From Bacillus kwashiorkori (GTDB lineage: Bacteria; Bacillota; Bacilli; Bacillales; Caldibacillaceae), in the NCBI RefSeq assembly GCF_001375515.1, contig NZ_CTDX01000015.1, positions 62,001 through 126,000 of the forward strand: a stretch of 64,000 nucleotides of DNA. Reading direction: 5' to 3'. Both the position numbers and the translations under genes were made by a program. The notes under the pieces are model-generated. The model saw only the letters and a program-made list of their open reading frames with translations. It was not told the origin of the DNA and did no database searches. Position 1 is the stretch's first letter, and each line of letters opens with the position of its first letter. Below are positions 1-64,000 of the stretch, in pieces.

Positions 1-21
1 GGCTATGATGTAGAATTCTAA
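1..21 (+). CDS. C-terminal end of an upstream gene (partial)
   Basis: The first seven codons read G-Y-D-V-E-F-stop and are followed 10 bases later by a strong intrinsic terminator at 31-80. The arrangement suggests the last codons of a plus-strand gene whose body lies left of the window. Nothing can be said about its product. The call rests only on the terminator position and the in-frame stop. Confidence 0.35.
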   Translation, partial: GYDVEF

Positions 22-30
22 TTAAATAAA

Positions 31-80
31 AAGCTGACTCAAAAGGTCGATAAAATGATCTTTTTGAGCCAGCTTCTTTT
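31..80 (+). terminator. Intrinsic terminator of the upstream gene
   Basis: AAGCTGACTCAAAAGG and CTTTTTGAGCCAGCTT form a long stem around a short loop, followed by a T-rich tract. The rest of 81-441 is AT-rich with no supportable gene; it must contain the promoter of the gene at 442. Confidence 0.75.
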
Positions 81-441
81 CATATGGGTGTTTTTTGGTG
101 ATGATGGGCCTTTACTTAAAGCAAATACGCCCCCTACCGTATCCATCTCTGCCTCTCCTGTTTCACTCAAAGAATTACCATCAGTATTATTTCCTTCTAA
201 TCCATTTTCCTAAACAGAACATGTTACAAAAAATGGTTATATATATTGTCCAGTTGCAAATAATATGGATAAATAATATTTATCTTAAAATTTAAAAATA
301 GTTTTTCTTACTTCCACTTGCCTACACGGGCGGCACTAACGAATTAGTTTGAAGCAAAAAGATAATCATACTAATATTATTAGGATAATTTTCTTCCATA
401 GAGTAAAGCCCTTATTTTGAACGTCACTAAAGGTGGATAAT

Positions 442-1704
442 ATGAATAATTACACAAATGATAATACAGCTAGACGATATAAAGCACATGTCAGTCCTTT
501 AGGAACAACTCAACTGCATCTACGCAATCCGTATATTGTTGCTTGGTGGTCCGCGGCTTTTCCAGGCTTTGGCCATTTACTTTTATCCAAGTATTTAAGG
601 GGCTATGCTCTATTTATTTGGGAAGTTTTCGTTAATATTCAAGCTCATGTAAATTCTGCCATGATCTATTCCTTTCAAGGGAACATAGACATGGCTAAAG
701 AAGTTTTGGATACGAGATGGCTAATTATGTATATACCCGTTTATCTATTTGGTATTTGGGATAGCTACCGCACAACCGTAGACATGAACCGTGTCTATAT
801 TTTAGCTGAACGCGAAGATCACCGTTTTAATTCATTTTCATTAGGAGCAGTGGAACTGAATTACTTAGATAAGCGTAATCCAATTCTCGCGGTTGTTTGG
901 TCGTTGTTTATCCCTGGATTAGGACAACTTTATATTCATAGACTTTTAACTGCTGTATTTGTAATATCGTGGTTAGTTGTTTTTTTTTATTTCTCGCATG
1001 TTCAAGAAGCGGTCGTACTGTTATTTCTTGGAAAGGTGAAAGAAGCTACAACTGTTCTAAATGCAGAATGGCTCCTTTTTTTACCATCCCAATATGGATT
1101 TGCTACATATGATTCCTATATTAATACTGTTGAAAACAATAAACTTTTTGAAAAAGAAATGCGACAATATTTAACCGAACGCTATCAATCGAGAGAATTT
1201 CCATTAACAAACAAATTAAAAGGTGAAGTGAACCAATTGCGAGTCTTCTCATCATTCGAAACGACAAGTTATTTAGAAATGGCAATGTCCACATTGGAGA
1301 AAAAAGGAATTAGAAAGGAAAATATCTTTGTTGTCCCTTTAGATAAACGAAAGGAAGATCGAAAAGTTTTTGATACATTGCATCGATCAGACGGTACGAC
1401 TCTCATTGACATTGGAATGGCACTTGCTACTGCTTTTTCTGTTATAGGAGCAAGTATTGGGTTTAAGTTAGCGTGGGGTCCAATTTATTGGGGTTTGATA
1501 GGGGCAATTGCTGGTTTTGTACTAGGTTTCGCAATACGACTTTTCATGGAACTAGTTTTAAAGAAAAAAAAGCGACGGTTAAAAGGCAAGCATTCTGAAA
1601 TAATCTTAATTATTGATTGTGAGGAATCGCAAGCAGAATTAGTAGAAAATATCCTTTGGAATCATTTTGCTATCGGTGTGGCGAGAGTGAATCTTCATGT
1701 TTGA
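442..1704 (+). CDS. Membrane protein with duplicated TM domain and C-terminal stress-protein-like domain
   Basis: This 420-residue protein is of unknown function. The start is ATG 442 because AAAGGTGG (429-436) lies at the right distance; an in-frame GTG at 433 sits inside that site. The N-terminal part holds two homologous copies of a membrane module. Each begins N-P-(Y/I), then W(W)S..(F)PG(F/L)G(H/Q)L, two hydrophobic helices, a GK/GN..(M)AKE/KEATTVL segment and ends near (W/Y)DSY..TV. The C-terminal part (about residues 255-420) starts as a soluble alpha/beta unit (LRVFSSFETTSYLEMAM) and contains a Gly-rich hydrophobic hairpin, resembling YflT-type general stress domains. The duplication is read directly from the sequence; the YflT resemblance is inference. 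Confidence 0.8.
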   Translation: MNNYTNDNTARRYKAHVSPLGTTQLHLRNPYIVAWWSAAFPGFGHLLLSKYLRGYALFIWEVFVNIQAHVNSAMIYSFQGNIDMAKEVLDTRWLIMYIPVYLFGIWDSYRTTVDMNRVYILAEREDHRFNSFSLGAVELNYLDKRNPILAVVWSLFIPGLGQLYIHRLLTAVFVISWLVVFFYFSHVQEAVVLLFLGKVKEATTVLNAEWLLFLPSQYGFATYDSYINTVENNKLFEKEMRQYLTERYQSREFPLTNKLKGEVNQLRVFSSFETTSYLEMAMSTLEKKGIRKENIFVVPLDKRKEDRKVFDTLHRSDGTTLIDIGMALATAFSVIGASIGFKLAWGPIYWGLIGAIAGFVLGFAIRLFMELVLKKKKRRLKGKHSEIILIIDCEESQAELVENILWNHFAIGVARVNLHV

Positions 1705-1740
1705 AGGAGTAGATGGGCATTTAACCGCTAATTTAAAATA

Positions 1741-1809
1741 GATTTATTATTAGAAAAAGGGTTAGCTATTCGCCTTCCATATATTCTTAATCCTAAAAAA
1801 CAAAAATAA
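1741..1809 (+). pseudogene. Possible C-terminal gene remnant
   Basis: One frame reads D-L-L-L-E-K-G-L-A-I-R-L-P-Y-I-L-N-P-K-K-Q-K-stop with no start codon in a sensible place and no upstream coding sequence. The LLEKGL..R.PYI pattern is reminiscent of DUF3231-type spore-associated proteins. It may be the leftover 3' end of such a gene, or chance. Confidence 0.25.
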
Positions 1810-1815
1810 TAAATA

Positions 1816-1876
1816 AAAAGCCAAACTATTACAAAGTCCTAAGCTAGATTTTCGTATGATAGTTTGGTTTTTCCTT
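1816..1876 (+). terminator. Intrinsic terminator
   Basis: CCAAACTAT (1821-1829) pairs with ATAGTTTGG (1859-1867), preceded by AAAAAG and followed by a T-rich run. It ends the transcription unit of the gene at 442 before the FNR-type promoter begins. Confidence 0.7.
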
Positions 1877-1933
1877 TTTTTTGAAATATTTGCTCCTAAC
1901 TTTTTTGTTTAAAATATCATAAAAAGTTAGAAC

Positions 1934-1975
1934 TTGATTTGCATCAATTTTTTTTTCGAGTAACGCCTCTATACT
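1934..1975 (+). promoter_or_regulatory. FNR-type box and -10 element upstream of P-type ATPase
   Basis: TTGAT-TTGC-ATCAA at 1934-1947 is a perfect match to the E. coli FNR consensus TTGAT-N4-ATCAA. A TATACT -10 hexamer lies at 1970-1975, so the box centre (1940.5) falls 29.5 bases before the -10, that is about -41.5 from the expected start. This is the classical position for class II activation by CRP/FNR proteins. There is no good -35. The inference is anaerobic (or NO-related) activation of the ATPase gene. Confidence 0.8.
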
Positions 1976-2019
1976 AGAATTATCAACAACAAGGAAATAG
2001 AAAAATGGAGGAGAACAAG

Positions 2020-3870
2020 ATGCAAAGATTTATTTTAAGCAGGAAAAATCAAATTACGCTAATCAGTGCGATTTTAATTGCCTTTGGGTTTTTTGCGCGG
2101 TTTGTTTTAGACAACAGCACAATTTTCAATGGGTCACTCATTATTGCATCCATTTTTGGTGTGGCACCGATTGCGATTCAAGCATATCAAGCATTGAAAG
2201 TAAAAGTCGTTAGTATTGATGTATTAGTTACCATTGCTGTTACAGGCGCATTAATCATTCAAAACTATGAGGAATCGGCCATTGTTACGTTTCTTTTTTT
2301 ATTCGGTTCATTTTTAGAACAGCGCACCTTGAACAAAACTCGTTCCGCTATAAAAGAGTTGACGGAAATGGCTCCAGAAACCGCATTAAAACAGATGGAT
2401 AACGGGGAATTTGAAGAAGTAGAAGTCGATGATGTCGAAGAAGATGATATTTTACTAGTAAAAACTGGTGCAAAAGTCCCGGTAGACGGAACAGTTCTAT
2501 CTGGTGACGGTCATATTAATGAAGCCAGTATCACAGGAGAGTCGGTACCAGTTAGCAAATCAAAAGGTTCGGAAGTTTTTGCGGGGACGATATTGGAAAA
2601 TGGCACCATACAAATTCGTGCTGACCGTGTTGGCGAAGACACAACATTCGGTAGAATAATTGAATTAGTGGAAGAGGCACAAGATTCCAAATCAGAGGCA
2701 GAACGATTTATTGACCGTTTCTCAAAATATTATACACCAGCCGTTCTAATTCTTGGATTTATCGTGTGGTTATTCTCTAAAGATATTGAACTCGCTATTA
2801 CCATTCTCGTATTAGGATGCCCCGGCGCATTAGTTATCGGCGTCCCAGTTTCTAACGTTGCCGGTATCGGAAACGGTGCCCGTAATGGTGTATTGTTAAA
2901 AGGAAGTGAAGTGATAAACGATTTTAGCAGAGTAGACACGGTCGTTTTTGATAAAACAGGAACATTAACAGTAGGGAATCCTGAAGTGGCAGAACAAGAA
3001 TTTTACGGAGCAAATATAGAAGAAGCTCTTGGCTTTTTAGCAAGTGTGGAGCGCGAATCAGATCATCCACTAGCAAAAGCAGTACTTCAACATATTGGTG
3101 ATACGACAATCTCCACTGTTGAAAAAACAGAAGTTGTTAAAGGTGGAGGGATTATCGCGCAAGTAAATGGTCACCGAGTAGCAGTAGGGAATGTCGCTTT
3201 AATGAAAAAGGAAAATATCCCTTTAAACGGTACGGTACAAAAAGATGTAGAACGGTTCGAGCGAAATGGGAATTCACTTGTCTTAACTGCTGTTGATGGG
3301 GAATTAAAAGTGCTCATGGGTATTCGAGATAAAATACGTCCCGGTGTGAAAGAAGATTTACAAAAACTAAAAAAACTTGGTGTAAAAAACCTCGTCGTTC
3401 TGTCTGGGGACAATCAAGGAACCGTTGACTTAGTGGCGCGTGAACTAGGGTTAACCGAGGCACACGGGCACATGCTTCCAGAAGATAAATCAGCCTATAT
3501 TGGAAAGATGCAAGCAAAAGGTCAAATTGTTGCCTTTGTTGGTGACGGTGTGAATGATAGTCCTTCATTGGCATTAGCGAATATCGGTATTGCTATGGGA
3601 AGTGGAACGGATGTTGCGATTGAGACATCGGATGTCGTTTTAATGAACTCTGACTTCAGTCGCTTACCACACGCATTAGGGTTAACGAAATCAACTGCAA
3701 GAAACATGAAGCAAAATATCCTCATTGCAGTAGGCGTCGTATTAGTGTTGCTTGCCAGTCTATTATTTAGCGAATGGATGAACATGTCGATCGGAATGTT
3801 AGTTCATGAAGCAAGTATTTTAGTGGTTATTTTAAATGGGATGAGGTTGTTAAGATACCGTTTGCGATAA
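2020..3870 (+). CDS. Heavy-metal translocating P1B-type ATPase with CPG motif
   Basis: A 616-residue P1B ATPase that should move a transition-metal ion across the membrane. Start ATG 2020 is preferred over ATG 2005 because the GGAGGAG in between is its ribosome binding site. Visible motifs are TGES (about 172, actuator), the phosphorylation loop DKTGT (Asp about 311), the soft-metal HP locus (SDHPLAKA, His about 349) and GDGVND (about 508). No N-terminal HMA domain is present. The membrane metal site reads GCPGALVIG (Cys about 267) instead of CPC or SPC, and the last helix has HEAS (about 596) as in the Co/Fe/Zn (P1B-4-like) group. The partners are probably the separate HMA proteins just downstream. 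Substrate cannot be assigned; iron, cobalt or zinc is more likely than copper. Confidence 0.9.
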   Translation: MQRFILSRKNQITLISAILIAFGFFARFVLDNSTIFNGSLIIASIFGVAPIAIQAYQALKVKVVSIDVLVTIAVTGALIIQNYEESAIVTFLFLFGSFLEQRTLNKTRSAIKELTEMAPETALKQMDNGEFEEVEVDDVEEDDILLVKTGAKVPVDGTVLSGDGHINEASITGESVPVSKSKGSEVFAGTILENGTIQIRADRVGEDTTFGRIIELVEEAQDSKSEAERFIDRFSKYYTPAVLILGFIVWLFSKDIELAITILVLGCPGALVIGVPVSNVAGIGNGARNGVLLKGSEVINDFSRVDTVVFDKTGTLTVGNPEVAEQEFYGANIEEALGFLASVERESDHPLAKAVLQHIGDTTISTVEKTEVVKGGGIIAQVNGHRVAVGNVALMKKENIPLNGTVQKDVERFERNGNSLVLTAVDGELKVLMGIRDKIRPGVKEDLQKLKKLGVKNLVVLSGDNQGTVDLVARELGLTEAHGHMLPEDKSAYIGKMQAKGQIVAFVGDGVNDSPSLALANIGIAMGSGTDVAIETSDVVLMNSDFSRLPHALGLTKSTARNMKQNILIAVGVVLVLLASLLFSEWMNMSIGMLVHEASILVVILNGMRLLRYRLR

Positions 3871-3878
3871 ATGAGAAA

Positions 3879-3935
3879 AAAATCAGGGGAAATGTTCCAT
3901 CGTTCACTACGAATTTTCCCCGAAAATTTTTTAAA
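3879..3935 (+). terminator. Intrinsic terminator after the P-type ATPase
   Basis: GGGGAAA and TTTCCCC arms flank a roughly 25-base loop, followed by a run of T. It separates the ATPase from the metallochaperone unit, which then has its own FNR-type box. Confidence 0.55.
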
Positions 3936-3937
3936 AC

Positions 3938-3979
3938 TTGATTTCTATCAATTTTATTTAACGAAATTTAAGCTAAACT
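3938..3979 (+). promoter_or_regulatory. Second FNR-type box and -10 upstream of the HMA operon
   Basis: TTGAT-TTCT-ATCAA at 3938-3951 is again a perfect TTGAT-N4-ATCAA site. TAAACT at 3974-3979 is the likely -10. Box centre to -10 is 29.5 bases, identical to the site at 1934, placing the box near -41.5. The two units therefore look co-regulated by one CRP/FNR-family activator. Confidence 0.8.
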
Positions 3980-4034
3980 TAAATTGTAAAAAAAATAACT
4001 AAATAAATGAATAAGATGAAAGGGGCATTCGATT

Positions 4035-4268
4035 ATGCAAAAAGCGGTCATTCAATTAGAAACATTAGCTTGTCCATCCTGTATGCAGAAGATTGAAAAT
4101 GCAGTTAAGGGAGTGAACGGTGTTAATCAAGATAGTGTCAAAGTACTTTTCAATGCAAGTAAAGTAAAACTAGATTTTGATTCGGAAACAGTAGTAATAA
4201 ATGAAATTGAAAAAGTAATTCAAGATTTAGGTTATGAAGTCCTCAAATCAAAAGTAAAATCTGCTTAA
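4035..4268 (+). CDS. Small heavy-metal-associated (HMA) domain protein, copy 1
   Basis: A 77-residue soluble protein made of a single HMA (ferredoxin-like) domain. The metal-binding motif is C13-P-S-C16, replacing the usual M-x-C-x-x-C with L-x-C-x-x-C. HMA proteins of this size shuttle soft metals to P1B ATPases, here presumably the ATPase immediately upstream, which lacks its own HMA domain. Start ATG 4035 follows AAAGGGG. It is nearly identical to the gene at 4656, so the pair arose by duplication. Confidence 0.85.
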   Translation: MQKAVIQLETLACPSCMQKIENAVKGVNGVNQDSVKVLFNASKVKLDFDSETVVINEIEKVIQDLGYEVLKSKVKSA

Positions 4269-4310
4269 ACAATCTGCTTAAACCCAATATTAGGAAGGAA
4301 GGAATGAACA

Positions 4311-4613
4311 ATGATAGAACAAAATAAAACCTTTACAGAAGTCTTTAATAACTACTATGAAAAATTGGAATTATTCTCAAAGGCAATCACTCGTGCCCAC
4401 GGTAAAAATCACCCAGAAGCGTTTGAAGTAAGAGAATTATTTGAAGCAATTAGTAAGAAGGTCAAAGAAGATGTCACAAAAATAGACTTGGAGAACGAAT
4501 TTACCCAATTACGCAAAATCACAGACAACTATACGATCCCAAATAACGTTTGTGAAACATACGCAGCTACTTTCCATATGCTAGAGGAGCTAGATAAAGT
4601 ATATCAAGCTTAG
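4311..4613 (+). CDS. Short hemerythrin/RIC-like protein lacking most iron ligands
   Basis: A 100-residue protein whose N-terminal half has the signature H30-G-K-N-H-P-E of the repair-of-iron-centres family (ScdA/YtfE). Its C-terminal half (QLRKITDNYTIPNNVCETY..FHMLEELDKVY) matches the later part of that fold. The usual HM..EE, EHD and HIHLENNILFP ligand segments are missing or altered, and the protein stops where the last ligand helix would continue. It should therefore not hold a normal di-iron centre. Start ATG 4311 follows AGGAAGGA. It lies between two HMA genes in one FNR-boxed unit, suggesting a metal or Fe-S role under low oxygen. Family assignment is by motif only. Confidence 0.6.
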   Translation: MIEQNKTFTEVFNNYYEKLELFSKAITRAHGKNHPEAFEVRELFEAISKKVKEDVTKIDLENEFTQLRKITDNYTIPNNVCETYAATFHMLEELDKVYQA

Positions 4614-4655
4614 AGTAAATTTCATTGGCTTGAAAAATTCGAAAGGAGAAAAAAC

Positions 4656-4889
4656 ATGGAAAAAGCAACCATTCAGTTAGAAACATTATCATGTCCATCT
4701 TGTATGCAAAAAATTGAAAATGCAGTAAAGAGCTTAAACGGAATTAATCAAGATAGTGTTAAAGTATTGTTTAATGCGAGTAAAGTAAAAGTAGATTTTC
4801 ATTCAGATGTTATTGCAATTAATGAAATTGAAAAAGCAATTGAAGATCTTGGCTATTCTGTTCTGAAATCAAAAGTAAAACCTGCTTAA
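4656..4889 (+). CDS. Small heavy-metal-associated (HMA) domain protein, copy 2
   Basis: A 77-residue single-domain HMA protein with C13-P-S-C16, very similar along its whole length to the protein at 4035. It is preceded by AAAGGAG. It forms the third gene of the FNR-boxed unit 4035-4889, closed by the terminator at 5006-5043. The likely role is metal delivery to the neighbouring P1B ATPase; having two copies may adjust dosage or separate loading functions. Confidence 0.85.
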   Translation: MEKATIQLETLSCPSCMQKIENAVKSLNGINQDSVKVLFNASKVKVDFHSDVIAINEIEKAIEDLGYSVLKSKVKPA

Positions 4890-5005
4890 TCGGAGCTTGA
4901 AATCCTTTGACCAGCTTTAATCAATATCTGGCTACAAACTCATTACCGTTTTAAAGTAAGGCTGAAAAATTTAACTAATTAACGGAAATCAGTTTCCTAC
5001 TTTTA

Positions 5006-5043
5006 CCTAAGAATGCCCATTCTGGTGTTCTTAGGTTTTTTTT
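5006..5043 (+). terminator. Intrinsic terminator of the HMA operon
   Basis: CCTAAGAA (5006-5013) pairs with TTCTTAGG (5028-5035), followed by eight or more T. The same stem sequence recurs at 24771-24813. Confidence 0.85.
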
Positions 5044-5077
5044 ATTTGAAAGCAAGCCATTAATTGAATAGCACATT

Positions 5078-5686
5078 TTATCGGGATTTCAAATGTCCAA
5101 AGAAGTTCTTTAAGGATGAATGATAATACAAATCAACGAGCGGTTCTATGAATTTAGAATAATGCTTTTTTCGATTTATTGGAACATCAAATTTTATGAT
5201 GAAAAAACAAGTAGAAAGACATGAAAGAATGATCGTCAATATCGCATTTTTGGAAAACAATTTACTGAATATGAACATTAAAGTGAATAATAGGCTAGAC
5301 CAAAATACATTCCAACGATGAGCATACATAATTAGTTTTTGCTTATGTGCTACAAATTCAACAAATGACGCACCGACAACCCATTTAATCGTATAAATTA
5401 TTTGTTTAAATAAAGAATTAGGTGCATTCGATAAATATGTAAGTATAATTAAAGGGGTGACTATAACAATGTGGATTATCCTTACAATTGCCCACTTGAA
5501 ACCAAATGGAGTGAACTCCCAAACGAGATGTCTTCTGCATAGCAAGTAGTAAAGGGAATTAAAAGTACCAACATAAAGCATATTCTTATAATATTTAGGA
5601 ATATCACTCCACGATTTACGACTAAAAAAGATGATACCTAGTATTAAATATAAATGTTTATATTTTAACTTTTCTCGCCTTTTCAT
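5078..5686 (-). CDS. CBO0543-type small membrane protein
   Basis: A 202-residue protein with about four or five hydrophobic helices and basic loops. It is of the type annotated CBO0543 family in Clostridium and Bacillus, whose function is unknown. The recognisable feature is a late helix pattern with Glu, then W, then (F/Y/W)-S (here VEFVAHKQKLIMYAHRWNVFWSS). Related patterns appear in the proteins at 9573, 23441 and 28924. It is a monocistronic minus-strand gene; the upstream region 5687-5760 is short and AT-rich. Confidence 0.6.
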   Translation of the reverse strand: MKRREKLKYKHLYLILGIIFFSRKSWSDIPKYYKNMLYVGTFNSLYYLLCRRHLVWEFTPFGFKWAIVRIIHIVIVTPLIILTYLSNAPNSLFKQIIYTIKWVVGASFVEFVAHKQKLIMYAHRWNVFWSSLLFTLMFIFSKLFSKNAILTIILSCLSTCFFIIKFDVPINRKKHYSKFIEPLVDLYYHSSLKNFFGHLKSR

Positions 5687-5834
5687 TTGTTACTCTCCTC
5701 ATATTTGGTGGAAATAAACATTGGATTACTTTACGTTATTAAAAAAATTGGTGGACGCATTCATTTTTTGTATTTCCAATTAATTATGTGTAAAAAAAAG
5801 TAAATTATTCCGCAAGTGTGGAGCGAGTAGTATA

Positions 5835-6163
5835 TTGTTAGATGGTTCACAAAGATTAAGTTTAAGCGAAAAGCAACAAGTAATGGGAGACAAAATAGAG
5901 CAAGCATTAAAAGAGTTTGATTACACACTCTTATTAGCGGAGGATTTAAATAAACCATTACCTTTTCAAGCAAACATACTAACACTTTATCGAGAACCAG
6001 GACAATATTTATTCATGGATGCCTTTTTTTACTGGGAGGATTAGAGGGAGCCACTAACATTCTGAACACCAATAAAATGGGTCACTCAATCCGGTTGTAT
6101 GCGCCTGATAAGCTCGTCACCATCAAAATTAGTCACAACTACCCAACGTCCGAAAAAATCTAA
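5835..6163 (+). pseudogene. Small gene interrupted by a frameshift in a T7 run
   Basis: From TTG 5835 (GGAG about 11 bases before) the frame encodes 69 residues ending ...LFMDAFFYWED. At the seven-T run around 6023-6029 a shift of one base would continue as LLGGLEGATNILNTNKMGHS...YPTSEKI to the stop at 6161-6163, giving about 109 residues. The second part has clear coding character. This is either a broken gene, a sequencing or assembly error in the homopolymer, or a site of transcriptional or ribosomal slippage. I do not recognise the family. The true start may lie upstream, since the frame is open from 5784. Confidence 0.55.
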
Positions 6164-6240
6164 AGAAAAATTTTCTTTGCATTACCTACCGAACTGAAAA
6201 AACATATACATAACATAAACTATTACAGGAGTCGGTGTCA

Positions 6241-7482
6241 TTGAGGAATTTACAAGAGAAGTATCGGTGGGTAATTTTTTTTGCTGTTTTATTTACTTAT
6301 TTAATGATGTCGGCCCAAAGAACAGCCCCAGGATTAATAACTGAACAATTAATGGCCGAATTTCAAGTGTCGGCTGCAACAGTTGGTCTGATCACAAGTA
6401 TCCAGTTTTTTGTGTATACAGGTTTGCAAGTTCCAATGGGATTGTTAGCTGATCGGTATGGGCCTAATTTTTTTCTTATTGTTGGTGCACTGCTTACAGG
6501 AGTCGGTAATATTATGTACAGTTTAGCTAACAATGAATTAATTATATTTATTGCTCGTATTTTAACAGGAGTTGGAGATGCAACCATTTGGGTGAACTTA
6601 GTGCTCATATTAGGAATTTGGTTTACTAAAGGCGAATTTAGCCGCTTAATTGGTGTGGTTGGAATGACAGGTAGTTTGGGGTTTTTAATAGCTACTGTAC
6701 CTTTTTCTACCGTAATCGAGTTACTAGGATGGAGAAAGACATTTTTTCATTTAGGTGTCATTTTATGTGTATGTAGTTTTCTCCTCTATTTTTTCCTTAT
6801 TAAAAAATCACGAAAGCCTTTATATATACAAAACAAAATGAACCAGGAAAAATTACTTTTCATCTTTAAAAAGCTATTTACGAATAGGCAAGCTTGGATG
6901 TTGTTTCTTTGCCATTTCGGAATAGTTGGTGGTTTTATCGGTTTTATTAGTTCATTTGCCGTACCCTTTGCGATGAATGTATATGGAATGACAAGATTGG
7001 CAGCAAGTCAACTTATTTTATTAAGTCTTGTCGGAGCTTTAATGGGTGCACCAATTATTGGCTGGATATCTAGCCAGTTAGGTATGATAAAAAGATTGTA
7101 TCTCATTTTTTATCTTTCCAACCTATGTTGTTGGATTGCAATACTTATTTTTGATGGGCAGCCCTCATTACCGATTTTGTATTTCCTCTTTTTTATGATT
7201 GGTTTTAGCTTTGGCTCCAACTCTTTAACTTTTGCTACTGTTCGTCAAACTTTTTCCATGAAAGAAGCAGGTATTGTTACTGGCTTTGCTAATACTGGAG
7301 GGTTTCTAAGTGCTGTTTTGCTGCCAAGCATATTTGGTAATATATTAGATTACTTCCAGCCTTTATCGGAGAGTATTACTCTCGGTTATTATTACGGATT
7401 TTTTACACCAGTTATTTTTTGTATAATTGGCCTTGTCGGGGTATGTTTTATGAAAGAAAAATTAACAAGTAATTTATACTAG
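6241..7482 (+). CDS. MFS transporter
   Basis: A 413-residue major facilitator with 12 predicted helices. TTG 6241 is taken as start because AGGAG (6227-6231) is 9 bases away; the alternative GTG 6235 is too close. The loop 2-3 motif is PMGLLADRYG, close to the family signature G-x-L-a-D-r-x-G, and the N-half has GxxxxGxG helices (LTGVGNIMYS, LTGVGDATIW). The substrate is unknown. It is followed after 53 bases by a second MFS gene, probably in the same transcription unit. Confidence 0.85.
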   Translation: MRNLQEKYRWVIFFAVLFTYLMMSAQRTAPGLITEQLMAEFQVSAATVGLITSIQFFVYTGLQVPMGLLADRYGPNFFLIVGALLTGVGNIMYSLANNELIIFIARILTGVGDATIWVNLVLILGIWFTKGEFSRLIGVVGMTGSLGFLIATVPFSTVIELLGWRKTFFHLGVILCVCSFLLYFFLIKKSRKPLYIQNKMNQEKLLFIFKKLFTNRQAWMLFLCHFGIVGGFIGFISSFAVPFAMNVYGMTRLAASQLILLSLVGALMGAPIIGWISSQLGMIKRLYLIFYLSNLCCWIAILIFDGQPSLPILYFLFFMIGFSFGSNSLTFATVRQTFSMKEAGIVTGFANTGGFLSAVLLPSIFGNILDYFQPLSESITLGYYYGFFTPVIFCIIGLVGVCFMKEKLTSNLY

Positions 7483-7535
7483 AAATCGAAAAATATATAA
7501 TTTGAAAACACGAAAATTAAGACGAGGTATGACAT

Positions 7536-8735
7536 ATGACTATTTTTCTTTTAATCATTATTTATTTAGCTTTTATTAGCTTAGGGTTGCCTGATTCTTT
7601 ATTAGGAGCTGCATGGCCAGTAATGCAGCCAGAACTTGGTGCCTCATTAGATACTGCTGGGTATCTTTTTATGGCGATTGCAGGAGGTACGATTGTCTCC
7701 AGCTTAGTTAGTGGAAGACTGTTAAAGCGGTTTGGGACTGGGAAAGTTACCTTTGTTAGTGTGTTAATGACAGCGGGTGCATTACTAGGATTTTATTATT
7801 CTACGTCAGTCATCTGGTTATTTTTCTGTGCAATTCCTTTAGGATTAGGTGCAGGGGCTGTGGATACTGGATTAAATGATTATGTTGCTACACATTATCA
7901 GGCTCACCATATGAGTTGGTTACATAGCTTTTGGGGAGTAGGCGCGACACTCGGGCCAATCATTATGGCTACTTTTATTAAAGAGCACCACTCATGGAGA
8001 GACGGTTATTATGCTATTTCAGGAATTCAATTTGCACTAGTAATTATTCTTTTTTTTACACTACCAATATGGAATAAAATTAGAAAAGAACATAATTTAT
8101 CGACAATCAAGGAAGATCATCTTCGTAAAGAGGGTAATATACAGGAAACGATAAAGATTAAACCGTTGCAAATAAAAGGAGTGAAATTAGCTCTCGTTTC
8201 TTTTCTGCTTTATTGTGGAGTTGAAGCAATCGTTGGTCTATGGGGAAGCAGTTATTTAGTAAATATAAAAGACTTGTCTGCAGATATAGCAGCTCATTGG
8301 GTTTCATTATATTATGGAGGCATCACTGTTGGCAGATTAATAACTGGCTTTGTTACTTTCCGAGTAAGTAACCGCATACTTATTCGGATAGGACAAATAA
8401 TAGCATTATTAGGCACAGCGCTTCTCATTTTACCATTTTCAGCAGTTTTTTCATTAATTGGTTTTATGTTAGTTGGCTTAGGATTAGCACCGATATTTCC
8501 AGGGATGCTCCATGAAACCCCGGCACGATTTGGACGAGAGCATTCACAAACAATTATGGGCTATCAAATGGCAATTTCTTATACTGGTAGTACTTTTTTG
8601 CCACCCCTATTAGGTTTAATTGCTACACATACAACAATCGGTATTTTCCCGTCTATTGTTGTGTTAATCACAGCGGTAATGCTACTAAGCACTGAAACAC
8701 TGAATAATTTTTTAAAAAGAAAGCAAGTTTCGTAA
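7536..8735 (+). CDS. MFS transporter, FHS (fucose permease-like) type
   Basis: A 399-residue permease with 12 helices. The N-terminal signature is LGLPDSLLGAAWPVMQPELG, and the segment DTGLNDYVATHYQ..HMSWLHSFWGVGATLGP is typical of the FHS group of sugar-type MFS proteins (B. subtilis YfkF-like). Start ATG 7536 follows GAGGT. It lies directly downstream of another MFS gene. The degraded sugar acetyltransferase that follows hints at a past sugar or efflux context, but the substrate cannot be called. Confidence 0.85.
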   Translation: MTIFLLIIIYLAFISLGLPDSLLGAAWPVMQPELGASLDTAGYLFMAIAGGTIVSSLVSGRLLKRFGTGKVTFVSVLMTAGALLGFYYSTSVIWLFFCAIPLGLGAGAVDTGLNDYVATHYQAHHMSWLHSFWGVGATLGPIIMATFIKEHHSWRDGYYAISGIQFALVIILFFTLPIWNKIRKEHNLSTIKEDHLRKEGNIQETIKIKPLQIKGVKLALVSFLLYCGVEAIVGLWGSSYLVNIKDLSADIAAHWVSLYYGGITVGRLITGFVTFRVSNRILIRIGQIIALLGTALLILPFSAVFSLIGFMLVGLGLAPIFPGMLHETPARFGREHSQTIMGYQMAISYTGSTFLPPLLGLIATHTTIGIFPSIVVLITAVMLLSTETLNNFLKRKQVS

Positions 8736-8809
8736 AAGATATGGCATGTTTCGTATCACAACTATAATAGAAAGTACTTTTTTCACAAAATAGAAAGTAG
8801 GTGGAACCT

Positions 8810-8964
8810 ATGAAAACAGAAAAAGAAAAAATGATAGCAGGGGAATTGTACAATCTATCTGGTGCAGTGTTACGAAAGGCGTGCTGGATAATGTAGTGGT
8901 CGGCGGTAACCCAGCAAGAGTGATTAAAAAAGTGGAGTTAAAAAACAACTTTTTGATTGGTTAA
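8810..8964 (+). pseudogene. Remnant of a maltose/galactoside O-acetyltransferase gene (internal deletion)
   Basis: After a good AGGTGG site, ATG 8810 begins M-K-T-E-K-E-K-M-I-A-G-E-L-Y-N, the standard N-terminus of Maa/LacA-type hexapeptide acetyltransferases. About 30 bases later, in another frame, the sequence continues G-V-L-D-N-V-V-V-G-G-N-P-A-R-V-I-K-K-V, the standard C-terminal end of the same family (usually about 185 residues). Most of the gene has been lost by an internal deletion, which also changes frame. Confidence 0.8.
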
Positions 8965-8994
8965 GCGAATGTTGATATAAAGGGGATGAGGAAG

Positions 8995-9450
8995 ATGAAG
9001 GAAATAGAAAATTGGGAACTAAAAGAAAATCCAACTGGGGAAACATACAGACAATTGATAAAAATCCTTTGTGATCATTCAGACAAATTCTATTTTATAA
9101 CTAGAAAAGAATTAAACTATAACAAAAATATTATCCAACTATTTGTGCCCTATATACTGGAAGTTTTTCAAACAAAAGAGTGGGCGAATACGAAAACGTT
9201 AGGTCCTCCAGCGAATGTATATATGGTTTCTGCGAATGAAGCGACTTGTCAATTATTACAACAATTGGCTAATACACTATATGATTGGGTCAGTCCTCAT
9301 TTACCGGAAGACTTAACTTTTATTAAAAATAATTTCCCTTGGTTTACTAGTACAACTCATGAACAATTTGCTCAATTTTCTATTCGTTCGCAGTATTATA
9401 AGAACATCATTTGTGAACAAAGCAACCTCAAAATTGAAAGGATTTCGTAG
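8995..9450 (+). CDS. Hypothetical soluble protein
   Basis: A 151-residue protein with no recognised catalytic motif. It is mixed alpha/beta, rich in aromatic residues and has a conserved-looking block (LPEDLTFIKNNFPWFTSTTHEQFAQFS). M4 (ATG 8995) fits AAAGGGG at 8980-8985 better than ATG 8986, which touches it. It has no signal peptide or membrane segment. No function is proposed. Confidence 0.65.
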   Translation: MKEIENWELKENPTGETYRQLIKILCDHSDKFYFITRKELNYNKNIIQLFVPYILEVFQTKEWANTKTLGPPANVYMVSANEATCQLLQQLANTLYDWVSPHLPEDLTFIKNNFPWFTSTTHEQFAQFSIRSQYYKNIICEQSNLKIERIS

Positions 9451-9572
9451 TGCAACATACCAATTTTTCTTCTGGAAATTAGAGATGAAAAATTTTTTTA
9501 CGAGTGAAGACGAATAGAATGAAATAATAGTTTGAACAATATAGGAGAATAACTTATGAAGGGGGATTACCA

Positions 9573-10040
9573 TTGGAACCACAAATCATTTTTATGTATA
9601 TTTCATGTATCGTAATAGGATTAGTGGCTTTTATCATCCCCAAAAAAATAAAGCGGCAGGAAATGTATGCGACGTCTCTGTTTGCAATACTATTAGGGCT
9701 CATTATTGATATCGTAGCAGAAAGATTCAAAATATACGTCTTGGATAAACCAGGGATACAAATAAATGCTTTAATTGGACAAATATTATTATACTCTGCA
9801 ACTAATATCATCTTATTAAACCTATTTCCTTTTAATAAGTCAGTAAAACAGAAATTTCTATATATACTATTGTTTACTTTCGTCACTGTAGCGTTTGAAT
9901 TGCTGTCGTATAAGTTTGGATTTATAAAATATTATCAGTGGAATATTTGGTACTCAATTATTGCTTATCCATTTCTTATTTGTTTAGTTATTCTTCATTA
10001 TCGTTTTTTTCAGAAGTTGCTAAAAAAGGATCAAGTTTAA
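9573..10040 (+). CDS. CBO0543-type membrane protein
   Basis: A 155-residue protein with about five hydrophobic helices. Start TTG 9573 is set by AAGGGGG (9558-9564). The helix-loop pattern FELLSYKFGFIKYYQWNIWYS has the Glu...W...(Y/W)S arrangement of CBO0543-type proteins and resembles the genes at 28924 and 5078. The function of the family is unknown; spore-formers often carry several copies. Confidence 0.6.
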   Translation: MEPQIIFMYISCIVIGLVAFIIPKKIKRQEMYATSLFAILLGLIIDIVAERFKIYVLDKPGIQINALIGQILLYSATNIILLNLFPFNKSVKQKFLYILLFTFVTVAFELLSYKFGFIKYYQWNIWYSIIAYPFLICLVILHYRFFQKLLKKDQV

Positions 10041-10279
10041 AATTAACTAGGTAGTGAGGTTGAGGGTAGTTTATTCAGCCTTTTTATTATCGAAATGATG
10101 AAGAAGTGCAGACTGTGTCATAATCGATTTGTGATTTTTTGCAACTTAACTTTTAACGGGCGCCCTACTAGATGTATAAGCGCCCGGTTTTTAACTACTT
10201 CAATAAAACTATAATTACTTGGATAAAAGGTTCCATCCATTTCCATGTTTCATATATTATCTCTCATAATGCACCGAAG

Positions 10280-12616
10280 TTATTCCGTCCTTAATGCTTC
10301 TACAGGGTCTTTTTTAGCAGCCATTTTAGCTGGAATACTACCCCCAAGAATTGTTAGGAGTAAGCTAATGACAACTAGTAAAATAGCATGTAGCGGATTT
10401 AGTTTTGCCACAGTTTCTAAGCCACTAAAGTTTTCAATAATAATATTGATTGGAAAAATTAATACTACTGCGATCATGATTCCAAGGAGACCTGAGCTCA
10501 CGCCAATAATAAATGTTTCCGCATTAAAGACGCGTGTAATGTCTTTTTTACGAGCTCCTAAAGATCTTAAAATCCCAATTTCTTTTGTTCTTTCTAATAC
10601 AGAAATATACGTAATTATACCAACCATAATTAAAGAGACAATTAGTGAAATAGCTGAGAAGCCAATTAATACAGCAGTTATAGCACTCATTATTCCTCCT
10701 GTTGATTTGGTGATATTACTTGCTAAATCACTGTAAGCAACTTTATCTTCTTCTGCTTTTCCTTCATTAAATTTATCTAAATAGGAGACTATATCATCTT
10801 TCGCATCGAAGTCTTTCGGATAGACAGCAATCATATATGGTATATCTGTTGCCCCTAAACTTGCTAGTAGCATTTCTTTATTCTTCAAGTCATCATTATT
10901 ATTTAAGTCAAAGCCTTCTCCAGTTAGTACGTTGTAATCAGCCTTTTTTTGTTGAACAACAATATTAGATTCTTTTGCATCCTTTAATAAAAATTTTGCC
11001 AATTCATCCGAATAAATAAAGCCCGGTGGAATAACGGATATATCAATTTCTTCCTTTTGTCTTAATACACCTATTACTCGTAAGTCAACAGCATTTTTAT
11101 TATTCCAAAGCTCGATTAAATTTTGTGGATTCCCATTTATAGTAAATAGGCCACCTATCGATTGATAAAAATCATTGTTCAAGATTACTTTGTACTCTGT
11201 TCCGATAATTTGATCAAAGTCTATGGAATTTGCCTCGTAGTTTAGGCCAAATGCTTGTAAGATATCTTTACTTACCTGATTTTTGTTGTCAACGACTAAT
11301 ATAATTTCATTCATTTCTTTCGGATAATCTCCGGCTAACAAGTCATAATTTATTTTTAAGTAGTCAGCTTGGTCTTTATTAAGAGATTTCGGATAAGATA
11401 TAAATCCACCATTACCAAACGGATTTGTATTTGTTTTTACCATCGTTGCGGTATTTCCTGATTTTTTTAATAGATTAATATTAATTAGTCTCGTATAGGA
11501 AATCCCATTTACTAACGATGGATTAAGCTGTTCAATATGTTCAACGTATTCCTCCGTTAATTTGTTCTCGTGGGTGATTTTATCTTGTATTGGCTCAACA
11601 GGGTAGACGGCCTTTTCGTCGGGAAAAGTTGTCTCATCCCTATTTTTTCCGAGCATCGAGTTTTCCTGTAACATTTCCGGATCAATTTCTACCGTTGATT
11701 GGGAAATCGTAATAGGGAGAGCTGAAAGAGATTCAACTTCAAATTCATCAATTTTTTTATTAAAACCGTTAGAAAGCGATAAAACGAGGGCAATGCCAAT
11801 TATTCCAATACTTGAAGCGAAAGATGTTAAAAACGTTCTTCCCTTTTTTGTTTTAATATTATTTGCGGATAGTTTTAGTGCGGTAAAGAAATTCATCCCC
11901 GTCTTTTTTAGTTCGTATTCTTTATTTTCGTCTTCTACGACTAATGGATTAGAATCCGAAACGACCTGTCCATCTTTAAATTGCACTATTCGGTTCGCAT
12001 ATTGCTTGGCCAATTCTGGGTTATGGGTAACCATAATAACTAATTTATCTTGGGCAATTTCTTTAATGAGTTCCATAATTTGCACACTAGTTTGAGAATC
12101 AAGTGCTCCTGTCGGTTCGTCTGCTAAAATGATGTCTGGATCATTAGCTAAAGCTCTAGCGATTGCAACCCGTTGCATTTGTCCGCCGGAAAGTTGGTTC
12201 GGTTTTTTGTGGAGATGATCTTTTAGGCCAACCTTTTCAAGAACCTCGATGGCACGCCTTCTCTTCTCCTTTGCAGAAACACCGCTTAGCGTCATTCCCA
12301 TTTCAACATTGCTAATAATATTTAAATGGGAGATTAAATTATAACTTTGAAAAACAAAACCAACACTATTATTACGGTATGCATCCCAGTCAACATCTTT
12401 AAAATCTTTTGTTGATTTCCCGTTAATAATTAAATCTCCACTATCGTATTGATCTAATCCGCCAATAACATTTAAGAAAGTGGTTTTTCCTGAGCCGCTT
12501 GTTCCGAGAATCGCTACAAATTCCCTTTTTCGGAAATTTAAATTTATATCATTTAAAGCGGTTTGCGTAAAGTCACCTGTCGTGTAACTTTTTTTTATAT
12601 GTTTTACTGAAAGCAC
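10280..12616 (-). CDS. ABC transporter ATPase-permease fusion (MacB/FtsX type)
   Basis: A 778-residue protein. Residues 1 to about 225 are an ABC ATPase with Walker [10 protein letters not shown], the [15 protein letters not shown] signature and Walker [13 protein letters not shown]. The rest is a MacB-type permease with one helix near residue 260, a large extracytoplasmic domain (about 290-620), and three C-terminal helices of the FtsX type with the [16 protein letters not shown] motif and a PxxAAxxDPxxALRTE end. Such fusions export peptides or toxic compounds, or act as mechanotransmitters. A CTCCTTTTT complement of a ribosome site lies just upstream. It is monocistronic; no regulator is adjacent. 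Confidence 0.9.
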
Positions 12617-13101
12617 GATGAAGTCTCCTTTTTCACTTTTAGAATTAGTAAGAATTAGTAACTGAAAAATAACTTATTAACAAAAAATTATACTACAATA
12701 ATAATCTTGCAACACTAACATTTTTTTGAACATTATATGTCGAAAACTAAATGTTAAATAGTGAGCAAAGAAATTGTATTTCATATCTATTGCTACCTTT
12801 TATAGTCACTATAAAAAGGAGCCAACATTAATTGGCTGAATTTCATAATAACACTTACCATAATTTACTATTTTACAAAAACTTTACTGCAGAATACTGG
12901 AGCAAAGAGAATAATATTTTTCTCCGTCGCTAAAGACCATTTTCGTTAAGGATGGAAGGCCCTCCACTCAATCTGGGGAAAAATCCCACTTCAATACTTT
13001 TAAAAGGCAAGTACGCTAATATAAAGTTGTGTATATCCATCAGTGGGATGATGAATAGTCCAAATGAAGGAGAGGCTCTTCAAGAAGAATCTCAAATAAT
13101 G
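12617..13101. other. Gene-free interval
   Basis: AT-rich sequence holding the promoter region of the minus-strand ABC gene and the downstream end of the mrp operon. A short plus-strand frame at 12952 has no convincing ribosome binding site and is not called. I see no further features. Confidence 0.5.
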
Positions 13102-13470
13102 TCAATTTTTACCAACTTCTTTTTTCCCATTGCCAAAGTAATTTTTCAGCTCATCTTGAACACTAATTTCCGCTAGAGGGACTTGAGCACGGTAAGCAGA
13201 GCGAATCACCATATGGCTAGAAACCGGTGCTGTTAAAAACACAAACAGCATTCCGAGGATTAGCCGGATACTAAAAAAGCTTTCAGATATTAAAAAATAT
13301 AGTAATGTGCCAATAAGAACACCCATTACACCTAATGTCGTACTCTTCGATGCAGCGTGGGCACGAGTATATACATCAGGTAACCGTAAATTCCCAACAG
13401 AACTAATTAAACTTACGACCGTTCCTAAAAAGATAAAAATGGCAGCGATGACTTCAGCGCTTTCGCTCAA
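13102..13470 (-). CDS. mrpG: Mrp Na+/H+ antiporter subunit G
   Basis: Likely a 122-residue subunit starting at TTG 13470, with GAAAGAGG 8 bases upstream inside mrpF; longer starts into mrpF are possible. It has three helices and the MrpG signature GxxRxPDxYTRxHAASKS...LG. It is the last gene of the Mrp (Mnh) complex, a multi-subunit proton-driven Na+ antiporter that supports pH and salt homeostasis in the cytoplasmic membrane. It overlaps mrpF by about 17 bases. Confidence 0.9.
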   Translation of the reverse strand: MSESAEVIAAIFIFLGTVVSLISSVGNLRLPDVYTRAHAASKSTTLGVMGVLIGTLLYFLISESFFSIRLILGMLFVFLTAPVSSHMVIRSAYRAQVPLAEISVQDELKNYFGNGKKEVGKN

Positions 13471-13732
13471 TGACAACACCTCTTTCAATATATCTGGAAA
13501 AAGCAATCGTTCCAACGAAGGACAAAATACCGATAAGTAAAATTAAATCAAAAAACGCATGGGTTTTTAATATAACAGAGAAGATTGCAATTCCGGCTAT
13601 TAAATTGATCCCGATAATATCTAACGCTTGTACTCGGTCGGATGAAGATGGACCTCGCACTACCCGATATACATTTAGTAACACCGATACAGTTAAAATA
13701 CAAAGTGAAGTGATCATAATAATCTTAAACAT
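13454..13732 (-). CDS. mrpF: Mrp Na+/H+ antiporter subunit F
   Basis: A 92-residue, three-helix protein with the MrpF core VRGPSSSDRVQALDIIGINL. Its ATG shares a base with the stop of mrpE (13732), implying translational coupling. It belongs to the membrane arm of the Mrp antiporter. Confidence 0.92.
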   Translation of the reverse strand: MFKIIMITSLCILTVSVLLNVYRVVRGPSSSDRVQALDIIGINLIAGIAIFSVILKTHAFFDLILLIGILSFVGTIAFSRYIERGVVIERKR

Positions 13733-14220
13733 TACTTTCTTGTCACATCCTTAATTGCCTTTTCAAATACCTTTTGCGATTTAAATACAGCATCTCTAGA
13801 TTCAGGAATATCCATTGCATGTATATAAAAAACCTTTGAATCTGGTGTAATTTCCATTACGACGGAACCAGGTGTTAAAGTGATTAACATGGCAAGTAAA
13901 GTTACTTCTAAATCGCCTTCCAGGGAAGTCTCTAATTTAAAAATTCCAGGAGTTACATTTATTTTCGGCCGTAACACTTGCTTTAATACAAGAATACTAG
14001 AACTAATCGTTTCCTTAATAAAAATAATAAACAATTTCCCTAGCGCAATAATCATAAAAACATAATATGGACGCTTGAAAAACCGCCTGATGGAAAAAGT
14101 AACAACAAGACCGACAAAATACCCACTTACAAAAGATAAAGAACTCCAATCATCTTGAAAAAACATCCATATAAATGCAACGAATAAATTAATTAAAATT
14201 TGGATTGCGATTTGAACCAC
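13732..14220 (-). CDS. mrpE: Mrp Na+/H+ antiporter subunit E
   Basis: A 162-residue protein starting at GTG. It has two N-terminal helices (LINLFVAFIWMFFQDDWS...GYFVG) and a soluble C-terminal part including LITLTPGSVVMEI and YIHAMDIPE, both typical of MrpE. It is preceded by mrpD with a 26-base gap. Confidence 0.92.
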   Translation of the reverse strand: MVQIAIQILINLFVAFIWMFFQDDWSSLSFVSGYFVGLVVTFSIRRFFKRPYYVFMIIALGKLFIIFIKETISSSILVLKQVLRPKINVTPGIFKLETSLEGDLEVTLLAMLITLTPGSVVMEITPDSKVFYIHAMDIPESRDAVFKSQKVFEKAIKDVTRK

Positions 14221-14246
14221 CCCATTTCTAGTGTTCCTAATTAATT

Positions 14247-15743
14247 TTAAGGAATTGGGTTTTCGTTAAATACTGCTTCTATATACAGATTTGGTTGTAA
14301 AAGTGATTCGGCAGAAATTTTTACATATGGCATAACCAATTCGGCACCGATCCCGAGGAAAAGCGTCAAAAAGGTTAAAACAGCAATTGGAATTACTGTA
14401 CCTTTAGTTGTACCATATTCTTCCTCTTCGCTTAAAATAGTCTCCCCCCAAAAGGCATTCATAAAAATTTTCATCATCGAATATAAAGTCATTAAGCTAA
14501 CGACTAGTCCGATTGCACCTAAGAGAAAGTATGAAGCTTCAAAGGAACCACGCGTAATAAATACCTTTCCGAGAAAACCACTTAGTGGAGGAATCCCTGC
14601 TAACGATAATGCAGAAATAAAGAACATCCAACCTAAATAAGGATGTGTTCGAATGAGTCCACTCATTTGTTTTAAATCACTAGTACCCGTAAGGTAAATA
14701 ACGACCCCACCGATTAAAAATAATAGTGCCTTTATAATCATATCGTGAATCAAATAATAAATAGCACCCATCAAACCATTTACTGTAAAAGATGCTAAGC
14801 CTGCAAAAATAAATCCTACAGCAATAACAACATTGTAAGTAAGTATTTTTTTTATATCCCAATAACCAGTTGCCCCAATAGCGCCAAGTACCATTGTAGC
14901 TATCGCTAATGCCCCGATAAGAATATGGGTGATTGCTAGTTCGTGATAAAAAATTAGTGTGAACATACGAAAAATCGAATAAATGCCTACTTTTGTTAAT
15001 AATGCAGCAAATACTGCGGCAATGGCTGTCGGTGGAACACTGTACGAACCTGGTAACCAATAAAATAATAATAATCCTGCCTTAATAGCAAAAACAAGTA
15101 GGAATAATATGGCGATGATAGTAATTAAACTATCTTGGCCTGCTTCAGCTATTCGGACAGAAAGATGAGCTAAATTCAATGTTCCTGTTACAGAGTATAA
15201 GTAAGCAATGCCAATTAAAAAGAGGGAGGATGACACAACGTTCGTAATAACATATTTCATCGATTCACGTAATTGAAGTTTTTCTCCGCCAAGAGATATT
15301 AGTACATAAGATGCTACTAATAGTACTTCAAAAAAGACATATAAGTTAAATAAGTCACCGGTTAAAAAAGATCCATTGACACCAGTAATTAAAAATAAGA
15401 ATAGCGGATAAAAGTAATGGATTTGTCGCGCATGCTCCATCGTCTTAAAAGCAAAAATAAGGCAGCATAAAGCAACGATACTTGTTGTTAAAAGTAGTAA
15501 AGCACTGAACATATCGAGTACTAATCCAATCCCGTATGGTGCTTGCCACCCTCCTAATTGCAATGTTTGTATGCCGTTCAATTCAACAGTACGAATGAAA
15601 TAAGCTGCTGTTCCTCCCGTGACGAATAAGACAAGAGTACTTACAATGCGTTGAAAAGCAATTTTATTTTTAAACAATATTAATATCATTCCAGCTAGAA
15701 GCGGAAGGATAATTGGGATAATTAATAAATTATTCATCATCAT
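14247..15743 (-). CDS. mrpD: Mrp Na+/H+ antiporter subunit D
   Basis: A 498-residue homologue of the NuoL/M/N proton-translocating subunits with about 14 helices. The conserved helix-7/8 region reads AGLLLFYWLPGSYSVPPTAIAAVFAALLTKVGIY, with the Lys expected in the ion path. It overlaps mrpC by 14 bases. Confidence 0.93.
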   Translation of the reverse strand: MMMNNLLIIPIILPLLAGMILILFKNKIAFQRIVSTLVLFVTGGTAAYFIRTVELNGIQTLQLGGWQAPYGIGLVLDMFSALLLLTTSIVALCCLIFAFKTMEHARQIHYFYPLFLFLITGVNGSFLTGDLFNLYVFFEVLLVASYVLISLGGEKLQLRESMKYVITNVVSSSLFLIGIAYLYSVTGTLNLAHLSVRIAEAGQDSLITIIAILFLLVFAIKAGLLLFYWLPGSYSVPPTAIAAVFAALLTKVGIYSIFRMFTLIFYHELAITHILIGALAIATMVLGAIGATGYWDIKKILTYNVVIAVGFIFAGLASFTVNGLMGAIYYLIHDMIIKALLFLIGGVVIYLTGTSDLKQMSGLIRTHPYLGWMFFISALSLAGIPPLSGFLGKVFITRGSFEASYFLLGAIGLVVSLMTLYSMMKIFMNAFWGETILSEEEEYGTTKGTVIPIAVLTFLTLFLGIGAELVMPYVKISAESLLQPNLYIEAVFNENPIP

Positions 15744-16065
15744 TTCTCCTCAGCTGTTCCATATCATCTGTACGATATTGTTTATACGTACGATAGCTCA
15801 ACACTAATAATAGAGCAGTTACAGCAAAATTTATGACAATAGCGGTTAATATTAATGCCTGTGGTATTGAATCTGTAAATGCCCCAACCTCACTAAGTAG
15901 CGGTGGCGCACCTTTTTTTAGACCACCAGACATTAAGATAAGCAAATTAACACCGTGGGTAATTAAAGATAAGCCTAAAATAATTCTCAGCATCTGTTTG
16001 GACAACAATAAGTAAGTTCCTATGAAAAATAAAATACCAATAAGAAAAGCTAATAAAGATTCCAT
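15730..16065 (-). CDS. mrpC: Mrp Na+/H+ antiporter subunit C
   Basis: A 111-residue NuoK-like subunit with three helices, including GLSLITHGVNLLILMSGGLKKGAPP and DSIPQALILTAIVINFAVTAL, both hallmark MrpC segments. Its start overlaps the last base of mrpB. Confidence 0.93.
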   Translation of the reverse strand: MESLLAFLIGILFFIGTYLLLSKQMLRIILGLSLITHGVNLLILMSGGLKKGAPPLLSEVGAFTDSIPQALILTAIVINFAVTALLLVLSYRTYKQYRTDDMEQLRRNDDE

Positions 16066-16490
16066 TATGAAAAATCCTCACTTATCGATAAAATGATACT
16101 AACTGCTGTCCCAATAACTGCAAGTGCCACTCCTGTATCAAAAAGAACCGCTGTTGCTACCTCAGTTTTTCCGAATATAGGTAAATTTAAGTAGCCAAAT
16201 GTTTGAGTTAAAAAGTTATCACCAAAAAGAAGGCCACTCATTCCCGTTATAATCGCGATTATTACTCCGGTTGCAGCAACTTTCGTGAAATCAAGGCGAA
16301 TATTCTTTCTAACTGTCTCGATATCAAAGGAAAGAAACAATAATACGATACCGGAAGCGGTTGTTAGTCCGCCAATAAACCCACCGCCAGGCTCGTGGTG
16401 CCCCGCCATAAATAAATGGATAGAAAAGGTGAGGATGATGACGGACGAAAACTTTGCCACAGTATGTAGCATTACATCATTTGGCTTCAT
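16065..16490 (-). CDS. mrpB: Mrp Na+/H+ antiporter subunit B
   Basis: A 141-residue, four-helix protein with the typical FMAGHHEPGGGFIGGL motif of MrpB. ATG overlaps the mrpA stop by four bases. It is a membrane-arm subunit of the antiporter. Confidence 0.93.
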   Translation of the reverse strand: MKPNDVMLHTVAKFSSVIILTFSIHLFMAGHHEPGGGFIGGLTTASGIVLLFLSFDIETVRKNIRLDFTKVAATGVIIAIITGMSGLLFGDNFLTQTFGYLNLPIFGKTEVATAVLFDTGVALAVIGTAVSIILSISEDFS

Positions 16491-18892
16491 TTACTTTCAC
16501 TTCCTTTTACACGAAGTCGTATAAGTGTATAAACCCCTAGGCCGGCAATCGTCAATACAGAAATTTCTAACATCGTATCAAAACCACGGAAGTCTACTAA
16601 GATGGCATTAACGATATTTTTTGCACCGGCTAAAGTATAGGCGTCCTCAAAAAAATCGGCAATAGATGGGAATAACTTATGCCCATTAATTGCGAGAGTA
16701 AGAATAGTAAAAGTAATTCCTACCCCTAGTGCAATAAGAAAATTAGTGAGTTTGAATGTGATTTTTTCCATTCTCTTACCAAGTTTCGGTAAATGGTAAA
16801 AACAGAGTAAAAACAATGCAGTAGTTACAGTTTCTACAACCGTTTGTGTGAGCGCTAAATCTGGAGCGCGAAACACAACAAAGAACATCACTACGAGATA
16901 GCCTACCGTACCTAATGCGACAATGGCTGTAATCCGATTATTTGTAAACATCACAGCAAAAGCAGCCATAATGGTTGCAATAACTAAGCCGACATCATAA
17001 ACGGAAATGTTGGCATTATTGGAAAAATCAAAACGGATATCACCAGTAATCCACATCATTCCAGCTAAAATAATCGTAATAAACCCTAAAATATAAATAA
17101 GGTAACTTCGTAATGATCCTGTCATATATCGATTAGTAAATTGAATAGCAAATTTTTCCCATTTTTCAATCGATAAATTATACAAATAGTTCAATGATAA
17201 TTTTTCTGGATACACTTTAAAAACTTGGTTCCATCGTTTTGTTGCTAAATAAAGGGCCGTTCCAACTACAATAACCCCTAAAGTCATATACAATTCTATC
17301 GTTGGACCATGCCAAGCACGAATATAAATATTCAAGTCCCCTGTTATCGTCGGAAACACTGCCCATATAGCAGGTTTTAAAATATACGCCGCTAATACAT
17401 TAGGGAAAAAGAATATAATCACTATTAAAGATGATAAGATAATTGGCGAAATTAACATTCCAATCGGAGCTTCACGACTAATTTTTTTCGGTAGTCTTTC
17501 AGCATGGTGCTTCCCAGTAAATGTTTTAAATACTAATATCATGCTATAGATAAATGTAAAGACACTAGCTATCCAAGCTATTATGGGGAATAGAATTCCT
17601 AAGAAATCCATCCCCAATATTCCTACTTCAGCCGCATCTAAAACCCCTTTAAAAAACATTTCCTTACTTAAAAATCCATTAAATGGAGGTAACCCAGCCA
17701 TTGAGAAGCTAGCAATAGTCATAATCGTAAAGGATATTGGCATGAGATTCATTAAACCGCCTAACCGACGAATATCCCTAGTACCTGTTTCATGGTCAAT
17801 AATACCAACAATCATAAATAAGCTACCTTTAAAGGTTGAATGATTAAATAGGTGGAAAACGGCGGCTAACATCGCAGTTACATAAAGAATAGAGTTCTCA
17901 CCTGAACTAGAGCTTAACGCTAACGAACCAATTCCTAATAGCGACATAATTAGTCCAAGTTGGCTAATAGTCGAGTAGGCTAACAGCGCTTTTAAATCTG
18001 TTTGTCGAACCGCACGTAAAGATCCGTAAAGTAATGTAACAAGACCGATACCGGAAACGAGCCAAAACCAAACACCACTCCCACCAAAAATCGGAGTAAA
18101 ACGTGCAACGAGATACAGTCCGGCCTTCACCATTGTTGCTGAATGGAGGTAGGCACTGACCGGGGTTGGAGCTTCCATTGCATCCGGTAACCAAATGCTA
18201 AATGGAAACTGGGCTGATTTTGTAAAAGCCCCAAGTAAAATCAATAACATAGCCGGAATAAATAAAGGATGATGTTGAATATTTCCAACTTGATCGATCA
18301 TTTCTCGAAGACTATATGTATCTGTAATAATTATTAGCATGATGAATCCGGCAAACATGGCGAGTCCACCAAAAACAGTGATTAGCAGTGCTTTTAATGC
18401 ACTACTCCGTGAGCTTTTTCTTTCAAACCAATATGCAATTAGTAAAAACGAAGAGATACTCGTTAACTCCCAAAATCCATAAAGAATAAGGATGTTGTCG
18501 GAAAAAACTAAGCCTAGCATCGCACTCATAAAGAGCAACAAGTAAATGTAAAAATTATGAAGCGCATCCCGTGTTTTAGACATGTAAAAAATGGAGTAAA
18601 GTATTACTAATGCACCCATTCCAGATATAAGAAGTCCAAAAAGCAAAGCCAATCCGTCCAAATACATAGTAAAATTTATTCCTAACGACGGAATCCAAGC
18701 TATTGTATAACTTACCGTTTCTCCGCTAGCGACAATCGGGATATACTGTAAAAAACTAACAAATATAATAGCAGGTATGAACAACACGAACCAACCAGTA
18801 TGTAGTCGTTTATTAAAATATTTATATAAAAATGGAATGACTAAGCAAAAGGCCATTGGTAAAAAGATACTTATTAATATCCAAGACATCAC
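16487..18892 (-). CDS. mrpA: Mrp Na+/H+ antiporter subunit A
   Basis: An 801-residue protein, the largest subunit and first gene of the operon. Its NuoL-like N-terminal part has TKSAQFPFSIWLPDAMEAPTPVSAYLHSATMVKAGLYL with the expected Lys and His residues. The C-terminal MrpA/MbhD-like part contains FRAPDLALTQTVVETVTTALFL. With B-G it forms the Mrp Na+/H+ antiporter. The seven genes are tightly spaced or overlapping on the minus strand, so a single promoter in 18893-19204 is expected. Confidence 0.95.
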   Translation of the reverse strand: MMSWILISIFLPMAFCLVIPFLYKYFNKRLHTGWFVLFIPAIIFVSFLQYIPIVASGETVSYTIAWIPSLGINFTMYLDGLALLFGLLISGMGALVILYSIFYMSKTRDALHNFYIYLLLFMSAMLGLVFSDNILILYGFWELTSISSFLLIAYWFERKSSRSSALKALLITVFGGLAMFAGFIMLIIITDTYSLREMIDQVGNIQHHPLFIPAMLLILLGAFTKSAQFPFSIWLPDAMEAPTPVSAYLHSATMVKAGLYLVARFTPIFGGSGVWFWLVSGIGLVTLLYGSLRAVRQTDLKALLAYSTISQLGLIMSLLGIGSLALSSSSGENSILYVTAMLAAVFHLFNHSTFKGSLFMIVGIIDHETGTRDIRRLGGLMNLMPISFTIMTIASFSMAGLPPFNGFLSKEMFFKGVLDAAEVGILGMDFLGILFPIIAWIASVFTFIYSMILVFKTFTGKHHAERLPKKISREAPIGMLISPIILSSLIVIIFFFPNVLAAYILKPAIWAVFPTITGDLNIYIRAWHGPTIELYMTLGVIVVGTALYLATKRWNQVFKVYPEKLSLNYLYNLSIEKWEKFAIQFTNRYMTGSLRSYLIYILGFITIILAGMMWITGDIRFDFSNNANISVYDVGLVIATIMAAFAVMFTNNRITAIVALGTVGYLVVMFFVVFRAPDLALTQTVVETVTTALFLLCFYHLPKLGKRMEKITFKLTNFLIALGVGITFTILTLAINGHKLFPSIADFFEDAYTLAGAKNIVNAILVDFRGFDTMLEISVLTIAGLGVYTLIRLRVKGSESK

Positions 18893-19216
18893 ATCTCCTC
18901 CTTACATCAAAATCCCTCTTATGAAGTATGTCCTCTTTGTTTAATTGTTAATGTTTAAAATTTTCTTTGAAACCTTGTTAAATAATGTATAACTTTTTTA
19001 GAATTATGTATAAGGGGGGTAACTTATTTCCTTAAAAATAGTATTTGTCAATTGGTAATTTTCCCACTCTATCTTTATTATTGTCGTAAAATGTTTCTTT
19101 GCATGAATGCTCGTTGGATAAAATTTATGATTGACTGTTTTTGTAGCATAGGCTATAGTCATACATAGTTTATAAGATATTGGTGCATTTAAAATTACAC
19201 TGAGGTGAAATCTCTT
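18893..19216. promoter_or_regulatory. Divergent intergenic region between mrpA and the Usp gene
   Basis: AT-rich interval between two divergently transcribed genes. It must hold the mrp promoter (minus strand) and that of the stress-protein gene (plus strand). The CTCCTCC complement just right of mrpA is its ribosome binding site. No operator stands out. Confidence 0.5.
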
Positions 19217-19927
19217 ATGAAAAACTGGAAGAGTCGGATGGATGAAAGTATTCTTGTTTGCGTTTATTACGGACCAAACGGTGAACGACTTATCCGACGC
19301 GGTTGTCAAATTGCAAAGATGCTCGAATGTCCCATTTTTATTTTAACGGTTGATCCAAACCCGTTAGATGAAATGGATGCCGAGAGAATCTTTTATATTG
19401 ACAGATGGAAACAATTGGCTAAAGAGCATGACGTTGCCCATTTTATTTTAAAAGACAATGAAAAAAGACCAGTTTCTAAAGTAATTACTGAAGTTGCACG
19501 AGAAAAAAACATCACACAAATTATACTTGGTCAAACAGCTCAAAGTCGTTGGGAGCAAATAACGAAAGGCTCATTAATTAATACATTGCTTCATGAAATT
19601 CCTTTTGTTGATTTGCATATCGTTTCTGTATCACGTTATATCCCAGATGAAGAAGGACAGTTTGTTAAAGGTGTTCGTGCCTACTTAGAACAAGATGGAA
19701 ACAAGTATCGACTAGAATTCAAACATTCTAACAACTCCATTTATGAAGGAATTTTCTTTAAGGAAGTAGGTACTGATTTTGATAATGGGGTTTTTAAATT
19801 TATGAAAGACAAAGAAGTACTCCATGTGAAAGTTGCAGATGGAATCGTTTCTGAATTAAAACATATCGAAATTAAAGGTCCATTTTTTATAGAGGACACA
19901 AATCAAGATAATAACGAAATAGAATAA
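19217..19927 (+). CDS. Universal-stress-type protein with C-terminal extension
   Basis: A 236-residue protein. Residues 8 to about 140 form a Usp-like nucleotide-binding domain (ILVCVYYGPNGERLIRRGCQIA, then ITQIILGQTAQSRWEQITKGSLINTLL..IPFVDLHIV), similar to the Usp module of KdpD sensors. The remainder (about 145-236) is a beta-rich domain without known motif. ATG 19217 with GAGG at 19202-19205 is preferred to GTG 19205 inside that site. Divergent from the mrp operon, it may serve ion or osmotic stress, but that is inference. Confidence 0.75.
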   Translation: MKNWKSRMDESILVCVYYGPNGERLIRRGCQIAKMLECPIFILTVDPNPLDEMDAERIFYIDRWKQLAKEHDVAHFILKDNEKRPVSKVITEVAREKNITQIILGQTAQSRWEQITKGSLINTLLHEIPFVDLHIVSVSRYIPDEEGQFVKGVRAYLEQDGNKYRLEFKHSNNSIYEGIFFKEVGTDFDNGVFKFMKDKEVLHVKVADGIVSELKHIEIKGPFFIEDTNQDNNEIE

Positions 19928-19933
19928 TTTAAT

Positions 19934-19962
19934 GGGGGAGCTAGGAGTAGCTTCCCTTTTTA
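19934..19962 (+). terminator. Intrinsic terminator
   Basis: GGGGAGCTA and TAGCTTCCC form a stem with a four-base loop, followed by T5. It ends the Usp gene. Confidence 0.8.
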
Positions 19963-20078
19963 TTGTCGCTTTTTCAGGTGCGAAACTACAATGTCTCTAT
20001 TTTCGACCGGAGTTGAGCTGTTTTTCTGCTGTTATCATCCAAATCTTTGCATGCTAATGAAATAATGTGACAATGAAA

Positions 20079-20642
20079 TTATAAATTCACATCTACTTTT
20101 ATAAATCTTTCTTCATTTTTATCTATTCCTAAATAACGGTAAGTTTCTTTTGGCGAATGGTGATTAAAAATGGACATAATAATCGATATGGCAACCCCTT
20201 TTTTATAAGCATGATAACCGAATGTTTTCCTCAACGTATGCATCCCGATATTTCCTGGAACCCCTACTTCTTTAGCGGCATGGTTAATAATTCTGTATGC
20301 CTGTTGTCGCGAAATTGGTTGTTTATCCTTTTTTGATTGAAATAAATAATCATCTAGTAGTAAGCAATGATTTGCTAAATAACACTTTAGGGCCAATTTT
20401 ACTCGATTATTTAAATAATAAGCCTTCCACTGATCTGTACTAGATTCTTTTAAATAAATGAATTCTTTTGCCTTCTTTCCATCTGAAACATCTTTAACAG
20501 TTAAATAAAGCAAATCATTTATTTTTATCCCGGTATTAATTCCGATAACAAATAATAACAAGTCTCTATCTGAAGAATTTTGCAAAACTTCCCGCATCGC
20601 ATTAATTTTCTCAATATCACGAATGGGATCAACAAATTTCAA
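20079..20642 (-). CDS. Short tyrosine recombinase/integrase-like protein
   Basis: A 187-residue catalytic-domain-only recombinase. TTG 20642 is chosen because GGAGGCGG lies about 6 bases upstream; the earlier ATG at 20657 precedes that site. The family pattern is present: HTLRKTFGYH (H-x-x-R), HHSPKETYRYLGI with the candidate nucleophile Tyr. The first catalytic Arg, normally in TGLRxSELL, is Lys here (NTGIKINDLLYL). The SAM-like N-terminal core-binding domain is absent. Comparable short proteins occur in Bacillus chromosomes (YoeC-like). It may be a host-adapted recombinase or DNA-binding relic rather than an active integrase. Confidence 0.8.
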   Translation of the reverse strand: MKFVDPIRDIEKINAMREVLQNSSDRDLLLFVIGINTGIKINDLLYLTVKDVSDGKKAKEFIYLKESSTDQWKAYYLNNRVKLALKCYLANHCLLLDDYLFQSKKDKQPISRQQAYRIINHAAKEVGVPGNIGMHTLRKTFGYHAYKKGVAISIIMSIFNHHSPKETYRYLGIDKNEERFIKVDVNL

Positions 20643-20660
20643 AGAAGCCGCCTCCATACA

Positions 20661-20699
20661 ATGTTACATAAAATCATTATAACAGAAATTATGTAACAT
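20661..20699. promoter_or_regulatory. Inverted repeat upstream of the recombinase gene
   Basis: ATGTTACATAA (20661-20671) and TTATGTAACAT (20689-20699) are perfect 11-base arms 17 bases apart. Each arm is itself a near-palindrome (ATGT-N-ACAT). It lies directly upstream of the recombinase start, so it may be an operator or a recombination core and arm site. Confidence 0.6.
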
Positions 20700-20716
20700 A
20701 ATAAAGCGTAAAAACT

Positions 20717-20745
20717 GGGGGACAGTCCCCCACCGCTTTAAAGCG
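20717..20745. repeat. GGGGACAGTCCCC palindrome, copy 1, with adjacent palindrome
   Basis: GGGGGAC-A-GTCCCCC at 20717-20731 is followed by CGCTTTAAAGCG at 20734-20745. The first element recurs at 26610, 27517, 28235, 28266 and 62523. No gene overlaps it. Confidence 0.8.
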
Positions 20746-20991
20746 TTAAAGTGTTTTGCTAGGGGGATTTATAATATATTGCGTTAGGGATCACGATTTT
20801 ACAAAATATTACATTATTACAAAGAACTATTAAACTTAAACTAGTTTCATATAATAATTATGTTATTTAAAAATATATTTTTAATATTATAGATATTATT
20901 CAGCGATTTTGGTATAATGTTATTGTGAAACTATTAACTAAGTACTTAAATAGTTTTGTAAGCGCATAAAACAAAGGAGGCGTTAAGTAGT

Positions 20992-21750
20992 ATGAGGTTA
21001 AAAGACAAAGTTGCAGTTGTGACTGGTGCTGGATCTGGAATGGGAAGAGAAATTGCATATCTTTTTGCAAAAGAAGGTGCAAAAGTTGTTGCCGCGGATA
21101 TAAATGAAACGGCATTAAAAGAGACAGTTTCTCACATTGTTGAAAAAGGACAAACAGCCATTGCTGTTGTTACTAATGTCGCTAAGGAAGAAGATATCGA
21201 AAGTATGATTAATACTGCTGTAAGTACTTATGGAACTTTGGATATTTTAGTTAACAATGCCGGTATTATGGATAACTTCCTCCCTGCTGAAAAAGTCACC
21301 GATGAAATATGGGATCGAGTATTTTCTATTAATGTCAAAGGTGTCATGCGCGCAATTCGAAAGGCATTACCGATTTTCTTAGAAAAAGGAAAGGGTGTAA
21401 TTATTAATACGGCATCTGTTGCTGGGTTATATGGTTCTCGTGCTGGTCTAACTTATACTTCCGCAAAACATGCTGTTATCGGAATGACAAAAAATGTTGC
21501 ATTTCAATATGCCACGAAAGGTATTCGTTGTAATGCAATTGCTCCAGGTGGAGTCAACACGAATATTGGTACAACAATGAGTAATCCAGATCCGTTCGGA
21601 ATGGAAAGGGCAACAGCAGGAATAAATGCGAACCCAAGAATGGGGGAATCTTCTGAAATTGCAACAATAGCATTATTCCTAGCAACGGAAGATTCTAGCT
21701 ATGTGAACGGAGTCGTCATAGCTGCTGATGGCGGTTGGACAGCCTATTAA
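20992..21750 (+). CDS. Short-chain dehydrogenase/reductase
   Basis: A 252-residue classical SDR. The NAD(P) site is TGAGSGMG (about 12-19), the structural NNAG is at about 89-92, the catalytic Ser lies in NTASVAG, and YTSAK gives Tyr and Lys of the Y-x-x-x-K motif. The C-terminal FLATEDSSYVNGVVIAADGGW is typical. Start ATG 20992 follows AAAGGAGG. The substrate (an alcohol or keto compound) cannot be deduced. It is monocistronic, closed by the terminator at 21776. Confidence 0.93.
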   Translation: MRLKDKVAVVTGAGSGMGREIAYLFAKEGAKVVAADINETALKETVSHIVEKGQTAIAVVTNVAKEEDIESMINTAVSTYGTLDILVNNAGIMDNFLPAEKVTDEIWDRVFSINVKGVMRAIRKALPIFLEKGKGVIINTASVAGLYGSRAGLTYTSAKHAVIGMTKNVAFQYATKGIRCNAIAPGGVNTNIGTTMSNPDPFGMERATAGINANPRMGESSEIATIALFLATEDSSYVNGVVIAADGGWTAY

Positions 21751-21775
21751 TAAACGGAACAAAATGAACGAGCAT

Positions 21776-21800
21776 AGCCGCCTTTCGAGGTGGCTTTTTT
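21776..21800 (+). terminator. Intrinsic terminator with UUCG loop
   Basis: AGCCGCCT-TTCG-AGGTGGCT followed by T7, a stable hairpin ending the SDR gene. Confidence 0.9.
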
Positions 21801-21910
21801 TCAGAGAATGATTCGTGAATTTGCTAAAAACAACTTTAACTATTGGATGGATAATTTTATACGAAGTAAAATAACTTCGAATAATACCAAAGGGTTACTG
21901 GGGGGAAACG

Positions 21911-23170
21911 ATGAATAAAGCAACAGAAAAAATAATCAATCATACGAAAACAAGGTTAGGACTTCATGATTACTATTTACATAATTATAGTTTTAATAGG
22001 AAACTTAACTTTGAAAAAAAGACTTTCTACACAATAACGATGGAATGGTATCCAACACAAATTACGAAAATAGAGGAAGATTTAAATCCAAAGGGCACTG
22101 CCGTTGTGGAGGTGGATTTGACTACAAACAAATTCTTAAGCATTATTTTTGTTAAAGGAAAAACTTATGCTAAACAAAGTATCGAACTTTTAAGTGAAGA
22201 AGCTATTATAGAATGGGTGGAATTGGAAACTGGATTAGTTTATCATAAACAGTTTGTTTTACACCGTTATAAAGGTGGGGAATACCAATTTGCAGAATGT
22301 GTGGATGGCATTCCGATTTCTCCTACAGGACTTATTGAAATAAAAGTTAATCAAAAGGGGCAACTCCTTTTCTTTTCAGCAAATGCTCATTTCCCTGCTT
22401 ATGAACTAATTAGAGAAGAACCATTTTCACTAACATTGGATAAAATTGAGCCAATCACAATGGAACAAACGAAATTGATCGAGTTTCCACTGTATGAACA
22501 GCAAAAGCTTGTTCCGCTTTATGCCATTGAAGAAATTTATGTGCGCAATAATGGAACTCAAACAATCCCGTTAGAAATAGATAATTACAGCGCAAAGGTA
22601 GAAATGAATAAGTTGATGGAATGGGATAAGCCACTTGATGAACCTTTTGAGAGGAAAGAAGTTAATATCACTGAAGAAATTACGGAAGAAATGGCATATA
22701 AGGGCGAACAAGCACGAGAATCGTTTCCAATTTCTGAACGCGATATAGAGTACTGTATGCAAGCGGTCTTGGACTTTTTACGAAAAAAATTCCCTCATGA
22801 CAGTGGAGTTTGGAAATTAAAATCATTGCAACGGGATAAAAATTACCTTCTCGCCACTTTATTGGCAATGAAGGAAAAGGAAATAGTTTTTAAACGAAAA
22901 ATGAAAGTGTTTATTCATAGTGAAACTTACACCGTTGAAAATTATCTAGACAGTAGTGAGTGGATTTCCTCAATAAATAAATTTGCACGTACAGGTGAGG
23001 TTGTCGTTTCGAAACAGGAAGCATATGAAAAGTTGAAAGCAAGTGTACAATTAAAACCGCACTACGTCTATGATAAAGCTGAAAACCAATTCGTTTTATG
23101 TGGCAAATTGGATAGCGATTATGGTGTGAATGCAACGGATGGTAAAGTACTTTTGTTAGAAGAATTGTAG
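21911..23170 (+). CDS. Hypothetical protein with PepSY/YcdB-like organisation
   Basis: A 419-residue soluble protein without signal peptide or transmembrane segment. It shows repeated beta-strand/helix units (KGTAVVEVDLTTNKFLSIIF; PISPTGLIEIKVNQKGQLLFFSA; PHYVYDKAENQFVLCGKLDSDYGVNATDGKVLLLEEL). These recall the PepSY/YcdB-type propeptide-like modules of Bacillus proteins. That resemblance is weak and based on visual pattern only. Start ATG 21911 follows GGGGGGAA. It is monocistronic with a terminator at 23199. Confidence 0.65.
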   Translation: MNKATEKIINHTKTRLGLHDYYLHNYSFNRKLNFEKKTFYTITMEWYPTQITKIEEDLNPKGTAVVEVDLTTNKFLSIIFVKGKTYAKQSIELLSEEAIIEWVELETGLVYHKQFVLHRYKGGEYQFAECVDGIPISPTGLIEIKVNQKGQLLFFSANAHFPAYELIREEPFSLTLDKIEPITMEQTKLIEFPLYEQQKLVPLYAIEEIYVRNNGTQTIPLEIDNYSAKVEMNKLMEWDKPLDEPFERKEVNITEEITEEMAYKGEQARESFPISERDIEYCMQAVLDFLRKKFPHDSGVWKLKSLQRDKNYLLATLLAMKEKEIVFKRKMKVFIHSETYTVENYLDSSEWISSINKFARTGEVVVSKQEAYEKLKASVQLKPHYVYDKAENQFVLCGKLDSDYGVNATDGKVLLLEEL

Positions 23171-23198
23171 AAAAGAGGAGTGGTTAAATAATAGTGGA

Positions 23199-23228
23199 GC
23201 TAGCCAAGCGTGATGGCTAGCCCTTTTA
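23199..23228 (+). terminator. Intrinsic terminator
   Basis: GCTAGCCA (23199-23206) pairs with TGGCTAGC (23214-23221), followed by CCTTTTAT. The interval 23229-23440 holds no gene I can support, although short open stretches there look like decayed coding sequence. Confidence 0.8.
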
Positions 23229-23440
23229 TAAGGAGAATTATTTTCATGCAAGTTGATGGATTGGTGAATTATTTTGGTCATGTCCCTTTTTGGTGAATCG
23301 GTTGTGGGCGAAAGTCGTGTGGGAACTAAATTTTCATGTTTTTCGTACAACACGTTTTGGTGCATCTATATTGGATGGGGAAGCCAATTTTTTAACTGTT
23401 TTTTCATATTTATAAAAGTATTTTAAAATACTATTTTAAA

Positions 23441-23941
23441 CTAACTATCCTTTGTGGCAACTGCCCGATTGTTAATAATCCTCACAAATCCAATAATAAG
23501 TCTGCACAAAAATAGCTTCAAGGACATACTAACAAAAGAATGGTACCATGACCAACCTTTTCTCCAAGTGATTAATTTCGTTTTTTTCGCCGCAATTGTT
23601 TCGAGTATTACTTGTGGGATCACGAAAGGAAGTAGTTTTAATAACATAGCGGGTAGCTTGCTATTTAAAGTTACCTGGTTGTAATAAAGCAGCATTACTG
23701 GATAATGAATATAATTAAATGGCGCGTGAATGGCAAGCTTTTTCTTAAATGGGCGAATTTTATATTGTAAAAATCCTTTGGACACAAAGTAACGGTCAAA
23801 CAATGAGTTACCAATAACACTCACTAAATATACGATTAACCAGTCTTTGAATGAGCGTTTCACGATTAAAAACGGTAATAAAAATATACCAACAACCGAA
23901 GTAAAAATAAGAAAAGCATATTCAAACGTTCTTTTTTTCAT
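23441..23941 (-). CDS. CBO0543-like membrane protein
   Basis: A 166-residue protein with about four helices. ATG 23941 is chosen because GAGGTG lies immediately upstream, giving MKKRTFEYAF; the longer frame has no site. The segment VILETIAAKKTKLITWRKGWSWYHSF carries the Glu...W...(W/Y) arrangement seen in the other CBO0543-type genes of this window. It has basic loops and no catalytic residues. Function unknown. Confidence 0.6.
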   Translation of the reverse strand: MKKRTFEYAFLIFTSVVGIFLLPFLIVKRSFKDWLIVYLVSVIGNSLFDRYFVSKGFLQYKIRPFKKKLAIHAPFNYIHYPVMLLYYNQVTLNSKLPAMLLKLLPFVIPQVILETIAAKKTKLITWRKGWSWYHSFVSMSLKLFLCRLIIGFVRIINNRAVATKDS

Positions 23942-24095
23942 AATATTCACCTCGGACTTAATATAAGATGTGGACAACATTCTTATGCATGTATTAACAA
24001 TCCATAATTTTACTGTATTTCCCCGTTGGATATATGTACCTATCTCCTTAATTTTGCATACGATATGGTGAAAAAATTAATAGGGAGTGGGTAAA

Positions 24096-24683
24096 TTGTA
24101 TTATATTCCTTACTATTGTTCACAACCATATCCAAGTATTGTTTATTTTCCAACGCAGGCAACAGATAGATCCTTGTCGAGTTGGGGTTATTTTCAACCA
24201 GTAAGCAATTATTATCGTGGAGAAAATCAATATCAAGGGGAAAGTCATCAACAAAGTAATCCGAATATTAAGTTGAGGGATTATGGTAATGAGCCGTACG
24301 TTGTAAATATTGAACACGCTACGAAGCGCAACCGTAATTTTCGTACTGCTTTATGGACAGGTAAACATTTGCAAGTAACTTTAATGAGTATTAATGCAGG
24401 AGATGACATTGGTTTAGAAATGCATCCAGATGTAGATCAGTTTTTGCGAATAGAGGATGGAGAAGGAATTGTAAGAATGGGAAGAACAAAGGAAAACTTA
24501 ACCTTTGAACGAAGGGTTTCGGATGATTTTGCCATCATGGTACCAGCAGGGATGTGGCACAATTTAGTAAATACGGGGAGAAGACCACTTAAATTGTACT
24601 CTATTTATGCTCCACCTGAACATCCTTTTGGAACAGTCCATCGAACGAAAGCAGAAGCAATGGCAGCGGAAGATCATCAATAA
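24096..24683 (+). CDS. Cupin-domain protein
   Basis: A 195-residue protein starting at TTG 24096, set by AGGGAG at 24082-24087 (GTG 24087 overlaps it). The N-terminal 65 residues are rich in Tyr, Pro, Gln and Asn (MYYIPYYCSQPYPS...), unlike a usual enzyme and reminiscent of coat or surface proteins. Residues about 75-190 form a single cupin barrel with the metal-binding pattern G-x5-H-x(4)-E-like (IGLEMHPDVDQFLRIEDGEG) and the second motif PAGMWHNLVNTG. The likely function is binding of a metal and small sugar or acid. The product and partner are unknown. Confidence 0.8.
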   Translation: MYYIPYYCSQPYPSIVYFPTQATDRSLSSWGYFQPVSNYYRGENQYQGESHQQSNPNIKLRDYGNEPYVVNIEHATKRNRNFRTALWTGKHLQVTLMSINAGDDIGLEMHPDVDQFLRIEDGEGIVRMGRTKENLTFERRVSDDFAIMVPAGMWHNLVNTGRRPLKLYSIYAPPEHPFGTVHRTKAEAMAAEDHQ

Positions 24684-24770
24684 AATATTCTTAAATAATA
24701 TTTGAATATAATTTAATAAAACCGCTGTCTGAAAAATTAATTGTTCAAACTCAAGGTAGTGGAAGTAAAA

Positions 24771-24813
24771 CCTAAGAATGTCAATAATGGTACTTGCATT
24801 CTTAGGTTTTTCT
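24771..24813 (+). terminator. Intrinsic terminator
   Basis: CCTAAGAATG (24771-24780) pairs with CATTCTTAGG (24797-24806), then T-rich. It has the same stem as the terminator at 5006-5043. Confidence 0.85.
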
Positions 24814-24947
24814 ATTTAATTGAATTCTCTTTTGTGCAAGTAAAAGGTTGACGGGAATTTATCCGTTAGTTAAGATTAATTCAAATAAAAAGTTAAAAAA
24901 TTCGGCAATTTAGCTCCTAGTTTATTTACATTTTTTGGAGGGAAGTT

Positions 24948-25577
24948 ATGTTACAGAAAGATGGGTTCGATTTATGGGCAGACAATTATGATCAGACGGT
25001 TCAAATAATTGAGGAAAATAACAAATTCCCATTCGCAGGTTATAAACAAATTCTTAATGTAATCTATAACGAGATTATGCAAAACAAAAATAGTAAAGTA
25101 TTGGATATTGGCTTTGGAACAGGTGTATTAACTACTGAGTTGTATAAAAAAGGGCATATCATAACTGGAATTGACTTTTCCGCTCGAATGTTAGAAATAG
25201 CAAAAGCAAAAATGCCCAATGCTCGGTTAATTCAATCGGATATAAACGATGGCATACCACTTGAGCTTAAGGAAGAGAAATTTGACTACATCGTTAGTAC
25301 TTATGCATTGCATCATTTGTCAGATGAAGATAAAGTTTCCTTTATTTTGGAATTGCTACCCCTTTTAGCAGAAAAAGGGATCATTCTCATTGGTGATATC
25401 TCATTTGATAGTAGAGAAGCTCTTGAGAATTGCCGATTGGAAAACGTGGATAGTTGGGATCCAGATGAGTTTTACTTTGTTGCAAAGGAAATTAAATCAG
25501 ATTTAGTAGATAGGGTTATAGTTAACTATAATCAAATTTCCTATTGCGGGGGGATTTACTGGATTTCTAATAAGTAA
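24948..25577 (+). CDS. Class I SAM-dependent methyltransferase
   Basis: A 209-residue Rossmann methyltransferase. The SAM motif I is VLDIGFGTGVLT (about 50-61), with D of GIDFSARML as motif II and the YALHHL post-motif typical of YrrT/UbiE-like small-molecule methyltransferases. The N-terminal FDLWADNYDQTV signature is as in YrrT. Start ATG 24948 follows GGAGGGAA. Monocistronic; the substrate is unknown. Confidence 0.85.
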   Translation: MLQKDGFDLWADNYDQTVQIIEENNKFPFAGYKQILNVIYNEIMQNKNSKVLDIGFGTGVLTTELYKKGHIITGIDFSARMLEIAKAKMPNARLIQSDINDGIPLELKEEKFDYIVSTYALHHLSDEDKVSFILELLPLLAEKGIILIGDISFDSREALENCRLENVDSWDPDEFYFVAKEIKSDLVDRVIVNYNQISYCGGIYWISNK

Positions 25578-25659
25578 TGTAAATTTTTTTCTTTAGAAAG
25601 AGCGGTTATTGGACAATCTGTTACAACAGATTAGTTGAAATAATAGTGAGGGATAGGAA

Positions 25660-25839
25660 TTATTTAAAAGGTCTGCCTGCTCCTGTCGCTTCGCATTCGT
25701 CACAAAAAAATGTGGAACGATAATCAACACCAATCTTTAACATAGTCACCCATGAAACCGATTTTTCAGTATAGTGAATAAAAATAGCTGTATTTTCGAG
25801 GTATCCTTGTTCTTCTTTAATAAGATATTCAGTAACTAT
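25660..25839 (-). pseudogene. 5'-truncated gene remnant
   Basis: An open minus-strand frame of about 59 codons with strong coding character (E-Y-L-I-K-E-E-Q..., IHYTEKSVSWVTMLKIGVD, STFFCDECEATGAGRPFK) ends at the stop 25660-25662. A stop at 25840-25842 closes it upstream with no usable start or ribosome site. A CxxC near its end suggests a metal-binding or structural turn. I do not recognise the family. It is probably the 3' remains of a deleted gene. Confidence 0.4.
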
Positions 25840-25903
25840 TTATAATATTGTTATATAAAAATATTATAACGATAAAATTTCTGTGGCTAGGAGAGATGCA
25901 CTC

Positions 25904-26602
25904 TTGACGATAGTTAAATCAATTTTTATTTACTTACTTGCAATTGTTGGGATTATTTTTTTCACGATTGGACTATTTTTTCTTATTGGTTTTACTCAAG
26001 AAGCAATATTTGTCCCTGATGATTATTTACTATGGATATTTAAGTATCCGTATTCCAGATTCATTTTTGTCTACGAGTTCCTACTAGTTTTTCTATTACT
26101 ATATTATTTGAATAAAAGGTTGCTAAATATAAAACCAAAAGATAATAAGAGCTCTAGAAGGAAGAAAAAACTAGTTGCATCTTTTTTGCTTATTTTTCTG
26201 CTAACGGCTACTTATACAATGATTATTTCTGTAGCAATAGTGAAAGATGATCGAATAATTAATTATTCTCCATTACATCCAATGGGAAAACAGTATAGTT
26301 TTGAAGAAATTATTAACATAGATACAGGAGTATATGGTAAAAAATTATACCTTCCTTTTACACATTCAAAGGGTGACTTCTTTTATGTCATAGAGTTAAA
26401 GGATGGGACGAAGCTAGATTTAAACGAAGTAGGAGATCCAGGTGATAAGGAAGATTATCGTTTTGTACTTGCAGAGTTAGACAAAAGGTGGGTGAATATG
26501 GGAATCCCAAAGCAAACTAGTCTTGACAACTTCCATTATGTACAAAAAAATCTCGATAGCATGTACTCAAATAAAATAAAAGAAATTTTAATGAATAAAT
26601 AA
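25904..26602 (+). CDS. Hypothetical membrane protein
   Basis: A 232-residue protein. TTG 25904 is chosen because TAGGAGAG (25889-25896) lies 8 bases upstream; the longer GTG start at 25883 precedes it. Three N-terminal helices are followed by a helix near 95-120 and then a soluble, mostly beta C-terminal domain (YSFEEIINIDTGVYG...VIELKDGTKLDLNEVGD), likely outside the membrane or PH-like. Directly after the stop lies a GGGGACTGTCCCC element. Function unknown. Confidence 0.65.
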   Translation: MTIVKSIFIYLLAIVGIIFFTIGLFFLIGFTQEAIFVPDDYLLWIFKYPYSRFIFVYEFLLVFLLLYYLNKRLLNIKPKDNKSSRRKKKLVASFLLIFLLTATYTMIISVAIVKDDRIINYSPLHPMGKQYSFEEIINIDTGVYGKKLYLPFTHSKGDFFYVIELKDGTKLDLNEVGDPGDKEDYRFVLAELDKRWVNMGIPKQTSLDNFHYVQKNLDSMYSNKIKEILMNK

Positions 26603-26609
26603 CAACTTA

Positions 26610-26630
26610 GGGGGACTGTCCCCAACAATT
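26610..26630. repeat. GGGGACTGTCCCC palindrome, copy 2
   Basis: GGGGGACTGTCCCC followed by AACAATT, 8 bases after the stop of the membrane protein gene. It is in the opposite orientation to the copy at 27517, so the two copies bracket 26631-27516. It could form a hairpin but has no T run on the plus strand. Confidence 0.8.
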
Positions 26631-26862
26631 TAAAAGATTGAGAAGATATTGAAACCTTCTAATGCCTTTGTATGTATAATTATGGAAGGATATCTTATAA
26701 TGCCAAATTAATGGGAGTGGGGATCAAAAATTACCTCAGATGAATCTGTAGTGATTTTAAAAATATAACTGGTCTCCCGAGCGATTATACTAGGAATGCG
26801 AGGTTTTTAATTTTCTAGCCAATTATTGATGTCCTAAATAATATTATACGAGGGGGAATTGG

Positions 26863-26955
26863 ATGGAGAATCTTTTTAACTCAGTCGGATGGGAAAAAAC
26901 GGGAGTAATTTTAATTATACTAGTTTGGTTGTTTTTTTTACCTTCTTTCATTTAG
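26863..26955 (+). CDS. Small single-span membrane peptide
   Basis: A 30-residue ORF with a strong GAGGGGG site before ATG 26863. The peptide is a short polar head (MENLFNSVGWEKTG) followed by one hydrophobic helix (VILIILVWLFFLPSFI). It lies 25 bases before the next gene and is probably co-transcribed with it. Size and layout resemble small sporulation or regulatory membrane peptides, but no family is recognised. Confidence 0.5.
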   Translation: MENLFNSVGWEKTGVILIILVWLFFLPSFI

Positions 26956-26980
26956 AGCAAATAAAAAGGGAATGAAAGAA

Positions 26981-27478
26981 ATGGCGGTTCAAAAATTTCA
27001 AGATTACTCTGGTTATATTAAGATTCCCTCGTTGCCACAAGTAATTTCAGACAATGGTTATGTAAGAGCAGAGTGGAACGAAACTGGAGTCATGATGAAA
27101 CAACCGAATCAAGAGATTAAGTCTGTTAAAGGTATAATTAGTATGTTTAAGGGCTTAAAAGATGGTGAGAGTGTAGATAATTATTTTCATGATGTTTTTA
27201 TCTCCTATAACGAAATGATTAGTATTCGTCGGATTGTCAGTTCAATGGGGGGCAGAAAAAACTTCAAACATTCGATTCAAATAAAAGGAAAAAATAACAC
27301 GATTGTAGTGGATACTACTACATTAACTGGTGAACAATGGTCAAAGTTAATTAATGCTTGCTTGTATTTCAATCGTTCACTTGAAATTGATCAAATTATC
27401 ATGAAGATTTATGTTAACAAAAAAATCCCAGCAATGTATGCAACGCGAAAAATGGTAAACTATTCCAAACAAATTTAG
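26981..27478 (+). CDS. Hypothetical soluble protein, possibly PH-like
   Basis: A 165-residue protein. ATG 26981 fits AAAGGG at about 9 bases; ATG 26972 is too close. The middle (VFISYNEMISIRRIVSS...HSIQIKGKNNTIVVDTTTLTGEQWSKLINACL) has the strand-strand-helix look of bacterial PH (YcxB-like) domains. It has no membrane helix. It lies between inverted GGGGACAGTCCCC copies together with the small peptide gene. Function unknown. Confidence 0.6.
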   Translation: MAVQKFQDYSGYIKIPSLPQVISDNGYVRAEWNETGVMMKQPNQEIKSVKGIISMFKGLKDGESVDNYFHDVFISYNEMISIRRIVSSMGGRKNFKHSIQIKGKNNTIVVDTTTLTGEQWSKLINACLYFNRSLEIDQIIMKIYVNKKIPAMYATRKMVNYSKQI

Positions 27479-27516
27479 AGTGAAGCGGGATGTTCTTGTT
27501 AATTACGAATCTTTTG

Positions 27517-27538
27517 AATTGTTGGGGACAGTCCCCCA
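27517..27538. repeat. GGGGACAGTCCCC palindrome, copy 3
   Basis: AATTGTTGGGGACAGTCCCC lies downstream of the gene ending at 27478, inverted relative to the copy at 26610. Confidence 0.85.
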
Positions 27539-27547
27539 TAAAGTAAT

Positions 27548-27563
27548 AGTGATTATGTTCACA
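27548..27563. promoter_or_regulatory. CRP/FNR-like palindrome before nitroreductase
   Basis: AGTGA-TTATGT-TCACA matches TGTGA-N6-TCACA at 9 of 10 positions. Its centre is about 51 bases before the nitroreductase ATG, in the promoter region. No strong -10 is visible, so this remains a candidate only. Confidence 0.4.
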
Positions 27564-27606
27564 AACATACATAAAAAAACATACAAAAATAAGGCAGGGT
27601 GTAAAA

Positions 27607-28227
27607 ATGAGTAGTTTTCTTGAATTAGTAAGAGATAGAAGATCAGCGTCCAATTTTTTACCTAACAATCCAATTAGTGAGGAGCAATTGCAAGAAATTT
27701 TTGAGATAGTAAAATTGAGCCCATCAGCATATAATTTGCAACATGCACATTATATCGCAATCCGAAATCCTGATGTAAAAGAAAAATTATATGTTGCAGC
27801 TAATAAACAATATAAAGTGTTGAGTTCCTCAGCAGTTATAATTGTTTTAGGCGATAAAAAGGCATTTTATGATGCTGCAACTATTTATAGTGGTTTAAAG
27901 CTCCTTGGGATTGTAGATGAACAAGAATATGAATATATGGTCAATGATACGGTTTCGTTTTATGAATCTAGGGGGGACGTTTTTCATAAAGAAGAAGCTA
28001 TTCGTAATGGTTCTATTTCAGCAATGATGTTTATGTTAGCTGCCAAAGAATACGGATGGGATTCTTGCCCAATGATTGGATTTGATCAGGATGAGGTTAG
28101 AAAAATATTATCCATTGATCCAAAATATGAAATTGTAATGATGATTACGCTAGGAAAAGAAAAAATAGCTAGTAGAAAACCACGTGGTTATCGAAAACCA
28201 GTAAATGAATTTGTTTCTTATATATAA
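27607..28227 (+). CDS. Nitroreductase family protein
   Basis: A 206-residue FMN-dependent nitroreductase-fold enzyme with the N-terminal R-D-R-R-S motif (VRDRRSASNFLP) that contacts FMN phosphate. PSAYNLQHAHYIAI and the later LAAKEYGWDSCPMIGFD segment are typical of the YodC/YdgI/YfkO group. It probably reduces quinones or nitro compounds using NAD(P)H in the cytoplasm. The ribosome site is weak: AAGGCAGGG precedes ATG 27607 by about 8 bases. A CRP/FNR-like palindrome lies upstream. Monocistronic. Confidence 0.9.
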   Translation: MSSFLELVRDRRSASNFLPNNPISEEQLQEIFEIVKLSPSAYNLQHAHYIAIRNPDVKEKLYVAANKQYKVLSSSAVIIVLGDKKAFYDAATIYSGLKLLGIVDEQEYEYMVNDTVSFYESRGDVFHKEEAIRNGSISAMMFMLAAKEYGWDSCPMIGFDQDEVRKILSIDPKYEIVMMITLGKEKIASRKPRGYRKPVNEFVSYI

Positions 28228-28234
28228 AAAAGGC

Positions 28235-28286
28235 GGGGACTGTCCCCAACAATTCCAAAATTTTCGAATTGTTGGGGACAGTCCCC
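28235..28286. repeat. Snap-back pair of the GGGGACAGTCCCC element (copies 4 and 5)
   Basis: Arm GGGGACTGTCCCCAACAATT plus C (28235-28255) and its exact reverse complement (28266-28286) flank a 10-base loop CAAAATTTTC. The 21-base perfect stem, with each arm carrying an inner palindrome, lies 8 bases after the nitroreductase stop and may act as a bidirectional terminator. It looks like two single elements joined head to head. Confidence 0.85.
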
Positions 28287-28450
28287 CATGAATGGTTTTT
28301 TCTTTTGTGTGCATATTAATAATGACGGTGCTGTTTATTATATTTTAATTGTCTAGAGATAGAAGTGTTTGTTCAATAGTCTACAACTGGGAGTGTAGGA
28401 ATCATTGCATTTTATTTCATTTATGTATTGTAAGAAAGGAGCTGTGACTA

Positions 28451-28927
28451 ATGCCTTTCGCTTTAACATTATGTTTAACACTTCTAATATTATATAGTTT
28501 TATTTTCACCAAAAAATACATTCATCCATTGGAAATATCGTTCCTCTTGTTATTACTAGTGTTAAGTTATACAAGTTTAATGTCCATTCTGTATGTGAAC
28601 CTAGATTTATGGGAAATCCGAAAAGACAATTATGCAAGAGTTGCTTTTGAATTAAATAGTATTTTATATGTTCCGTTAACCATTATAACATTTGTAAATT
28701 TACTGGAAAAACAAAAGTGGAAACTCACTCGACTAATTGGCTATTCTATATTAACATTATTTTTCCTCTTTATCGGTGAACAGATACTCAAACATACAAA
28801 GGTTTTCCAACATAATAATTTTCCGTTACACCATTTACTATTAGTTTGGATTGCTTTATTTATAATATCCGTCATTGCAAAGAAATTATTTCGAAAACTG
28901 TTATTTAGAGAAGGGATTATAAAATGA
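28451..28927 (+). CDS. Hypothetical membrane protein
   Basis: A 158-residue protein with four or five helices, preceded by AAAGGAG. It has a GEQILKHTKVFQHNNFPLHH loop and ends in a basic tail. Its last codons overlap the next gene by ATGA (28924-28927), so the two membrane proteins are translationally coupled and probably work together. No family is recognised with confidence. Confidence 0.6.
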   Translation: MPFALTLCLTLLILYSFIFTKKYIHPLEISFLLLLLVLSYTSLMSILYVNLDLWEIRKDNYARVAFELNSILYVPLTIITFVNLLEKQKWKLTRLIGYSILTLFFLFIGEQILKHTKVFQHNNFPLHHLLLVWIALFIISVIAKKLFRKLLFREGIIK

Positions 28928-29415
28928 AACTCTTACCATTACCGGATAATTTCGATAAAAATGAATGGTTTTTAGTTATTTCATTAATAATTAGTTATGT
29001 TAGTATATTATTTTTAAAACGTAAATTTCACTCATCCATATTTTTATTACTTATTGTGTTTTCCGCTTGCATCGCCCGAATCGCTGATTTTATATTAGCA
29101 GGTCCAGGCCTTGACATGTATGATTTAATGGATACGAAGTACTTTGATTTAACGGATTTATTAACCTACCTTTTATATGGTCCATTTGCCATTGTTTTTA
29201 TATATATTTATGAAAAATTCAACTTAACTGGAATAAAAACATTTATTTACATCTTAGTTTTCTCGACAATTGGTACCGCTTTTGAATATTTGACAGTTAT
29301 TTTTAAAGTATTTACATTCAAGGAGTGGAAATCGTTTTATTCATTTAATGTGTATTTGATTGTTCAGCTTTTAACATTAATCTTTTATCACTTTGTAAAA
29401 AAATATTATAAATAG
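28924..29415 (+). CDS. CBO0543-type membrane protein
   Basis: A 163-residue protein with about five helices, coupled to the previous gene by a 4-base overlap. The segment FEYLTVIFKVFTFKEWKSFYSF has the Glu...W...YS pattern of CBO0543-type proteins. D-L-L-T-Y-L-L-Y-G-P-F in the middle is also typical. Function unknown. Confidence 0.65.
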   Translation: MKLLPLPDNFDKNEWFLVISLIISYVSILFLKRKFHSSIFLLLIVFSACIARIADFILAGPGLDMYDLMDTKYFDLTDLLTYLLYGPFAIVFIYIYEKFNLTGIKTFIYILVFSTIGTAFEYLTVIFKVFTFKEWKSFYSFNVYLIVQLLTLIFYHFVKKYYK

Positions 29416-30217
29416 TGGGAATTATTCAAGATAAAAACTTTGTCTATCCCACTTAATTCAAAAAAAACGGTAATTTAATCAAGATTAATAATGTAACAGT
29501 TGAACTTACTTTCAAAACAATTCACACAATTACAGTTGTATAAAAGTAATAGAACAAAAAATCTCAAAAATAAGTCAATACATCCAAAATGTAATGATTA
29601 CGATACAGATTCTCTCTTTTTTATGCAAAAAGGGTAAAAAATCCATCCTTAATGCACCGCAAAAAACTTATTACTGGCTTTTTCTCTTTTGCCATTTCCG
29701 GAAATAGTAATTTCCCAACTCACCCAGGGCTGTGCTCGTTTAATTTATCCACCTTCACCTTCACAATATTGTCAGACCCCGATTAAGATAGCATTCAATT
29801 TAAATAAATCCAAAAATTGCGCTATTATGTAAAAAATTCCGATTAGTTTATTTGTTTTAGCTATTTAATATGATCCTTATTAAAGCGCTTATCCTTTGAA
29901 AATTCAATATAAAAAGCAAGGGGATATAATGAAGTCTCTATTTAGGCAACTAAGGTGGAAATAACATTATAGACAGATAAAAGGGAATTTTGCCATTTTG
30001 CTAGAGGAAATCTGAAACAAACAGAAATTTTTAGATAAAAACTAACAATCCCTATCGAACAAAACATATAGGAAAAATGTTTATCTTAAAACGAAAATAA
30101 AGAGAGAAAAATATCTTTTATAGAAAAAAGTTTTTGGTCATATTGTTTCTATCCTTCCTTTAGGTTATATGATAAAATTACTTTAATTATATAAAACGTT
30201 TGGAAAGGGGCCCTCTG
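29416..30217. other. Long AT-rich gene-free interval
   Basis: About 800 bases with no ORF carrying a ribosome site on either strand. It includes many A/T tracts. A few short minus-strand open stretches (near 29720-29790) look faintly coding and may be gene decay. A promoter for the gene at 30218 should lie near its right end. Confidence 0.5.
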
Positions 30218-31273
30218 TTGAAGAAATTTTTCACACCGAAACGGATTATCATTGGATTAGTATTCATTGCAATCATTGCGCTCTTATATTTTCACTCCGC
30301 TGCATTTATGCCCTTTATTTTAGCATTGTTCACTGCCTTTGTGCTAGAACCGTTAATCAATTTAGTCATTCGCATATTTAAGCTAAAAAAGAGGTTTCCA
30401 GCCGTAGTAATAGTTTTTATTATGTTTATTTTGTTTTTAGCAATACTGCTATATTTAACCATTACACGCTTAATTAATGAAACAATTCGGTTTGTTGAAC
30501 GAATTCCTGGCTATTTTGTTGAAATAACGGATTATTCAGAGGAAATAATCATTCGTTTCAATGAAACGGTTGCTAACTTACCAGCAGTCGTAATTGATGA
30601 AATTGAAGAGCTCAATACTTCGTTAATTACTTGGGCTACCAATATGGCACAGGATGCATTGGCCATGTTGGCTGGTTGGGCCCAAGCAATTCCAAATGCT
30701 GTAGTTGTAACGATTATTTATTTAATTGCGTTGTTTTTATTTAGTCTCGATTTACCGAAATATAAAGACAGTTTCTTTAACCTTTTCCATGAAGAAAACG
30801 CGAAAAAAGTACGATATATGTTACAAAGATCGACACGTTTCTTTACAGGATTTTTTAAAGCACAATTTTTAGTTAGTGTAATCATTTTTATTGTCAGTTA
30901 TATCGGACTAATGATTATCACCCCTAAAAATGCGCTAATTATGTCGTTAGTAATTTGGATAATTGATTTTATTCCATTCATCGGTTCTATCGCAGTACTA
31001 GCGCCATGGGGTTTATTTCATTTAATCAGCGGAGATATGGAACTTGCCGTTGGCTTATTTATTTTAGCGGGTATTCTTCTTATCATTAGAAGAACCGTTG
31101 AGCCTAAAGTGATGGGGGATCAAATTGGATTACCAACATTACCTACACTAGCAGGGCTATGGATAGGACTGTATTTTTTAGGTATTATCGGTTTGATTAT
31201 TGGGCCGCTTACGATTATTGCAATCTATTCAGCTAAAGAGGCCGGATTAATTAAATTGGATTTTAAAATATAA
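30218..31273 (+). CDS. AI-2E-type transporter, YtvI-like permease
   Basis: A 351-residue integral membrane protein of the AI-2E/TerC-like exporter superfamily (COG0628). TTG 30218 with GGAAAGGGG is preferred; TTG 30200 lies in front of that site. Eight helices in the usual 2+1+5 layout flank a soluble segment (about 75-150). The C-terminal signature DFIPFIGS...EPKVMGDQIGLPTLPTLAGLWIGLYFLGIIGLIIGPL is typical. In Bacilli the closest named type is the sporulation membrane protein YtvI, but the exact role is inference. Confidence 0.85.
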   Translation: MKKFFTPKRIIIGLVFIAIIALLYFHSAAFMPFILALFTAFVLEPLINLVIRIFKLKKRFPAVVIVFIMFILFLAILLYLTITRLINETIRFVERIPGYFVEITDYSEEIIIRFNETVANLPAVVIDEIEELNTSLITWATNMAQDALAMLAGWAQAIPNAVVVTIIYLIALFLFSLDLPKYKDSFFNLFHEENAKKVRYMLQRSTRFFTGFFKAQFLVSVIIFIVSYIGLMIITPKNALIMSLVIWIIDFIPFIGSIAVLAPWGLFHLISGDMELAVGLFILAGILLIIRRTVEPKVMGDQIGLPTLPTLAGLWIGLYFLGIIGLIIGPLTIIAIYSAKEAGLIKLDFKI

Positions 31274-31290
31274 TAGGGTAAATTACTGAG

Positions 31291-31333
31291 AAAATAGTGT
31301 CGTCTGAAGGTAACAGATCACACTATTTTTTTT
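31291..31333 (+). terminator. Intrinsic terminator
   Basis: AAAATAGTGT pairs with ACACTATTTT around a 19-base loop and is followed by a T run. It ends the permease gene. Confidence 0.85.
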
Positions 31334-31573
31334 ATCACAGCACATATCTTTAACTTTGACGAAATTAAAATGTTAATAATGAATAAAAAGTGGAAACATC
31401 GCGTTAATTATGAAATGGGCGAAACTAAGTGAATTATATCCCGTACGAACTAGTAGTAGATAAACTTATTATTATGAAACTTTTCTTAAAAATAATCGTA
31501 CGGATGTAAGAGAAGATACATGAAGAAAGTTTTTGCAAAACGTTATTTAGGACATAACAGGGAGAGATGTATT

Positions 31574-32800
31574 GTGATTACTATACAGGGGAAGGCAACT
31601 GAAGCAGTTATTCATTCTAACAACCCACAAGAAGCTGCGATCAAACAAATTGAGGAATTATGTCATCAAGACTTTTTAAAAGATACGAAAATACGAATTA
31701 TGCCGGATTACCATGCTGGAAAAGGCTGTGTAATTGGCACAACGATAAAATTAAAAGATAAAGTTGTGCCAAACCTCGTCGGGGTCGATGTTGGTTGTGG
31801 TGTGTTAACAGTGAAACTAAAAGATAAAAAAATTGACTTTCATACACTTGACCAAGTTATCCGTCAATTCGTTCCAAGTGGTATCGATATTCATACTGAG
31901 GAAAGTGCTAATCAAATTAAAACAGAATACCCCGTTCCAGAACTTTTTAAAGCAAGTATTTTAAGTGAAAACAAGAGTCTATTAAGCTTAGGGACTCTTG
32001 GTGGTGGCAATCATTTTATTGAAGTATCCGAAGATTCATATGGATATCATTATTTGACGATTCATACTGGAAGTCGCTACGTTGGCTCAAAAATCGCCAA
32101 CTACTACCAAAAGTTGGCTATTGCTAATCATCGCAGGCAAGATTTAACGGAACATATTGATCGATTAAAGAGAGAGAACCGTCATAATGAAATCCAAGCA
32201 TTTATTGAATCTTATAAAGGACAACATCCAGTTATTCCTGATGACCTCGCATATTTAGAGGGTGATGGTTTTGAGAACTATATTTACGATATGAAACTTG
32301 CACAAAGTTATGCAGTGGCAAATCGTACAGAAATAGCTAGAAAAATTTTGGAGAAGATGCAACTTACAGAATTGGATCGGTTTGACACGATCCATAATTA
32401 TATCGATACAGATGCAATGATCTTAAGAAAAGGAGCCGTTTCTGCGAAAAAAGGTGAAAGGCTGATTATTCCTATTAATATGCGCGATGGCTCAATCCTT
32501 GCTAAAGGAAAAGGCAATCCAGAGTGGAATTATTCTGCTCCTCATGGGGCGGGGCGCGTATTGAGTCGAACAAAAGCGATGCAAACGCTCAGCATGGAAG
32601 AGTTTCACCAAGCAATGGAAGGAATTTACACTACTTCGGTAATGAAAGATACGCTAGACGAAGCACCCATGGCCTATAAGCCAATGGCAGAAATCATGGA
32701 AACGGTAGAGGAAACAGTGGAGATACAAGAATTTATCAAACCAGTCTATAATTTTAAAGCAAGTGAAGCAGTTCCGAAATGGATGCGTAGGAAAAAATAG
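31574..32800 (+). CDS. rtcB: RtcB family RNA-splicing ligase
   Basis: A 408-residue homologue of RtcB, the GTP/Mn2+-dependent RNA ligase that joins 2',3'-cyclic phosphate or 3'-phosphate ends to 5'-OH. GTG 31574 after AGGGAGAG gives the family-like start MITIQGKATEAVI; ATG 31520 would add 18 atypical residues. Metal and catalytic motifs visible are MPDYHAGKGCVIG, VGVDVGCG (Cys ligand), LGGGNHFIE, IHTGSR and YSAPHGAGR with the His that carries GMP. Length fits the shorter bacterial RtcB2-like group. No archease gene is adjacent. Confidence 0.92.
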   Translation: MITIQGKATEAVIHSNNPQEAAIKQIEELCHQDFLKDTKIRIMPDYHAGKGCVIGTTIKLKDKVVPNLVGVDVGCGVLTVKLKDKKIDFHTLDQVIRQFVPSGIDIHTEESANQIKTEYPVPELFKASILSENKSLLSLGTLGGGNHFIEVSEDSYGYHYLTIHTGSRYVGSKIANYYQKLAIANHRRQDLTEHIDRLKRENRHNEIQAFIESYKGQHPVIPDDLAYLEGDGFENYIYDMKLAQSYAVANRTEIARKILEKMQLTELDRFDTIHNYIDTDAMILRKGAVSAKKGERLIIPINMRDGSILAKGKGNPEWNYSAPHGAGRVLSRTKAMQTLSMEEFHQAMEGIYTTSVMKDTLDEAPMAYKPMAEIMETVEETVEIQEFIKPVYNFKASEAVPKWMRRKK

Positions 32801-32851
32801 GGACTAAATTTTCTAAAGAAGTATTCGAATCTTTTTTTTGGAGGGGTGTTT

Positions 32852-33358
32852 ATGTCCAACAACTATCAGAGGCCGAAACTAAAAATTCCGAAAACAACGA
32901 GTGAAAAACTTTGGGACATTGTTGGACTTAGTATTTTTCTAAGCTCCGTCATCTTCTTAATTTTCGTATGGAATCAGCTACCAGATAAAGTTCCAGCACA
33001 TTACAATTTTATAGGAGAAATCGATCGTTGGGGGTCGAAATGGGAATTGATTCTTTCACCAAGCATCAGTCTTTTCATGCTTGTTTTTTTACAAATATTA
33101 GAGAGATTCCCAGAAACCCACAATTATCCAGCGCGACTAAATGATTCAAACGTAAAAGAGTTTTATTTACACAGTAGGAAGTTTCTAAATTTACTCAAAA
33201 ACTTAAGTCTAGTATTGCTGTCACTCACTTTTTATGAATCAGTATTTATTGCTCTACAATGGTGGAATGGCTTTGGACCGTGGTTTCTCCCGATTACGAT
33301 AATTGTGTTAGTCGTTGTTATCGTGAATGGTATTTTACAGCAGAGGAAAATAAGGTGA
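32852..33358 (+). CDS. DUF1648-domain membrane protein
   Basis: A 168-residue protein with four helices. The region between helices 1 and 2 carries the DUF1648 signature (LPDKVPAHYNFIGEIDRWGSK), found in small Firmicute membrane proteins and near SdpI-type immunity proteins. ATG 32852 follows GGAGGGG. It lies 51 bases after rtcB and may be co-transcribed, without an obvious functional link. Confidence 0.8.
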   Translation: MSNNYQRPKLKIPKTTSEKLWDIVGLSIFLSSVIFLIFVWNQLPDKVPAHYNFIGEIDRWGSKWELILSPSISLFMLVFLQILERFPETHNYPARLNDSNVKEFYLHSRKFLNLLKNLSLVLLSLTFYESVFIALQWWNGFGPWFLPITIIVLVVVIVNGILQQRKIR

Positions 33359-33736
33359 ATTGAATTCTTATCTAAAGATTGTTTGGAATGAGTGTGTCAA
33401 TTTGTGCAAAAAATAAACAGGCACGAAAACTTTTCTCATAATGAATTTAAGCTGGTTGTCTCCATTGATAGGCCGAAGACTCTAAGTTTTCAGTGGGAAT
33501 ATTTTTGCTATAAAAAATGTCCGTTAGTTGACTTTTTTGGTAATTAGCTGTTATTTAGTTTTTGGATTGAAACGTATGTTCTTATATGGTATAATTTTTT
33601 TGATTAATTTATTTCTGGAAGAAAGAGGTGGACATTAACAAGTTGTATAAAGGCGATATGTAAAAATATCCAAATTTTATGCGCTAGTTTCCATTTACAA
33701 TTAAACAACTTATAATTGTGAGGGGTGGTGAACGAA
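33359..33736. other. Gene-free interval
   Basis: About 380 bases, AT-rich. GTG 33628 behind AGAAAGAG opens an 11-codon frame only (M-D-I-N-K-L-Y-K-G-D-M), perhaps a leader or gene relic. A promoter for the coiled-coil gene is expected here. Nothing else seen. Confidence 0.4.
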
Positions 33737-34078
33737 TTGGATAAAATTTATGAATTACTACTGCATATGCAGAAGGAACAACAAGAGTTTAAGGAAGCAG
33801 TACTTGGCAAATTCGTTGAAATCGATGAAAGATTCGATAAGATTGATGCAAAATTCGTGGAAGTCGATGAAAGATTCGATAAGATTGATGCAAAATTCGT
33901 GGAAGTTGATGAAAGATTCGATGAAGTCAATGGAAATTACAAGAATATGGAAAAACTAATTAAAGGTATAGGTAACCAATTCGAATACACCAATCGATTA
34001 AGAATGCAGGATATTGACTTTCTTTCAGAAAAAATTACGAAACTGGAAAAAGAGCTATACTTGCTAAAAAATAAATAA
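33737..34078 (+). CDS. Coiled-coil protein with internal 14-residue repeats
   Basis: A 113-residue, highly charged protein. TTG 33737 follows AGGGGTGG by 8 bases and gives MDKIYELLLHMQKEQQEF, a common Bacillus start for this protein type. The centre repeats F-V-E-(I/V)-D-E-R-F-D-K-I-D-A-K about two and a half times, and the DNA shows it as a 42-base tandem repeat from 33812 to about 33930. The whole protein is predicted to be one long coiled coil with no catalytic residues. The repeat can vary in number by slippage. Role unknown. Confidence 0.7.
   Translation: MDKIYELLLHMQKEQQEFKEAVLGKFVEIDERFDKIDAKFVEVDERFDKIDAKFVEVDERFDEVNGNYKNMEKLIKGIGNQFEYTNRLRMQDIDFLSEKITKLEKELYLLKNK
33812..33930 (+). 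repeat. 42-base tandem repeat inside the coiled-coil gene
   Basis: Units begin at 33812, 33854 and 33896 (period exactly 42) with TTCGTNGAANTCGATGAAAG; the third unit is incomplete. It keeps the reading frame and encodes 14 residues (two heptads) per unit. Confidence 0.85.
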
Positions 34079-34740
34079 TTGGAAGACTGGGCATATTAAG
34101 CCCTTTTTTGTATTTTTTTTAACAAAAACACTTCATTACCACAATATCATTGTTCTTAAATATCCACTTACTTTTAAAAAAGATTAGTTCATTTAGTCAA
34201 AGACTACTATTCAAACAATGAATATTAACGTATTCACCCCCCGCATTTATAAGACCACAGAAAAATTAGCTCATCTAATGTGAACTAAATCGCATTCTAA
34301 TTATTAAATCTAGATTACACTTAAGTTTAAGTGAATACTCGAAAAAAGCACAATGTCATTCGTTATCGCTTTCGGCATAATCCGCATGAATTTTCATTAC
34401 TATTCAAAACATTTACAAAAAAAACGAATGCCAAACTATTTAGTTAACCTATTTACATCTTTATTTTAAATAATTTTTAATATTCACCTTGTGTTAATGT
34501 TGTTAATGGTATATAATAAATTATGTGATAAACATCACAAACTTATTTAAAATCAAAAATGTTTTACAAGAAATCTTTAGGGTAGCCTAAAAAATGAAGG
34601 TCACATGTATCAAAAACATCGTGTGAACTTGGGATCACAGAATTTTCAACACTACATAACAGAAATTAACGTTCGTCTCTTTCCCTGTTCCCAAAGCATG
34701 AATTTACCTTATACATATTATTGGAAAGGAGCAATAAAAA
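34079..34740. other. Intergenic region with terminator and regulatory palindromes
   Basis: About 660 bases without a gene. GGGC (34089-34092) and GCCC (34100-34103) followed by T6 end the coiled-coil gene. CACTTAA-GT-TTAAGTG (34318-34333) is a clean palindrome of unknown use. The CRP/FNR-like box at 34524 and a roughly 200-base leader before the FMN-reductase gene follow. Confidence 0.6.
34489..34539 (+). promoter_or_regulatory. Promoter with CRP/FNR-type palindrome for the FMN-reductase genes
   Basis: TTGTGT (34489-34494), an 18-base spacer and TATAAT (34513-34518) make a plausible sigma-A promoter. TGTGA-TAAACA-TCACA at 34524-34539 is a perfect match to the Gram-positive FNR/CRP palindrome TGTGA-N6-TCACA and shares the core TGAT-N4-ATCA with the boxes at 1934 and 3938. 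It covers the expected start site, so with this promoter it would repress. As an activator it would need a weaker promoter near 34561. The leader to the ATG is about 200 bases long. Confidence 0.6.
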
Positions 34741-35346
34741 ATGAAGAAATTAATTGGTATTGTTGGAACGAATTCCGATAAATCAACGAATCGGATGTTG
34801 CTACAATTTATTCAAAAGCATTTTGCAGATAAAGCAAATATTGAACTTTGTGAAATAAAAGATTTACCTCCATTTAATAAGCCTGAAAATCGGGTAGCTC
34901 CAGCGGAAGTACAGCAACTTTCAGATAAAATTGTAGAAGCGGATGGTGTGATTATTAGTACCCCAGAATATAATCATTCCGTACCAGCTGCATTGAAAAG
35001 CACATTAGAATGGTTTTCTTATACTACGCAACCACTTATTGACAAACCAGTCATGATTACTGGTGCTTCTTACGGCAGACTAGGTTCATCACGGGCGCAA
35101 ACTCATTTGCGACAAATGCTCGATGTTCCAGAACTAAAAGCACGAATTATGCCAGGTTCGGAGTTTTTATTAGGTTTTTCTTTACAAGCTTTTGATGAAA
35201 GTGGCAATTTAACGAATAAAGAAAAGGTAGCAGAACTAGAAGGAATTTTTAATGAATTCCTCCGCTTTGTGGAGATTACTAATCAATTAGTTAACAACAA
35301 TCCCCAACATACAAACCGAAGCAAGTTTTCATGGGAGGAAAATTAA
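34741..35346 (+). CDS. NAD(P)H-dependent FMN reductase-like flavoprotein
   Basis: A 201-residue flavodoxin-like protein of the NADPH-dependent FMN reductase family (azoreductase/SsuE-like). The N-terminal phosphate loop is GIVGTNSDKSTNRMLL and the signature TPEYNHSVPAALKSTLEW is present, followed by GASYGRLGSSRAQTHLRQML. It is a close paralogue of the N-terminal domain encoded by the next gene, 20 bases downstream, so the two probably form a heteromeric or sequential pair. Start ATG 34741 follows GGAAAGGAG. Cytoplasmic. Electron acceptor unknown; fumarate reductase-type roles are not indicated. Confidence 0.88.
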   Translation: MKKLIGIVGTNSDKSTNRMLLQFIQKHFADKANIELCEIKDLPPFNKPENRVAPAEVQQLSDKIVEADGVIISTPEYNHSVPAALKSTLEWFSYTTQPLIDKPVMITGASYGRLGSSRAQTHLRQMLDVPELKARIMPGSEFLLGFSLQAFDESGNLTNKEKVAELEGIFNEFLRFVEITNQLVNNNPQHTNRSKFSWEEN

Positions 35347-35366
35347 ATCGTTAGGAGGATATTTCG

Positions 35367-36557
35367 ATGAAAATCGTTGGAATCGTTGGATCAAATGCTG
35401 ATTTTTCCTATAACCGTCTTTTATTAGAGTACATTGCGAAAAAGTTTAAAAAACTAGTGGAAATCGAAGTGCTAGACATTAAAGATGTACCACTGTTTAA
35501 CCAGTCAAATGACCAAACAAATAGTGAACCTATCCAATATTTAAATAAAAAGATTTTAGGAGCTGACGGGGTCATTATTGCGACACCAGAATACAATCAT
35601 ACTATTCCATCTGCTTTACAAAGCGTAATTGAATGGTTATCATTTAAAATTCATCCACTAGATGGGAAACCGGTTATGATTGTCGGGGCTTCCTATGATG
35701 TGCAAGGTTCTTCTCGCTCCCAATTACATTTACGCCAAATTTTAGATGCACCTGGAGTTAACGCAGTTGTTATGCCGGGTAACGAATTTTTATTAGGTGA
35801 AGTCCATAAAGCTTTTGATGAGGAAGGCAATTTAAAAGATGGACAAACGGTGCAATTTTTAGAAGTTTGTTTGAAAAAATTCATCCGTTTCATCAATGTT
35901 GTGAATGTCTTGAACGCACCAGAGGGCATGAAGGATTTATCAAGCACGGAAGATTTACACGCTACTGGCAAAATTGATACCACTATTGAAGGTGTCGACA
36001 TGTTAGCCGATGACTGGGTAGAGCAAGCAGCAGAAAAAACAGGTGCAGTCGAAGGGAAAACATATGTCAAACTGGACCGAGGTATTTTAACCGTAGATCA
36101 ACTTAATTATTTTCTCAATTCCATGCCAGCGGAATTAACTTATGCGGATAGCAATAACCAATTCCTATACTATAATCATAAATATGATGCGGAAGAAATG
36201 TTAGCATCGCGGCGACCAGAACAAGTAGGGAGTCCGCTCGCAAACTGCCACCCAGAAAGAGTGTATAGTGGTGTAGCTTGGGTTATTCAGCAATTACGTA
36301 CTGGCAAACAAGAGGTAGTACGAACTCATGTGCCTACGCACGGACCAGATAAGTTCGTTGTTCACAGTTATCAAGCAATTCGTGATAAAGAGGGAAATTA
36401 TCTCGGAATAAATGAATATGTACAAGATATTAAACCAATTATTGACTGGTACTTAGAACAGACAGGTCAACAATTAGTTGGTGGTGGCGTCGATGCCGTC
36501 TCTGGTGCAACATCTAAGGTGGACACCGTATCTGGGGCCACGGTAAAAGATAATTAA
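35367..36557 (+). CDS. FMN reductase-PAS fusion with tandem ApbE flavinylation motifs
   Basis: A 396-residue multidomain protein. Residues 1 to about 185 are an FMN-reductase domain ([32 protein letters not shown]). After a linker (186-238), residues about 240-356 form a PAS domain of the PAS_10/DUF438 kind, with the characteristic NCHPERV (293-299) and [11 protein letters not shown]. The last 25 residues carry D376-A-V-S-G-A-T382 and D386-T-V-S-G-A-T392. Both are perfect forms of D-x-x-(S/T)-G-A-T, whose final Thr receives FMN from ApbE. No signal peptide, so the protein is cytoplasmic. The next gene is an ApbE without signal. Predicted: a redox enzyme or sensor with up to two covalent FMN groups plus one bound FMN. 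A terminator follows at 36567. Confidence 0.85.
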
Positions 36558-36566
36558 GGAATTATG

Positions 36567-36592
36567 AAAAGAGGTCGGCCTGGCCTCTTTTT
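36567..36592 (+). terminator. Intrinsic terminator between the reductase and apbE genes
   Basis: AAAAGAGG (36567-36574) pairs with CCTCTTTT (36584-36591) around a 9-base loop. The apbE gene downstream therefore probably has its own promoter or depends on read-through. Confidence 0.75.
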
Positions 36593-36846
36593 CGTCTTTG
36601 CAATAGGTTTTGCTCATTTGGTACGATATTGCTTGAAAAAGTTCTATATCCAAATTATTCATCAAAACGATAAATGACAAAAAATGATGATCCACAAGTA
36701 ACTATGGTTGAGAATTTTTTTAGCAAACAGTCAATTGTTTTCGCTTGCAACTATGTATAACAACTACTTTTTCATAGAACAGTCTGATACCATTGATCAA
36801 TTTTCAAAAGTTATCTGGCTCTGGACGAAAGGGTGATACATTCACA

Positions 36847-37782
36847 ATGCAAAGTCGTGAAGTTCATATGATGGGAACGATTATTCAATTATCGGTTCAA
36901 CATAAATATGCCCGTTTTGTTTTAGAAGAACTTATTTTACGCTTGAAGGAATACGAACAACGGTTTAGTGCCCATGATCCTCAATCAGAATTAATGCAAG
37001 TGAATCGTAATGCAGGGATTCAACCGATAGCGGTACATCCTCAATTATACGAATTAATTAAACTTGGTAAAATACATAGCACTGCATCAAGTAGTATGTT
37101 AAATATTACGATCGGTCCTTTAGTAAAAGCATGGCGGATTGGGTTTCATGATGCCCAAGTTCCAACATCCCAACAGATTCAATCGTTATTGAGTAAAACA
37201 AATGCCAATGATATCATTCTAGATGATAAAAATCAAACCGTTTTTTTAAAACATCGTGGAATGTTTATCGATTTAGGGGCGCTCGCAAAAGGATTTATTG
37301 CGGATCTTCTAATTGATGACTCACAATCAATGGGTGCCGAAGCGGGACTTATAAATTTGGGCGGAAATGTGATGACATATGGGAAGTCTCCCAATCATAA
37401 AGATGGATATTGGCGAATTGGAATTCAACACCCATTCCGACCCCGTGGTAAAAATATAGCGATTTTGCGGGCACTCCACCAGTCTATTGTTACATCAGGA
37501 ATTTATGAAAGAAAATTTACGTATAACAATGAAACTTATCATCATATTTTAGACCCTGCTACTGGATATCCAGTGAAATCGGAAATTGCTGGATTAACGA
37601 TCGTATCAAAAAAATCGGTAGACGGTGAGATATGGACGACCCGTCTATTTGGCCAACAACCACGGATGATCATTGATACATTAAACCAACTAGAAGACAT
37701 CGCCGGAATTGTTGTCACGACAACTGGAGAGCTTTATTATTCGGAGTCTTTGAAACCATATTTACTTGAGACATCCATATGA
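36847..37782 (+). CDS. apbE: FAD:protein FMN transferase, predicted cytoplasmic
   Basis: ApbE transfers FMN from FAD to a Thr/Ser in D-x-x-(S/T)-G-A-T sequences. ATG 36847 (MQSREVHMMGTIIQ), with AAAGGG about 12 bases upstream, fits the family start; TTG 36793 is possible but has no site. Neither form has a signal peptide or lipobox. Family blocks are MGTI, NITIGPLVKAWRIG, DLGALAKGFIAD, INLGGNV, TSGIYER, HHILDPATGYPV and a Mg-site block SVDGEIWTTRLFG, which is unusual (commonly D-A-L-S-T-A). The catalytic Asp and Thr positions seem kept. The substrate is very likely the tagged reductase encoded upstream. Confidence 0.9.
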   Translation: MQSREVHMMGTIIQLSVQHKYARFVLEELILRLKEYEQRFSAHDPQSELMQVNRNAGIQPIAVHPQLYELIKLGKIHSTASSSMLNITIGPLVKAWRIGFHDAQVPTSQQIQSLLSKTNANDIILDDKNQTVFLKHRGMFIDLGALAKGFIADLLIDDSQSMGAEAGLINLGGNVMTYGKSPNHKDGYWRIGIQHPFRPRGKNIAILRALHQSIVTSGIYERKFTYNNETYHHILDPATGYPVKSEIAGLTIVSKKSVDGEIWTTRLFGQQPRMIIDTLNQLEDIAGIVVTTTGELYYSESLKPYLLETSI

Positions 37783-37818
37783 TTTATTGATTTTTATTCA
37801 GCAGAAAATCACCAGATA

Positions 37819-37866
37819 GAAAACGATAAAAAAGTCGCCATATTCAGCGACTATTTTATCGTTTTC
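37819..37866. terminator. Bidirectional terminator between apbE and a convergent gene
   Basis: GAAAACGATAAA-AA-AGTCGC and GCGACT-ATTTTATCGTTTTC form an almost perfect stem of about 19 pairs around an 8-base loop, with A/T tracts on both sides. It suits convergent genes. Confidence 0.9.
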
Positions 37867-37877
37867 TCGATCTTTCA

Positions 37878-38513
37878 TCATTGATTATAATCATTGTCCC
37901 TTAGATGCGGTTCGGTAGGTTTTAGAGCAAATAAAAGTAAAATAATAAAAACAGCAAGGTTACCAATGAGCGATACACGAAACCCAGGAAAAATAATCGG
38001 AATGAAAAAAGGATATAAAAGAAATGCACCAATTGACGCTATTAAATGATTCGTAATTTGATCTACCCTTTCATCTAAACTATATCTTCGACTACGGTAT
38101 CGGTAAAGTACTACGAGCTTGAGTGAAAACTTGTTAAGTAAATCCGGCAGTCTAGTTCTTCTGAAATAAATAATAGTAATATAAAACATGATTACATAAA
38201 TTACTCCGTAAGAACAAGCGAATATTAGTAGAGCCGAATCCTCAAAGTCGAAAGGGTTTAATGGTTTTCCAGCAACATAGAAGTGAGATTTACCTAAAAA
38301 GAAGGGATGGGTATAAATTGCAATGCCTGCTAGCACACTATTAAAAACAATAAATAGTAAGAATAGTAGTATCTTCAAAACATGGATAAACAATACTCCT
38401 GTAATTCGGAATATTGTTGTTAGTATTTTTGAACGGCTTATAATGGTTGCAATCACTGCAAAGATAATGAATACGATAAAAAATATGCCATAATTAATAA
38501 ATAGCTCACCCAA
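37878..38513 (-). CDS. Hypothetical membrane protein
   Basis: A 211-residue protein with about five helices and a basic cytoplasmic loop (RYRSRRYSLDERVDQI). TTG 38513 is taken as start because GGGGGAG lies six bases before it; the longer frame starts ahead of this site. No motif of a known family. Monocistronic, convergent with apbE. Confidence 0.6.
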   Translation of the reverse strand: MGELFINYGIFFIVFIIFAVIATIISRSKILTTIFRITGVLFIHVLKILLFLLFIVFNSVLAGIAIYTHPFFLGKSHFYVAGKPLNPFDFEDSALLIFACSYGVIYVIMFYITIIYFRRTRLPDLLNKFSLKLVVLYRYRSRRYSLDERVDQITNHLIASIGAFLLYPFFIPIIFPGFRVSLIGNLAVFIILLLFALKPTEPHLRDNDYNQ

Positions 38514-38619
38514 ACAAAACTCCCCCTTATCCCTTTGCATCAACTATACGTTTGAAGGGGGAGTTTGATTCACCATTATTTAGGAAACTTCACTTATCCT
38601 AACATTTAAATAGTTATCT

Positions 38620-39351
38620 CTATCGTCTAATCTCAACGAAAAACGTATCCGGCCCAGTTGGTACAATGCTGCCACCTTTTGGTTCGAGGCTGGCTTTTAT
38701 TTCGATAAAGTTTTGAACATCCATACCTTGAATGAACATTCTTGATGAGCCGTTAATGGTTGGAATAATTGCCCCAAGGACTTCATTGTCTTGAAAAATA
38801 ATCCATAATTGGTAGTCGTAATTATTCATCTCAACTAAGCCATCCACTTCAAGCAACAGCTCTCTTGTTGCATCGTTAATCCAAATATTCCCTTGTAACG
38901 GCGGATCAGATTGCATAGAATGTTGGACTGGAATAATGTGCAACTGTTCCGTGTTCGGTTTTTTTAGAAAATTAGTAGCTTGAATTTCGTCATTATGTGT
39001 AATCAATAATTTTCGGTCGGAATCTTTCAAATCATTGAGGAAAACAAAGGCGATAATAAAAAAACAAACTACGACTGCCACACTTAATTGCCAAACTCCC
39101 CTAATTGAGAATTGCCACTTACGATTCTGCCTCTTTTCAACCGATTGCCAAATTTGTTCTCTTAATTCGTCATTAAGATACCCATCGCCCTTCCCTTCGA
39201 CATTTAACACCTGCTGCCATTCTCGCCATTTTTCTTGACATGTCTTACAGTCTTGTAAATGTTCTTGTACTTTATGAGAGTCAAACTTTGGTAAGTTCCC
39301 TAATGAATAATCAATCAACTGTTCATCTGTTAAGTGCCGAAATGTTGTCAT
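38620..39351 (-). CDS. Anti-sigma factor (zinc-finger ZAS plus RskA-type domain)
   Basis: A 243-residue membrane protein. The N-terminal domain binds the sigma factor and contains HLTDEQLIDYSLG and H-x3-C-x2-C (HLQDCKTC), the ZAS motif. One helix (VAVVVCFFIIAFVF, about residues 88-107) crosses the membrane. The outside part is an anti-sigma-K/RskA domain with the NYDYQLWIIFQDNEVLGAI block. The ATG overlaps the stop of the sigma gene (39348-39351), as expected for a coupled pair. It should hold the sigma factor inactive until an envelope signal is received. Confidence 0.9.
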   Translation of the reverse strand: MTTFRHLTDEQLIDYSLGNLPKFDSHKVQEHLQDCKTCQEKWREWQQVLNVEGKGDGYLNDELREQIWQSVEKRQNRKWQFSIRGVWQLSVAVVVCFFIIAFVFLNDLKDSDRKLLITHNDEIQATNFLKKPNTEQLHIIPVQHSMQSDPPLQGNIWINDATRELLLEVDGLVEMNNYDYQLWIIFQDNEVLGAIIPTINGSSRMFIQGMDVQNFIEIKASLEPKGGSIVPTGPDTFFVEIRR

Positions 39352-39923
39352 TTGCTTTCACTCCTATCCGCCTTTACCCAATGAAGTAACGTTTTTTGTT
39401 TGCGTAAATTATTTAACCCGTAACGGATGAGTGATTTTACCGAGCCGAGCGGTCTATGCATCCTACCAGCAATTTCTTTATGTGTCTCCCCGTTGAAATA
39501 GGCTCGAATAATTGCTTCTCGCTGGTCAAAGGGAATAGCATTTAATGCATCTATCAATATGTAGTTTTGTAGTTCAGAGAAAAATTGCACATCGGCACCT
39601 TTTTCTTTTTGTTTTAATAGTAATTCTAAGCGATTCACTAATAGTGGTTTCTTTTTTCGCAGTCGATCAATGGAGCGGCTTTTTGTTTTCACGGCAAGCC
39701 ATGCTTTGACACTACCTTTTTTCGAATCATATTGTTTATATTTTTGGAAAACCTCCAAAAATACATCTTGGGCAATATCCTCCGCCTCAGTTTCATTTTG
39801 AACGATATGAAGGGCAATTTGATATACGAATGAAATGTGTTTTTCGTAAAAAGTATCGAAAGCTTGCCGTGAACCGTGGGCAATTTCATCTAAAAGACGA
39901 ATACTTTCCTGATTGTCATCCAT
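39348..39923 (-). CDS. ECF-type RNA polymerase sigma factor
   Basis: A 191-residue sigma-70 family group IV protein. ATG 39923 follows AGGAGG by 7 bases. Region 2 includes FYEKHISFVYQIALHIVQNETEAEDIAQDVFLEVF with the typical AEDIxQDVF, and region 4 has LNAIPFDQREAIIRAYFNGETHKEIAGRMHRPLGSVKSLIRYGLNNLR. It is the first gene of the sigma/anti-sigma operon. The regulon may include the divergent NEW3/ABC operon, but no matching -35/-10 pair was confidently found. Confidence 0.93.
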   Translation of the reverse strand: MDDNQESIRLLDEIAHGSRQAFDTFYEKHISFVYQIALHIVQNETEAEDIAQDVFLEVFQKYKQYDSKKGSVKAWLAVKTKSRSIDRLRKKKPLLVNRLELLLKQKEKGADVQFFSELQNYILIDALNAIPFDQREAIIRAYFNGETHKEIAGRMHRPLGSVKSLIRYGLNNLRKQKTLLHWVKADRSESK

Positions 39924-40045
39924 CACAATTCCTCCTAATCACCCTTTTCACTATAAATTTTATTACATTTTTCTAAAAAAACAAATCCAAAACAAAGCAG
40001 CCTCCGTATCAAAAATGAGAACAAAAAATGAAGGAGGAACAAATC

Positions 40046-41203
40046 ATGCTAAAAAGAAAACTTTTCACTATCTTTGTAAGTACCATTTTATTAGCTGCCT
40101 TCGTTCCGGTTCACTACGTTTATGCACTGGAAGGTATTACATTATTCACTCCTCACACCGGTGTCACGGCAAGTCCTGGGGAGACGATCCATTACAATGT
40201 TGATATTATTAATGAAGGTTCAGCGATTCAAAGTATGTCCTTTATGATGGAGGATTTGCCAAAAGGATGGAAATACAAAATTACATCTGATGGATCAGAA
40301 ATTCGTCAGCTATCTGTAAAAGGAAACAGTGAAGCATCGATTTCAGCAGATATTACCGTCCCGTTGGATGCAAAAAAAGGAGACTACTCATTTAAAATGG
40401 TTGCTAAAGGAGATGGCAATTCATCTTCCGTAACATTGTCTGTATCAGTTACAAAACAAGGATCCATTGAAACAGAATTGACGAGTAATCAAACAAACTT
40501 AGAAGGTCATGCTGATTCTACTTTTACTTATACTGTTAGCCTAAATAATAAAACTACCGAAACACAAAATTATGCGTTAAGTAGTAAAGTGGAAGATGGT
40601 TGGAGTGTCCGCTTCTTATCTGAAGGGAATTCCGTCACATCTATATCATTAGAACCTAATACTTCAAAGGAGTTAACTGTAGAGGTAAAGCCACCACAAA
40701 ACGTGAAAGAGGGAACTTATAATATTCCTATAACAGCTGCAACAGCTAATTCTAATTCAGATTTAACGTTAGAAGCAGTTGTGACAGGTTCCTTTGGTAT
40801 CGAAATTGGCACACCATCTGGAGTATTAAGTGATGAAATAACAGCAGGAAAGGAGAAAACAATTGAATTAGAAGTAAAAAATACGGGAACTGCTCCGTTA
40901 AAAGATATTACCCTCTCTGCCAATACTCCTTCCAGTTGGGAGGTAACATTTAATAGTGAAGAAATAGCGGAACTGGCGGCAGGTAAAACCAAAAAAGTAA
41001 AAGCAACGATCACAGCTCCCGATGAGGCAATTACTGGGGATTATGTTGTTACTTTTAAAGCGACAACCGCAGAAGTTTCAGCAGATGCAACGTTTCGAAT
41101 GTCCGTTGAAACGTCTACTGTTTGGGGCTTAATTGCCGTTTTCATCATCATAGCTGTTGTGGTAGGTCTTTACTTGATTACGAGAAAATTTGGGAGGAGA
41201 TAA
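40046..41203 (+). CDS. Exported NEW3-domain membrane-anchored protein
   Basis: A 385-residue protein. ATG 40046 follows AAGGAGG; the track of an earlier ATG overlaps that site. A signal peptide (MLKRKLFTIFVSTILLAAFVPVHYVYA) is followed by three similar beta-sandwich modules of the NEW3/CARDB kind, each with a GD(Y)xxx(F/I)(K/T) strand and an LxPGxxxxxxxxI-like element. A C-terminal helix (VWGLIAVFIIIAVVVGLYLI) and basic tail anchor it. It probably displays extracytoplasmic binding modules for the adjacent ABC transporter. The next gene starts 2 bases after its stop. Confidence 0.85.
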   Translation: MLKRKLFTIFVSTILLAAFVPVHYVYALEGITLFTPHTGVTASPGETIHYNVDIINEGSAIQSMSFMMEDLPKGWKYKITSDGSEIRQLSVKGNSEASISADITVPLDAKKGDYSFKMVAKGDGNSSSVTLSVSVTKQGSIETELTSNQTNLEGHADSTFTYTVSLNNKTTETQNYALSSKVEDGWSVRFLSEGNSVTSISLEPNTSKELTVEVKPPQNVKEGTYNIPITAATANSNSDLTLEAVVTGSFGIEIGTPSGVLSDEITAGKEKTIELEVKNTGTAPLKDITLSANTPSSWEVTFNSEEIAELAAGKTKKVKATITAPDEAITGDYVVTFKATTAEVSADATFRMSVETSTVWGLIAVFIIIAVVVGLYLITRKFGRR

Positions 41204-41205
41204 AC

Positions 41206-42162
41206 GTGAATGAAGCAATTATTGAGCTAAAAGAGGTGACGAAGCAATATGATAACCACCTTGCTGTCAACGACTTATCTCTTTCCATAAATAAAGGTGA
41301 AATATTTGGTTTACTCGGTCCGAATGGGGCCGGAAAGACAACGACCATTTTAATGATGCTCGGATTAAGTGAACCAACATCTGGCACTGTTTTAGTTTCC
41401 AGTATTAACTCGACAACAAACCCTATTGAAGTAAAAAAGAAAGTTGGTTATTTGCCTGATAATGTTGGATTTTATACAAATATGACTGGCTTAGAAAACT
41501 TACTCTTTACCGCGGGGCTTAACGGCATTTCAAAAAAACTGGCAGAAGAACGGGCGAAATTGTTATTAGAGAAAGTCGGTTTAACTTATGCCGCACATAA
41601 AAAAACGGGAACTTATTCGCGAGGGATGAAACAGCGACTTGGCCTAGCGGATGTGTTAATGAAAAATCCAGAGATAATTATATTAGACGAACCGACACTA
41701 GGGATTGACCCAGAAGGTGTAAGGGATTTTTTGCAACTGATCCGTGAGTTAAATGAAAAGGATGATATTACGGTACTATTAAGTTCACACCATCTCCATC
41801 AAGTGCAACAAATATGTGATCGAGTAGGAATTTTTGTTAACGGGAAATTGTTAGCACAAGGAAATATTCAACAGTTGAGTAAAGAATTATTCGCCTCAGA
41901 ATCAATCGTAACAGAGGTAATCGCGAAACCTTTAAGTGAAGAGTTGGTAAAAAGTCTGCAAAACATGACTGGAGTTCAGCGGATTGAAATGGTAAGTGAT
42001 GATCAAGTAATAATTCATAGTGAGGAAGATATTTCCGGACAAGTTAGTCGCCTAATTATCCAATCTGGTAGTGAACTTTATCAGTTATATCGGAAAAACT
42101 TCGGATTGGACGAAATTTATCATCGTTATTTTGAAGGGCGTGAAGTAAATGAAGCTCGCTAA
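41206..42162 (+). CDS. ABC transporter ATP-binding protein
   Basis: A 318-residue ABC-2-type ATPase. GTG 41206 with GGGAGGAG is the natural start; an earlier ATG lies in the previous gene. Walker A is GPNGAGKTT, the signature YSRGMKQRLGLADVL, Walker B IIILDEPTLGIDP and the switch His is in SSHHLHQ. A C-terminal domain of about 90 residues is typical of drug- or lantibiotic-type exporters. Its last 14 bases overlap the permease gene. Confidence 0.92.
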   Translation: MNEAIIELKEVTKQYDNHLAVNDLSLSINKGEIFGLLGPNGAGKTTTILMMLGLSEPTSGTVLVSSINSTTNPIEVKKKVGYLPDNVGFYTNMTGLENLLFTAGLNGISKKLAEERAKLLLEKVGLTYAAHKKTGTYSRGMKQRLGLADVLMKNPEIIILDEPTLGIDPEGVRDFLQLIRELNEKDDITVLLSSHHLHQVQQICDRVGIFVNGKLLAQGNIQQLSKELFASESIVTEVIAKPLSEELVKSLQNMTGVQRIEMVSDDQVIIHSEEDISGQVSRLIIQSGSELYQLYRKNFGLDEIYHRYFEGREVNEAR

Positions 42163-43192
42163 TATTCAAAATAAATGGTTTAAGCAAAAAGACATCGAGC
42201 GTTCAGAAGTAGTCCGAGAAAAGGATACGAAAAAGCGCAATGTGTTTTGGGTGTTTGTTAGTAAGGAGATTACCGACTATTTATCTAGTTGGCGAATTAT
42301 TATTTTACTAGCCATCCTTTTACTAACATGTATTGGCTCTCTATACACTGCAGTAACAACAATTTCGGATGCGCTTGATGCTTATAAAGATGCTAGTCAA
42401 ATTGGACGAAACTCGTATTTGTTTTTACAAATATTTACAATTTCTGATGGTAGTTTACCGTCGTTTGTTTCTTTCGTTAGCTTTTTAGGGCCGCTGCTCG
42501 GAATTGCCCTCGGTTTTGATGCGATAAACGGAGAAAGAGGCCGGGGAACGTTAAGTCGGTTATTAGCCCAACCGATCCCGAGAGATTATGTTATTAATGC
42601 GAAGTTTGTTGCAGCATTAATTATTAATGTCATACTATTTTTTGCTTTAGGCTTATTAGTTATGGCATTTGGAATCCTTATGTTAGGGATTACCCCAAGT
42701 TTGGATGAGTTTTTACGAGTGATGAGTTTTATTGGGTTAATCATCGTTTATATCGCTTTCTGGCTAAATTTAGCTATCTTGTTTTCTGTTATTTTCAAAC
42801 AACAAGCAACATCTGCCTTGTCAACGATTGCTATTTGGCTATTTTACAATGTGTTTTTCTCTATTATTGTCAATCTATTTACGAAATCGTATTTAACGAA
42901 TGTAGCGAGTGAAGGAGAATATGTGAATAGAGTGAATGCGATATTAAATGTTTACCGGTTTTCACCAAACTATTTATTCCAAGAGATGACAACCGTATTG
43001 TTATCGCCAACAACGAGAACGACTGGCTTAATGACGATGGAGCAAGTAGTTGGTTCCATTGCGAGTCCGTTGAAGTTGCAAGCAAGTCTATCGCTCATCT
43101 GGCCACAAATTACTGGATTAATAGCAGCAACTTTCATCTGTTTTACAATCGCTTATGTAACCTTTACCCGACAAGAGATTAGAGCGAATTAA
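42149..43192 (+). CDS. ABC-2 type permease
   Basis: A 347-residue permease with six helices and a large first extracytoplasmic loop. The block GFDAINGERGRGTLSRLLAQPIPRDYVINAKF is the ABC2_membrane_2/NosY-like signature. It overlaps the ATPase gene by 14 bases, implying coupling. With the NEW3 protein it forms a three-gene exporter or maintenance system next to, and divergent from, the sigma/anti-sigma pair. Confidence 0.9.
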   Translation: MKLANIQNKWFKQKDIERSEVVREKDTKKRNVFWVFVSKEITDYLSSWRIIILLAILLLTCIGSLYTAVTTISDALDAYKDASQIGRNSYLFLQIFTISDGSLPSFVSFVSFLGPLLGIALGFDAINGERGRGTLSRLLAQPIPRDYVINAKFVAALIINVILFFALGLLVMAFGILMLGITPSLDEFLRVMSFIGLIIVYIAFWLNLAILFSVIFKQQATSALSTIAIWLFYNVFFSIIVNLFTKSYLTNVASEGEYVNRVNAILNVYRFSPNYLFQEMTTVLLSPTTRTTGLMTMEQVVGSIASPLKLQASLSLIWPQITGLIAATFICFTIAYVTFTRQEIRAN

Positions 43193-43215
43193 AAAATGGT
43201 TATATAAACAAATTT

Positions 43216-43264
43216 AATCCACCATCATTTTGTTTGATTAACAAAAATAGATGGTGGATTTTGT
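43216..43264 (+). terminator. Intrinsic terminator of the NEW3/ABC operon
   Basis: AATCCACCATC (43216-43226) pairs with GATGGTGGATT (43250-43260) and is followed by TTTTG. Confidence 0.85.
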
Positions 43265-43357
43265 CATTCTCACTTTGTAAGTGGTATATATCAAGGAAAC
43301 TTAAGCATAGTTTCTATTTTTGAGCAGTGTATATTCCATTACTTTTATAAAAACACT

Positions 43358-43388
43358 ATTTACATTAACGTAACGTAAAGGTGTAAAG
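43358..43388 (+). promoter_or_regulatory. MerR-type promoter with 19-base spacer
   Basis: TTTACA (43358-43363) and TAAAGT (43383-43388) are separated by 19 bases, longer than the usual 17, as in promoters controlled by MerR-family activators. Palindromic sequence in the spacer (ACATTAACGTAACGT) and outer arms TTTACA/TGTAAA fit autoregulation by the gene at 43413. Confidence 0.7.
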
Positions 43389-43412
43389 TAGTGTTGTCAG
43401 GAGGTGAAACAA

Positions 43413-44177
43413 ATGGAATACACTGTTCAACAGTTAGCAAAATTAGCGGGAATAACAGGCCGAACATTAAGGTATTATGATGAAATTGGCCTTCTTAAGC
43501 CGGCGAGAGTTAATTCATCGGGCTATCGAATTTATGGGGAAAAAGAAATCGATCAGCTGCAACAAATATTATTTTTCCGAGCATTAGAGGTGGATCTCGA
43601 TACAATAAAAAAAATAATGCAGTCACCTGAATTCGATATGATAACTGCATTGAAGAGTCATCGGGAAGAGCTCCTGACAAAACGCAGGCAGATCGATTTA
43701 TTAATAGAAAATGTGGAAAAAACAATTGCTATGAAGGGGGGAAAGGTAACGATGAGTAATCAAGAGAAGTTTTCAGGATTCACAAAACAAATGATTGAGG
43801 AAAATGAGAAGAAATTTGGGAAAGAAATTAGATCAAAATATGGAAATAAAACTGTTGATAAATCGAATGAAAAACTAATGGGAATGACAGAGGAACAGTA
43901 TCTTGTGGCGAAAAAGCTAGAGGAACAAGTTCTTGAAACGCTAAACGAAGCATTTGTAACTGGAGATCCTGCAAGTGAAATTGCTCAAAAAGCAGCGGAC
44001 CTGCATAGGCAATGGCTTAGTTTTTATTGGAGTCAATATACAAAGGAGGCTCACGCTGGCGTTGCTCAAATGTATGTGGCTGACGAGCGGTTTTCCGCCT
44101 ATTATGAAAGGGAACATAAAGGTGCAGCAAAATTTCTACATGATGCAATTATGATTTATACAGGAGTGGATAAATAG
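43413..44177 (+). CDS. MerR-family regulator with TipAS domain
   Basis: A 254-residue TipA-like regulator. ATG 43413 follows AGGAGGTGA; GTG 43404 lies inside that site. Residues 1-70 are a MerR winged helix (YTVQQLAKLAGITGRTLRYYDEIGLLKPARVNSSGYRIY), followed by a coiled coil and a TipAS domain (about 110-254) with Y-x-x-x-x-R-E-H-K-G-A-A-K-F, which binds thiopeptide-like ligands in TipA. The elongated-spacer promoter upstream suggests autoactivation. No drug-efflux target is adjacent. Confidence 0.93.
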   Translation: MEYTVQQLAKLAGITGRTLRYYDEIGLLKPARVNSSGYRIYGEKEIDQLQQILFFRALEVDLDTIKKIMQSPEFDMITALKSHREELLTKRRQIDLLIENVEKTIAMKGGKVTMSNQEKFSGFTKQMIEENEKKFGKEIRSKYGNKTVDKSNEKLMGMTEEQYLVAKKLEEQVLETLNEAFVTGDPASEIAQKAADLHRQWLSFYWSQYTKEAHAGVAQMYVADERFSAYYEREHKGAAKFLHDAIMIYTGVDK

Positions 44178-44683
44178 TCAAACTATTATAAAAAATGTTC
44201 GATATTCAGCGTAATAAGTTTCTCGTCGTCTTTTGTAAAAATTGCGGTTATTGCGAGCTATATAGCAAGGATACGTCAACAGCCTCTTGTATTGTTGACT
44301 TATTGTTAGGTTGAACGTGAGAAGAAAAAATCACACTAAAAGTAGTGTTGGGGCAAATACAAAGACAATTTCGGTTGGGGAAATTCAGCTGGCTATTATG
44401 CTAGTTTCCCCTAAAATTTTAGTGAATGAAAGAGGTAAAATACCGCATTAATCTCAAGTGCAAAACTTCTGCAAGAATAAATTTAGAATATATTATTTAC
44501 TACAAGTTTGTAAACTGTAGTTTATTACATATTTAACATTCCTAATATTCAACTTAGACAGAGAAATACAAAAGTATTTGGATAATTATTTTTTTGACTA
44601 TGGATTGACAAATTCGAGGAGAAACTATACTGTTATATATATAGACCAATCGGTATAATTTTTATAAAAAAGAGGTTATATAC
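44178..44683. other. Gene-free interval with TetR-type operator
   Basis: About 500 bases without a gene. GTCAACA/TGTTGAC near 44277-44306 may be the terminator of the MerR gene. The right end carries TTGACA (44605-44610), TATACT (44626-44631) with a short spacer, and the operator TAGACCAATCGGTATA described separately. Confidence 0.5.
44640..44657. promoter_or_regulatory. LmrA/YxaF-like operator before the TetR gene
   Basis: TATAGACCAATCGGTATAA is an imperfect palindrome similar to the LmrA/YxaF boxes of B. subtilis (AGAC-x-GGTCT) and to the site at 45310. Its position, just downstream of the putative -10, would allow autorepression. Confidence 0.6.
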
Positions 44684-45259
44684 ATGAACGAGAAAGTATC
44701 TTCCAAGGAAAAATTAATCATCACTGCCTCTAAACTCTTTCAACAGCAAGGATACCACGCAACAGGGTTGAATCAAATAACAAAAGAGAGCGGAGCACCA
44801 AAAGGTTCACTTTACTATCATTTTCCAGATGGGAAAGAACAACTAGCTTTGGAATCTATCCAACTAACAACTGAGTTTGTTGCAAGGCAAATTGAAGAAG
44901 GGTTAAAACAATCAGATAATCCTGTCATTGCCATACAACATTTTATATCAATGATTGCAGATCGTTTCCAAAAAGAAGGACATCAACAAGGAGTTCCAAT
45001 TGCGGCAGTAGCATTAGAAACATCTTTAATTAGTGACGAGTTACGGAAAGGTTGCCAGGAAGCATATCGAAAGTTTCAAAATTTATTTGCCCAAAAGCTA
45101 GTTAGTGGTGGGTTTGTTGAAGAAAGAGCGGAACAACTGGCAGTAGTCATAAATTCAATGATTGAAGGTGCCTTTCTTTTATCATTCACTTATGGAGACA
45201 GCAGACCGTTACGATTAGTTGCAGAGGAAATTCCTCATGTTTTACGTATGGAGGACTAA
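44684..45259 (+). CDS. TetR-family regulator of the LmrA/YxaF type
   Basis: A 191-residue repressor. The HTH block GYHATGLNQITKESGAPKGSLYYHFPDGKEQLA is characteristic of the LmrA/YxaF/QdoR group, which responds to flavonoids and antibiotics. The ligand domain includes GVPIAAVALETS and the late SMIEGAFLLSFTYGDSRPL. It lies upstream of an NmrA-type reductase whose promoter contains TAGAC-TG-GTCTA, so that operon is its probable target. Confidence 0.92.
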   Translation: MNEKVSSKEKLIITASKLFQQQGYHATGLNQITKESGAPKGSLYYHFPDGKEQLALESIQLTTEFVARQIEEGLKQSDNPVIAIQHFISMIADRFQKEGHQQGVPIAAVALETSLISDELRKGCQEAYRKFQNLFAQKLVSGGFVEERAEQLAVVINSMIEGAFLLSFTYGDSRPLRLVAEEIPHVLRMED

Positions 45260-45263
45260 AGGA

Positions 45264-45295
45264 AAAGGAAACACTTCTTGAAGTGATCCTTCTTT
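45264..45295 (+). terminator. Weak intrinsic terminator
   Basis: AAGGAAACACTTC and GAAGTGATCCTT form a stem with a short loop followed by CTTTACT. It separates the TetR gene from the next unit. Confidence 0.5.
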
Positions 45296-45309
45296 ACTTC
45301 AAAATTATC

Positions 45310-45321
45310 TAGACTGGTCTA
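45310..45321. promoter_or_regulatory. LmrA/YxaF-like operator before the NmrA gene
   Basis: TAGAC-TG-GTCTA is a perfect 12-base palindrome, 26 bases before the next ATG. It matches the half-sites of the operator at 44640 and suits repression by the adjacent TetR protein. Confidence 0.7.
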
Positions 45322-45346
45322 ATACAAACGATAAAGGAGCAACATG

Positions 45347-46201
45347 ATGAAAGTTTTAGTTACAGGTGCATCAGGAAATGTCGGGCGCTACGTCTCAGAA
45401 GAATTAATCAATATGGGTGAACAAATAGTCGTTGCGGGCATGAATACGCAAAAATTAACGGAGCTTTTTCAAGAAAATGCAGAGGTAGTTTATTTTGATT
45501 TTACTAATCCCGACACTTTTGAAAAAGCTTTAGCAAATGTTGACCGAGTGTTTCTCATGCGACCGCCCCATTTAGGGAAGCCAGAAGATTTGTATCCTTT
45601 TATTGATGCGATGAAAAAGGCCCAAATTAAATTAGTTTCCTTTCTATCGTTAATGGGGGTCGAAAAGAATCCGATTCCACCCCATCATAAAATTGAAAAA
45701 TATATTGAGGTAAGCGGCATTCCGTTTGCACATATTCGTCCTGGATTTTTTATGCAAAATATTTCGGGCATTCATGCCGTTGAAATACGAGAGAAAAATG
45801 AAGTTTTCGTACCGGCAAGAAAGAGCAAAACAAGTTTTATCGATGCAAAGGATATTGGGTTTGCTACTGCGATTGTTTTACATGAGTATAACAAATACGA
45901 AAATACCGCACACACAATTACTGGTAGTAAAGCACTTGATTATTACGAAGTAGCGGAAATTTTAACAAATATTACTGGAAGAAAGATACGTTATGCAAAA
46001 CCAAGTTATTTGCAGTACCGAAAATATTATATAAACACTCGCGGTCTGAATAAAGATTATGTCAATGTAACAGTGGCGCTGTACTTTATGACAAGAATGG
46101 GAACGGCAAAAATGGTGACAGATGATTTTTACCAATTAACAGGTAAACAGCCGCGCACCTTTGAACAATTTGTCAAAGAAAACATTCAAAGTTTTTCATA
46201 A
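45347..46201 (+). CDS. NmrA-type NAD(P)-binding oxidoreductase
   Basis: A 284-residue atypical SDR. The N-terminal nucleotide motif is VTGASGNVGRYV (G-x-S-G-x-x-G). The catalytic Y-x-x-x-K is absent, as in NmrA/YwnB-like quinone or redox-sensing proteins. SFIDAKDIGFATAIVL and HTITGSKALDYYEVAEIL are conserved in the NmrA/SDR_a5 group. ATG 45347 is 7 bases after AAGGAG; ATG 45344 is possible. It is probably in an operon with the flavin oxidoreductase 32 bases downstream. Confidence 0.88.
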   Translation: MKVLVTGASGNVGRYVSEELINMGEQIVVAGMNTQKLTELFQENAEVVYFDFTNPDTFEKALANVDRVFLMRPPHLGKPEDLYPFIDAMKKAQIKLVSFLSLMGVEKNPIPPHHKIEKYIEVSGIPFAHIRPGFFMQNISGIHAVEIREKNEVFVPARKSKTSFIDAKDIGFATAIVLHEYNKYENTAHTITGSKALDYYEVAEILTNITGRKIRYAKPSYLQYRKYYINTRGLNKDYVNVTVALYFMTRMGTAKMVTDDFYQLTGKQPRTFEQFVKENIQSFS

Positions 46202-46233
46202 CAAATAATTGAAAAAAATAGGGGGAATGGGAC

Positions 46234-46935
46234 ATGGGTTTTATTAAAGATATCGCACCAATATTTAAAAAGAGTGAAATAACTTTTCTAAAATGCAACC
46301 AAGAAGGTAATCAACTATACACATTTTTATTTGAAAAACCGGTAAATCTTGATTATAAAGCAGGACAACATGGTGTTTTTACAATTATTCATAAAAAAAT
46401 AAAAAAACCGAGTCGACCATTTAGTGTCGCAACCGCTGCTTTTGAAGAACATGTAAAAATCTCTATGGAAATTCCTGAAAAATGCAGTGAGTTTAAACAA
46501 GCGTTGTTACAATTAAAACCGGGGATGAAAATACAAATGCGCGGTCCGTTTGGGCCACTTTATTTAAATGAAGAAAAACCCGCAGTCCTAATTGCGGGTG
46601 GGATTGGCATTACTCCATTTCGAGCGATGATGAAAGCAGCAGAAAATAATCCATCTATCAACCAACCGATTACACTTTACTATTTGGATAGCAGAGAGAA
46701 TTATCTTTATAAAGAGGAACTCGATGAAATAAAGCATCCGTTAATTACAGTAAATTATATGAGCAAAAAAGATAGCCTTTATGACAAACTCGATGAATAT
46801 ATAACTAAACAGAAAAACGATAGCATATATTACGTAGCTGGTCCGCAAAAGATGGTAAAATCTGTACAAAACCATTTAAAAGCGAATAATATTTCCAAAT
46901 CGAATATAAAAAAGGACATATTTTTTGGTTATTAA
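46234..46935 (+). CDS. Ferredoxin-reductase-like FAD/NAD(P) oxidoreductase
   Basis: A 233-residue protein with the FNR-superfamily fold. The FAD motif is RPFSVAT (R-x-x-S), followed by GPFGPLYL and the NAD(P)-binding GGIGITPFRAM. The C-terminal end YYVAGPQKMV lacks the usual 2Fe-2S domain. It transfers electrons between NAD(P)H and an unknown partner, possibly the product of the preceding gene. Start ATG 46234 follows GGGGGAA. Confidence 0.9.
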   Translation: MGFIKDIAPIFKKSEITFLKCNQEGNQLYTFLFEKPVNLDYKAGQHGVFTIIHKKIKKPSRPFSVATAAFEEHVKISMEIPEKCSEFKQALLQLKPGMKIQMRGPFGPLYLNEEKPAVLIAGGIGITPFRAMMKAAENNPSINQPITLYYLDSRENYLYKEELDEIKHPLITVNYMSKKDSLYDKLDEYITKQKNDSIYYVAGPQKMVKSVQNHLKANNISKSNIKKDIFFGY

Positions 46936-47188
46936 TATAATGCAATGATATGTTTGTATTATGGTACAAAGTCTTTATTAATTAAAAAATGGGAAAAATT
47001 CATGTCGGTGATTTTGAAGATTTTATTGAGAGCCATATAGAAAGAACTATAATAGAGTAATAGAATTAAATCGGATATTGTCCGAATAGGAAAATATTGT
47101 CATGATAAAAATAATGAAACGACTCATACTATTGTGGAGAAATACCATGATAGTTTTTTTAGTTTTCAAGTGAAAGGAAGGAGAAAGA

Positions 47189-47611
47189 TTGGAAACAACC
47201 ATCAAGTGGATAGGAAAAATGGCTTTTGCAAGTACCACCCCTTCAGGCCACGAATTGAAGATGGATGCCTCTGAAGAAGTAGGTGGGGAAAATAGCGGTC
47301 CAAGACCAACAGAGATGCTGTTAAATGCAGTTGCCGGCTGTACCGGAATAGATATCATTTCTATTTTACATAAAATGCGGCTAGAACCAACATCCTTTCT
47401 TATGGATGTAAAAGGTGAACGAGCGGAAAATCATCCGAAAAAGTTTACCAAAATCCATATCCATTACGCGCTAGAAGGTGAACTACCGGAAGACAAAGTC
47501 GTACGTGCAATCGAGCTTTCAAAAAATAAATATTGTTCTGTGTCACATTCGCTCGATTCTACTATTACCGTTTCGTACTCGATTAATAATACTGTAAGAA
47601 AAGAACTATAG
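47189..47611 (+). CDS. OsmC family protein
   Basis: A 140-residue OsmC/Ohr-fold peroxidase-like protein. TTG 47189 follows GGAAGGAG. The first conserved Cys lies in LLNAVAGCTGIDIISIL, and the second region NKYCSVSHSLDST holds the resolving Cys. This pattern fits the YhfA/OsmC group, which reduces organic hydroperoxides. It is monocistronic, preceded by about 250 non-coding bases that contain only a short relic frame (46989-47060). Confidence 0.9.
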   Translation: METTIKWIGKMAFASTTPSGHELKMDASEEVGGENSGPRPTEMLLNAVAGCTGIDIISILHKMRLEPTSFLMDVKGERAENHPKKFTKIHIHYALEGELPEDKVVRAIELSKNKYCSVSHSLDSTITVSYSINNTVRKEL

Positions 47612-47733
47612 CTGCTTGTCTAGAAAAATGGTTCTAAACGCGAATCGTAAAAGGAATGGGATTTTAGTGGTACATAAATAAGATAATGTCTAGGTTACTT
47701 TCTTTTTACCGAACTAAGTGAGGAGGGAAAAAA

Positions 47734-47916
47734 TTGAGCAAACTAAACAATGAAAGTGCACCAAACAACAACTTATCCGCAGCAGACATTAAATTTTCGA
47801 AGCTCGTCCAAAACGAAGAATTCTCAGAGGAACTTTCTGATGGTGGAGAAAGAAATAATATGATTAATAAACAGCAAAAGTTAACACCCGAACTTAAGAA
47901 GAAAAAACACCAATAG
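47734..47916 (+). CDS. Small hydrophilic protein, possibly spore-associated
   Basis: A 60-residue, very polar protein without Cys. TTG 47734 follows GAGGAGGG. The segment ADIKFSKLVQNEEFSEELSDGGER slightly recalls YfhD-type small spore proteins (FSEELAD). It ends with a poly-Lys tail (LKKKKHQ). That is the only clue; function is not proposed. Confidence 0.55.
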   Translation: MSKLNNESAPNNNLSAADIKFSKLVQNEEFSEELSDGGERNNMINKQQKLTPELKKKKHQ

Positions 47917-47986
47917 TTGCCCCACTTGTATAGGTGGGTGTGCTTAAAGTATATAAAAGAAATATGTTCAATTTAAATTATAATGG

Positions 47987-48031
47987 TTGACAGATGAAAT
48001 CACCTATAATATAATTGTCTCGAATTCGAGA
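47987..48031 (+). promoter_or_regulatory. Sigma-A promoter with MhqR-type operator
   Basis: TTGACA (47987-47992), 17 bases, TATAAT (48010-48015) form a consensus promoter. TCTCGAATTCGAGA (48018-48031) is a 14-base perfect palindrome covering the start site. It matches the operator of the quinone-responsive repressor MhqR of B. subtilis (ATCTCGAATTCGAGAT type). It would give autorepression of the MarR gene. Confidence 0.85.
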
Positions 48032-48051
48032 TAAATAAAAGGATGATTTTT

Positions 48052-48507
48052 ATGGAACAAGAAAATTTGGTAGACAAAGATCAACAACTATCTTTAAAGC
48101 TTTTTATCGTATTAACCCGTGCATTAGAAGCGATTCAGAAGCAAATTATTAAAGATATAAAAAATTATAATCTTAATTTAAGTGAATTCTCTGTATTGGA
48201 ACTATTATATCATAAAGGGGATCAACCAATCCAAAAAATTGGTCAGAAGGTACTATTAGCAAGTAGTAGCATCACATATGTCATTGATAAATTAGAAGAA
48301 AAAAAATACATCAAGAGAAAAGCATGTCCGAAAGATCGCCGGGTAACTTATGCGGTGATAACAGATGAGGGCAAAAACTTCATGGATGGTATTTTTCCGA
48401 AACATAAAAAGGCAATCAGTCAAATAATGGCCGGGTTATCAACGGAGGAAAAGGCAACAATGATTCCTCAATTAAAAAAATTGGGACTGTATGCGCAAAA
48501 TCTATAA
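48052..48507 (+). CDS. mhqR: MarR-family repressor, MhqR-like
   Basis: A 151-residue winged-helix regulator. ATG 48052 (MEQENLVD) is preferred to ATG 48043 because the GGATG site is better spaced. The wHTH is SEFSVLELLYHKGDQPIQKIGQKVLLASSSITYVIDKLEEKKYIKRKACPKDRRVTY; the KACPKDRR wing is typical of MhqR. Its promoter and that of the next gene carry TCTCGAATTCG operators. MhqR proteins release DNA on exposure to methylhydroquinone-like or electrophilic stress; whether this one does is inference. Confidence 0.88.
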   Translation: MEQENLVDKDQQLSLKLFIVLTRALEAIQKQIIKDIKNYNLNLSEFSVLELLYHKGDQPIQKIGQKVLLASSSITYVIDKLEEKKYIKRKACPKDRRVTYAVITDEGKNFMDGIFPKHKKAISQIMAGLSTEEKATMIPQLKKLGLYAQNL

Positions 48508-48581
48508 TTTTTTTACGTATATAGTTCGGATTCGTAATATCCTAAACGAAATCAAATCGTTTGCAATCTGTTTAATTATGG

Positions 48582-48610
48582 TTTACAATTATCTCGAATT
48601 CGGATAATAT
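48582..48610 (+). promoter_or_regulatory. Promoter with MhqR-type operator for the FMN-reductase gene
   Basis: TTTACA (48582-48587) and TAATAT (48605-48610) are 17 bases apart. TCTCGAATTCGGAT (48592-48605) lies in the spacer, one mismatch pair from the palindrome at 48018. Binding there would block polymerase. Confidence 0.8.
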
Positions 48611-48646
48611 AATTTAAAAACATTAGAGAATGTAGGAGGAAAATAT

Positions 48647-49201
48647 ATGTTAAAAATTGGTATTGTTATTGGTAGTGTTCGTCAAGGAAGAAATGCAGAG
48701 GCTGTTGCTAATTGGATGTATGATTTTGCAACTAAAAGAAATGATGCTGAATATGAACTAGTCGATCTTGCAAAATACCCACTTCCGTTATTAGGAGCTG
48801 CAATTCCTGAAGCACAGCAAAAAGAAGCAGAAGCAACAATGAAGGCTTGGTCAGAAAAAATGGCTGAATTCGACGGCTATATTTTCGTTGCGCCAGAATA
48901 TAACCATGCAGTTGGTGGTGCACTGAAGAATGCTCTTGACTATTTGAACCCTGAACTAAACAATAAGGCTGCAGGATTTGTTGGCTATGGTAGCTTAGGT
49001 GGTACTCGTGCCCATGAAAATCTTCGTTTAATTTTAGGGGAGCTGCAAGTAGCAGATGTTCGTACAGCAGTTACGTTCTCTCTAATGACAGACTTTGAAA
49101 ATATGAGTGTATTTAAGCCAGCTGACTATCATGCAAACAATGCTAACGATATGTTAGATCAGCTATTAAAGTGGAGCAAAGCATTAAAAACAATTCGCTA
49201 A
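48647..49201 (+). CDS. NAD(P)H-dependent FMN reductase / azoreductase-like
   Basis: A 184-residue flavodoxin-fold reductase. The phosphate loop is GSVRQGRNAEAVANW, and the signature APEYNHAVGGALKNALDYL and GYGSLGGTRAHENLR fit the NADPH-dependent FMN reductase/YhdA azoreductase group. Given the MhqR operator it is probably a quinone or electrophile detoxification enzyme. Strong site TAGGAGG before ATG 48647. A bidirectional terminator follows. Confidence 0.92.
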   Translation: MLKIGIVIGSVRQGRNAEAVANWMYDFATKRNDAEYELVDLAKYPLPLLGAAIPEAQQKEAEATMKAWSEKMAEFDGYIFVAPEYNHAVGGALKNALDYLNPELNNKAAGFVGYGSLGGTRAHENLRLILGELQVADVRTAVTFSLMTDFENMSVFKPADYHANNANDMLDQLLKWSKALKTIR

Positions 49202-49204
49202 AAA

Positions 49205-49240
49205 AATAGGGTCAGACTCCTACGTCGGGGTCTGACCCTA
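49205..49240. terminator. Bidirectional terminator
   Basis: AGGGTCAGACTCC and GGGGTCTGACCCT form a strong stem between two convergent genes, with A/T flanks. Confidence 0.9.
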
Positions 49241-49243
49241 CTA

Positions 49244-51355
49244 TTATGATTTTAGTTCTTTCCTCGTCTTGTCTTTTTCAAGAAATACGATAATTCCTGG
49301 TAAAAGAATTCCCCTTATCAGAAATGTATCTAGTAAAATCCCAACCGCTACAATAAAGCCAAATACAAATAATAACTGGATAGGTTGGGTCATTAATACA
49401 GCGAACGTAGCAGCCAAAATTATTCCAGCAGAAGAAATAACTCCACCAGTATGGGCAACTGCAATTTCAACCGCTTTTTTTACCGGATGTTTTAACCTTT
49501 CCTCTTGGAACCTCGAAATTAACATAATGTTATAGTCGATCCCTAAGGCAACAAGAAAAACGAAGGCATATAGCGGTACTCGGTCACTGATTGATCCGAT
49601 TCCGAAGAAAATTTGACTTAAAAATGTTCCTAAACCTAATGCTGCCAAATAGGAAACTAATATGGTTCCCATCATGTAAATCGGCATTTTAACTGAACGG
49701 GTTAATACAATTAACATCAAGAAAATCAAAATGGTTTCCAATAAAACGATAACGATAATATCCCGGTTATTAATGGTTCGTTCATCTAGTTTAGTAGCAG
49801 TTTCACCTGCGAAAAATAACTTTCCGTTCAATTGCGTTTCTGAGACTAATTGCTCTTTTTTGTCGATGATAGACTGTAACGTATCGATTGTCGTTTTTTC
49901 ATAAGGGTTTTCAGTGAATGTAAGACTAAATTGGACGGCCTTTTGATCGTCGGAAATTCCATTCACTCGGACTTCATTTACTTTTGGTTGTTTTAATAGA
50001 ACAGATTGGATTTGATCGATGTCAGCCTTCGTAACCGTACCATTTGCTTCATATAATACCGTTGTTGGTGCTAAATCTCCCTTTTCAAATTTCTCCTCTA
50101 ATATTTCATAACCTACTCGTGAAGGCATATCTTTTGGAAAAGACTTCATCGTATCAAACTCATATTGAAGATTGACTAAATTGCTAGCAGATAAGATTAA
50201 AAATAAGCTAATAACAGTAACTGCAACCCCAGGCTTTCGAGTAACAAATTTACCAATTTTACTCCAAAAACCGTGCGACTCCTCATGAATATCTCCGACC
50301 TTAGGAATTTTTGGCCAAAAAGATTTTCTACCAAATAAAGTAAATAAGGCAGGAACTAATGTTATCGAAGCAATCATAATAACAACCATTGTAGTCCCAA
50401 AGGTAGGTGCGAAATTGCGGTAATCACCAAATTGGGCGAAAAATAAAACGAGCATGGCAGCTAGTACTGTTCCACCAGAAAAGAACACAGGCATTCCAGT
50501 TTCTTGCATCGCTAATTTCATTGCTTCAAATTTACTTTCCTGTCGCTTCAATTCTTCCCGGTACCGGGAAAAGACAAATAAGGAATAATCAATGACAGCT
50601 GCAAAAAGTAAAATGGTCATGATGGACAAAGTTTGATTACTTATAACTAAACCAGCTTTACCCATTATTCCGAGTACTTGCATAACTACTTCATAGACGA
50701 AAGCAGCAGCAATAAGCGGAATTAATGCTAGTAACGGTGAGCGATAAATAATAACTAATAAGATCAAAATTAAACCTACTGTTGAAAAAAGTAACACCAA
50801 ATCCGCTCGTGAAAAAAGATCCAATGTATCAGTTGCTATCCCTGCTGGACCAGTAATATAGAGAGATATGTCCTTATATTGGCCAGTAATTTTAGCAACT
50901 TCTTGTTGCGATGCTTTTAACTCTTTCGTCTCAAGTTTATCAGAAAATTGAAACGGTATAATGGCCGTCGTTTGATCTTCAGAAAAGAAACTACTAGCAG
51001 CTGGAGCAGGCAATTGGGCAAATGGGATTAACGGTTCTGCTCCGTTAATGTTACTATCGACAATTTGTTGATAAATCGTCTGCAAATTTTGCAGGTCTAG
51101 TTCTCCATCTTTAGCTTGAAAAACAAAAATTGCGGGAATTCCATTATTATCTGTAAAGTATTCATTGATTTTCTTTTGGGCGATAACAGACTGGACATCA
51201 TCAGGTAAAGAGTCAATACTTGATACTTCATAATCCTTTGCACTAGGAGCAAAGATTGCTAAACTTATTGTCAGGATAAGCCAAACAGATAGTGTTATTT
51301 TCATTCCTTTTTTTGTCGTAACCACATCAGTAATTTTTTGAAGTAATCTTTTCAT
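49244..51355 (-). CDS. MMPL/RND-family transporter
   Basis: A 703-residue YdfJ-like exporter with 12 helices in two homologous halves, each with a large extracytoplasmic domain. Conserved segments include AAVIDYSLFVFSRYREEL in half one and LVALGIDYNIMLISRFQEERL in half two, the duplicated GxDY motif with the proton-relay Asp. It probably exports lipids, drugs or toxic compounds using proton motive force. It is preceded by three phased operators and a TetR regulator gene. Confidence 0.93.
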   Translation of the reverse strand: MKRLLQKITDVVTTKKGMKITLSVWLILTISLAIFAPSAKDYEVSSIDSLPDDVQSVIAQKKINEYFTDNNGIPAIFVFQAKDGELDLQNLQTIYQQIVDSNINGAEPLIPFAQLPAPAASSFFSEDQTTAIIPFQFSDKLETKELKASQQEVAKITGQYKDISLYITGPAGIATDTLDLFSRADLVLLFSTVGLILILLVIIYRSPLLALIPLIAAAFVYEVVMQVLGIMGKAGLVISNQTLSIMTILLFAAVIDYSLFVFSRYREELKRQESKFEAMKLAMQETGMPVFFSGGTVLAAMLVLFFAQFGDYRNFAPTFGTTMVVIMIASITLVPALFTLFGRKSFWPKIPKVGDIHEESHGFWSKIGKFVTRKPGVAVTVISLFLILSASNLVNLQYEFDTMKSFPKDMPSRVGYEILEEKFEKGDLAPTTVLYEANGTVTKADIDQIQSVLLKQPKVNEVRVNGISDDQKAVQFSLTFTENPYEKTTIDTLQSIIDKKEQLVSETQLNGKLFFAGETATKLDERTINNRDIIVIVLLETILIFLMLIVLTRSVKMPIYMMGTILVSYLAALGLGTFLSQIFFGIGSISDRVPLYAFVFLVALGIDYNIMLISRFQEERLKHPVKKAVEIAVAHTGGVISSAGIILAATFAVLMTQPIQLLFVFGFIVAVGILLDTFLIRGILLPGIIVFLEKDKTRKELKS

Positions 51356-51472
51356 AATTTCCCCTCACATTGGTTATTTTTTTACACGCAGCCGTGGAAA
51401 AGTGAACATTTACAAGTAACAGAAATAGTTGGTTTTACAAACATCCTCAATAAAAAACTATGCTAATTGAAA

Positions 51473-51553
51473 GTGACACATTTGTAACTTTCGGTAAAAA
51501 ATTATTGACAGTTATGTCACTATTATTATCTTGAAAAGTAACACACATGTCAA
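51473..51553 (-). promoter_or_regulatory. Promoter of the MMPL gene with three phased palindromes
   Basis: On the minus strand TTGACA (complement 51548-51553), 17 bases, GATAAT (complement 51525-51530) form a sigma-A promoter. Three sites of the form GTNACA-N4-TGTNAC lie at 51473-51488, 51505-51520 and 51538-51553 with centres 32 and 33 bases apart. They overlap the -35, the start site and the early leader. This is the expected target of the adjacent TetR protein. Confidence 0.8.
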
Positions 51554-52129
51554 TTAATTGTTATTAGAAATTCCATCTAAAATAATTTCTTTAATGGAAT
51601 TAATCCATAAATCACGAGAAATGTGAAAATGATTAGGGATGGCAATCGTTTGAAAGATAAAACCTAAGATTAATGCGTTTGGTATGGAGGGCTTTACTTT
51701 ACTCGTTTTCTTGCCAAGTTGAATAAACTCATCTAGTTGATGATACATTTTAATATGCAGTTGATCTAGTTCCTTTTTCTTCGTGGTAATTCGCTTGTCT
51801 CTAGTATTAGAGATTCGCTGACCAATTGCAATTATTTGATGAATATTAGCATTTTGAAAAATGAGGTCAATAAGATAGTTAAATTTTTCATGGAAGTTTT
51901 TGCACTGAGTGATTTCATTCAAGTCTACTAAGAAGTTTTTCATTTCTTGGAGCATAAATTCAACAATTAATTCATCCTTATTATCAAAGTATTTATAAAT
52001 AGCTCCTCGAGAAACTTCCAATCTTTCAGCTAATATACCAAAAGTGAACCCGTCATAACCATTTTCAAGCAGAATTTGCTTAGTTTCCTGAAATAATTCT
52101 TTCGTTGTAAATTTTTTTTCGCGTGCCAT
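51554..52129 (-). CDS. TetR/AcrR-family regulator of the MMPL exporter
   Basis: A 191-residue repressor. The HTH is YDGFTFGILAERLEVSRGAIYKYFDNKDELIVEFML. The C-terminal ligand domain is divergent. It lies upstream of and in the same direction as the MMPL gene, and the intervening 200 bases contain three copies of a palindromic operator, so it most probably represses the exporter. Its own promoter region (52130-52300) shows no similar palindrome. Confidence 0.9.
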   Translation of the reverse strand: MAREKKFTTKELFQETKQILLENGYDGFTFGILAERLEVSRGAIYKYFDNKDELIVEFMLQEMKNFLVDLNEITQCKNFHEKFNYLIDLIFQNANIHQIIAIGQRISNTRDKRITTKKKELDQLHIKMYHQLDEFIQLGKKTSKVKPSIPNALILGFIFQTIAIPNHFHISRDLWINSIKEIILDGISNNN

Positions 52130-52409
52130 GTAGTATTCACCTCAAGGATTATTATAGTCTAGCTAATAAGAGAAATAAAGAGGACTGCCCTTAGTTAGTT
52201 TTACTTATAGCATATCTCTCATAATGTAACTATCGTTTTTAGATGTTTCCTATAGGTGGAAACTACTATAATTATTAAGCAATCCTCTATTACTAGTTTT
52301 ATTACTTAATAGATTAGAACATTTTTACAAGATTCATATAAAGACCTAAGCCAAGCTCTCTCCACTTGAATAGAGTAATACTGTATCAAAAAGAAAGGAG
52401 GAAATGGAT
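52130..52409. other. Divergent promoter interval
   Basis: About 280 bases between the TetR gene (minus) and a small plus-strand gene. AAAGGAGG near 52394-52401 is the ribosome site of the latter. No operator-like palindrome was noted. Confidence 0.45.
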
Positions 52410-52604
52410 GTGGGTCAGTATTGTAGAATATTAGCAAATACTCCACCGGATTATGTGGTGAATCGTGTTTATTTGGATGGTACTTCTTTTGCTGTAACTC
52501 GTTTTATTAACTATGATCGTTCAACTGGCTTAGCGTATTTTTGGAACGGTAATTCCGTAGTTTCCGTATATTGCAGAGACATTACTGCGATTGACTGGTT
52601 TTAA
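52410..52604 (+). CDS. Small hypothetical protein
   Basis: A 64-residue protein. GTG 52410 is 8 bases after AAGGAGG; ATG 52404 is too close. It is rich in Tyr, Asn and aromatic residues (YCRILANTPPDYVVNRVYLDG...FFNYDR-like, SVYCRDITAIDWF), which fits a small beta-barrel or a coat-type protein. Two Cys. No family recognised. Confidence 0.6.
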   Translation: MGQYCRILANTPPDYVVNRVYLDGTSFAVTRFINYDRSTGLAYFWNGNSVVSVYCRDITAIDWF

Positions 52605-52640
52605 TAGGTAGTACAGGATGGATGGACGTTTAATAAAAGG

Positions 52641-52680
52641 GTTCAGTCCCCACAGTTCTAATTGTGGGAGCTGAACCCGT
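52641..52680. terminator. Bidirectional terminator
   Basis: GGGTTCAGTCCCCACA and TGTGGGAGCTGAACCC form a stem with one bulge and an 8-base loop, flanked by T/A runs. It separates the convergent small gene and SafE gene and overlaps the end of the latter. Confidence 0.8.
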
Positions 52681-53548
52681 TTCTTTTACGGCTTTTTTTT
52701 ACTTGCATGATTGTGTAAGTGACAGCAAGGGCCCATAGAATTATGAGGATAGAATAGACAAAGATGGAGATAGAAAAGGTGGCATCTAACGCAATAAGTA
52801 GAGTGCGAATATTAGTAATGATAATTACACCACCGACTAGTGTACCTAATAGATTTGTAGGAATGATTTTTACGAGCCATGCAGCAATCGGGGCAGCTAT
52901 TAGCCCTCCAATCATTAACGCTATGACCCACTGCCAATGAATTTGCGACCACCCTAAAGTAAGTAAAAAGCCTAATGTTGAGGCAACAGCAATAGCGAAT
53001 TCACTCGTATCAACGGAACCAATAACTTTTCTTGGTTCCATTTTTTTACTTGTTAGTAAAACTGGAGTAGCAATTGGCCCCCAGCCACCGCCTCCGGTAG
53101 CATCTAAAAAACCGGCAAAAAAACCTAGAGATAAGTATTGTTTCTTTGACCATTTTTTATTGACCATTTTTTCTGCCGGATTAAATTTAAAGAGAAATCG
53201 GTAAAGGACATACACTCCTAGTAATAGTAAAAAGCCAGATATGAACGGCTTTATCACGTCGCCAGGAATGCTACTTAAAAAACATGCACCGAGAAATGCT
53301 CCAACCGAACCAGGAATAATTAGTCTGCGGACAACTTGTTTGTCAACATTTCCAAACCGAATATGGGATATGCCAGATGCAGCTGTAGTAACGACCTCTG
53401 CCAAATGAACGGAGGCGGAAGCGACGGCAGGTGCAATTCCGAACAGTAGCAGTAAGGATGTGGAAGTGACCCCATACGCCATCCCTAAAGCTCCATCAAC
53501 AAGTTGTGCCACAAGTCCGATAAAAGCGAGAACAATGAGCTTCTTCAA
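52658..53548 (-). CDS. TauE/SafE-family membrane permease
   Basis: A 296-residue membrane protein with eight to nine helices. The duplicated TauE/SafE signature reads LVDGALGMAYGVTSTSLLLLFGI and LGFFAGFLDATGGGGWGPIATPVLL, with SVDTSEFAIAVAS. The family exports sulfite, sulfonates or other small organic anions. It is monocistronic; the start has a GGGGAG site on the minus strand. It is divergent from the amino-acid oxidase gene. Confidence 0.9.
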   Translation of the reverse strand: MKKLIVLAFIGLVAQLVDGALGMAYGVTSTSLLLLFGIAPAVASASVHLAEVVTTAASGISHIRFGNVDKQVVRRLIIPGSVGAFLGACFLSSIPGDVIKPFISGFLLLLGVYVLYRFLFKFNPAEKMVNKKWSKKQYLSLGFFAGFLDATGGGGWGPIATPVLLTSKKMEPRKVIGSVDTSEFAIAVASTLGFLLTLGWSQIHWQWVIALMIGGLIAAPIAAWLVKIIPTNLLGTLVGGVIIITNIRTLLIALDATFSISIFVYSILIILWALAVTYTIMQVKKSRKRNGFSSHN

Positions 53549-53633
53549 AACGAAACACTCCCCTATAAAGAATCAACTACTTGATCGGTCAACAACAAAA
53601 ATACAGTTACTAACCTAAAATATGTAGCAACCA

Positions 53634-53700
53634 CCAATTGGGTTCATACCTAAAAAAATCTCTCAGGGGGAAAGACCCATCCAATTGTTGGAGACAGATT
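53634..53700 (+). promoter_or_regulatory. Possible decayed glycine-riboswitch-like leader
   Basis: ATCTCTCAGG-GGG-AAAGAC (53668-53685) resembles the conserved 3' part of a glycine riboswitch aptamer (ATCTCTCAGG-CAAAAGGAC). It lies in the leader of a glycine/D-amino-acid oxidase-like gene. The 5' part (GGAGAG...CGCCGAAGG) is absent. Flanking CCAATTGGGT and ACCCATCCAATTG could pair as a P1-like stem. It may be a deletion derivative, or coincidence. Confidence 0.3.
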
Positions 53701-53740
53701 CAGTGTGTTAAAATAAATTTTAGTGAAGGGAGGCTGTCTG

Positions 53741-54841
53741 ATGAGTCGTTATGCTGTGATTGGTGCAGGGGTATTAGGTGCTGCAACAGCTTACCACTTA
53801 GCAAAAACCGGAAAAAATGTTATAGTCATTGATCAACCAAAACTTGGACAGGCCACGGATGCGGCTGCAGGAGTAATTGCTCCCTGGATCAATAAACGGA
53901 GGAACAAAGCGTGGTATATGTTAGCAAAAACTGGTGCAGCCTATTACCCGTCGCTGATTAATGAGCTAAAATTGATTGGTGTAGAAAATACCGGTTATAA
54001 AAAGGTTGGTGCCATCTATTTGCAACCAACAATGGAAAAAGTCGAACAACTAAAGACACTTGCACTATCTAGAAAAATGGATGCTCCTGAAATTGGAGAA
54101 GTTAAAATATTATCAGCTACAGAAACAACCGATTATCACCCACTAGTGGAAGCTAAAATGCCTGCCCTTTATGTAAGTGGAGCTGCGCAAGTGAATGGAA
54201 GAAATTTACGAGAATCATTACTACAAGGGGCAAAAAAGTTTGGGGCTACCGTTGTCTATGGTTGGGCTAAAATGATTGATCAACATACGATAAAAGCGGA
54301 TGAAACGTATTATGAAGTAGAAAAACTAATTGTTACTGCCGGAGCTTGGGCAAAAGAAATTTTACAACCACTAGGAATAGACGTAAAAATCAGCTCACAA
54401 AAAGGGCAAATACTTCATCTCCAAATGAAAAACCAACTAACTGGAGAGTTTCCAGTTTTATTGCCTGCGAATAATCAATATATTTTAACGTTTGCCAATA
54501 GTGAGCTAGTAATAGGATCAACCAACGAGGATAATCAACATTTCAACATAGAAGTTACTGTGGCAGGGATTTATGAAATCTTACATAAAGCTATCCAAGT
54601 TGCGCCAAAACTATTGCATGCAACATTTTTGGAAGCGCGTGTTGGTTTTAGGCCACATACCCCGCAATATCTGCCTGTTATTGGTCAATTGCCACATTAT
54701 CCAAATATTTATTTTGCTAATGGGCTAGGTGCCTCTGGATTAACAATAGGTCCTTATTTTGGGGAACAACTAGCAAAACTAGCTAGCAATCAGCTACTAG
54801 ATATAGACGTATCATTATATAGTGTTCACAATGCTTTTTAA
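53741..54841 (+). CDS. FAD-dependent amino-acid/glycine oxidase-like protein
   Basis: A 366-residue DAO-family flavoprotein. The dinucleotide motif is [15 protein letters not shown], with [36 protein letters not shown] at the C-terminal FAD site, as in glycine oxidase (ThiO), sarcosine oxidase and DadA-like enzymes. It oxidises a small amine or amino acid, substrate not certain. ATG 53741 is 10 bases after AGGGAGG. The leader contains a riboswitch-like fragment. The next gene starts 19 bases later, so an operon is likely. Confidence 0.85.
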
Positions 54842-54860
54842 AAGGAGGAGGGTTCCAAAT

Positions 54861-55337
54861 ATGTCAGTAAAAACAAATGCCATGCGAATATTAGAACGCC
54901 AAAAAATTGATTATCAAGTGCTAACCTATTCGACAGTCGATGGAAAAATTGACGGAATAGCGGTAGCAAACAAAATAAATCGTCCGATTGAAACAGTATA
55001 TAAAACGTTAGTAACCCACCATCTACAGGACTTGTACGTATTTATTATTCCTGTGGAAGAGGAACTCGATTTAAAAAAGGCAGCGCGTGTTAGTGGGACA
55101 AAAAAATTAGAAATGCTACCGATGAAGGAGTTACAAAAATGGACTGGATATATTCGTGGTGGTTGCTCGCCTATCGGGATGAAAAAATTGTTTCCGACAT
55201 ATATCGACGAAAGCGCAGAAACATTACCACTAATTGTTATTAGTGCAGGAAAAATAGGATATCAAGTCGAAATTCAGCCACAAATGTTAGCAAAAGTAGT
55301 TCGCGCACAATTTGCTGATATCATTAGGGCTGATTAA
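54861..55337 (+). CDS. ybaK: YbaK/EbsC-type aminoacyl-tRNA deacylase
   Basis: A 158-residue Cys-tRNA(Pro)/aminoacyl deacylase-like protein that clears mischarged tRNA. ATG 54861 follows AAAGGAGGAGG; the earlier ATG 54822 lies within the previous gene. Family blocks are [50 protein letters not shown] and [14 protein letters not shown]. The active-site Lys and Gly residues are present. Confidence 0.92.
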
Positions 55338-55569
55338 TCTCATTAAAATTACAAATAAACTGCGGAATTCATGTGCGGTATAAGAAAAACAATCATCCCT
55401 TGAAGTGTCCATGGAGCTAAACGTCAAAACAATTAGTATAATAGTATAAAATCACACATACTGGAAAATACATCCGACGAATTGCGAAAACGAAAGCATG
55501 TTACTAATACTGCCGAGGACCCAATACGAACACTATCCAGCCGCATTAACACGGTACAACTACTCGCTA

Positions 55570-56172
55570 TCAATCATCTCCAGGTTCATCTTGACTTCTA
55601 CCAACAATCCCATAAAAAAACAATTTAGTTAACTCCTCTGTATAAGGTAGCAATTGACTTGCTACTTCTTCTTTTTGCATAAACTCTGTAAACATTTGCA
55701 TAAAAATTAGAATCGCCTCAACAGAAATAGTTGAATCGACAATTCCTTGTTGTTTTCCCTCATTAAAAAAGGCAACCAACATTGGTAGTGCTTCATTCTC
55801 ATATATTTCACTGATATAGCTTTGACCGCTGGCATAATCCTTCATCAAGTCTTGAAAAAACTTTTCATTTAACCCGTAAGAAATTTGTGTTTTTCCAAAC
55901 ATGATTCGTTTCAACTTCTTTGAAAATGGCAAGTCGCTTTGTAATAACCGCTTTTGTTCCTGCCAAATTTGATCAACATAATATTTAAAAACTTCCTGCA
56001 CTAGATTATCTTTACTTTCAAAATAATTATAAATAGTAACTTGAGAAACAGTTGCATTTTTTGCTATTTCAGCGATGGAGACTTTTTGCACACCATATTC
56101 CATAAAAAGCTGTAATGCCGCATCTAGAATATTTTGTTTTTTCATCTCTCTCCTACGCGCAAAACCGTCCAT
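55570..56172 (-). CDS. TetR/AcrR-family regulator
   Basis: A 200-residue repressor. ATG 56172 has GAGGTGAAAG just upstream; GTG 56181 lies in that site. The HTH is VQKVSIAEIAKNATVSQVTIYNYFESKDNLVQEVF. It is divergent from an ABC exporter operon that it probably controls; the shared interval contains two direct copies of TATTTCAAAAC. Confidence 0.9.
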   Translation of the reverse strand: MDGFARRREMKKQNILDAALQLFMEYGVQKVSIAEIAKNATVSQVTIYNYFESKDNLVQEVFKYYVDQIWQEQKRLLQSDLPFSKKLKRIMFGKTQISYGLNEKFFQDLMKDYASGQSYISEIYENEALPMLVAFFNEGKQQGIVDSTISVEAILIFMQMFTEFMQKEEVASQLLPYTEELTKLFFYGIVGRSQDEPGDD

Positions 56173-56225
56173 ATCTTTCACCTCAACTATAGTTTAATAA
56201 AATTTATGAAATAAAACAAATAAAA

Positions 56226-56297
56226 TATTTCAAAACGGGTTGCGCTTACATCCGTTTTTATATATTATGAACTATAAGGATATATATATTTCAAAAC
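56226..56297. promoter_or_regulatory. Direct repeats in the TetR/ABC divergent promoter
   Basis: TATTTCAAAAC occurs at 56226-56236 and 56287-56297, 61 bases apart, between the divergent TetR and ABC genes. They may be half-operators for the regulator. There is also a TATATAT-rich segment that could be the -10 of the ABC operon. Confidence 0.45.
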
Positions 56298-56327
56298 TTA
56301 AATTCCTTGAATAAGAGGTGACTGTGT

Positions 56328-57242
56328 ATGACTGTAGTGAAAATCGATAACTTAACAAAAAGGTTTGGCAATTTTTATGCCTTAAATGGGGTAAACATGG
56401 AAGTGAAAGAAGGGGAGATTTTTGGTTTTATTGGACCGAATGGTGCTGGAAAGTCCACTACTATTCGTATTTTACTCGGGTTATTAAGGGCTACTTCAGG
56501 AGAGGCAACAATATTTGGAATGGATGTATGGCAGCAGGCAGTGAAAATTCATGAGAGAATTGCATACGTACCAGGAGATGTGAATTTATGGCCAAATTTA
56601 ACAGGAGGAGAAGTAATTGATTTATTTATAAAATTGCGTGGTGGGAACATAAATAAACATCGTCGAAACGATTTGTTGGAAAAGTTTGATTTAGATCCGT
56701 CAAAAAAATGCCGGACGTATTCAAAAGGGAATAGACAAAAAGTAGCTTTAGTAGCAGCTTTTGCAGCAGATGCTGATTTATATATTTTAGATGAACCGAC
56801 ATCTGGTTTAGATCCATTGATGGAACAAATTTTTCAAGACTGTGTAAAGGATGCGAAAAATGAAGGGAAAAGTGTTCTCCTTTCGAGTCACATTTTATCG
56901 GAAGTGGAAAAGTTATGTGATCGGGTCGGTATTATAAAGGAAGGAGAAATAATTGAAACAGGGAGTTTAGCACAACTGCGTCACTTAACACGTACACACA
57001 TTTCCGTCGAAACAGAAGAACCAATTACTGCTATTTACGAAATGAAAGGTGTTCATGAAGTGAAACAAATAGCAAACAGACTTTCATTTCAAGTAGATGC
57101 AGAAGAGTTGAGTAATATTATGAAATATATTGCTCCGTATGGGATAGTAAAACTGGAAAATCGCCCTCCAACATTAGAGGATTTGTTTATGCGTCATTAT
57201 GAAAAAGAACACGAACTGTCTGGAGGTCATTTTCATGACTAA
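56328..57242 (+). CDS. ABC transporter ATP-binding protein
   Basis: A 304-residue ABC-2 ATPase with Walker A GPNGAGKSTT, signature YSKGNRQKVALVAAF, Walker B LYILDEPTSGLDP and switch His in SSHILSEVE. A C-terminal regulatory extension is present. Start ATG 56328 follows AAGAGGTGA. It overlaps the permease gene by 8 bases and belongs to the drug-exporter (TnrB/EcsA-like) group. Confidence 0.92.
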   Translation: MTVVKIDNLTKRFGNFYALNGVNMEVKEGEIFGFIGPNGAGKSTTIRILLGLLRATSGEATIFGMDVWQQAVKIHERIAYVPGDVNLWPNLTGGEVIDLFIKLRGGNINKHRRNDLLEKFDLDPSKKCRTYSKGNRQKVALVAAFAADADLYILDEPTSGLDPLMEQIFQDCVKDAKNEGKSVLLSSHILSEVEKLCDRVGIIKEGEIIETGSLAQLRHLTRTHISVETEEPITAIYEMKGVHEVKQIANRLSFQVDAEELSNIMKYIAPYGIVKLENRPPTLEDLFMRHYEKEHELSGGHFHD

Positions 57243-58836
57243 GGGGATGTTCAAAAATAGTAGACTGTTATTTTTATCGATAGTAAAAAGGGAAAAAATC
57301 CAAAGTGTTTTTTGGTTAATAGGGTTCACCTTTTTTACTGTCATTGTTCCAGTCGCACTAAATGAACTTTACCCTACGCAACAAGACCGGGATGCCTTTG
57401 CTGAAACAATGGAAAATCCTGCAATGATTGCAATGGCTGGTAAAGCAGATTTAAGTAATTATACGATTGGAATAATGACAGCTCATCAAATGCTACTTTT
57501 TACTGCTATTTTAGTAGGGATTATGAGTATTTTTCTCGTTACAAGAAATACACGAGGTTCAGAAGAAGACGGTCGCTTAGAATTAATAAGTTCTTTACCT
57601 GTTGGAAGGCTAGCAAACCTTCATGCTACTAGCCTAGCCGTTATTGCTGTCAATTTTATTTTGGCAATAGTAATATCAGTAAGTTTATCCAGTTTAAAAA
57701 TAGCAACAGTTGACTTTCCTGGGTCTTTATTATACGGAACTTCACTAGCTGCAACAGGAATTTTTTTCGCCAGTATTGCAGCCCTATTTGCCCAAATTAC
57801 TGTAACATCAAGAGGAGCTAATAGTTATGGAATTGCAGTACTTTTATTCTCCTATTTAATTAGAGCAATTGGCGATGTAAGCAATGAAACTGTTTCTGCA
57901 ATATCCCCATTAGGTTGGCTCACAAAAACAGAAGTTTATGGGGAAAACAATTGGTGGCCAGTTATTTTACTATTTCTTTCAGCTACGATAGTTTTTCTAT
58001 TCGCGTCTTATTTAAATGTGAGAAGGGATCACCAGTCAGGTCTTTTAAAAGTAAAATCTGGAAAACGACACGCTAGTAAATTTTTACGAACACCTGTCGG
58101 ATTAGTAGTAAGGTTACAAAGAACGGCAATTATTTCGTGGGCTATCGGTATGCTCATTTTAGGGGCGTCTTATGGATCTGTTTTAGGAGATTTAGAAAGT
58201 TTCTTTGAAGGTAGTGATATTTTACAACAGTTCCTAATAAATAATGAAAATTATTCGTTAGTAGAGCAGTTTTTACCAATGTTAGCTTTTGTTCTTGCCA
58301 TTATTGCTGCTATCCCGCCGATACAAATGATGCTCCGATTATTGGGGGAAGAGAAAAAGAACAGAATGGAACACCTATTAGGGCGTGCAGTCTCTAGACA
58401 AAGGTTGTTTCTCACGTATTTTATCGCTGCTATTATAAATGCATATATTATGTTATCCCTTTCGGCAATTGGATTATGGTCATTAGGTGCCTTATCTATC
58501 GCGGGAGGATGGAGTTTTTCGACTGTATATGGTGCAACAATTATATATTTTCCTGCAATAGTAGTACTTGTTGCCATTACTAGTTTATTAATCGGCTGGT
58601 TGCCAAAATATAGCCAGTTAATTTGGTTAATCGTTATTTACACCTTTATCGTTGTATATTTAGGTGGGTTGCTTCAATTACCAGATTGGGTCGAACGATT
58701 GACTCCATTCGGTTACGTTCCAGAACTTCCGATTGAAGAAGTAAATTATTGGTTGCAATTTTTATTAGTTATTACCGCCTGTATGATAACATTCATTAGT
58801 ATCATTGGGTATCGAAAGCGAGATATTCAAAGTTAG
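57235..58836 (+). CDS. ABC-2 exporter permease (TnrB3/COG3559 type)
   Basis: A 533-residue permease with about 12 helices, twice the usual length, as in exporters of polyketide antibiotics. ATG 57235 follows CTGGAGG by about 8 bases; the ORF extends upstream without a site. It has two repeated blocks, G(S)EEDGRLELISSLPVGRL and EEKKNRMEHLLGRAVSRQRL, marking two homologous halves. It works with the preceding ATPase, probably in drug or bacteriocin resistance under TetR control. Confidence 0.9.
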   Translation: MTKGMFKNSRLLFLSIVKREKIQSVFWLIGFTFFTVIVPVALNELYPTQQDRDAFAETMENPAMIAMAGKADLSNYTIGIMTAHQMLLFTAILVGIMSIFLVTRNTRGSEEDGRLELISSLPVGRLANLHATSLAVIAVNFILAIVISVSLSSLKIATVDFPGSLLYGTSLAATGIFFASIAALFAQITVTSRGANSYGIAVLLFSYLIRAIGDVSNETVSAISPLGWLTKTEVYGENNWWPVILLFLSATIVFLFASYLNVRRDHQSGLLKVKSGKRHASKFLRTPVGLVVRLQRTAIISWAIGMLILGASYGSVLGDLESFFEGSDILQQFLINNENYSLVEQFLPMLAFVLAIIAAIPPIQMMLRLLGEEKKNRMEHLLGRAVSRQRLFLTYFIAAIINAYIMLSLSAIGLWSLGALSIAGGWSFSTVYGATIIYFPAIVVLVAITSLLIGWLPKYSQLIWLIVIYTFIVVYLGGLLQLPDWVERLTPFGYVPELPIEEVNYWLQFLLVITACMITFISIIGYRKRDIQS

Positions 58837-58868
58837 AGATAAAGGAAAGAAAGCTGAAAATCAGCAGT

Positions 58869-58896
58869 AAGCGGCGTAATTATCTATACGCCGCTT
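58869..58896. terminator. Bidirectional terminator-like hairpin
   Basis: AAGCGGCGTA (58869-58878) pairs perfectly with TACGCCGCTT (58887-58896) around an 8-base loop, between convergent genes. T runs are weak, so termination may be partial. Confidence 0.7.
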
Positions 58897-58934
58897 GTAC
58901 TAGTGTTTGAAAAATCCTCTACAGTAAAGTTTTG

Positions 58935-59741
58935 TTAAAGTGGGCTATTGAATCGCAAAAACAACAAGCTGACGGTTAATAAGACCATAATGCACAAACT
59001 GATTGTGTCCCGTAACTGCCAATGTAGTTTTCGGAATGAGGAGCGCCTTATTCCAGACTGATAGCCTCTAACTTCCATTACATTAGCTAATTCCTCCGCA
59101 CGATTTAATGAACCGACAAATAATGGTAGAAAAACAGGAACTAATGCTTTCATTTGTTGAAACAGTCCGCCTTCCCCGAATGATGCCCCTCGCGCCCGTT
59201 GTGCATCCATCACTTTTTGTGTTTCATCCATTAAATTCGGTATAAATCGTAAAGAAATCGAAAGCATTAACGCGATATCGTCTACAGGTAACTTGAAAAG
59301 ACGCAGTGGTTTTAATAATGAATTAATTCCATCGGTCAAGTCAATTGGTTTTGTCGTTAATGTAATCACCGTGGATAGGAAGATAATCATAACAAAACGA
59401 AAGAAAATGAAAATACCATTAATAATTCCGAATTGTGAGATGGTAATTGGTCCCCAATCAATATATATTTTTCCGCCAGCAGTAAATAAGATTTGTAAAC
59501 ATACAGTAAATAGTATTAACCAAATTAATGGTTTTACCCCGCGGACATACGTCTTGAATGAGATCCCGCTAAGATACATCACTGTAAAGGTAAATAAAAT
59601 TAGTAAAAGATATGTTAACCAGTTGTTTGCAATAAATAAAATAAAAATAAAATAAAAACCAGCGACTAATTTCGCCCGTGGATCTAATTGATGCATAATA
59701 GATTGACCAGGAAAATATCTGCCAAGAATTAATTTATTCAT
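58935..59741 (-). CDS. ecfT: ECF transporter transmembrane component
   Basis: A 268-residue EcfT. ATG 59741 (MNKLILGRYFPG) with GAGAGTGG is preferred to ATG 59804. Five or so helices, SLRFIPNLMDE..KVMDAQRARGA and FLPLFVGSLNRAEELANVMEVRGY carry the two A-R-G-containing coupling helices that contact EcfA. It is the third gene of an ecfA1-ecfA2-ecfT unit. In the Listeria electron-transfer locus an ECF module with RibU supplies extracytoplasmic flavin; no S component is visible here. Confidence 0.92.
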   Translation of the reverse strand: MNKLILGRYFPGQSIMHQLDPRAKLVAGFYFIFILFIANNWLTYLLLILFTFTVMYLSGISFKTYVRGVKPLIWLILFTVCLQILFTAGGKIYIDWGPITISQFGIINGIFIFFRFVMIIFLSTVITLTTKPIDLTDGINSLLKPLRLFKLPVDDIALMLSISLRFIPNLMDETQKVMDAQRARGASFGEGGLFQQMKALVPVFLPLFVGSLNRAEELANVMEVRGYQSGIRRSSFRKLHWQLRDTISLCIMVLLTVSLLFLRFNSPL

Positions 59742-59796
59742 AAACACACCACTCTCTATTTGAGTTACAATAATTTGACTGGGGTCATGCGTCTTA

Positions 59797-60660
59797 TTAA
59801 ACAAGCCCCGCCATCATTAACCCATTAGCTAAATCATCAACGGTTAAACAAATTTTTGGCAGCCGAACACCGGTCTCCTTTTCGATACGGATTTGAAGTT
59901 TACGGGCATCGGGTAATGATAAATGATATTTTTCCAATAGCGCTAGATTAGCAAAAATTTTGTTCGGCACATCGTGAGCAACGACTTGTCCTTTATCCAT
60001 AATAACTACTTGCTCCGCATACTCTGCCACATCTTCCATATCGTGCGTCACTAAGATCGTTGTGAGTCCGCGTTCCATATGCCATGATTTAATGAGATGC
60101 ATAATTTCTCTTTTTCCATTCGGATCTAAACCAGCACCTGGTTCATCTAAAACGAGAATATTTGGTTTCATTGCTAAAATTCCCGCAATGGCAACACGAC
60201 GTTTTTGACCACCAGATAAGGAAAAGGGTGATTTATGTAGTATCTCTTCTTCTAAGCCGACTTGTTGGATTACTTGTCTAGCGATTTTTTTTGCTTCATT
60301 TAATGGAATACCGAAATTAAGCGGACCAAAACAAATATCTTTTTCAACTGTCTCGGCAAATAATTGTGCTTCGGGAAATTGAAATACCATTCCCACCCGT
60401 TGACGCACTTCTTTTAGCTCTTTTTTACTACTAGCTGCTGAAATAGTCGTTGTTCCTACGTAAACTTCGCCTTGTTTCGGAAGAAGTAATCCATTTATTA
60501 CTTTTAAAAGACTAGATTTCCCCGCGCCAGTATGACCTACGACAGCAGTAAATGATTTTGATTGGATAGATAAATCGACAGCTTGTAAGATGAGCGGGCT
60601 TCGAATCGGACCTACTTGGTAGTCAGCAGAAACGTTGTTAAAATTTATTTGCATAGCCAT
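59797..60660 (-). CDS. ecfA2: ECF transporter ATPase A2
   Basis: A 287-residue energy-coupling ABC ATPase with Walker A GHTGAGKSS, signature LSGGQKRRVAIAGIL, and Walker B ILVLDEPGAGLDP. The C-terminal DLANGLMMAGLV end is usual for EcfA2. Its start overlaps the end of ecfA1 by 16 bases (60645-60660). It couples ATP hydrolysis to vitamin or flavin movement together with EcfA1 and EcfT. Confidence 0.93.
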   Translation of the reverse strand: MAMQINFNNVSADYQVGPIRSPLILQAVDLSIQSKSFTAVVGHTGAGKSSLLKVINGLLLPKQGEVYVGTTTISAASSKKELKEVRQRVGMVFQFPEAQLFAETVEKDICFGPLNFGIPLNEAKKIARQVIQQVGLEEEILHKSPFSLSGGQKRRVAIAGILAMKPNILVLDEPGAGLDPNGKREIMHLIKSWHMERGLTTILVTHDMEDVAEYAEQVVIMDKGQVVAHDVPNKIFANLALLEKYHLSLPDARKLQIRIEKETGVRLPKICLTVDDLANGLMMAGLV

Positions 60661-61457
60661 CGCACCATTTCATCTTCTGTCATATATTCATTAGGGACGT
60701 TTTTTCCAAGTTCTCGTAATTTCCGCCGCAACCGTTCAGAAAAGGGGGGTTCTAGTTCTGCTTGTGTCATAAATATTTCTTTTGGAAGACCGCTATTGAC
60801 TACTCTGCCATTATTTAAGACAATTAATCGATCCGCTGCGACCATTTCATTTTTATCATGTGTAATGGAAACAATCGTTATTTGTTTCTTTTGCTTTAAT
60901 TGTTTTAGAGCAATGAGTAGATCTTGTCTGCTAGCTGGATCTAACATAACAAATGCTTCATCAAGCAACAATATATTTGGATCTAATGCTAGGGCACTTG
61001 CGATGGCAACCCGTTGTTTTTGTCCCCCAGAAAGTTGAGAAGGATCATGCAGGCGAAAATCATCCATACCGACTAGCTTTAGTGCTTCATCTACTTTTGC
61101 ACGCATCTCATCATACGGTAAGTTTAAATTTTCTAATCCGAATGCAACATCGTCTTGAACCGTTGTACCAATAAATTGATTGTCAGGATTTTGAAATACG
61201 ATCCCAATTTTTCGTCTAATTTCCCAAATAGTTTGCTGGGATAGTTTCAACCCATCAATGGTAATCTCGCCTTGTTGAGCTGTTAATAAGCCGACTAAGA
61301 TTTGGGCTAAAGTGGACTTTCCGGACCCGTTTTTGCCAACAATAGCCACCCATTCACCTTTATATATGTTAAAAGAAACCGATGATAAAATATCGGTCTC
61401 TGTACGTTTATCATATTGAAATGTCACATTTTCTACTTGAATAATCGGGGTACTCAT
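60645..61457 (-). CDS. ecfA1: ECF transporter ATPase A1
   Basis: A 270-residue ABC ATPase with Walker A GKNGSGKST, Q-loop VFQNPDNQFIGTTVQDDVAFGLEN typical of EcfA1, signature LSGGQKQRVAIASAL and Walker B ILLLDEAFVMLDP. It ends overlapping ecfA2. This set is not in the ribosomal-protein cluster where Bacillus ecf genes usually lie, supporting a dedicated role with the flavin genes upstream. Confidence 0.93.
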   Translation of the reverse strand: MSTPIIQVENVTFQYDKRTETDILSSVSFNIYKGEWVAIVGKNGSGKSTLAQILVGLLTAQQGEITIDGLKLSQQTIWEIRRKIGIVFQNPDNQFIGTTVQDDVAFGLENLNLPYDEMRAKVDEALKLVGMDDFRLHDPSQLSGGQKQRVAIASALALDPNILLLDEAFVMLDPASRQDLLIALKQLKQKKQITIVSITHDKNEMVAADRLIVLNNGRVVNSGLPKEIFMTQAELEPPFSERLRRKLRELGKNVPNEYMTEDEMVRWLCK

Positions 61458-61558
61458 ACTAACTCCACCTTTAAAAAATCACTGTTCGTCAAACACAAAA
61501 AATATCATATCGTAAATAAAACTACTTAGCAATACGGATAAAGGCTTTCCTTTGAAAT

Positions 61559-62497
61559 TTAAGCAATGATCGACACAACAAGCATGGCGATGAATGCACC
61601 ATTAACTAAAACTAAATTTTTCACAGCGAGTGGGAAAGTCTCAGCTTTCGCTTGTTTTAAGTTGAATTTATAAACATGTTGATAGACAGGAATTGCCGCC
61701 AATAAAGATAAAAGGATAATTGGTGGTAAAATATCAAAAATAACAGCGGTTATAATTGCAACAAACGATAAAGTATATAGTATATTAAAAAGCCAAATGG
61801 CATATTTTTTACCGATATAAAAAGGTAATGTAAAACGGTTGTTTTTAATATCATCCTCTAAATCACAAATATTATTGGCAAGCATAATGTTTGCAATCGT
61901 AAAGACGCATGGTAGAGAAATCCAAAGAATTTGTAACAGTAATATTAAGTCCATTTGTAGACTTAAGAATCGTCCTTCCCAAATGATATTGGCAATGCCT
62001 TGATCGTATGCATTGACATAAATGGTCAGAAATACAATTCCAAAGCCCATTGTTACCCCAGAGAAAATTTCCCCGAGTGGCATTCTGGACAGTGGAATGG
62101 GTCCGAATGTATATAAAATTCCAATGGCGAAACAAACCATTCCAATAAGCAGTACGAGCAAATCTGTACGAAATACTAACCAAATTCCGAGTGCCGTTGC
62201 AATGGTTAATAAACTAATAATCGTAAAAATAACAATCCCCTCGGGAACATTCTTTTGCCCGATAATATTTCTTTCTTTTTTATATTCGACGGATTTCGCT
62301 TTTCGATAATCCATGTAGTTATTGATCGCTGTAGTTGTCATATCAAAAATCAGCATCGCAGCAAAAAATATAAGTGTATTAAGAGGATGGAAAGTTTCAA
62401 ACCGATAAACTGTAAATAAAAGCCCAACTAAAAATGGAAAAAAGCTAGCCAATTTCGTTTGAATTTCCACCAACTTCAAAAAAGTTTGTAAGGACAT
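61559..62497 (-). CDS. UbiA-family prenyltransferase (DmkA/MenA-like)
   Basis: A 312-residue enzyme with nine helices that attaches an isoprenoid chain to an aromatic acid, as in menaquinone or demethylmenaquinone formation. The first Asp motif is degenerate (NNYMDYRKAKS instead of NDYFD), and the second is DLEDDIKNNR. In flavin-based extracellular electron transfer clusters a UbiA protein makes the dedicated quinone. It lies between apbE and the ecf genes. A MenA house-keeping function is an alternative. Confidence 0.88.
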   Translation of the reverse strand: MSLQTFLKLVEIQTKLASFFPFLVGLLFTVYRFETFHPLNTLIFFAAMLIFDMTTTAINNYMDYRKAKSVEYKKERNIIGQKNVPEGIVIFTIISLLTIATALGIWLVFRTDLLVLLIGMVCFAIGILYTFGPIPLSRMPLGEIFSGVTMGFGIVFLTIYVNAYDQGIANIIWEGRFLSLQMDLILLLQILWISLPCVFTIANIMLANNICDLEDDIKNNRFTLPFYIGKKYAIWLFNILYTLSFVAIITAVIFDILPPIILLSLLAAIPVYQHVYKFNLKQAKAETFPLAVKNLVLVNGAFIAMLVVSIIA

Positions 62498-62522
62498 AAT
62501 CCGGTTCCTTTCTGAAAAATTT

Positions 62523-62544
62523 GAATTGTTGGGGACAGTCCCCC
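62523..62544. repeat. GGGGACAGTCCCC palindrome, copy 6
   Basis: GAATTGTTGGGGACAGTCCC plus CC lies between the ubiA-like start and the apbE stop, in the same form as the copies at 27517 and 28266. Confidence 0.85.
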
Positions 62545-62545
62545 G

Positions 62546-63607
62546 CTAATAGTTGACTACTTCGAATTCGCTGTTTGTTACTTCGAATGTTTCTTTTAAT
62601 CCAGATGTTAAGTAAATTTTTTTATCTTTACTGACGAATATTGCTTCGACATCGTCCATCGTTTCGACAAATTTCAATCCACCATCAATTCCTTTTGAAA
62701 AAATCGCTGTTGATAAGGCGTCCCCATCCATTGATTTTTTCGTGATTACTGAAACACCGGCAATATCATTATTAAATGGATATCCATCTTCTGGGTTAAG
62801 TAAATGGTGATATGTTTCCTCATCGACTTTTAAATAACGTTCATAAATTCCTGATGTAACGATGGATTTATTTGATTCGCGGATTACTCCGATCACTTCT
62901 CCTCTTGATAAGAAGGGGTCTTGAATTCCTACACCCCATTCTTCTCCACTAGATGGACTTTTTCCCATTACGAAAATATTCCCACCGAGATCAATAATCG
63001 CCGTAGTAACACCGTTTTTCTTTAATAATTCTACTACTTCGTCCGTGATAAATCCTTTCGCAATAGCACCGAGGTCTAATTGCATATTTTCCTTATTTAG
63101 GAAAACAGTTTGTTCTTCTTTATTCATCTTCACTTGTTTATAGTCAATTAGTGGCAATACGTCATTTATTTCCGATTGGGATGGTTTCCGAGCATCCGGA
63201 AAACCAATACGCCATAAATTTGTTAACGGTCCGATAGAAATATCAAAAGATCCAGCTGATTTTTCACTGTAGTCTAATCCTGTTTCAATAAGTTCAAAGA
63301 TGTCCTTTGATACTTTCACCGGTTGCTTTCCAGCTTGATCATTAATTTTATCAACTTCCGAACTCGCTTCATTAACGGTAATGGAATTTGCTAATGTTTC
63401 CATTCGTTTAAAAGCAGCGTCTAGGACAGTTTCTTTATCTTTGTCATAAATTTTTAAATTTACGATTGTTCCCATCATAAATTCCGTTCTTTTATATGGA
63501 TTAGTTAACAAGTTTTCGTTTGTATTTTTATTTTGTCCTTGATTGCACCCAGCTAAGTTAATGAAGAGAAGTATGATAATGACAAAAGCTAATTTTTTTT
63601 TCACCAA
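62546..63607 (-). CDS. apbE: Lipoprotein FAD:protein FMN transferase
   Basis: A 353-residue ApbE/FmnB. The N-terminal signal ends in the lipobox LAGC (Cys about 21), so it is anchored outside the membrane. Family blocks MMGTIVNLKIYD, FDISIGPLTNLWRIG, LDLGAIAKGFITD, IIDLGGNIFVMG, TSGIYER, HHLLNPEDGYP and MDGDALSTAIFSKG are all present, including the Mg site D-A-L-S-T. It should flavinylate the FMN-binding protein encoded just upstream (63773). It differs from the signal-less ApbE at 36847. Confidence 0.95.
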   Translation of the reverse strand: MVKKKLAFVIIILLFINLAGCNQGQNKNTNENLLTNPYKRTEFMMGTIVNLKIYDKDKETVLDAAFKRMETLANSITVNEASSEVDKINDQAGKQPVKVSKDIFELIETGLDYSEKSAGSFDISIGPLTNLWRIGFPDARKPSQSEINDVLPLIDYKQVKMNKEEQTVFLNKENMQLDLGAIAKGFITDEVVELLKKNGVTTAIIDLGGNIFVMGKSPSSGEEWGVGIQDPFLSRGEVIGVIRESNKSIVTSGIYERYLKVDEETYHHLLNPEDGYPFNNDIAGVSVITKKSMDGDALSTAIFSKGIDGGLKFVETMDDVEAIFVSKDKKIYLTSGLKETFEVTNSEFEVVNY

Positions 63608-63695
63608 ATTTCTCCCAGTCCTTTCTAGTATTCAGTCTGTTCTTAAATAGATTGGACGGTTCGCCCCATACTTAGTAATAAAAGAAAATTTTTAA

Positions 63696-63728
63696 AAAAG
63701 ACTTTAGAGATAGTCTCCAAAGTCTTTT
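63696..63728 (-). terminator. Terminator or attenuator after the FMN-binding protein gene
   Basis: On the minus strand AAAAGACTTT and AAAGTCTTTT form a stem with a 13-base loop followed by TT(T)A-rich sequence, between the FMN-binding protein and apbE. It probably lowers expression of the downstream genes. Confidence 0.65.
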
Positions 63729-63772
63729 CTAAGTTGTTTTAAATTTATTTAAGGAAAATAATATTTTAGAGA

Positions 63773-64000
63773 TTATTTTTCAAATACGAAATTATCTACT
63801 TCAATAGGAGTAGTATTTCCTTTTTGTGCTGCATTTATTAATTGAGCAGCATACATTTTGAACGAATGTGAGGAATGAGTTGCACCTGTAACAACTGCCA
63901 CATCTCCAGCACTTTGTTTTTCAACTAAATCATTGCTTAATGCTGGAACGAAGTCTTGTGGACCAACACCAGATTTTTCAGTCATCGTTTTTTGATAATC
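63773..64000 (-). CDS. FMN-binding domain protein, C-terminal part (PplA-like, runs off the window)
   Basis: The last 75 codons of a minus-strand gene that continues past 64000. The visible piece contains VVTGATHSSHSFKMYAAQLINAAQ, the flavinylation loop and helix of FMN_bind domains (PplA, NqrC, RnfG). The usual D-x-x-(S/T)-G-A-T has Ala in place of Asp (A-V-V-T-G-A-T). The neighbouring lipoprotein ApbE, UbiA and ECF genes match the flavin-based extracellular electron transfer locus of Listeria, where this protein is the surface electron carrier. Start and signal are not in view. Confidence 0.85.
   Translation of the reverse strand, partial: DYQKTMTEKSGVGPQDFVPALSNDLVEKQSAGDVAVVTGATHSSHSFKMYAAQLINAAQKGNTTPIEVDNFVFEK

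Follow-up and report, generated by a model that had tools for sequence, protein, structure and literature searches.

The 64-kb window (the whole stretch of DNA that was analysed, 64,000 nucleotides) contains two perfect FNR-type boxes which are very probably operators of an FNR-like (Flp-type) activator, most likely the protein P0001 encoded elsewhere in the same genome, acting at position -41.5 on two promoters. In sequence comparisons the box, its fixed distance to the -10 hexamer and the regulator gene were found to be conserved jointly across Bacilli, Clostridia and plasmids. We infer that P0001 binds and activates at the boxes: a P0001 dimer would bind each box at -41.5 and contact RNA polymerase in the manner of a class II activator, thereby switching on two promoters with a -10 but without a -35, the first for a P1B ATPase with a CPG motif and the second for two chaperone-like HMA proteins together with a small protein of the RIC-like kind.

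Two boxes, two promoters and their genes

The E. coli FNR consensus, TTGAT-N4-ATCAA, was found to have exactly two perfect matches in the window, both on the forward strand: TTGATTTGCATCAA at 1934-1947 (centre 1940.5) and TTGATTTCTATCAA at 3938-3951 (centre 3944.5), with similar flanks at both sites (AACTTGATTT..ATCAATTTT) and with counterpart boxes upstream of related ATPase genes and of related HMA/RIC-like operons, respectively. The distance from box centre to the start of a -10 hexamer read from the sequence was 29.5 bases at both promoters, the hexamers being TATACT for the ATPase promoter (1970-1975, +), where the +29.5 geometry is conserved in relatives, and TAAACT for the HMA operon promoter (3974-3979, +). 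Taking the hexamer as -12 to -7, and so reckoning from the spacing to the -10 rather than from mapped start sites, both boxes lie at -41.5, the class II activator position of E. coli FNR and CRP, and no recognisable -35 was seen 17 bp upstream of the hexamer at either promoter (ATTTTT and ATTTTA stand there). Both sites are thereby supported as predicted FNR-type operators in class II geometry. The earlier note had described two perfect boxes with an identical -41.5 geometry standing before a P1B ATPase gene and an HMA/RIC-like operon; the geometry was confirmed at 1934 and 3938, and the placement is supported by the gene calls.

The first promoter precedes a gene (2020-3870, +) for a P1B-type metal ATPase without an N-terminal HMA domain and with the motif GCPGALVIGVPVS, called by profile match (TIGR01525, 564 bits, above cut-off) and by the alignment of relatives; its domain set and CPx motif, here CPG, are those of P1B heavy-metal ATPases. 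A longer ORF runs from 2005, and the start is probably the ATG at 2020 (after GGAGGAG) rather than the ATG at 2005, because most relatives align there. The CPG motif was present in all 80 named ATPase loci of relatives (the best 80 of 498 matches). A reading of the ATPase as copper-, zinc- or iron-specific on the strength of this motif was considered and not adopted, the names in databases and papers disagreeing.

Three forward-strand genes follow the second promoter, encoding a small HMA-domain metallochaperone-like protein with a CPSC motif (4035-4268; PF00403), a 100-aa RIC-like four-helix protein with a conserved HGxxHPE and Cys81 (4311-4613) and a second small HMA-domain protein with CPSC (4656-4889; PF00403). 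The RIC-like protein was called from a sub-cut-off match to TIGR03652 (41.7 bits, cut-off 204.7, with the best stretch at model positions 166-199 of 216), from alignment and from a predicted structure; it reached no Pfam or NCBIfam cut-off, and its sequence score falls short of RIC/YtfE membership. Among 44 distinct proteins of its family, including that of the window, the HG and Glu of HGxxHPE were invariant and a cysteine stood at position 81 in 43. The predicted structure had four helices (pLDDT 90.8, from a 30-sequence alignment), and the nine best VIA rows were all RIC proteins (ScdA, YtfE), at 13-17% identity over 99-100 aligned residues and with Z of 10.6-11.5, values which helical bundles reach without kinship; the best structural match was ScdA (Z 11.5, rmsd 2.3, 100 aligned), and Foldseek alone gave a best E of 0.012. 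The protein thus shares with the RIC/YtfE/ScdA iron-sulfur repair proteins the HGxxHPE region, a weak TIGR03652 match and a ScdA-like predicted fold, but it has only 100 aa, and the aligned part stops at ScdA residue 210, short of the RIC domain end. Since a Z of such size is no proof in a helical bundle, it is the structural matches and the partial sequence match taken together that point to a shortened RIC.

A gene for a CBO0543-family membrane protein (window 5078-5686, -) adjoins the HMA operon, and a small membrane protein gene that resembles it, by eye only, adjoins the P0001 gene (L020 8714-9229, +). Elsewhere in the window, ABC and ECF-like transporter genes (by eye), a UbiA-family prenyltransferase gene (61559-62497) and an ApbE gene (62546-63607) lie in a row on the reverse strand (58935-63607), which we take to resemble flavin-based extracellular electron transfer clusters; a gene for an FMN reductase fused to a PAS domain, adjoining a second ApbE gene, was found by Pfam at 35367-37782 (+).

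That two perfect boxes at the same offset would be unlikely by chance, as had been proposed, was borne out by shuffling. With a composite site defined as a perfect box together with a TAnnnT at +29.5 that agrees with TATAAT in 4/6 positions or more, the window held 2 composites, and 200 dinucleotide-preserving shuffles of the window yielded 2 in total and never two together (0/200); shuffled upstream regions of the two genes gave a perfect box in 2/5000 and 3/5000 cases. Chance palindromes in AT-rich DNA would explain other counts well enough, as the motif alone at one mismatch or fewer was not enriched in the window (8 seen vs 7.4 expected) and the perfect matches genome-wide were only about twice those of the reversed control pattern (17 vs 8), most of the others lying inside ORFs. 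Set against the composite shuffles, the fixed spacing and the cross-species conservation described below, this explanation of the two sites is refuted for practical purposes, and we give it next to no weight. Genome-wide enrichment was dropped as evidence on its own, the relaxed TTGAY-N4-RTCAA pattern giving 25 sites vs 18 for the reversed control, near control level.

The earlier note had also suggested a search of the genome for further sites; sites there are (these 25), but the only intergenic targets with a -10 at +29.5 before a gene were the two in the window. Three others (C15:327423, C4:92714 and C16:14345) lay outside long ORFs and had no -10 at +29.5 (C16:14345 judged by eye), and those at L003 and L005, with a hexamer of at least 4/6 matches at +29.5, were rejected as targets, being directed away from genes or intragenic. 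No box was found at the Dps-like gene on contig C16 of this genome, the assembly of which is 2.78 Mb in 16 contigs and 80% complete.

Joint conservation of box, spacing and regulator

The ATPase was traced in relatives, and the 80 named loci (again the best 80 of 498 matches) came from Bacillaceae, Enterococcus, Tetragenococcus, Leuconostoc, Weissella, Clostridia and Tissierellia MAGs and a few Anaerolineae MAGs. In 64 of the 80 loci, at least one gene for the ATPase, an HMA protein or a RIC-like protein had TTGAY-N4-RTCAA no more than 220 bp upstream; by gene, such a box preceded 39/80 ATPase, 47/86 HMA, 21/56 RIC-like, 8/15 Dps and 15/35 regulator genes, and in the same upstream regions the reversed pattern gave 0 in every gene class and shuffles at most 1. 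The remaining 16/80 loci, with no box within 220 bp, count against the activator reading. Spacing was conserved with the box: TAnnnT stood at +29.5 in 92/95 distinct segments (75/95 matching TATAAT in at least 5 positions), and among 64 representatives of less than 70% identity it stood at exactly +29.5 in 61, with at least 5 TATAAT positions in 47, the next best offsets reaching 16/64.

Regulator and ATPase were found to occur together. Across 398 class-level genomes, 39 had both, 4 the ATPase only, 9 the regulator only and 346 neither (39/43 ATPase genomes; Fisher value 1e-40, kinship ignored), and the two genes lay at most 5 kb apart in 35 of the 39, the genome of the window being one of the four in which they are unlinked. 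Similarly, within 61 genomes (own and relatives), the regulator subfamily (E 5e-47 or better) was present in 6/6 genomes with the ATPase (E at most 1e-150) vs 1/55 without it. In class-level genomes, with ATPase matches taken down to 42% identity, the composite was present at 36/38 ATPase loci where the genome has the regulator, a count which omits the own genome and G021 (not fetched again). Loss of the box where the regulator is absent was considered and rejected, as the composite was retained in 4/4 ATPase loci where the regulator search found none, which weighs against the activator reading; among these four genomes, G255 has a regulator of 39% identity at the locus, and none was seen in the other three. 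Altogether 156/174 composites in 91 loci, which were chosen around the ATPase or the regulator, preceded ATPase, HMA, RIC-like, Dps or regulator genes.

We read the sites as serving class II activation because of this fixed -41.5 spacing, the absent -35 and the linkage to a regulator. CRP/FNR proteins are capable of repressing, and the sites could serve mainly repression or bind an unrelated factor with a similar palindrome, but both are very improbable given that the spacing, kept in 61/64 copies, the missing -35 and the regulator linkage fit activation.

The same arrangement was found on plasmids, where a search of 72,556 records found relatives of the ATPase on 416 and of the regulator on 406. 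The order Dps, Crp/Fnr, HMA, ATPase, with a composite before all four, was read in two inspected records, one from E. faecalis and one from L. monocytogenes, and an S. equorum plasmid had composites upstream of an HMA, an ATPase and a second HMA gene. A similar gene order is tabulated in the accessible part of a Listeria plasmid paper (PMC5663981). The module neighbours on plasmids included CadD, CDF, CopB or FetB genes; CadD, CDF and CopB speak only for a metal-resistance setting and nothing more specific.

One genome, G007, is by its sequence an expanded regulon. Its contig C14 (L038, L039) carries three ATPase copies of 86-89% identity to that of the window, and the genome also holds extra HMA copies and a number of regulator genes, with boxes close to Spx/ArsC-like and AhpD-like genes (named by eye) and to qNOR genes. 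A box with GATAAT at +29.5 stands before its qNOR-type nitric oxide reductase gene; no qNOR-type target was seen in the genome of the window.

The regulator P0001 and its signal

P0001 (228 aa, contig C14 of the genome of the window, unlinked to the window locus) was the sole CRP/FNR gene detected in that genome, the cNMP-domain family finding P0001 only and the HTH family finding P0001 plus two sub-cut-off matches. Its domains (PF00027, 87 bits; PF13545, 59.6 bits; both over cut-off) place it in the CRP/FNR superfamily, and its HTH contains E-x-x-S-R (TTPETLSRK), as did 33/34 of the regulator ORFs listed (the exception being L058). A CRP/FNR-family gene with such a recognition helix was what the earlier note had said should be sought, its absence to be taken as speaking against the idea, and P0001 is such a gene. 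The promoter of P0001 itself has a one-mismatch box only, and no -10 stands at +29.5 from it; a look beside the window operon revealed no trace of a former local regulator. Against P0001 as the regulator are these two results, its lack of linkage to the locus and the 80% completeness of the assembly, from which another regulator may be absent.

P0001 has cysteines C3, C8, C14 and C112. Among 39 distinct homologues only Cys14 and Cys112 were invariant (39/39), with the other N-terminal cysteines not so conserved (the C8 position is Cys in 8/39), and this pair, one N-terminal and one internal, fits the two-cysteine pattern of FLP-type proteins. As for the four-cysteine [4Fe-4S] ligand set, P0001 has four cysteines with a different first spacing and its group keeps two; judged on these alignments it is probably not a textbook FNR, as the four-cysteine set of E. 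coli FNR is not conserved in its group.

These data bear on whether P0001 could be a true O2/NO-sensing FNR, with a [4Fe-4S] cluster on C3, C8, C14 and C112 and the module active in the absence of oxygen and shut off by O2 or NO. Almost the whole of P0001 was aligned by phmmer with an FNR-type regulator of known structure, which we take to be Aliivibrio fischeri FNR, with C8, C14 and C112 falling on cysteines and the CX5C spacing kept. Such a sensor would also suit the box, which has the E. coli FNR consensus, the many carriers whose names mark them as anaerobes or fermenters, and the qNOR promoter of G007. This reading is nonetheless distinctly unlikely, given that only two of the cysteines are conserved throughout the group, that the first gap in P0001 is CX4C vs the CX2C of E. 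coli, and that the best NCBIfam model for P0001, Fnr PRK11161, scored 82.8 bits vs a cut-off of 228.

A regulator built on an FNR chassis and sensing metal directly (e.g. Zn, Cd, Cu or Fe, by a Cys/His-rich N-terminal tail plus Cys112), which would activate export and chaperone genes, is a little less unlikely. His/Cys-rich tails precede the invariant Cys14, the tail being often His-rich in P0001 homologues, the composites serve almost exclusively the metal gene set (at loci chosen around ATPase or regulator), and the plasmid modules adjoin the CadD, CDF, CopB or FetB genes given above. In E. faecium CX 2-6 a gene named zosA is the most Cd-induced in the accessible part of PMC8554106, and its equation with the window-type ATPase is only a candidate link. 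Weighing the other way, the His-rich tail is missing in G021 and G038 and modest in P0001 itself, and Dps and qNOR targets suit redox equally.

We give about even odds to the view that a reduced or oxygen-poor cytosol acts as the signal via Cys14 and Cys112 and that the gene products deal with a divalent metal, iron being the probable one. The cysteines, and the occurrence of relatives in fermenters and anaerobes, make a redox or low-oxygen signal plausible, and direct metal sensing is nearly as plausible, since tails are often rich in His and the targets centre on metal. A link from low oxygen or NO to metal export or delivery, as the earlier note had it, was not supported as stated, given that no cysteines other than Cys14 and Cys112 are invariant and that many tails are rich in His; a thiol/redox signal or a metal signal is just as possible, and the qNOR promoter of G007 fits NO or anaerobiosis in that relative. 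As to the metal handled, the Dps gene, the RIC-like protein and a FetB neighbour on one plasmid lean towards iron.

Relation to known systems

The predicted promoters resemble E. coli FNR class II promoters in the TTGAT-N4-ATCAA box, its -41.5 position and the E-x-x-S-R of the regulator, but the four-cysteine cluster set of E. coli FNR is not conserved in the P0001 group, the targets of which form a small metal-centred set. FlpA/FlpB of Lactococcus lactis and FLP of Lactobacillus casei are likewise FNR-like, and publications connect them with metal and oxidative stress; this likeness is drawn by description and not by sequence. The title of a paper on L. lactis joins zinc uptake, oxidative stress and FNR-like proteins, and the accessible part of PMC3616900 treats the FlpA regulon under metal homeostasis. 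Neither a target set of ATPase, HMA, RIC-like and Dps genes nor the strict -41.5 geometry was found in the accessible parts of these accounts. FlpS of Streptococcus suis is also an FNR-like activator in a Gram-positive, but the target named there is the arginine deiminase operon; the accessible part of PMC5039431 reports a change of the Dps-like dpr in the FlpS mutant, describes many Gram-positive FNR-like proteins as having two cysteines rather than four, and calls the iron-sulfur cluster mechanism in such proteins disputed.

Amongst transporters, PfeT and FrvA (P1B4 Fe(II)-export ATPases) and FezB of ferrosomes are likewise P-type ATPases/transporters tied to iron, but the regulators named for them in the accessible parts of PMC7762939 and PMC12574912 are Fur and/or PerR, and the window ATPase is given here as a CPG-motif P1B ATPase without a class number. 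That metal genes of lactic acid bacteria can be under FNR-like control has already been published, as far as the accessible parts of the papers on FNR-like proteins go, and the present system is a widespread variant of such control. An ATPase/HMA/RIC-like/Dps regulon with fixed geometry was not found described in the literature searched, which covered few subscription papers.

We tentatively suggest, at somewhat less than an even chance, a mobile Bacillota metal module (CPG-type P1B ATPase, HMA chaperones, mini-RIC and Dps) governed by a dedicated class of FNR-like regulators without the four-cysteine cluster, which would sense metal or thiol state via a Cys/His tail and one internal cysteine and would gate metal export or storage at an invariant -41.5 promoter. 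The system offers a clean testable regulon of one regulator, one box and one fixed position, with two target promoters here and another four on the Enterococcus and Listeria plasmids that were inspected. In laboratory strains, the two-cysteine regulators and their predicted targets could settle both the dispute over the cluster and the metal of the CPG ATPase.

Follow-up and report, generated by a model that had tools for sequence, protein, structure and literature searches.

The locus and its features

Covalent flavinylation by ApbE (FAD:protein FMN transferase) is directed by the motif D-x-x-[S/T]-G-A-[S/T] (PMC12052999). In the 2021 flavinylation survey proteins without signal peptides were excluded, and genomes with orphan apbE genes were said to remain. 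The window analysed here, a stretch of DNA of 64,000 nucleotides, holds a system of three same-strand genes coding for an FMN_red protein, an FMN_red-PAS_10 protein with a tagged tail, and a signal-less ApbE. The question which it raises is what an ApbE without a signal peptide might act upon, and what use a soluble flavin reductase could make of flavin placed on a bare tail. The features of the locus are as follows.

34524..34539, strand not given: CRP/FNR-type box, TGTGATAAACATCACA, a perfect match to TGTGA-N6-TCACA, about 210 bp 5' of the first gene
34741..35346, + strand: FMN_red protein, 201 aa (PF03358, E 3.4e-36), the probable heterodimer partner, FRedA-like
35367..36557, + strand: FMN_red-PAS_10-tag protein, 396 aa (open reading frame and domain matches)
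35367..35807, + strand: FMN_red domain, residues 1-147 (PF03358, E 2.4e-37)
36102..36434, + strand: PAS_10 domain, residues 246-356 (PF13596, E 2.8e-28)
36492..36512, + strand: flavinylation tag 1, DAVSGAT (D376-T382), predicted acceptor T382; fits D-x-x-[S/T]-G-A-[S/T]
36522..36542, + strand: flavinylation tag 2, DTVSGAT (D386-T392), predicted acceptor T392; fits the same motif
36566..36592, + strand: terminator-like hairpin between the reductase gene and apbE (11-bp stem, 5-nt loop, T-rich 3' arm, -16.2 kcal/mol, z -2.1)
36847..37782, + strand: signal-less ApbE, 311 aa from ATG (PF02424, E 6.4e-73); alternative start TTG 36793

The upstream FMN_red protein (34741-35346) is 51% identical to the FMN_red domain of the fusion at 35367-36557, and a second FMN_red gene was found to adjoin the tagged gene in all 80 loci compared. 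The signal-less ApbE lay close to this gene pair in 63 of the 80, downstream of it in Bacillaceae and upstream in most Lactobacillales. The hairpin at 36566-36592 is absent from the output of the consensus scan; its position between the reductase gene and apbE means that both genes need not share one transcript here, and the apbE of the window may have its own promoter. No FMN riboswitch or other Rfam element was found in window positions 30000-44000.

The tagged reductase

The predicted structure of the 35367-36557 product has two folded parts, residues 1-183 and 217-366, and a disordered tail at 373-396 (pLDDT about 30). The closest solved folds were E. coli ChrR/YieF 3svl and 1rtt for the FMN_red domain, and 2qkp, the C-terminal domain of SMU_1151c, for the PAS_10 domain. 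In the 396-aa protein no match was obtained to PF04205 (FMN_bind) at E values up to 1, nor to PF00890 (FAD_binding_2), in agreement with an earlier, sequence-only reading of this DNA in which FMN_red and PAS domains were followed by a short tag and no whole FMN_bind domain. The same reading had described two tandem tags with a 10-residue period and candidate acceptors T382 and T392, a spacing and numbering borne out by the translation of the open reading frame; the upstream FMN_red gene and the hairpin had gone unremarked in it. The tags agree in 6 of 7 residues, yet synonymous differences separate their codons at 5 positions, and no tandem repeat was detected at the DNA level. The duplication is therefore old and selected, and a recent DNA duplication of the tag was rejected.

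Conservation of and constraint on the tags

Homologues were gathered from 79 loci of public genomes and, in addition, from the class sample described below, a set in which some species are nearly identical and the entry of the window itself is counted. Each full-length FMN_red-PAS homologue found (about 100) keeps between one and four tags joined by linkers that vary, and the only sequence of the list whose tail lacks a tag (L129) belongs to another, HcrB-like kind of protein. The mean number of motifs per tail was 2.65, versus 0.02 in shuffled tails. The pattern D..[ST]GA[ST] was also met in 40 of 1154 other ORFs (352,801 aa), and most of these look like ApbE targets themselves, because the loci had been chosen around ApbE. 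A 398-genome phylum sample gave two family members at E 1e-30, both in Bacilli, and none outside that class.

Pairwise codon pairs were compared among the window and 22 Bacillaceae-type sequences (23 in total). Synonymous and non-synonymous pairs stood at 1925:170 in the tags, 16831:6600 in FMN_red, 13747:6307 in PAS and 1025:863 in the remaining tail, which makes the tag codons the most strongly constrained of the whole protein, with the folded domains ranking between them and the remaining tail. In tag 1, D376, S379, G380, A381 and T382 are invariant in the 23 sequences despite 2-4 synonymous codons each, and in tag 2 D386, A391 and T392 are invariant. Since the tail is predicted to be disordered and is yet more constrained at its tags than the enzyme domains, recognition of the tag is the best explanation, and a chance origin of the motif was rejected on the shuffled-tail comparison together with the codon constraint. 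Loss of the tags with retention of ApbE, which the sequence-only reading had named as evidence against its proposal, was seen in no full-length family member.

The signal-less ApbE and its predicted target

Inspection of the N-terminus of the window ApbE revealed no hydrophobic stretch or lipobox ahead of the domain, as had been noted before. The ATG at 36847 (MQSREVHMMGT) was preferred over the TTG at 36793 as a start because homologues begin to align there. The nearest solved structure is 7esa, an FmnB-type ApbE (E 9e-67). In the tree, lipoprotein ApbEs form a separate clade (support 100/99), and where they have DGDALST the cytosolic ApbEs mostly have DGEIW..RLF (window 37585-37660), a difference by which cytosolic flavin transferases of Bacilli can be recognised. 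Of the FmnB triad S257, H273 and D301, the Ser and His are kept and the Asp301 position is occupied by Glu in the window ApbE and most cytosolic relatives, which, judged on sequence, is a conservative change in these predicted cytosolic enzymes.

Co-occurrence was assessed in a class sample of 399 genomes, in which signal-less ApbEs were called by match score and length. A signal-less ApbE was present in all 31 genomes with a tagged protein, and 12 other genomes have such an ApbE without the protein (Fisher p 1e-36 by genome and 3e-12 by genus, both inflated by relatedness). In 20 further genomes, mostly without apbE adjoining the locus, ApbE was found in 20 of 20, with signal-less copies among those read. 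A correlated loss of ApbE and tail in one genome (G904) was dropped, both genes being frameshifted there; G844 also has scattered frameshifts, and sequence error is thus likely to lie behind those of G904. In five of the 12 genomes with ApbE and no tagged protein (G333, G318, G393, G172, G234) the ApbE adjoins an HcrB- or OYE-type FMN_bind reductase. Four near-complete genomes with both ApbE and tagged protein (G369, G307, G068, G087) have no FMN_bind domain anywhere, so the tagged protein is the only candidate ApbE target found in them, and the proposal that ApbE acts only on other FMN_bind targets was rejected for these four. The tagged protein is a candidate substrate for the signal-less ApbE of genomes that lack an FMN_bind protein, a group left out by the signal-peptide requirement of the 2021 survey.

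The homologue search and co-occurrence analysis which the sequence-only reading had suggested as a check thus favoured it, and its proposal that the tags are substrate sites of the signal-less ApbE is strongly supported by their conservation, the codon constraint, the co-occurrence and the absence of FMN_bind in several genomes. Covalent FMN at T382 and T392, attached by the signal-less ApbE, is accordingly predicted with high confidence; for tagged FMN_red relatives it has been demonstrated by others.

Other arrangements were seen around signal-less ApbEs. In genus g82, signal-less ApbEs (L209:6924-8003 / L240 (G409), L245-L250) carry flavinylation motifs at their own C-terminus, for example DTDAGAS with DASSGAS, or DLASGAS, which suggests possible self-flavinylation or an ApbE that serves as its own flavin carrier. 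Three g82 genomes (G194, G215, G350) have a signal-less ApbE and no fusion; in G215 and G350 small PAS proteins have a degenerate motif, D-x-T-S-G-P-S, at their end, and in G194 no target for the signal-less ApbE was found. Small PAS-like proteins of g82 (L202:15996-16391, L203:3726-4145, L211:5456-6094) end in DVTSGPS, DTTSGPS or DVTSGAS, again in genomes with a signal-less ApbE and no fusion, and the SGPS endings may be decayed tags. OYE-FMN_bind-FAD_binding_2 fusions of 1010 aa lie beside signal-less ApbE in two loci (L206:4252-7281, L207:3339-6368) and are apparently another type of cytosolic ApbE target.

Relation to known systems

Huang, Meheust, Barquera and Light (2024) described, in the main text of PMC11334425, ApbE-associated FMN_red proteins with C-terminal motif tails, mostly from Firmicutes. 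Two Lactococcus members (L. lactis WP_021723379.1 and L. taiwanensis WP_205872264.1) are reported there to be flavinylated by the cognate ApbE, the modification being lost on change of S/T to A. Like the proteins of that account, the window protein joins FMN_red to an unstructured C-terminal extension with one or two motifs (two here) and has apbE adjoining in a Firmicutes genome; unlike them, it has a PAS_10 domain between FMN_red and tags and is preceded by a second FMN_red gene. The main text makes no mention of PAS, an H2O2 system or cytosolic ApbE, and its Table S1 may list PAS-bearing members. A terminal seven-residue D-x-x-[S/T]-G-A-[S/T] peptide suffices for ApbE in the engineered Flavin-tag (Tong 2021, as cited in PMC12052999), which is an artificial fusion; the window tags are bare too, but natural and tandem.

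The second relative is FRedA/FRedB/LjPAS, the H2O2-forming, NADH-dependent flavin reductase of Lactobacillus johnsonii studied by Valladares et al. in 2015 (PMC4500961). Its heterodimer uses NADH as donor and FMN as acceptor (Km 20 uM, FMN KD 2 uM), and has two FMN sites which form only when two different FMN_red chains pair. Purified FRedA/B works without LjPAS when given free FMN. The LjPAS examined was made in E. coli, without the cognate ApbE, and ApbE, covalent flavin and C-terminal motifs find no mention in that paper, in which the FMN_red-PAS fusions Lp2732 and EF1227 were also reported (PMC4500961). The window locus resembles this system in its tandem FMN_red genes and PAS_10 protein, and differs in that its PAS_10 is fused to FMN_red, whereas in L. 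johnsonii the PAS is a separate gene. FRedA, FRedB and LjPAS of L. johnsonii are reportedly treated in a further paper, by Hertzberger in 2014.

The hydroxycinnamate reductase HcrA/HcrB of Lactiplantibacillus plantarum shares with the window the FMN_red partner and the FMN_red fusion. In HcrB-like loci (FMN_red-FMN_bind-FAD) a flavinylation motif stands near residue 252 of the protein and a signal-less ApbE is encoded close by; the carrier there, however, is a whole FMN_bind domain followed by a FAD_binding_2 reductase domain, and the window protein has neither. The cytosolic ApbE of Klebsiella pneumoniae acts, like the one proposed here, on a soluble cytosolic target, but there the target is a fumarate reductase and in the window a flavin reductase with a bare tail (PMC12052999).

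The core biochemical idea was thus already published in 2024 for relatives, as the main text of PMC11334425 has it, and the window protein is the PAS-bearing form. The arrangement had been taken for undescribed in the sequence-only reading: this does not hold for a tagged FMN_red beside apbE (main text of PMC11334425) or for FMN_red-PAS fusions (PMC4500961), and the claim holds in part only. What is new is the equation of the tagged, window-type protein with the peroxide-forming flavin reductase system, of which we could not find a description; a joining of the two bodies of work was not found in the open-access literature, and an earlier description elsewhere is possible.

A proposed built-in flavin acceptor and its alternatives

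We consider it probable that the locus encodes a cytosolic, FRedA/FRedB/LjPAS-type NADH:flavin oxidoreductase whose flavin acceptor is built in. With FAD as donor, the signal-less ApbE would load FMN onto T382 and T392 in the disordered tail. By analogy to the L. johnsonii relative, the FMN_red domain would pair with the upstream-encoded FMN_red protein, and the pair would bind FMN non-covalently and take hydride from NADH. Electrons would then pass to the tethered tail FMNs and from there to O2, giving H2O2, or to another acceptor, a transfer to which we give an even chance. The tail FMNs would take the place of freely diffusing FMN as a non-dissociable, swinging acceptor and provide a weakly binding reductase with a higher local concentration of flavin, and, more speculatively, the PAS domain might position or gate the tail. 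HcrB-type sister reductases, which join FMN_red to an FMN_bind domain with a flavinylation site and a FAD domain beside a signal-less ApbE, offer a possible parallel for covalent FMN as a relay after FMN_red. The window protein had been called a three-flavin protein, which would hold for one chain only; since the FMN sites form only on pairing of two FMN_red chains, a heterodimer would hold about four flavins.

Several findings count against a built-in acceptor. None of the lineages among the 80 loci encodes a dedicated electron acceptor close by, FRedA/B is active without LjPAS on free FMN while LjPAS only slowed assembly, and the catalytic Asp (FmnB Asp301) is Glu in the window ApbE and most cytosolic relatives. 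The tags number one to four and track no fixed site count, which also weighs against a role in cofactor retention, in which the tail FMNs would fold back into the ordinary FMN_red dimer sites and fix the catalytic flavin, with no separate mobile acceptor. Retention is how Huang et al. read the Lactococcus FMN_red, with a model that places the motif near the flavin site (main text of PMC11334425); it agrees with the weak FMN binding of the L. johnsonii relative, whose heterodimer purifies with 0.58 FMN per dimer (PMC4500961), and with two tags here for two FMN sites per heterodimer. With a 33-residue linker and a whole PAS domain set between FMN_red and tags here, and with the tags on a separate protein in Lactobacillus, we regard retention as unlikely, if deserving of attention.

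Less probable still is a redox sensor or switch, in which the PAS domain and tethered flavins would respond to oxygen or redox state and tune how the FMN_red heterodimer assembles or how active it is. LjPAS does delay assembly of active FRedA/B, and its gene is oxygen-responsive, but the inhibitory effect is described as modest and is lost as soon as FMN occupies the heterodimer (PMC4500961); and while a CRP/FNR-type box lies upstream of Bacillaceae operons, PAS and tags are fused to the enzyme in most lineages and more than one tag is retained, a pattern better suited to a carrier than to a switch. That the tags are unused here and ApbE serves another cytosolic target, such as a fumarate- or cinnamate-type reductase with FMN_bind, is highly improbable: cytosolic ApbEs do serve such reductases (PMC12052999), and HcrB- and OYE-type ones adjoin signal-less ApbE in several genomes, but the four near-complete genomes named above have tagged protein and no FMN_bind domain, the tags are under strong purifying selection, PAS-less tagged relatives directly adjoin signal-less ApbE, and flavinylation of the two Lactococcus proteins was experimental (main text of PMC11334425).

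The built-in acceptor can be extended to the wider family. That the H2O2-forming NADH-dependent flavin reductase of some lactobacilli and its relatives in Bacilli is covalently flavinylated, with the bare FMN tags of the tail as its true electron acceptor, is a tentative proposal, to which we give slightly less than an even chance. If it is true, LjPAS would be a flavin carrier and not just an inhibitor. What the PAS protein does in peroxide-forming flavin reductases, so far unexplained, can now be tested directly. It is also suggested that flavinylation of cytosolic proteins is common in Bacilli, beyond the fumarate-reductase types.

Rearrangement of the modules

The tags are carried, depending on lineage, by FMN_red, by a free LjPAS-like protein of 28 kDa or by the fusion, and their presence on different modules indicates that they belong to the system and not to one domain. 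In two genomes the PAS protein is free (28.0 kDa in G244, 27.9 kDa in G316) and bears three tags; G244 has its twin FMN_red genes three genes upstream of a signal-less ApbE, elsewhere in the genome than the PAS gene. By size and domains, the G244-type set would correspond to FRedA, FRedB and the LjPAS (28 kDa) of L. johnsonii. The distribution is different in genera g437 and g431, probably Lactococcus and a close relative: FMN_red itself carries one to four tags and is directly followed by apbE, with a separate PAS_10 gene next in two loci; other g437 genomes carry the full fusion (L260-L263). Both LjPAS-bearing genomes also encode a second free PAS protein of 178-182 aa with a single C-terminal tag, DAESGAS (L212:5217-5750, L215:15250-15795).

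Clustering of the neighbours of the 80 loci gave no conserved third enzyme as terminal acceptor in any lineage; it returned only an XRE/TPR-type regulator, and a conserved neighbour enzyme as terminal electron acceptor was rejected. This regulator, an HTH_3 protein that matches TPR weakly, is encoded immediately upstream of apbE in 32 Lactobacillales loci (for example L104:4195-5040). In 10 Lactiplantibacillus-type loci (for example L116:3320-4120) the neighbourhood of the FMN_red genes also includes a Y_phosphatase3-type gene. G244 has, between its FMN_red pair and apbE, a gene equal to it in size and with a similar beginning (L213:7853-8653).

Regulation and a second ApbE

The box at 34524-34539 is the only perfect match to TGTGA-N6-TCACA within the 64-kb window. 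A perfect box was found upstream of 12 of 23 homologous Bacillaceae loci and once elsewhere in 272 kb. A conserved operator of this type suggests that a CRP/FNR-family regulator would control the operon in Bacillaceae, which would then probably respond to oxygen or redox state. Control by Fnr, if true, would point to a role at low oxygen rather than in peroxide formation in the Bacillaceae species.

A second ApbE of the window, at 62546-63607 on the - strand, is a lipoprotein with a LAGC lipobox. It adjoins genes for a UbiA-like prenyltransferase and an ECF transporter, and FMN_bind proteins are encoded near it, just past the window end (G000:C15:125839-132001). The region resembles an extracellular electron transfer cluster, in contrast to the setting of the cytosolic ApbE.
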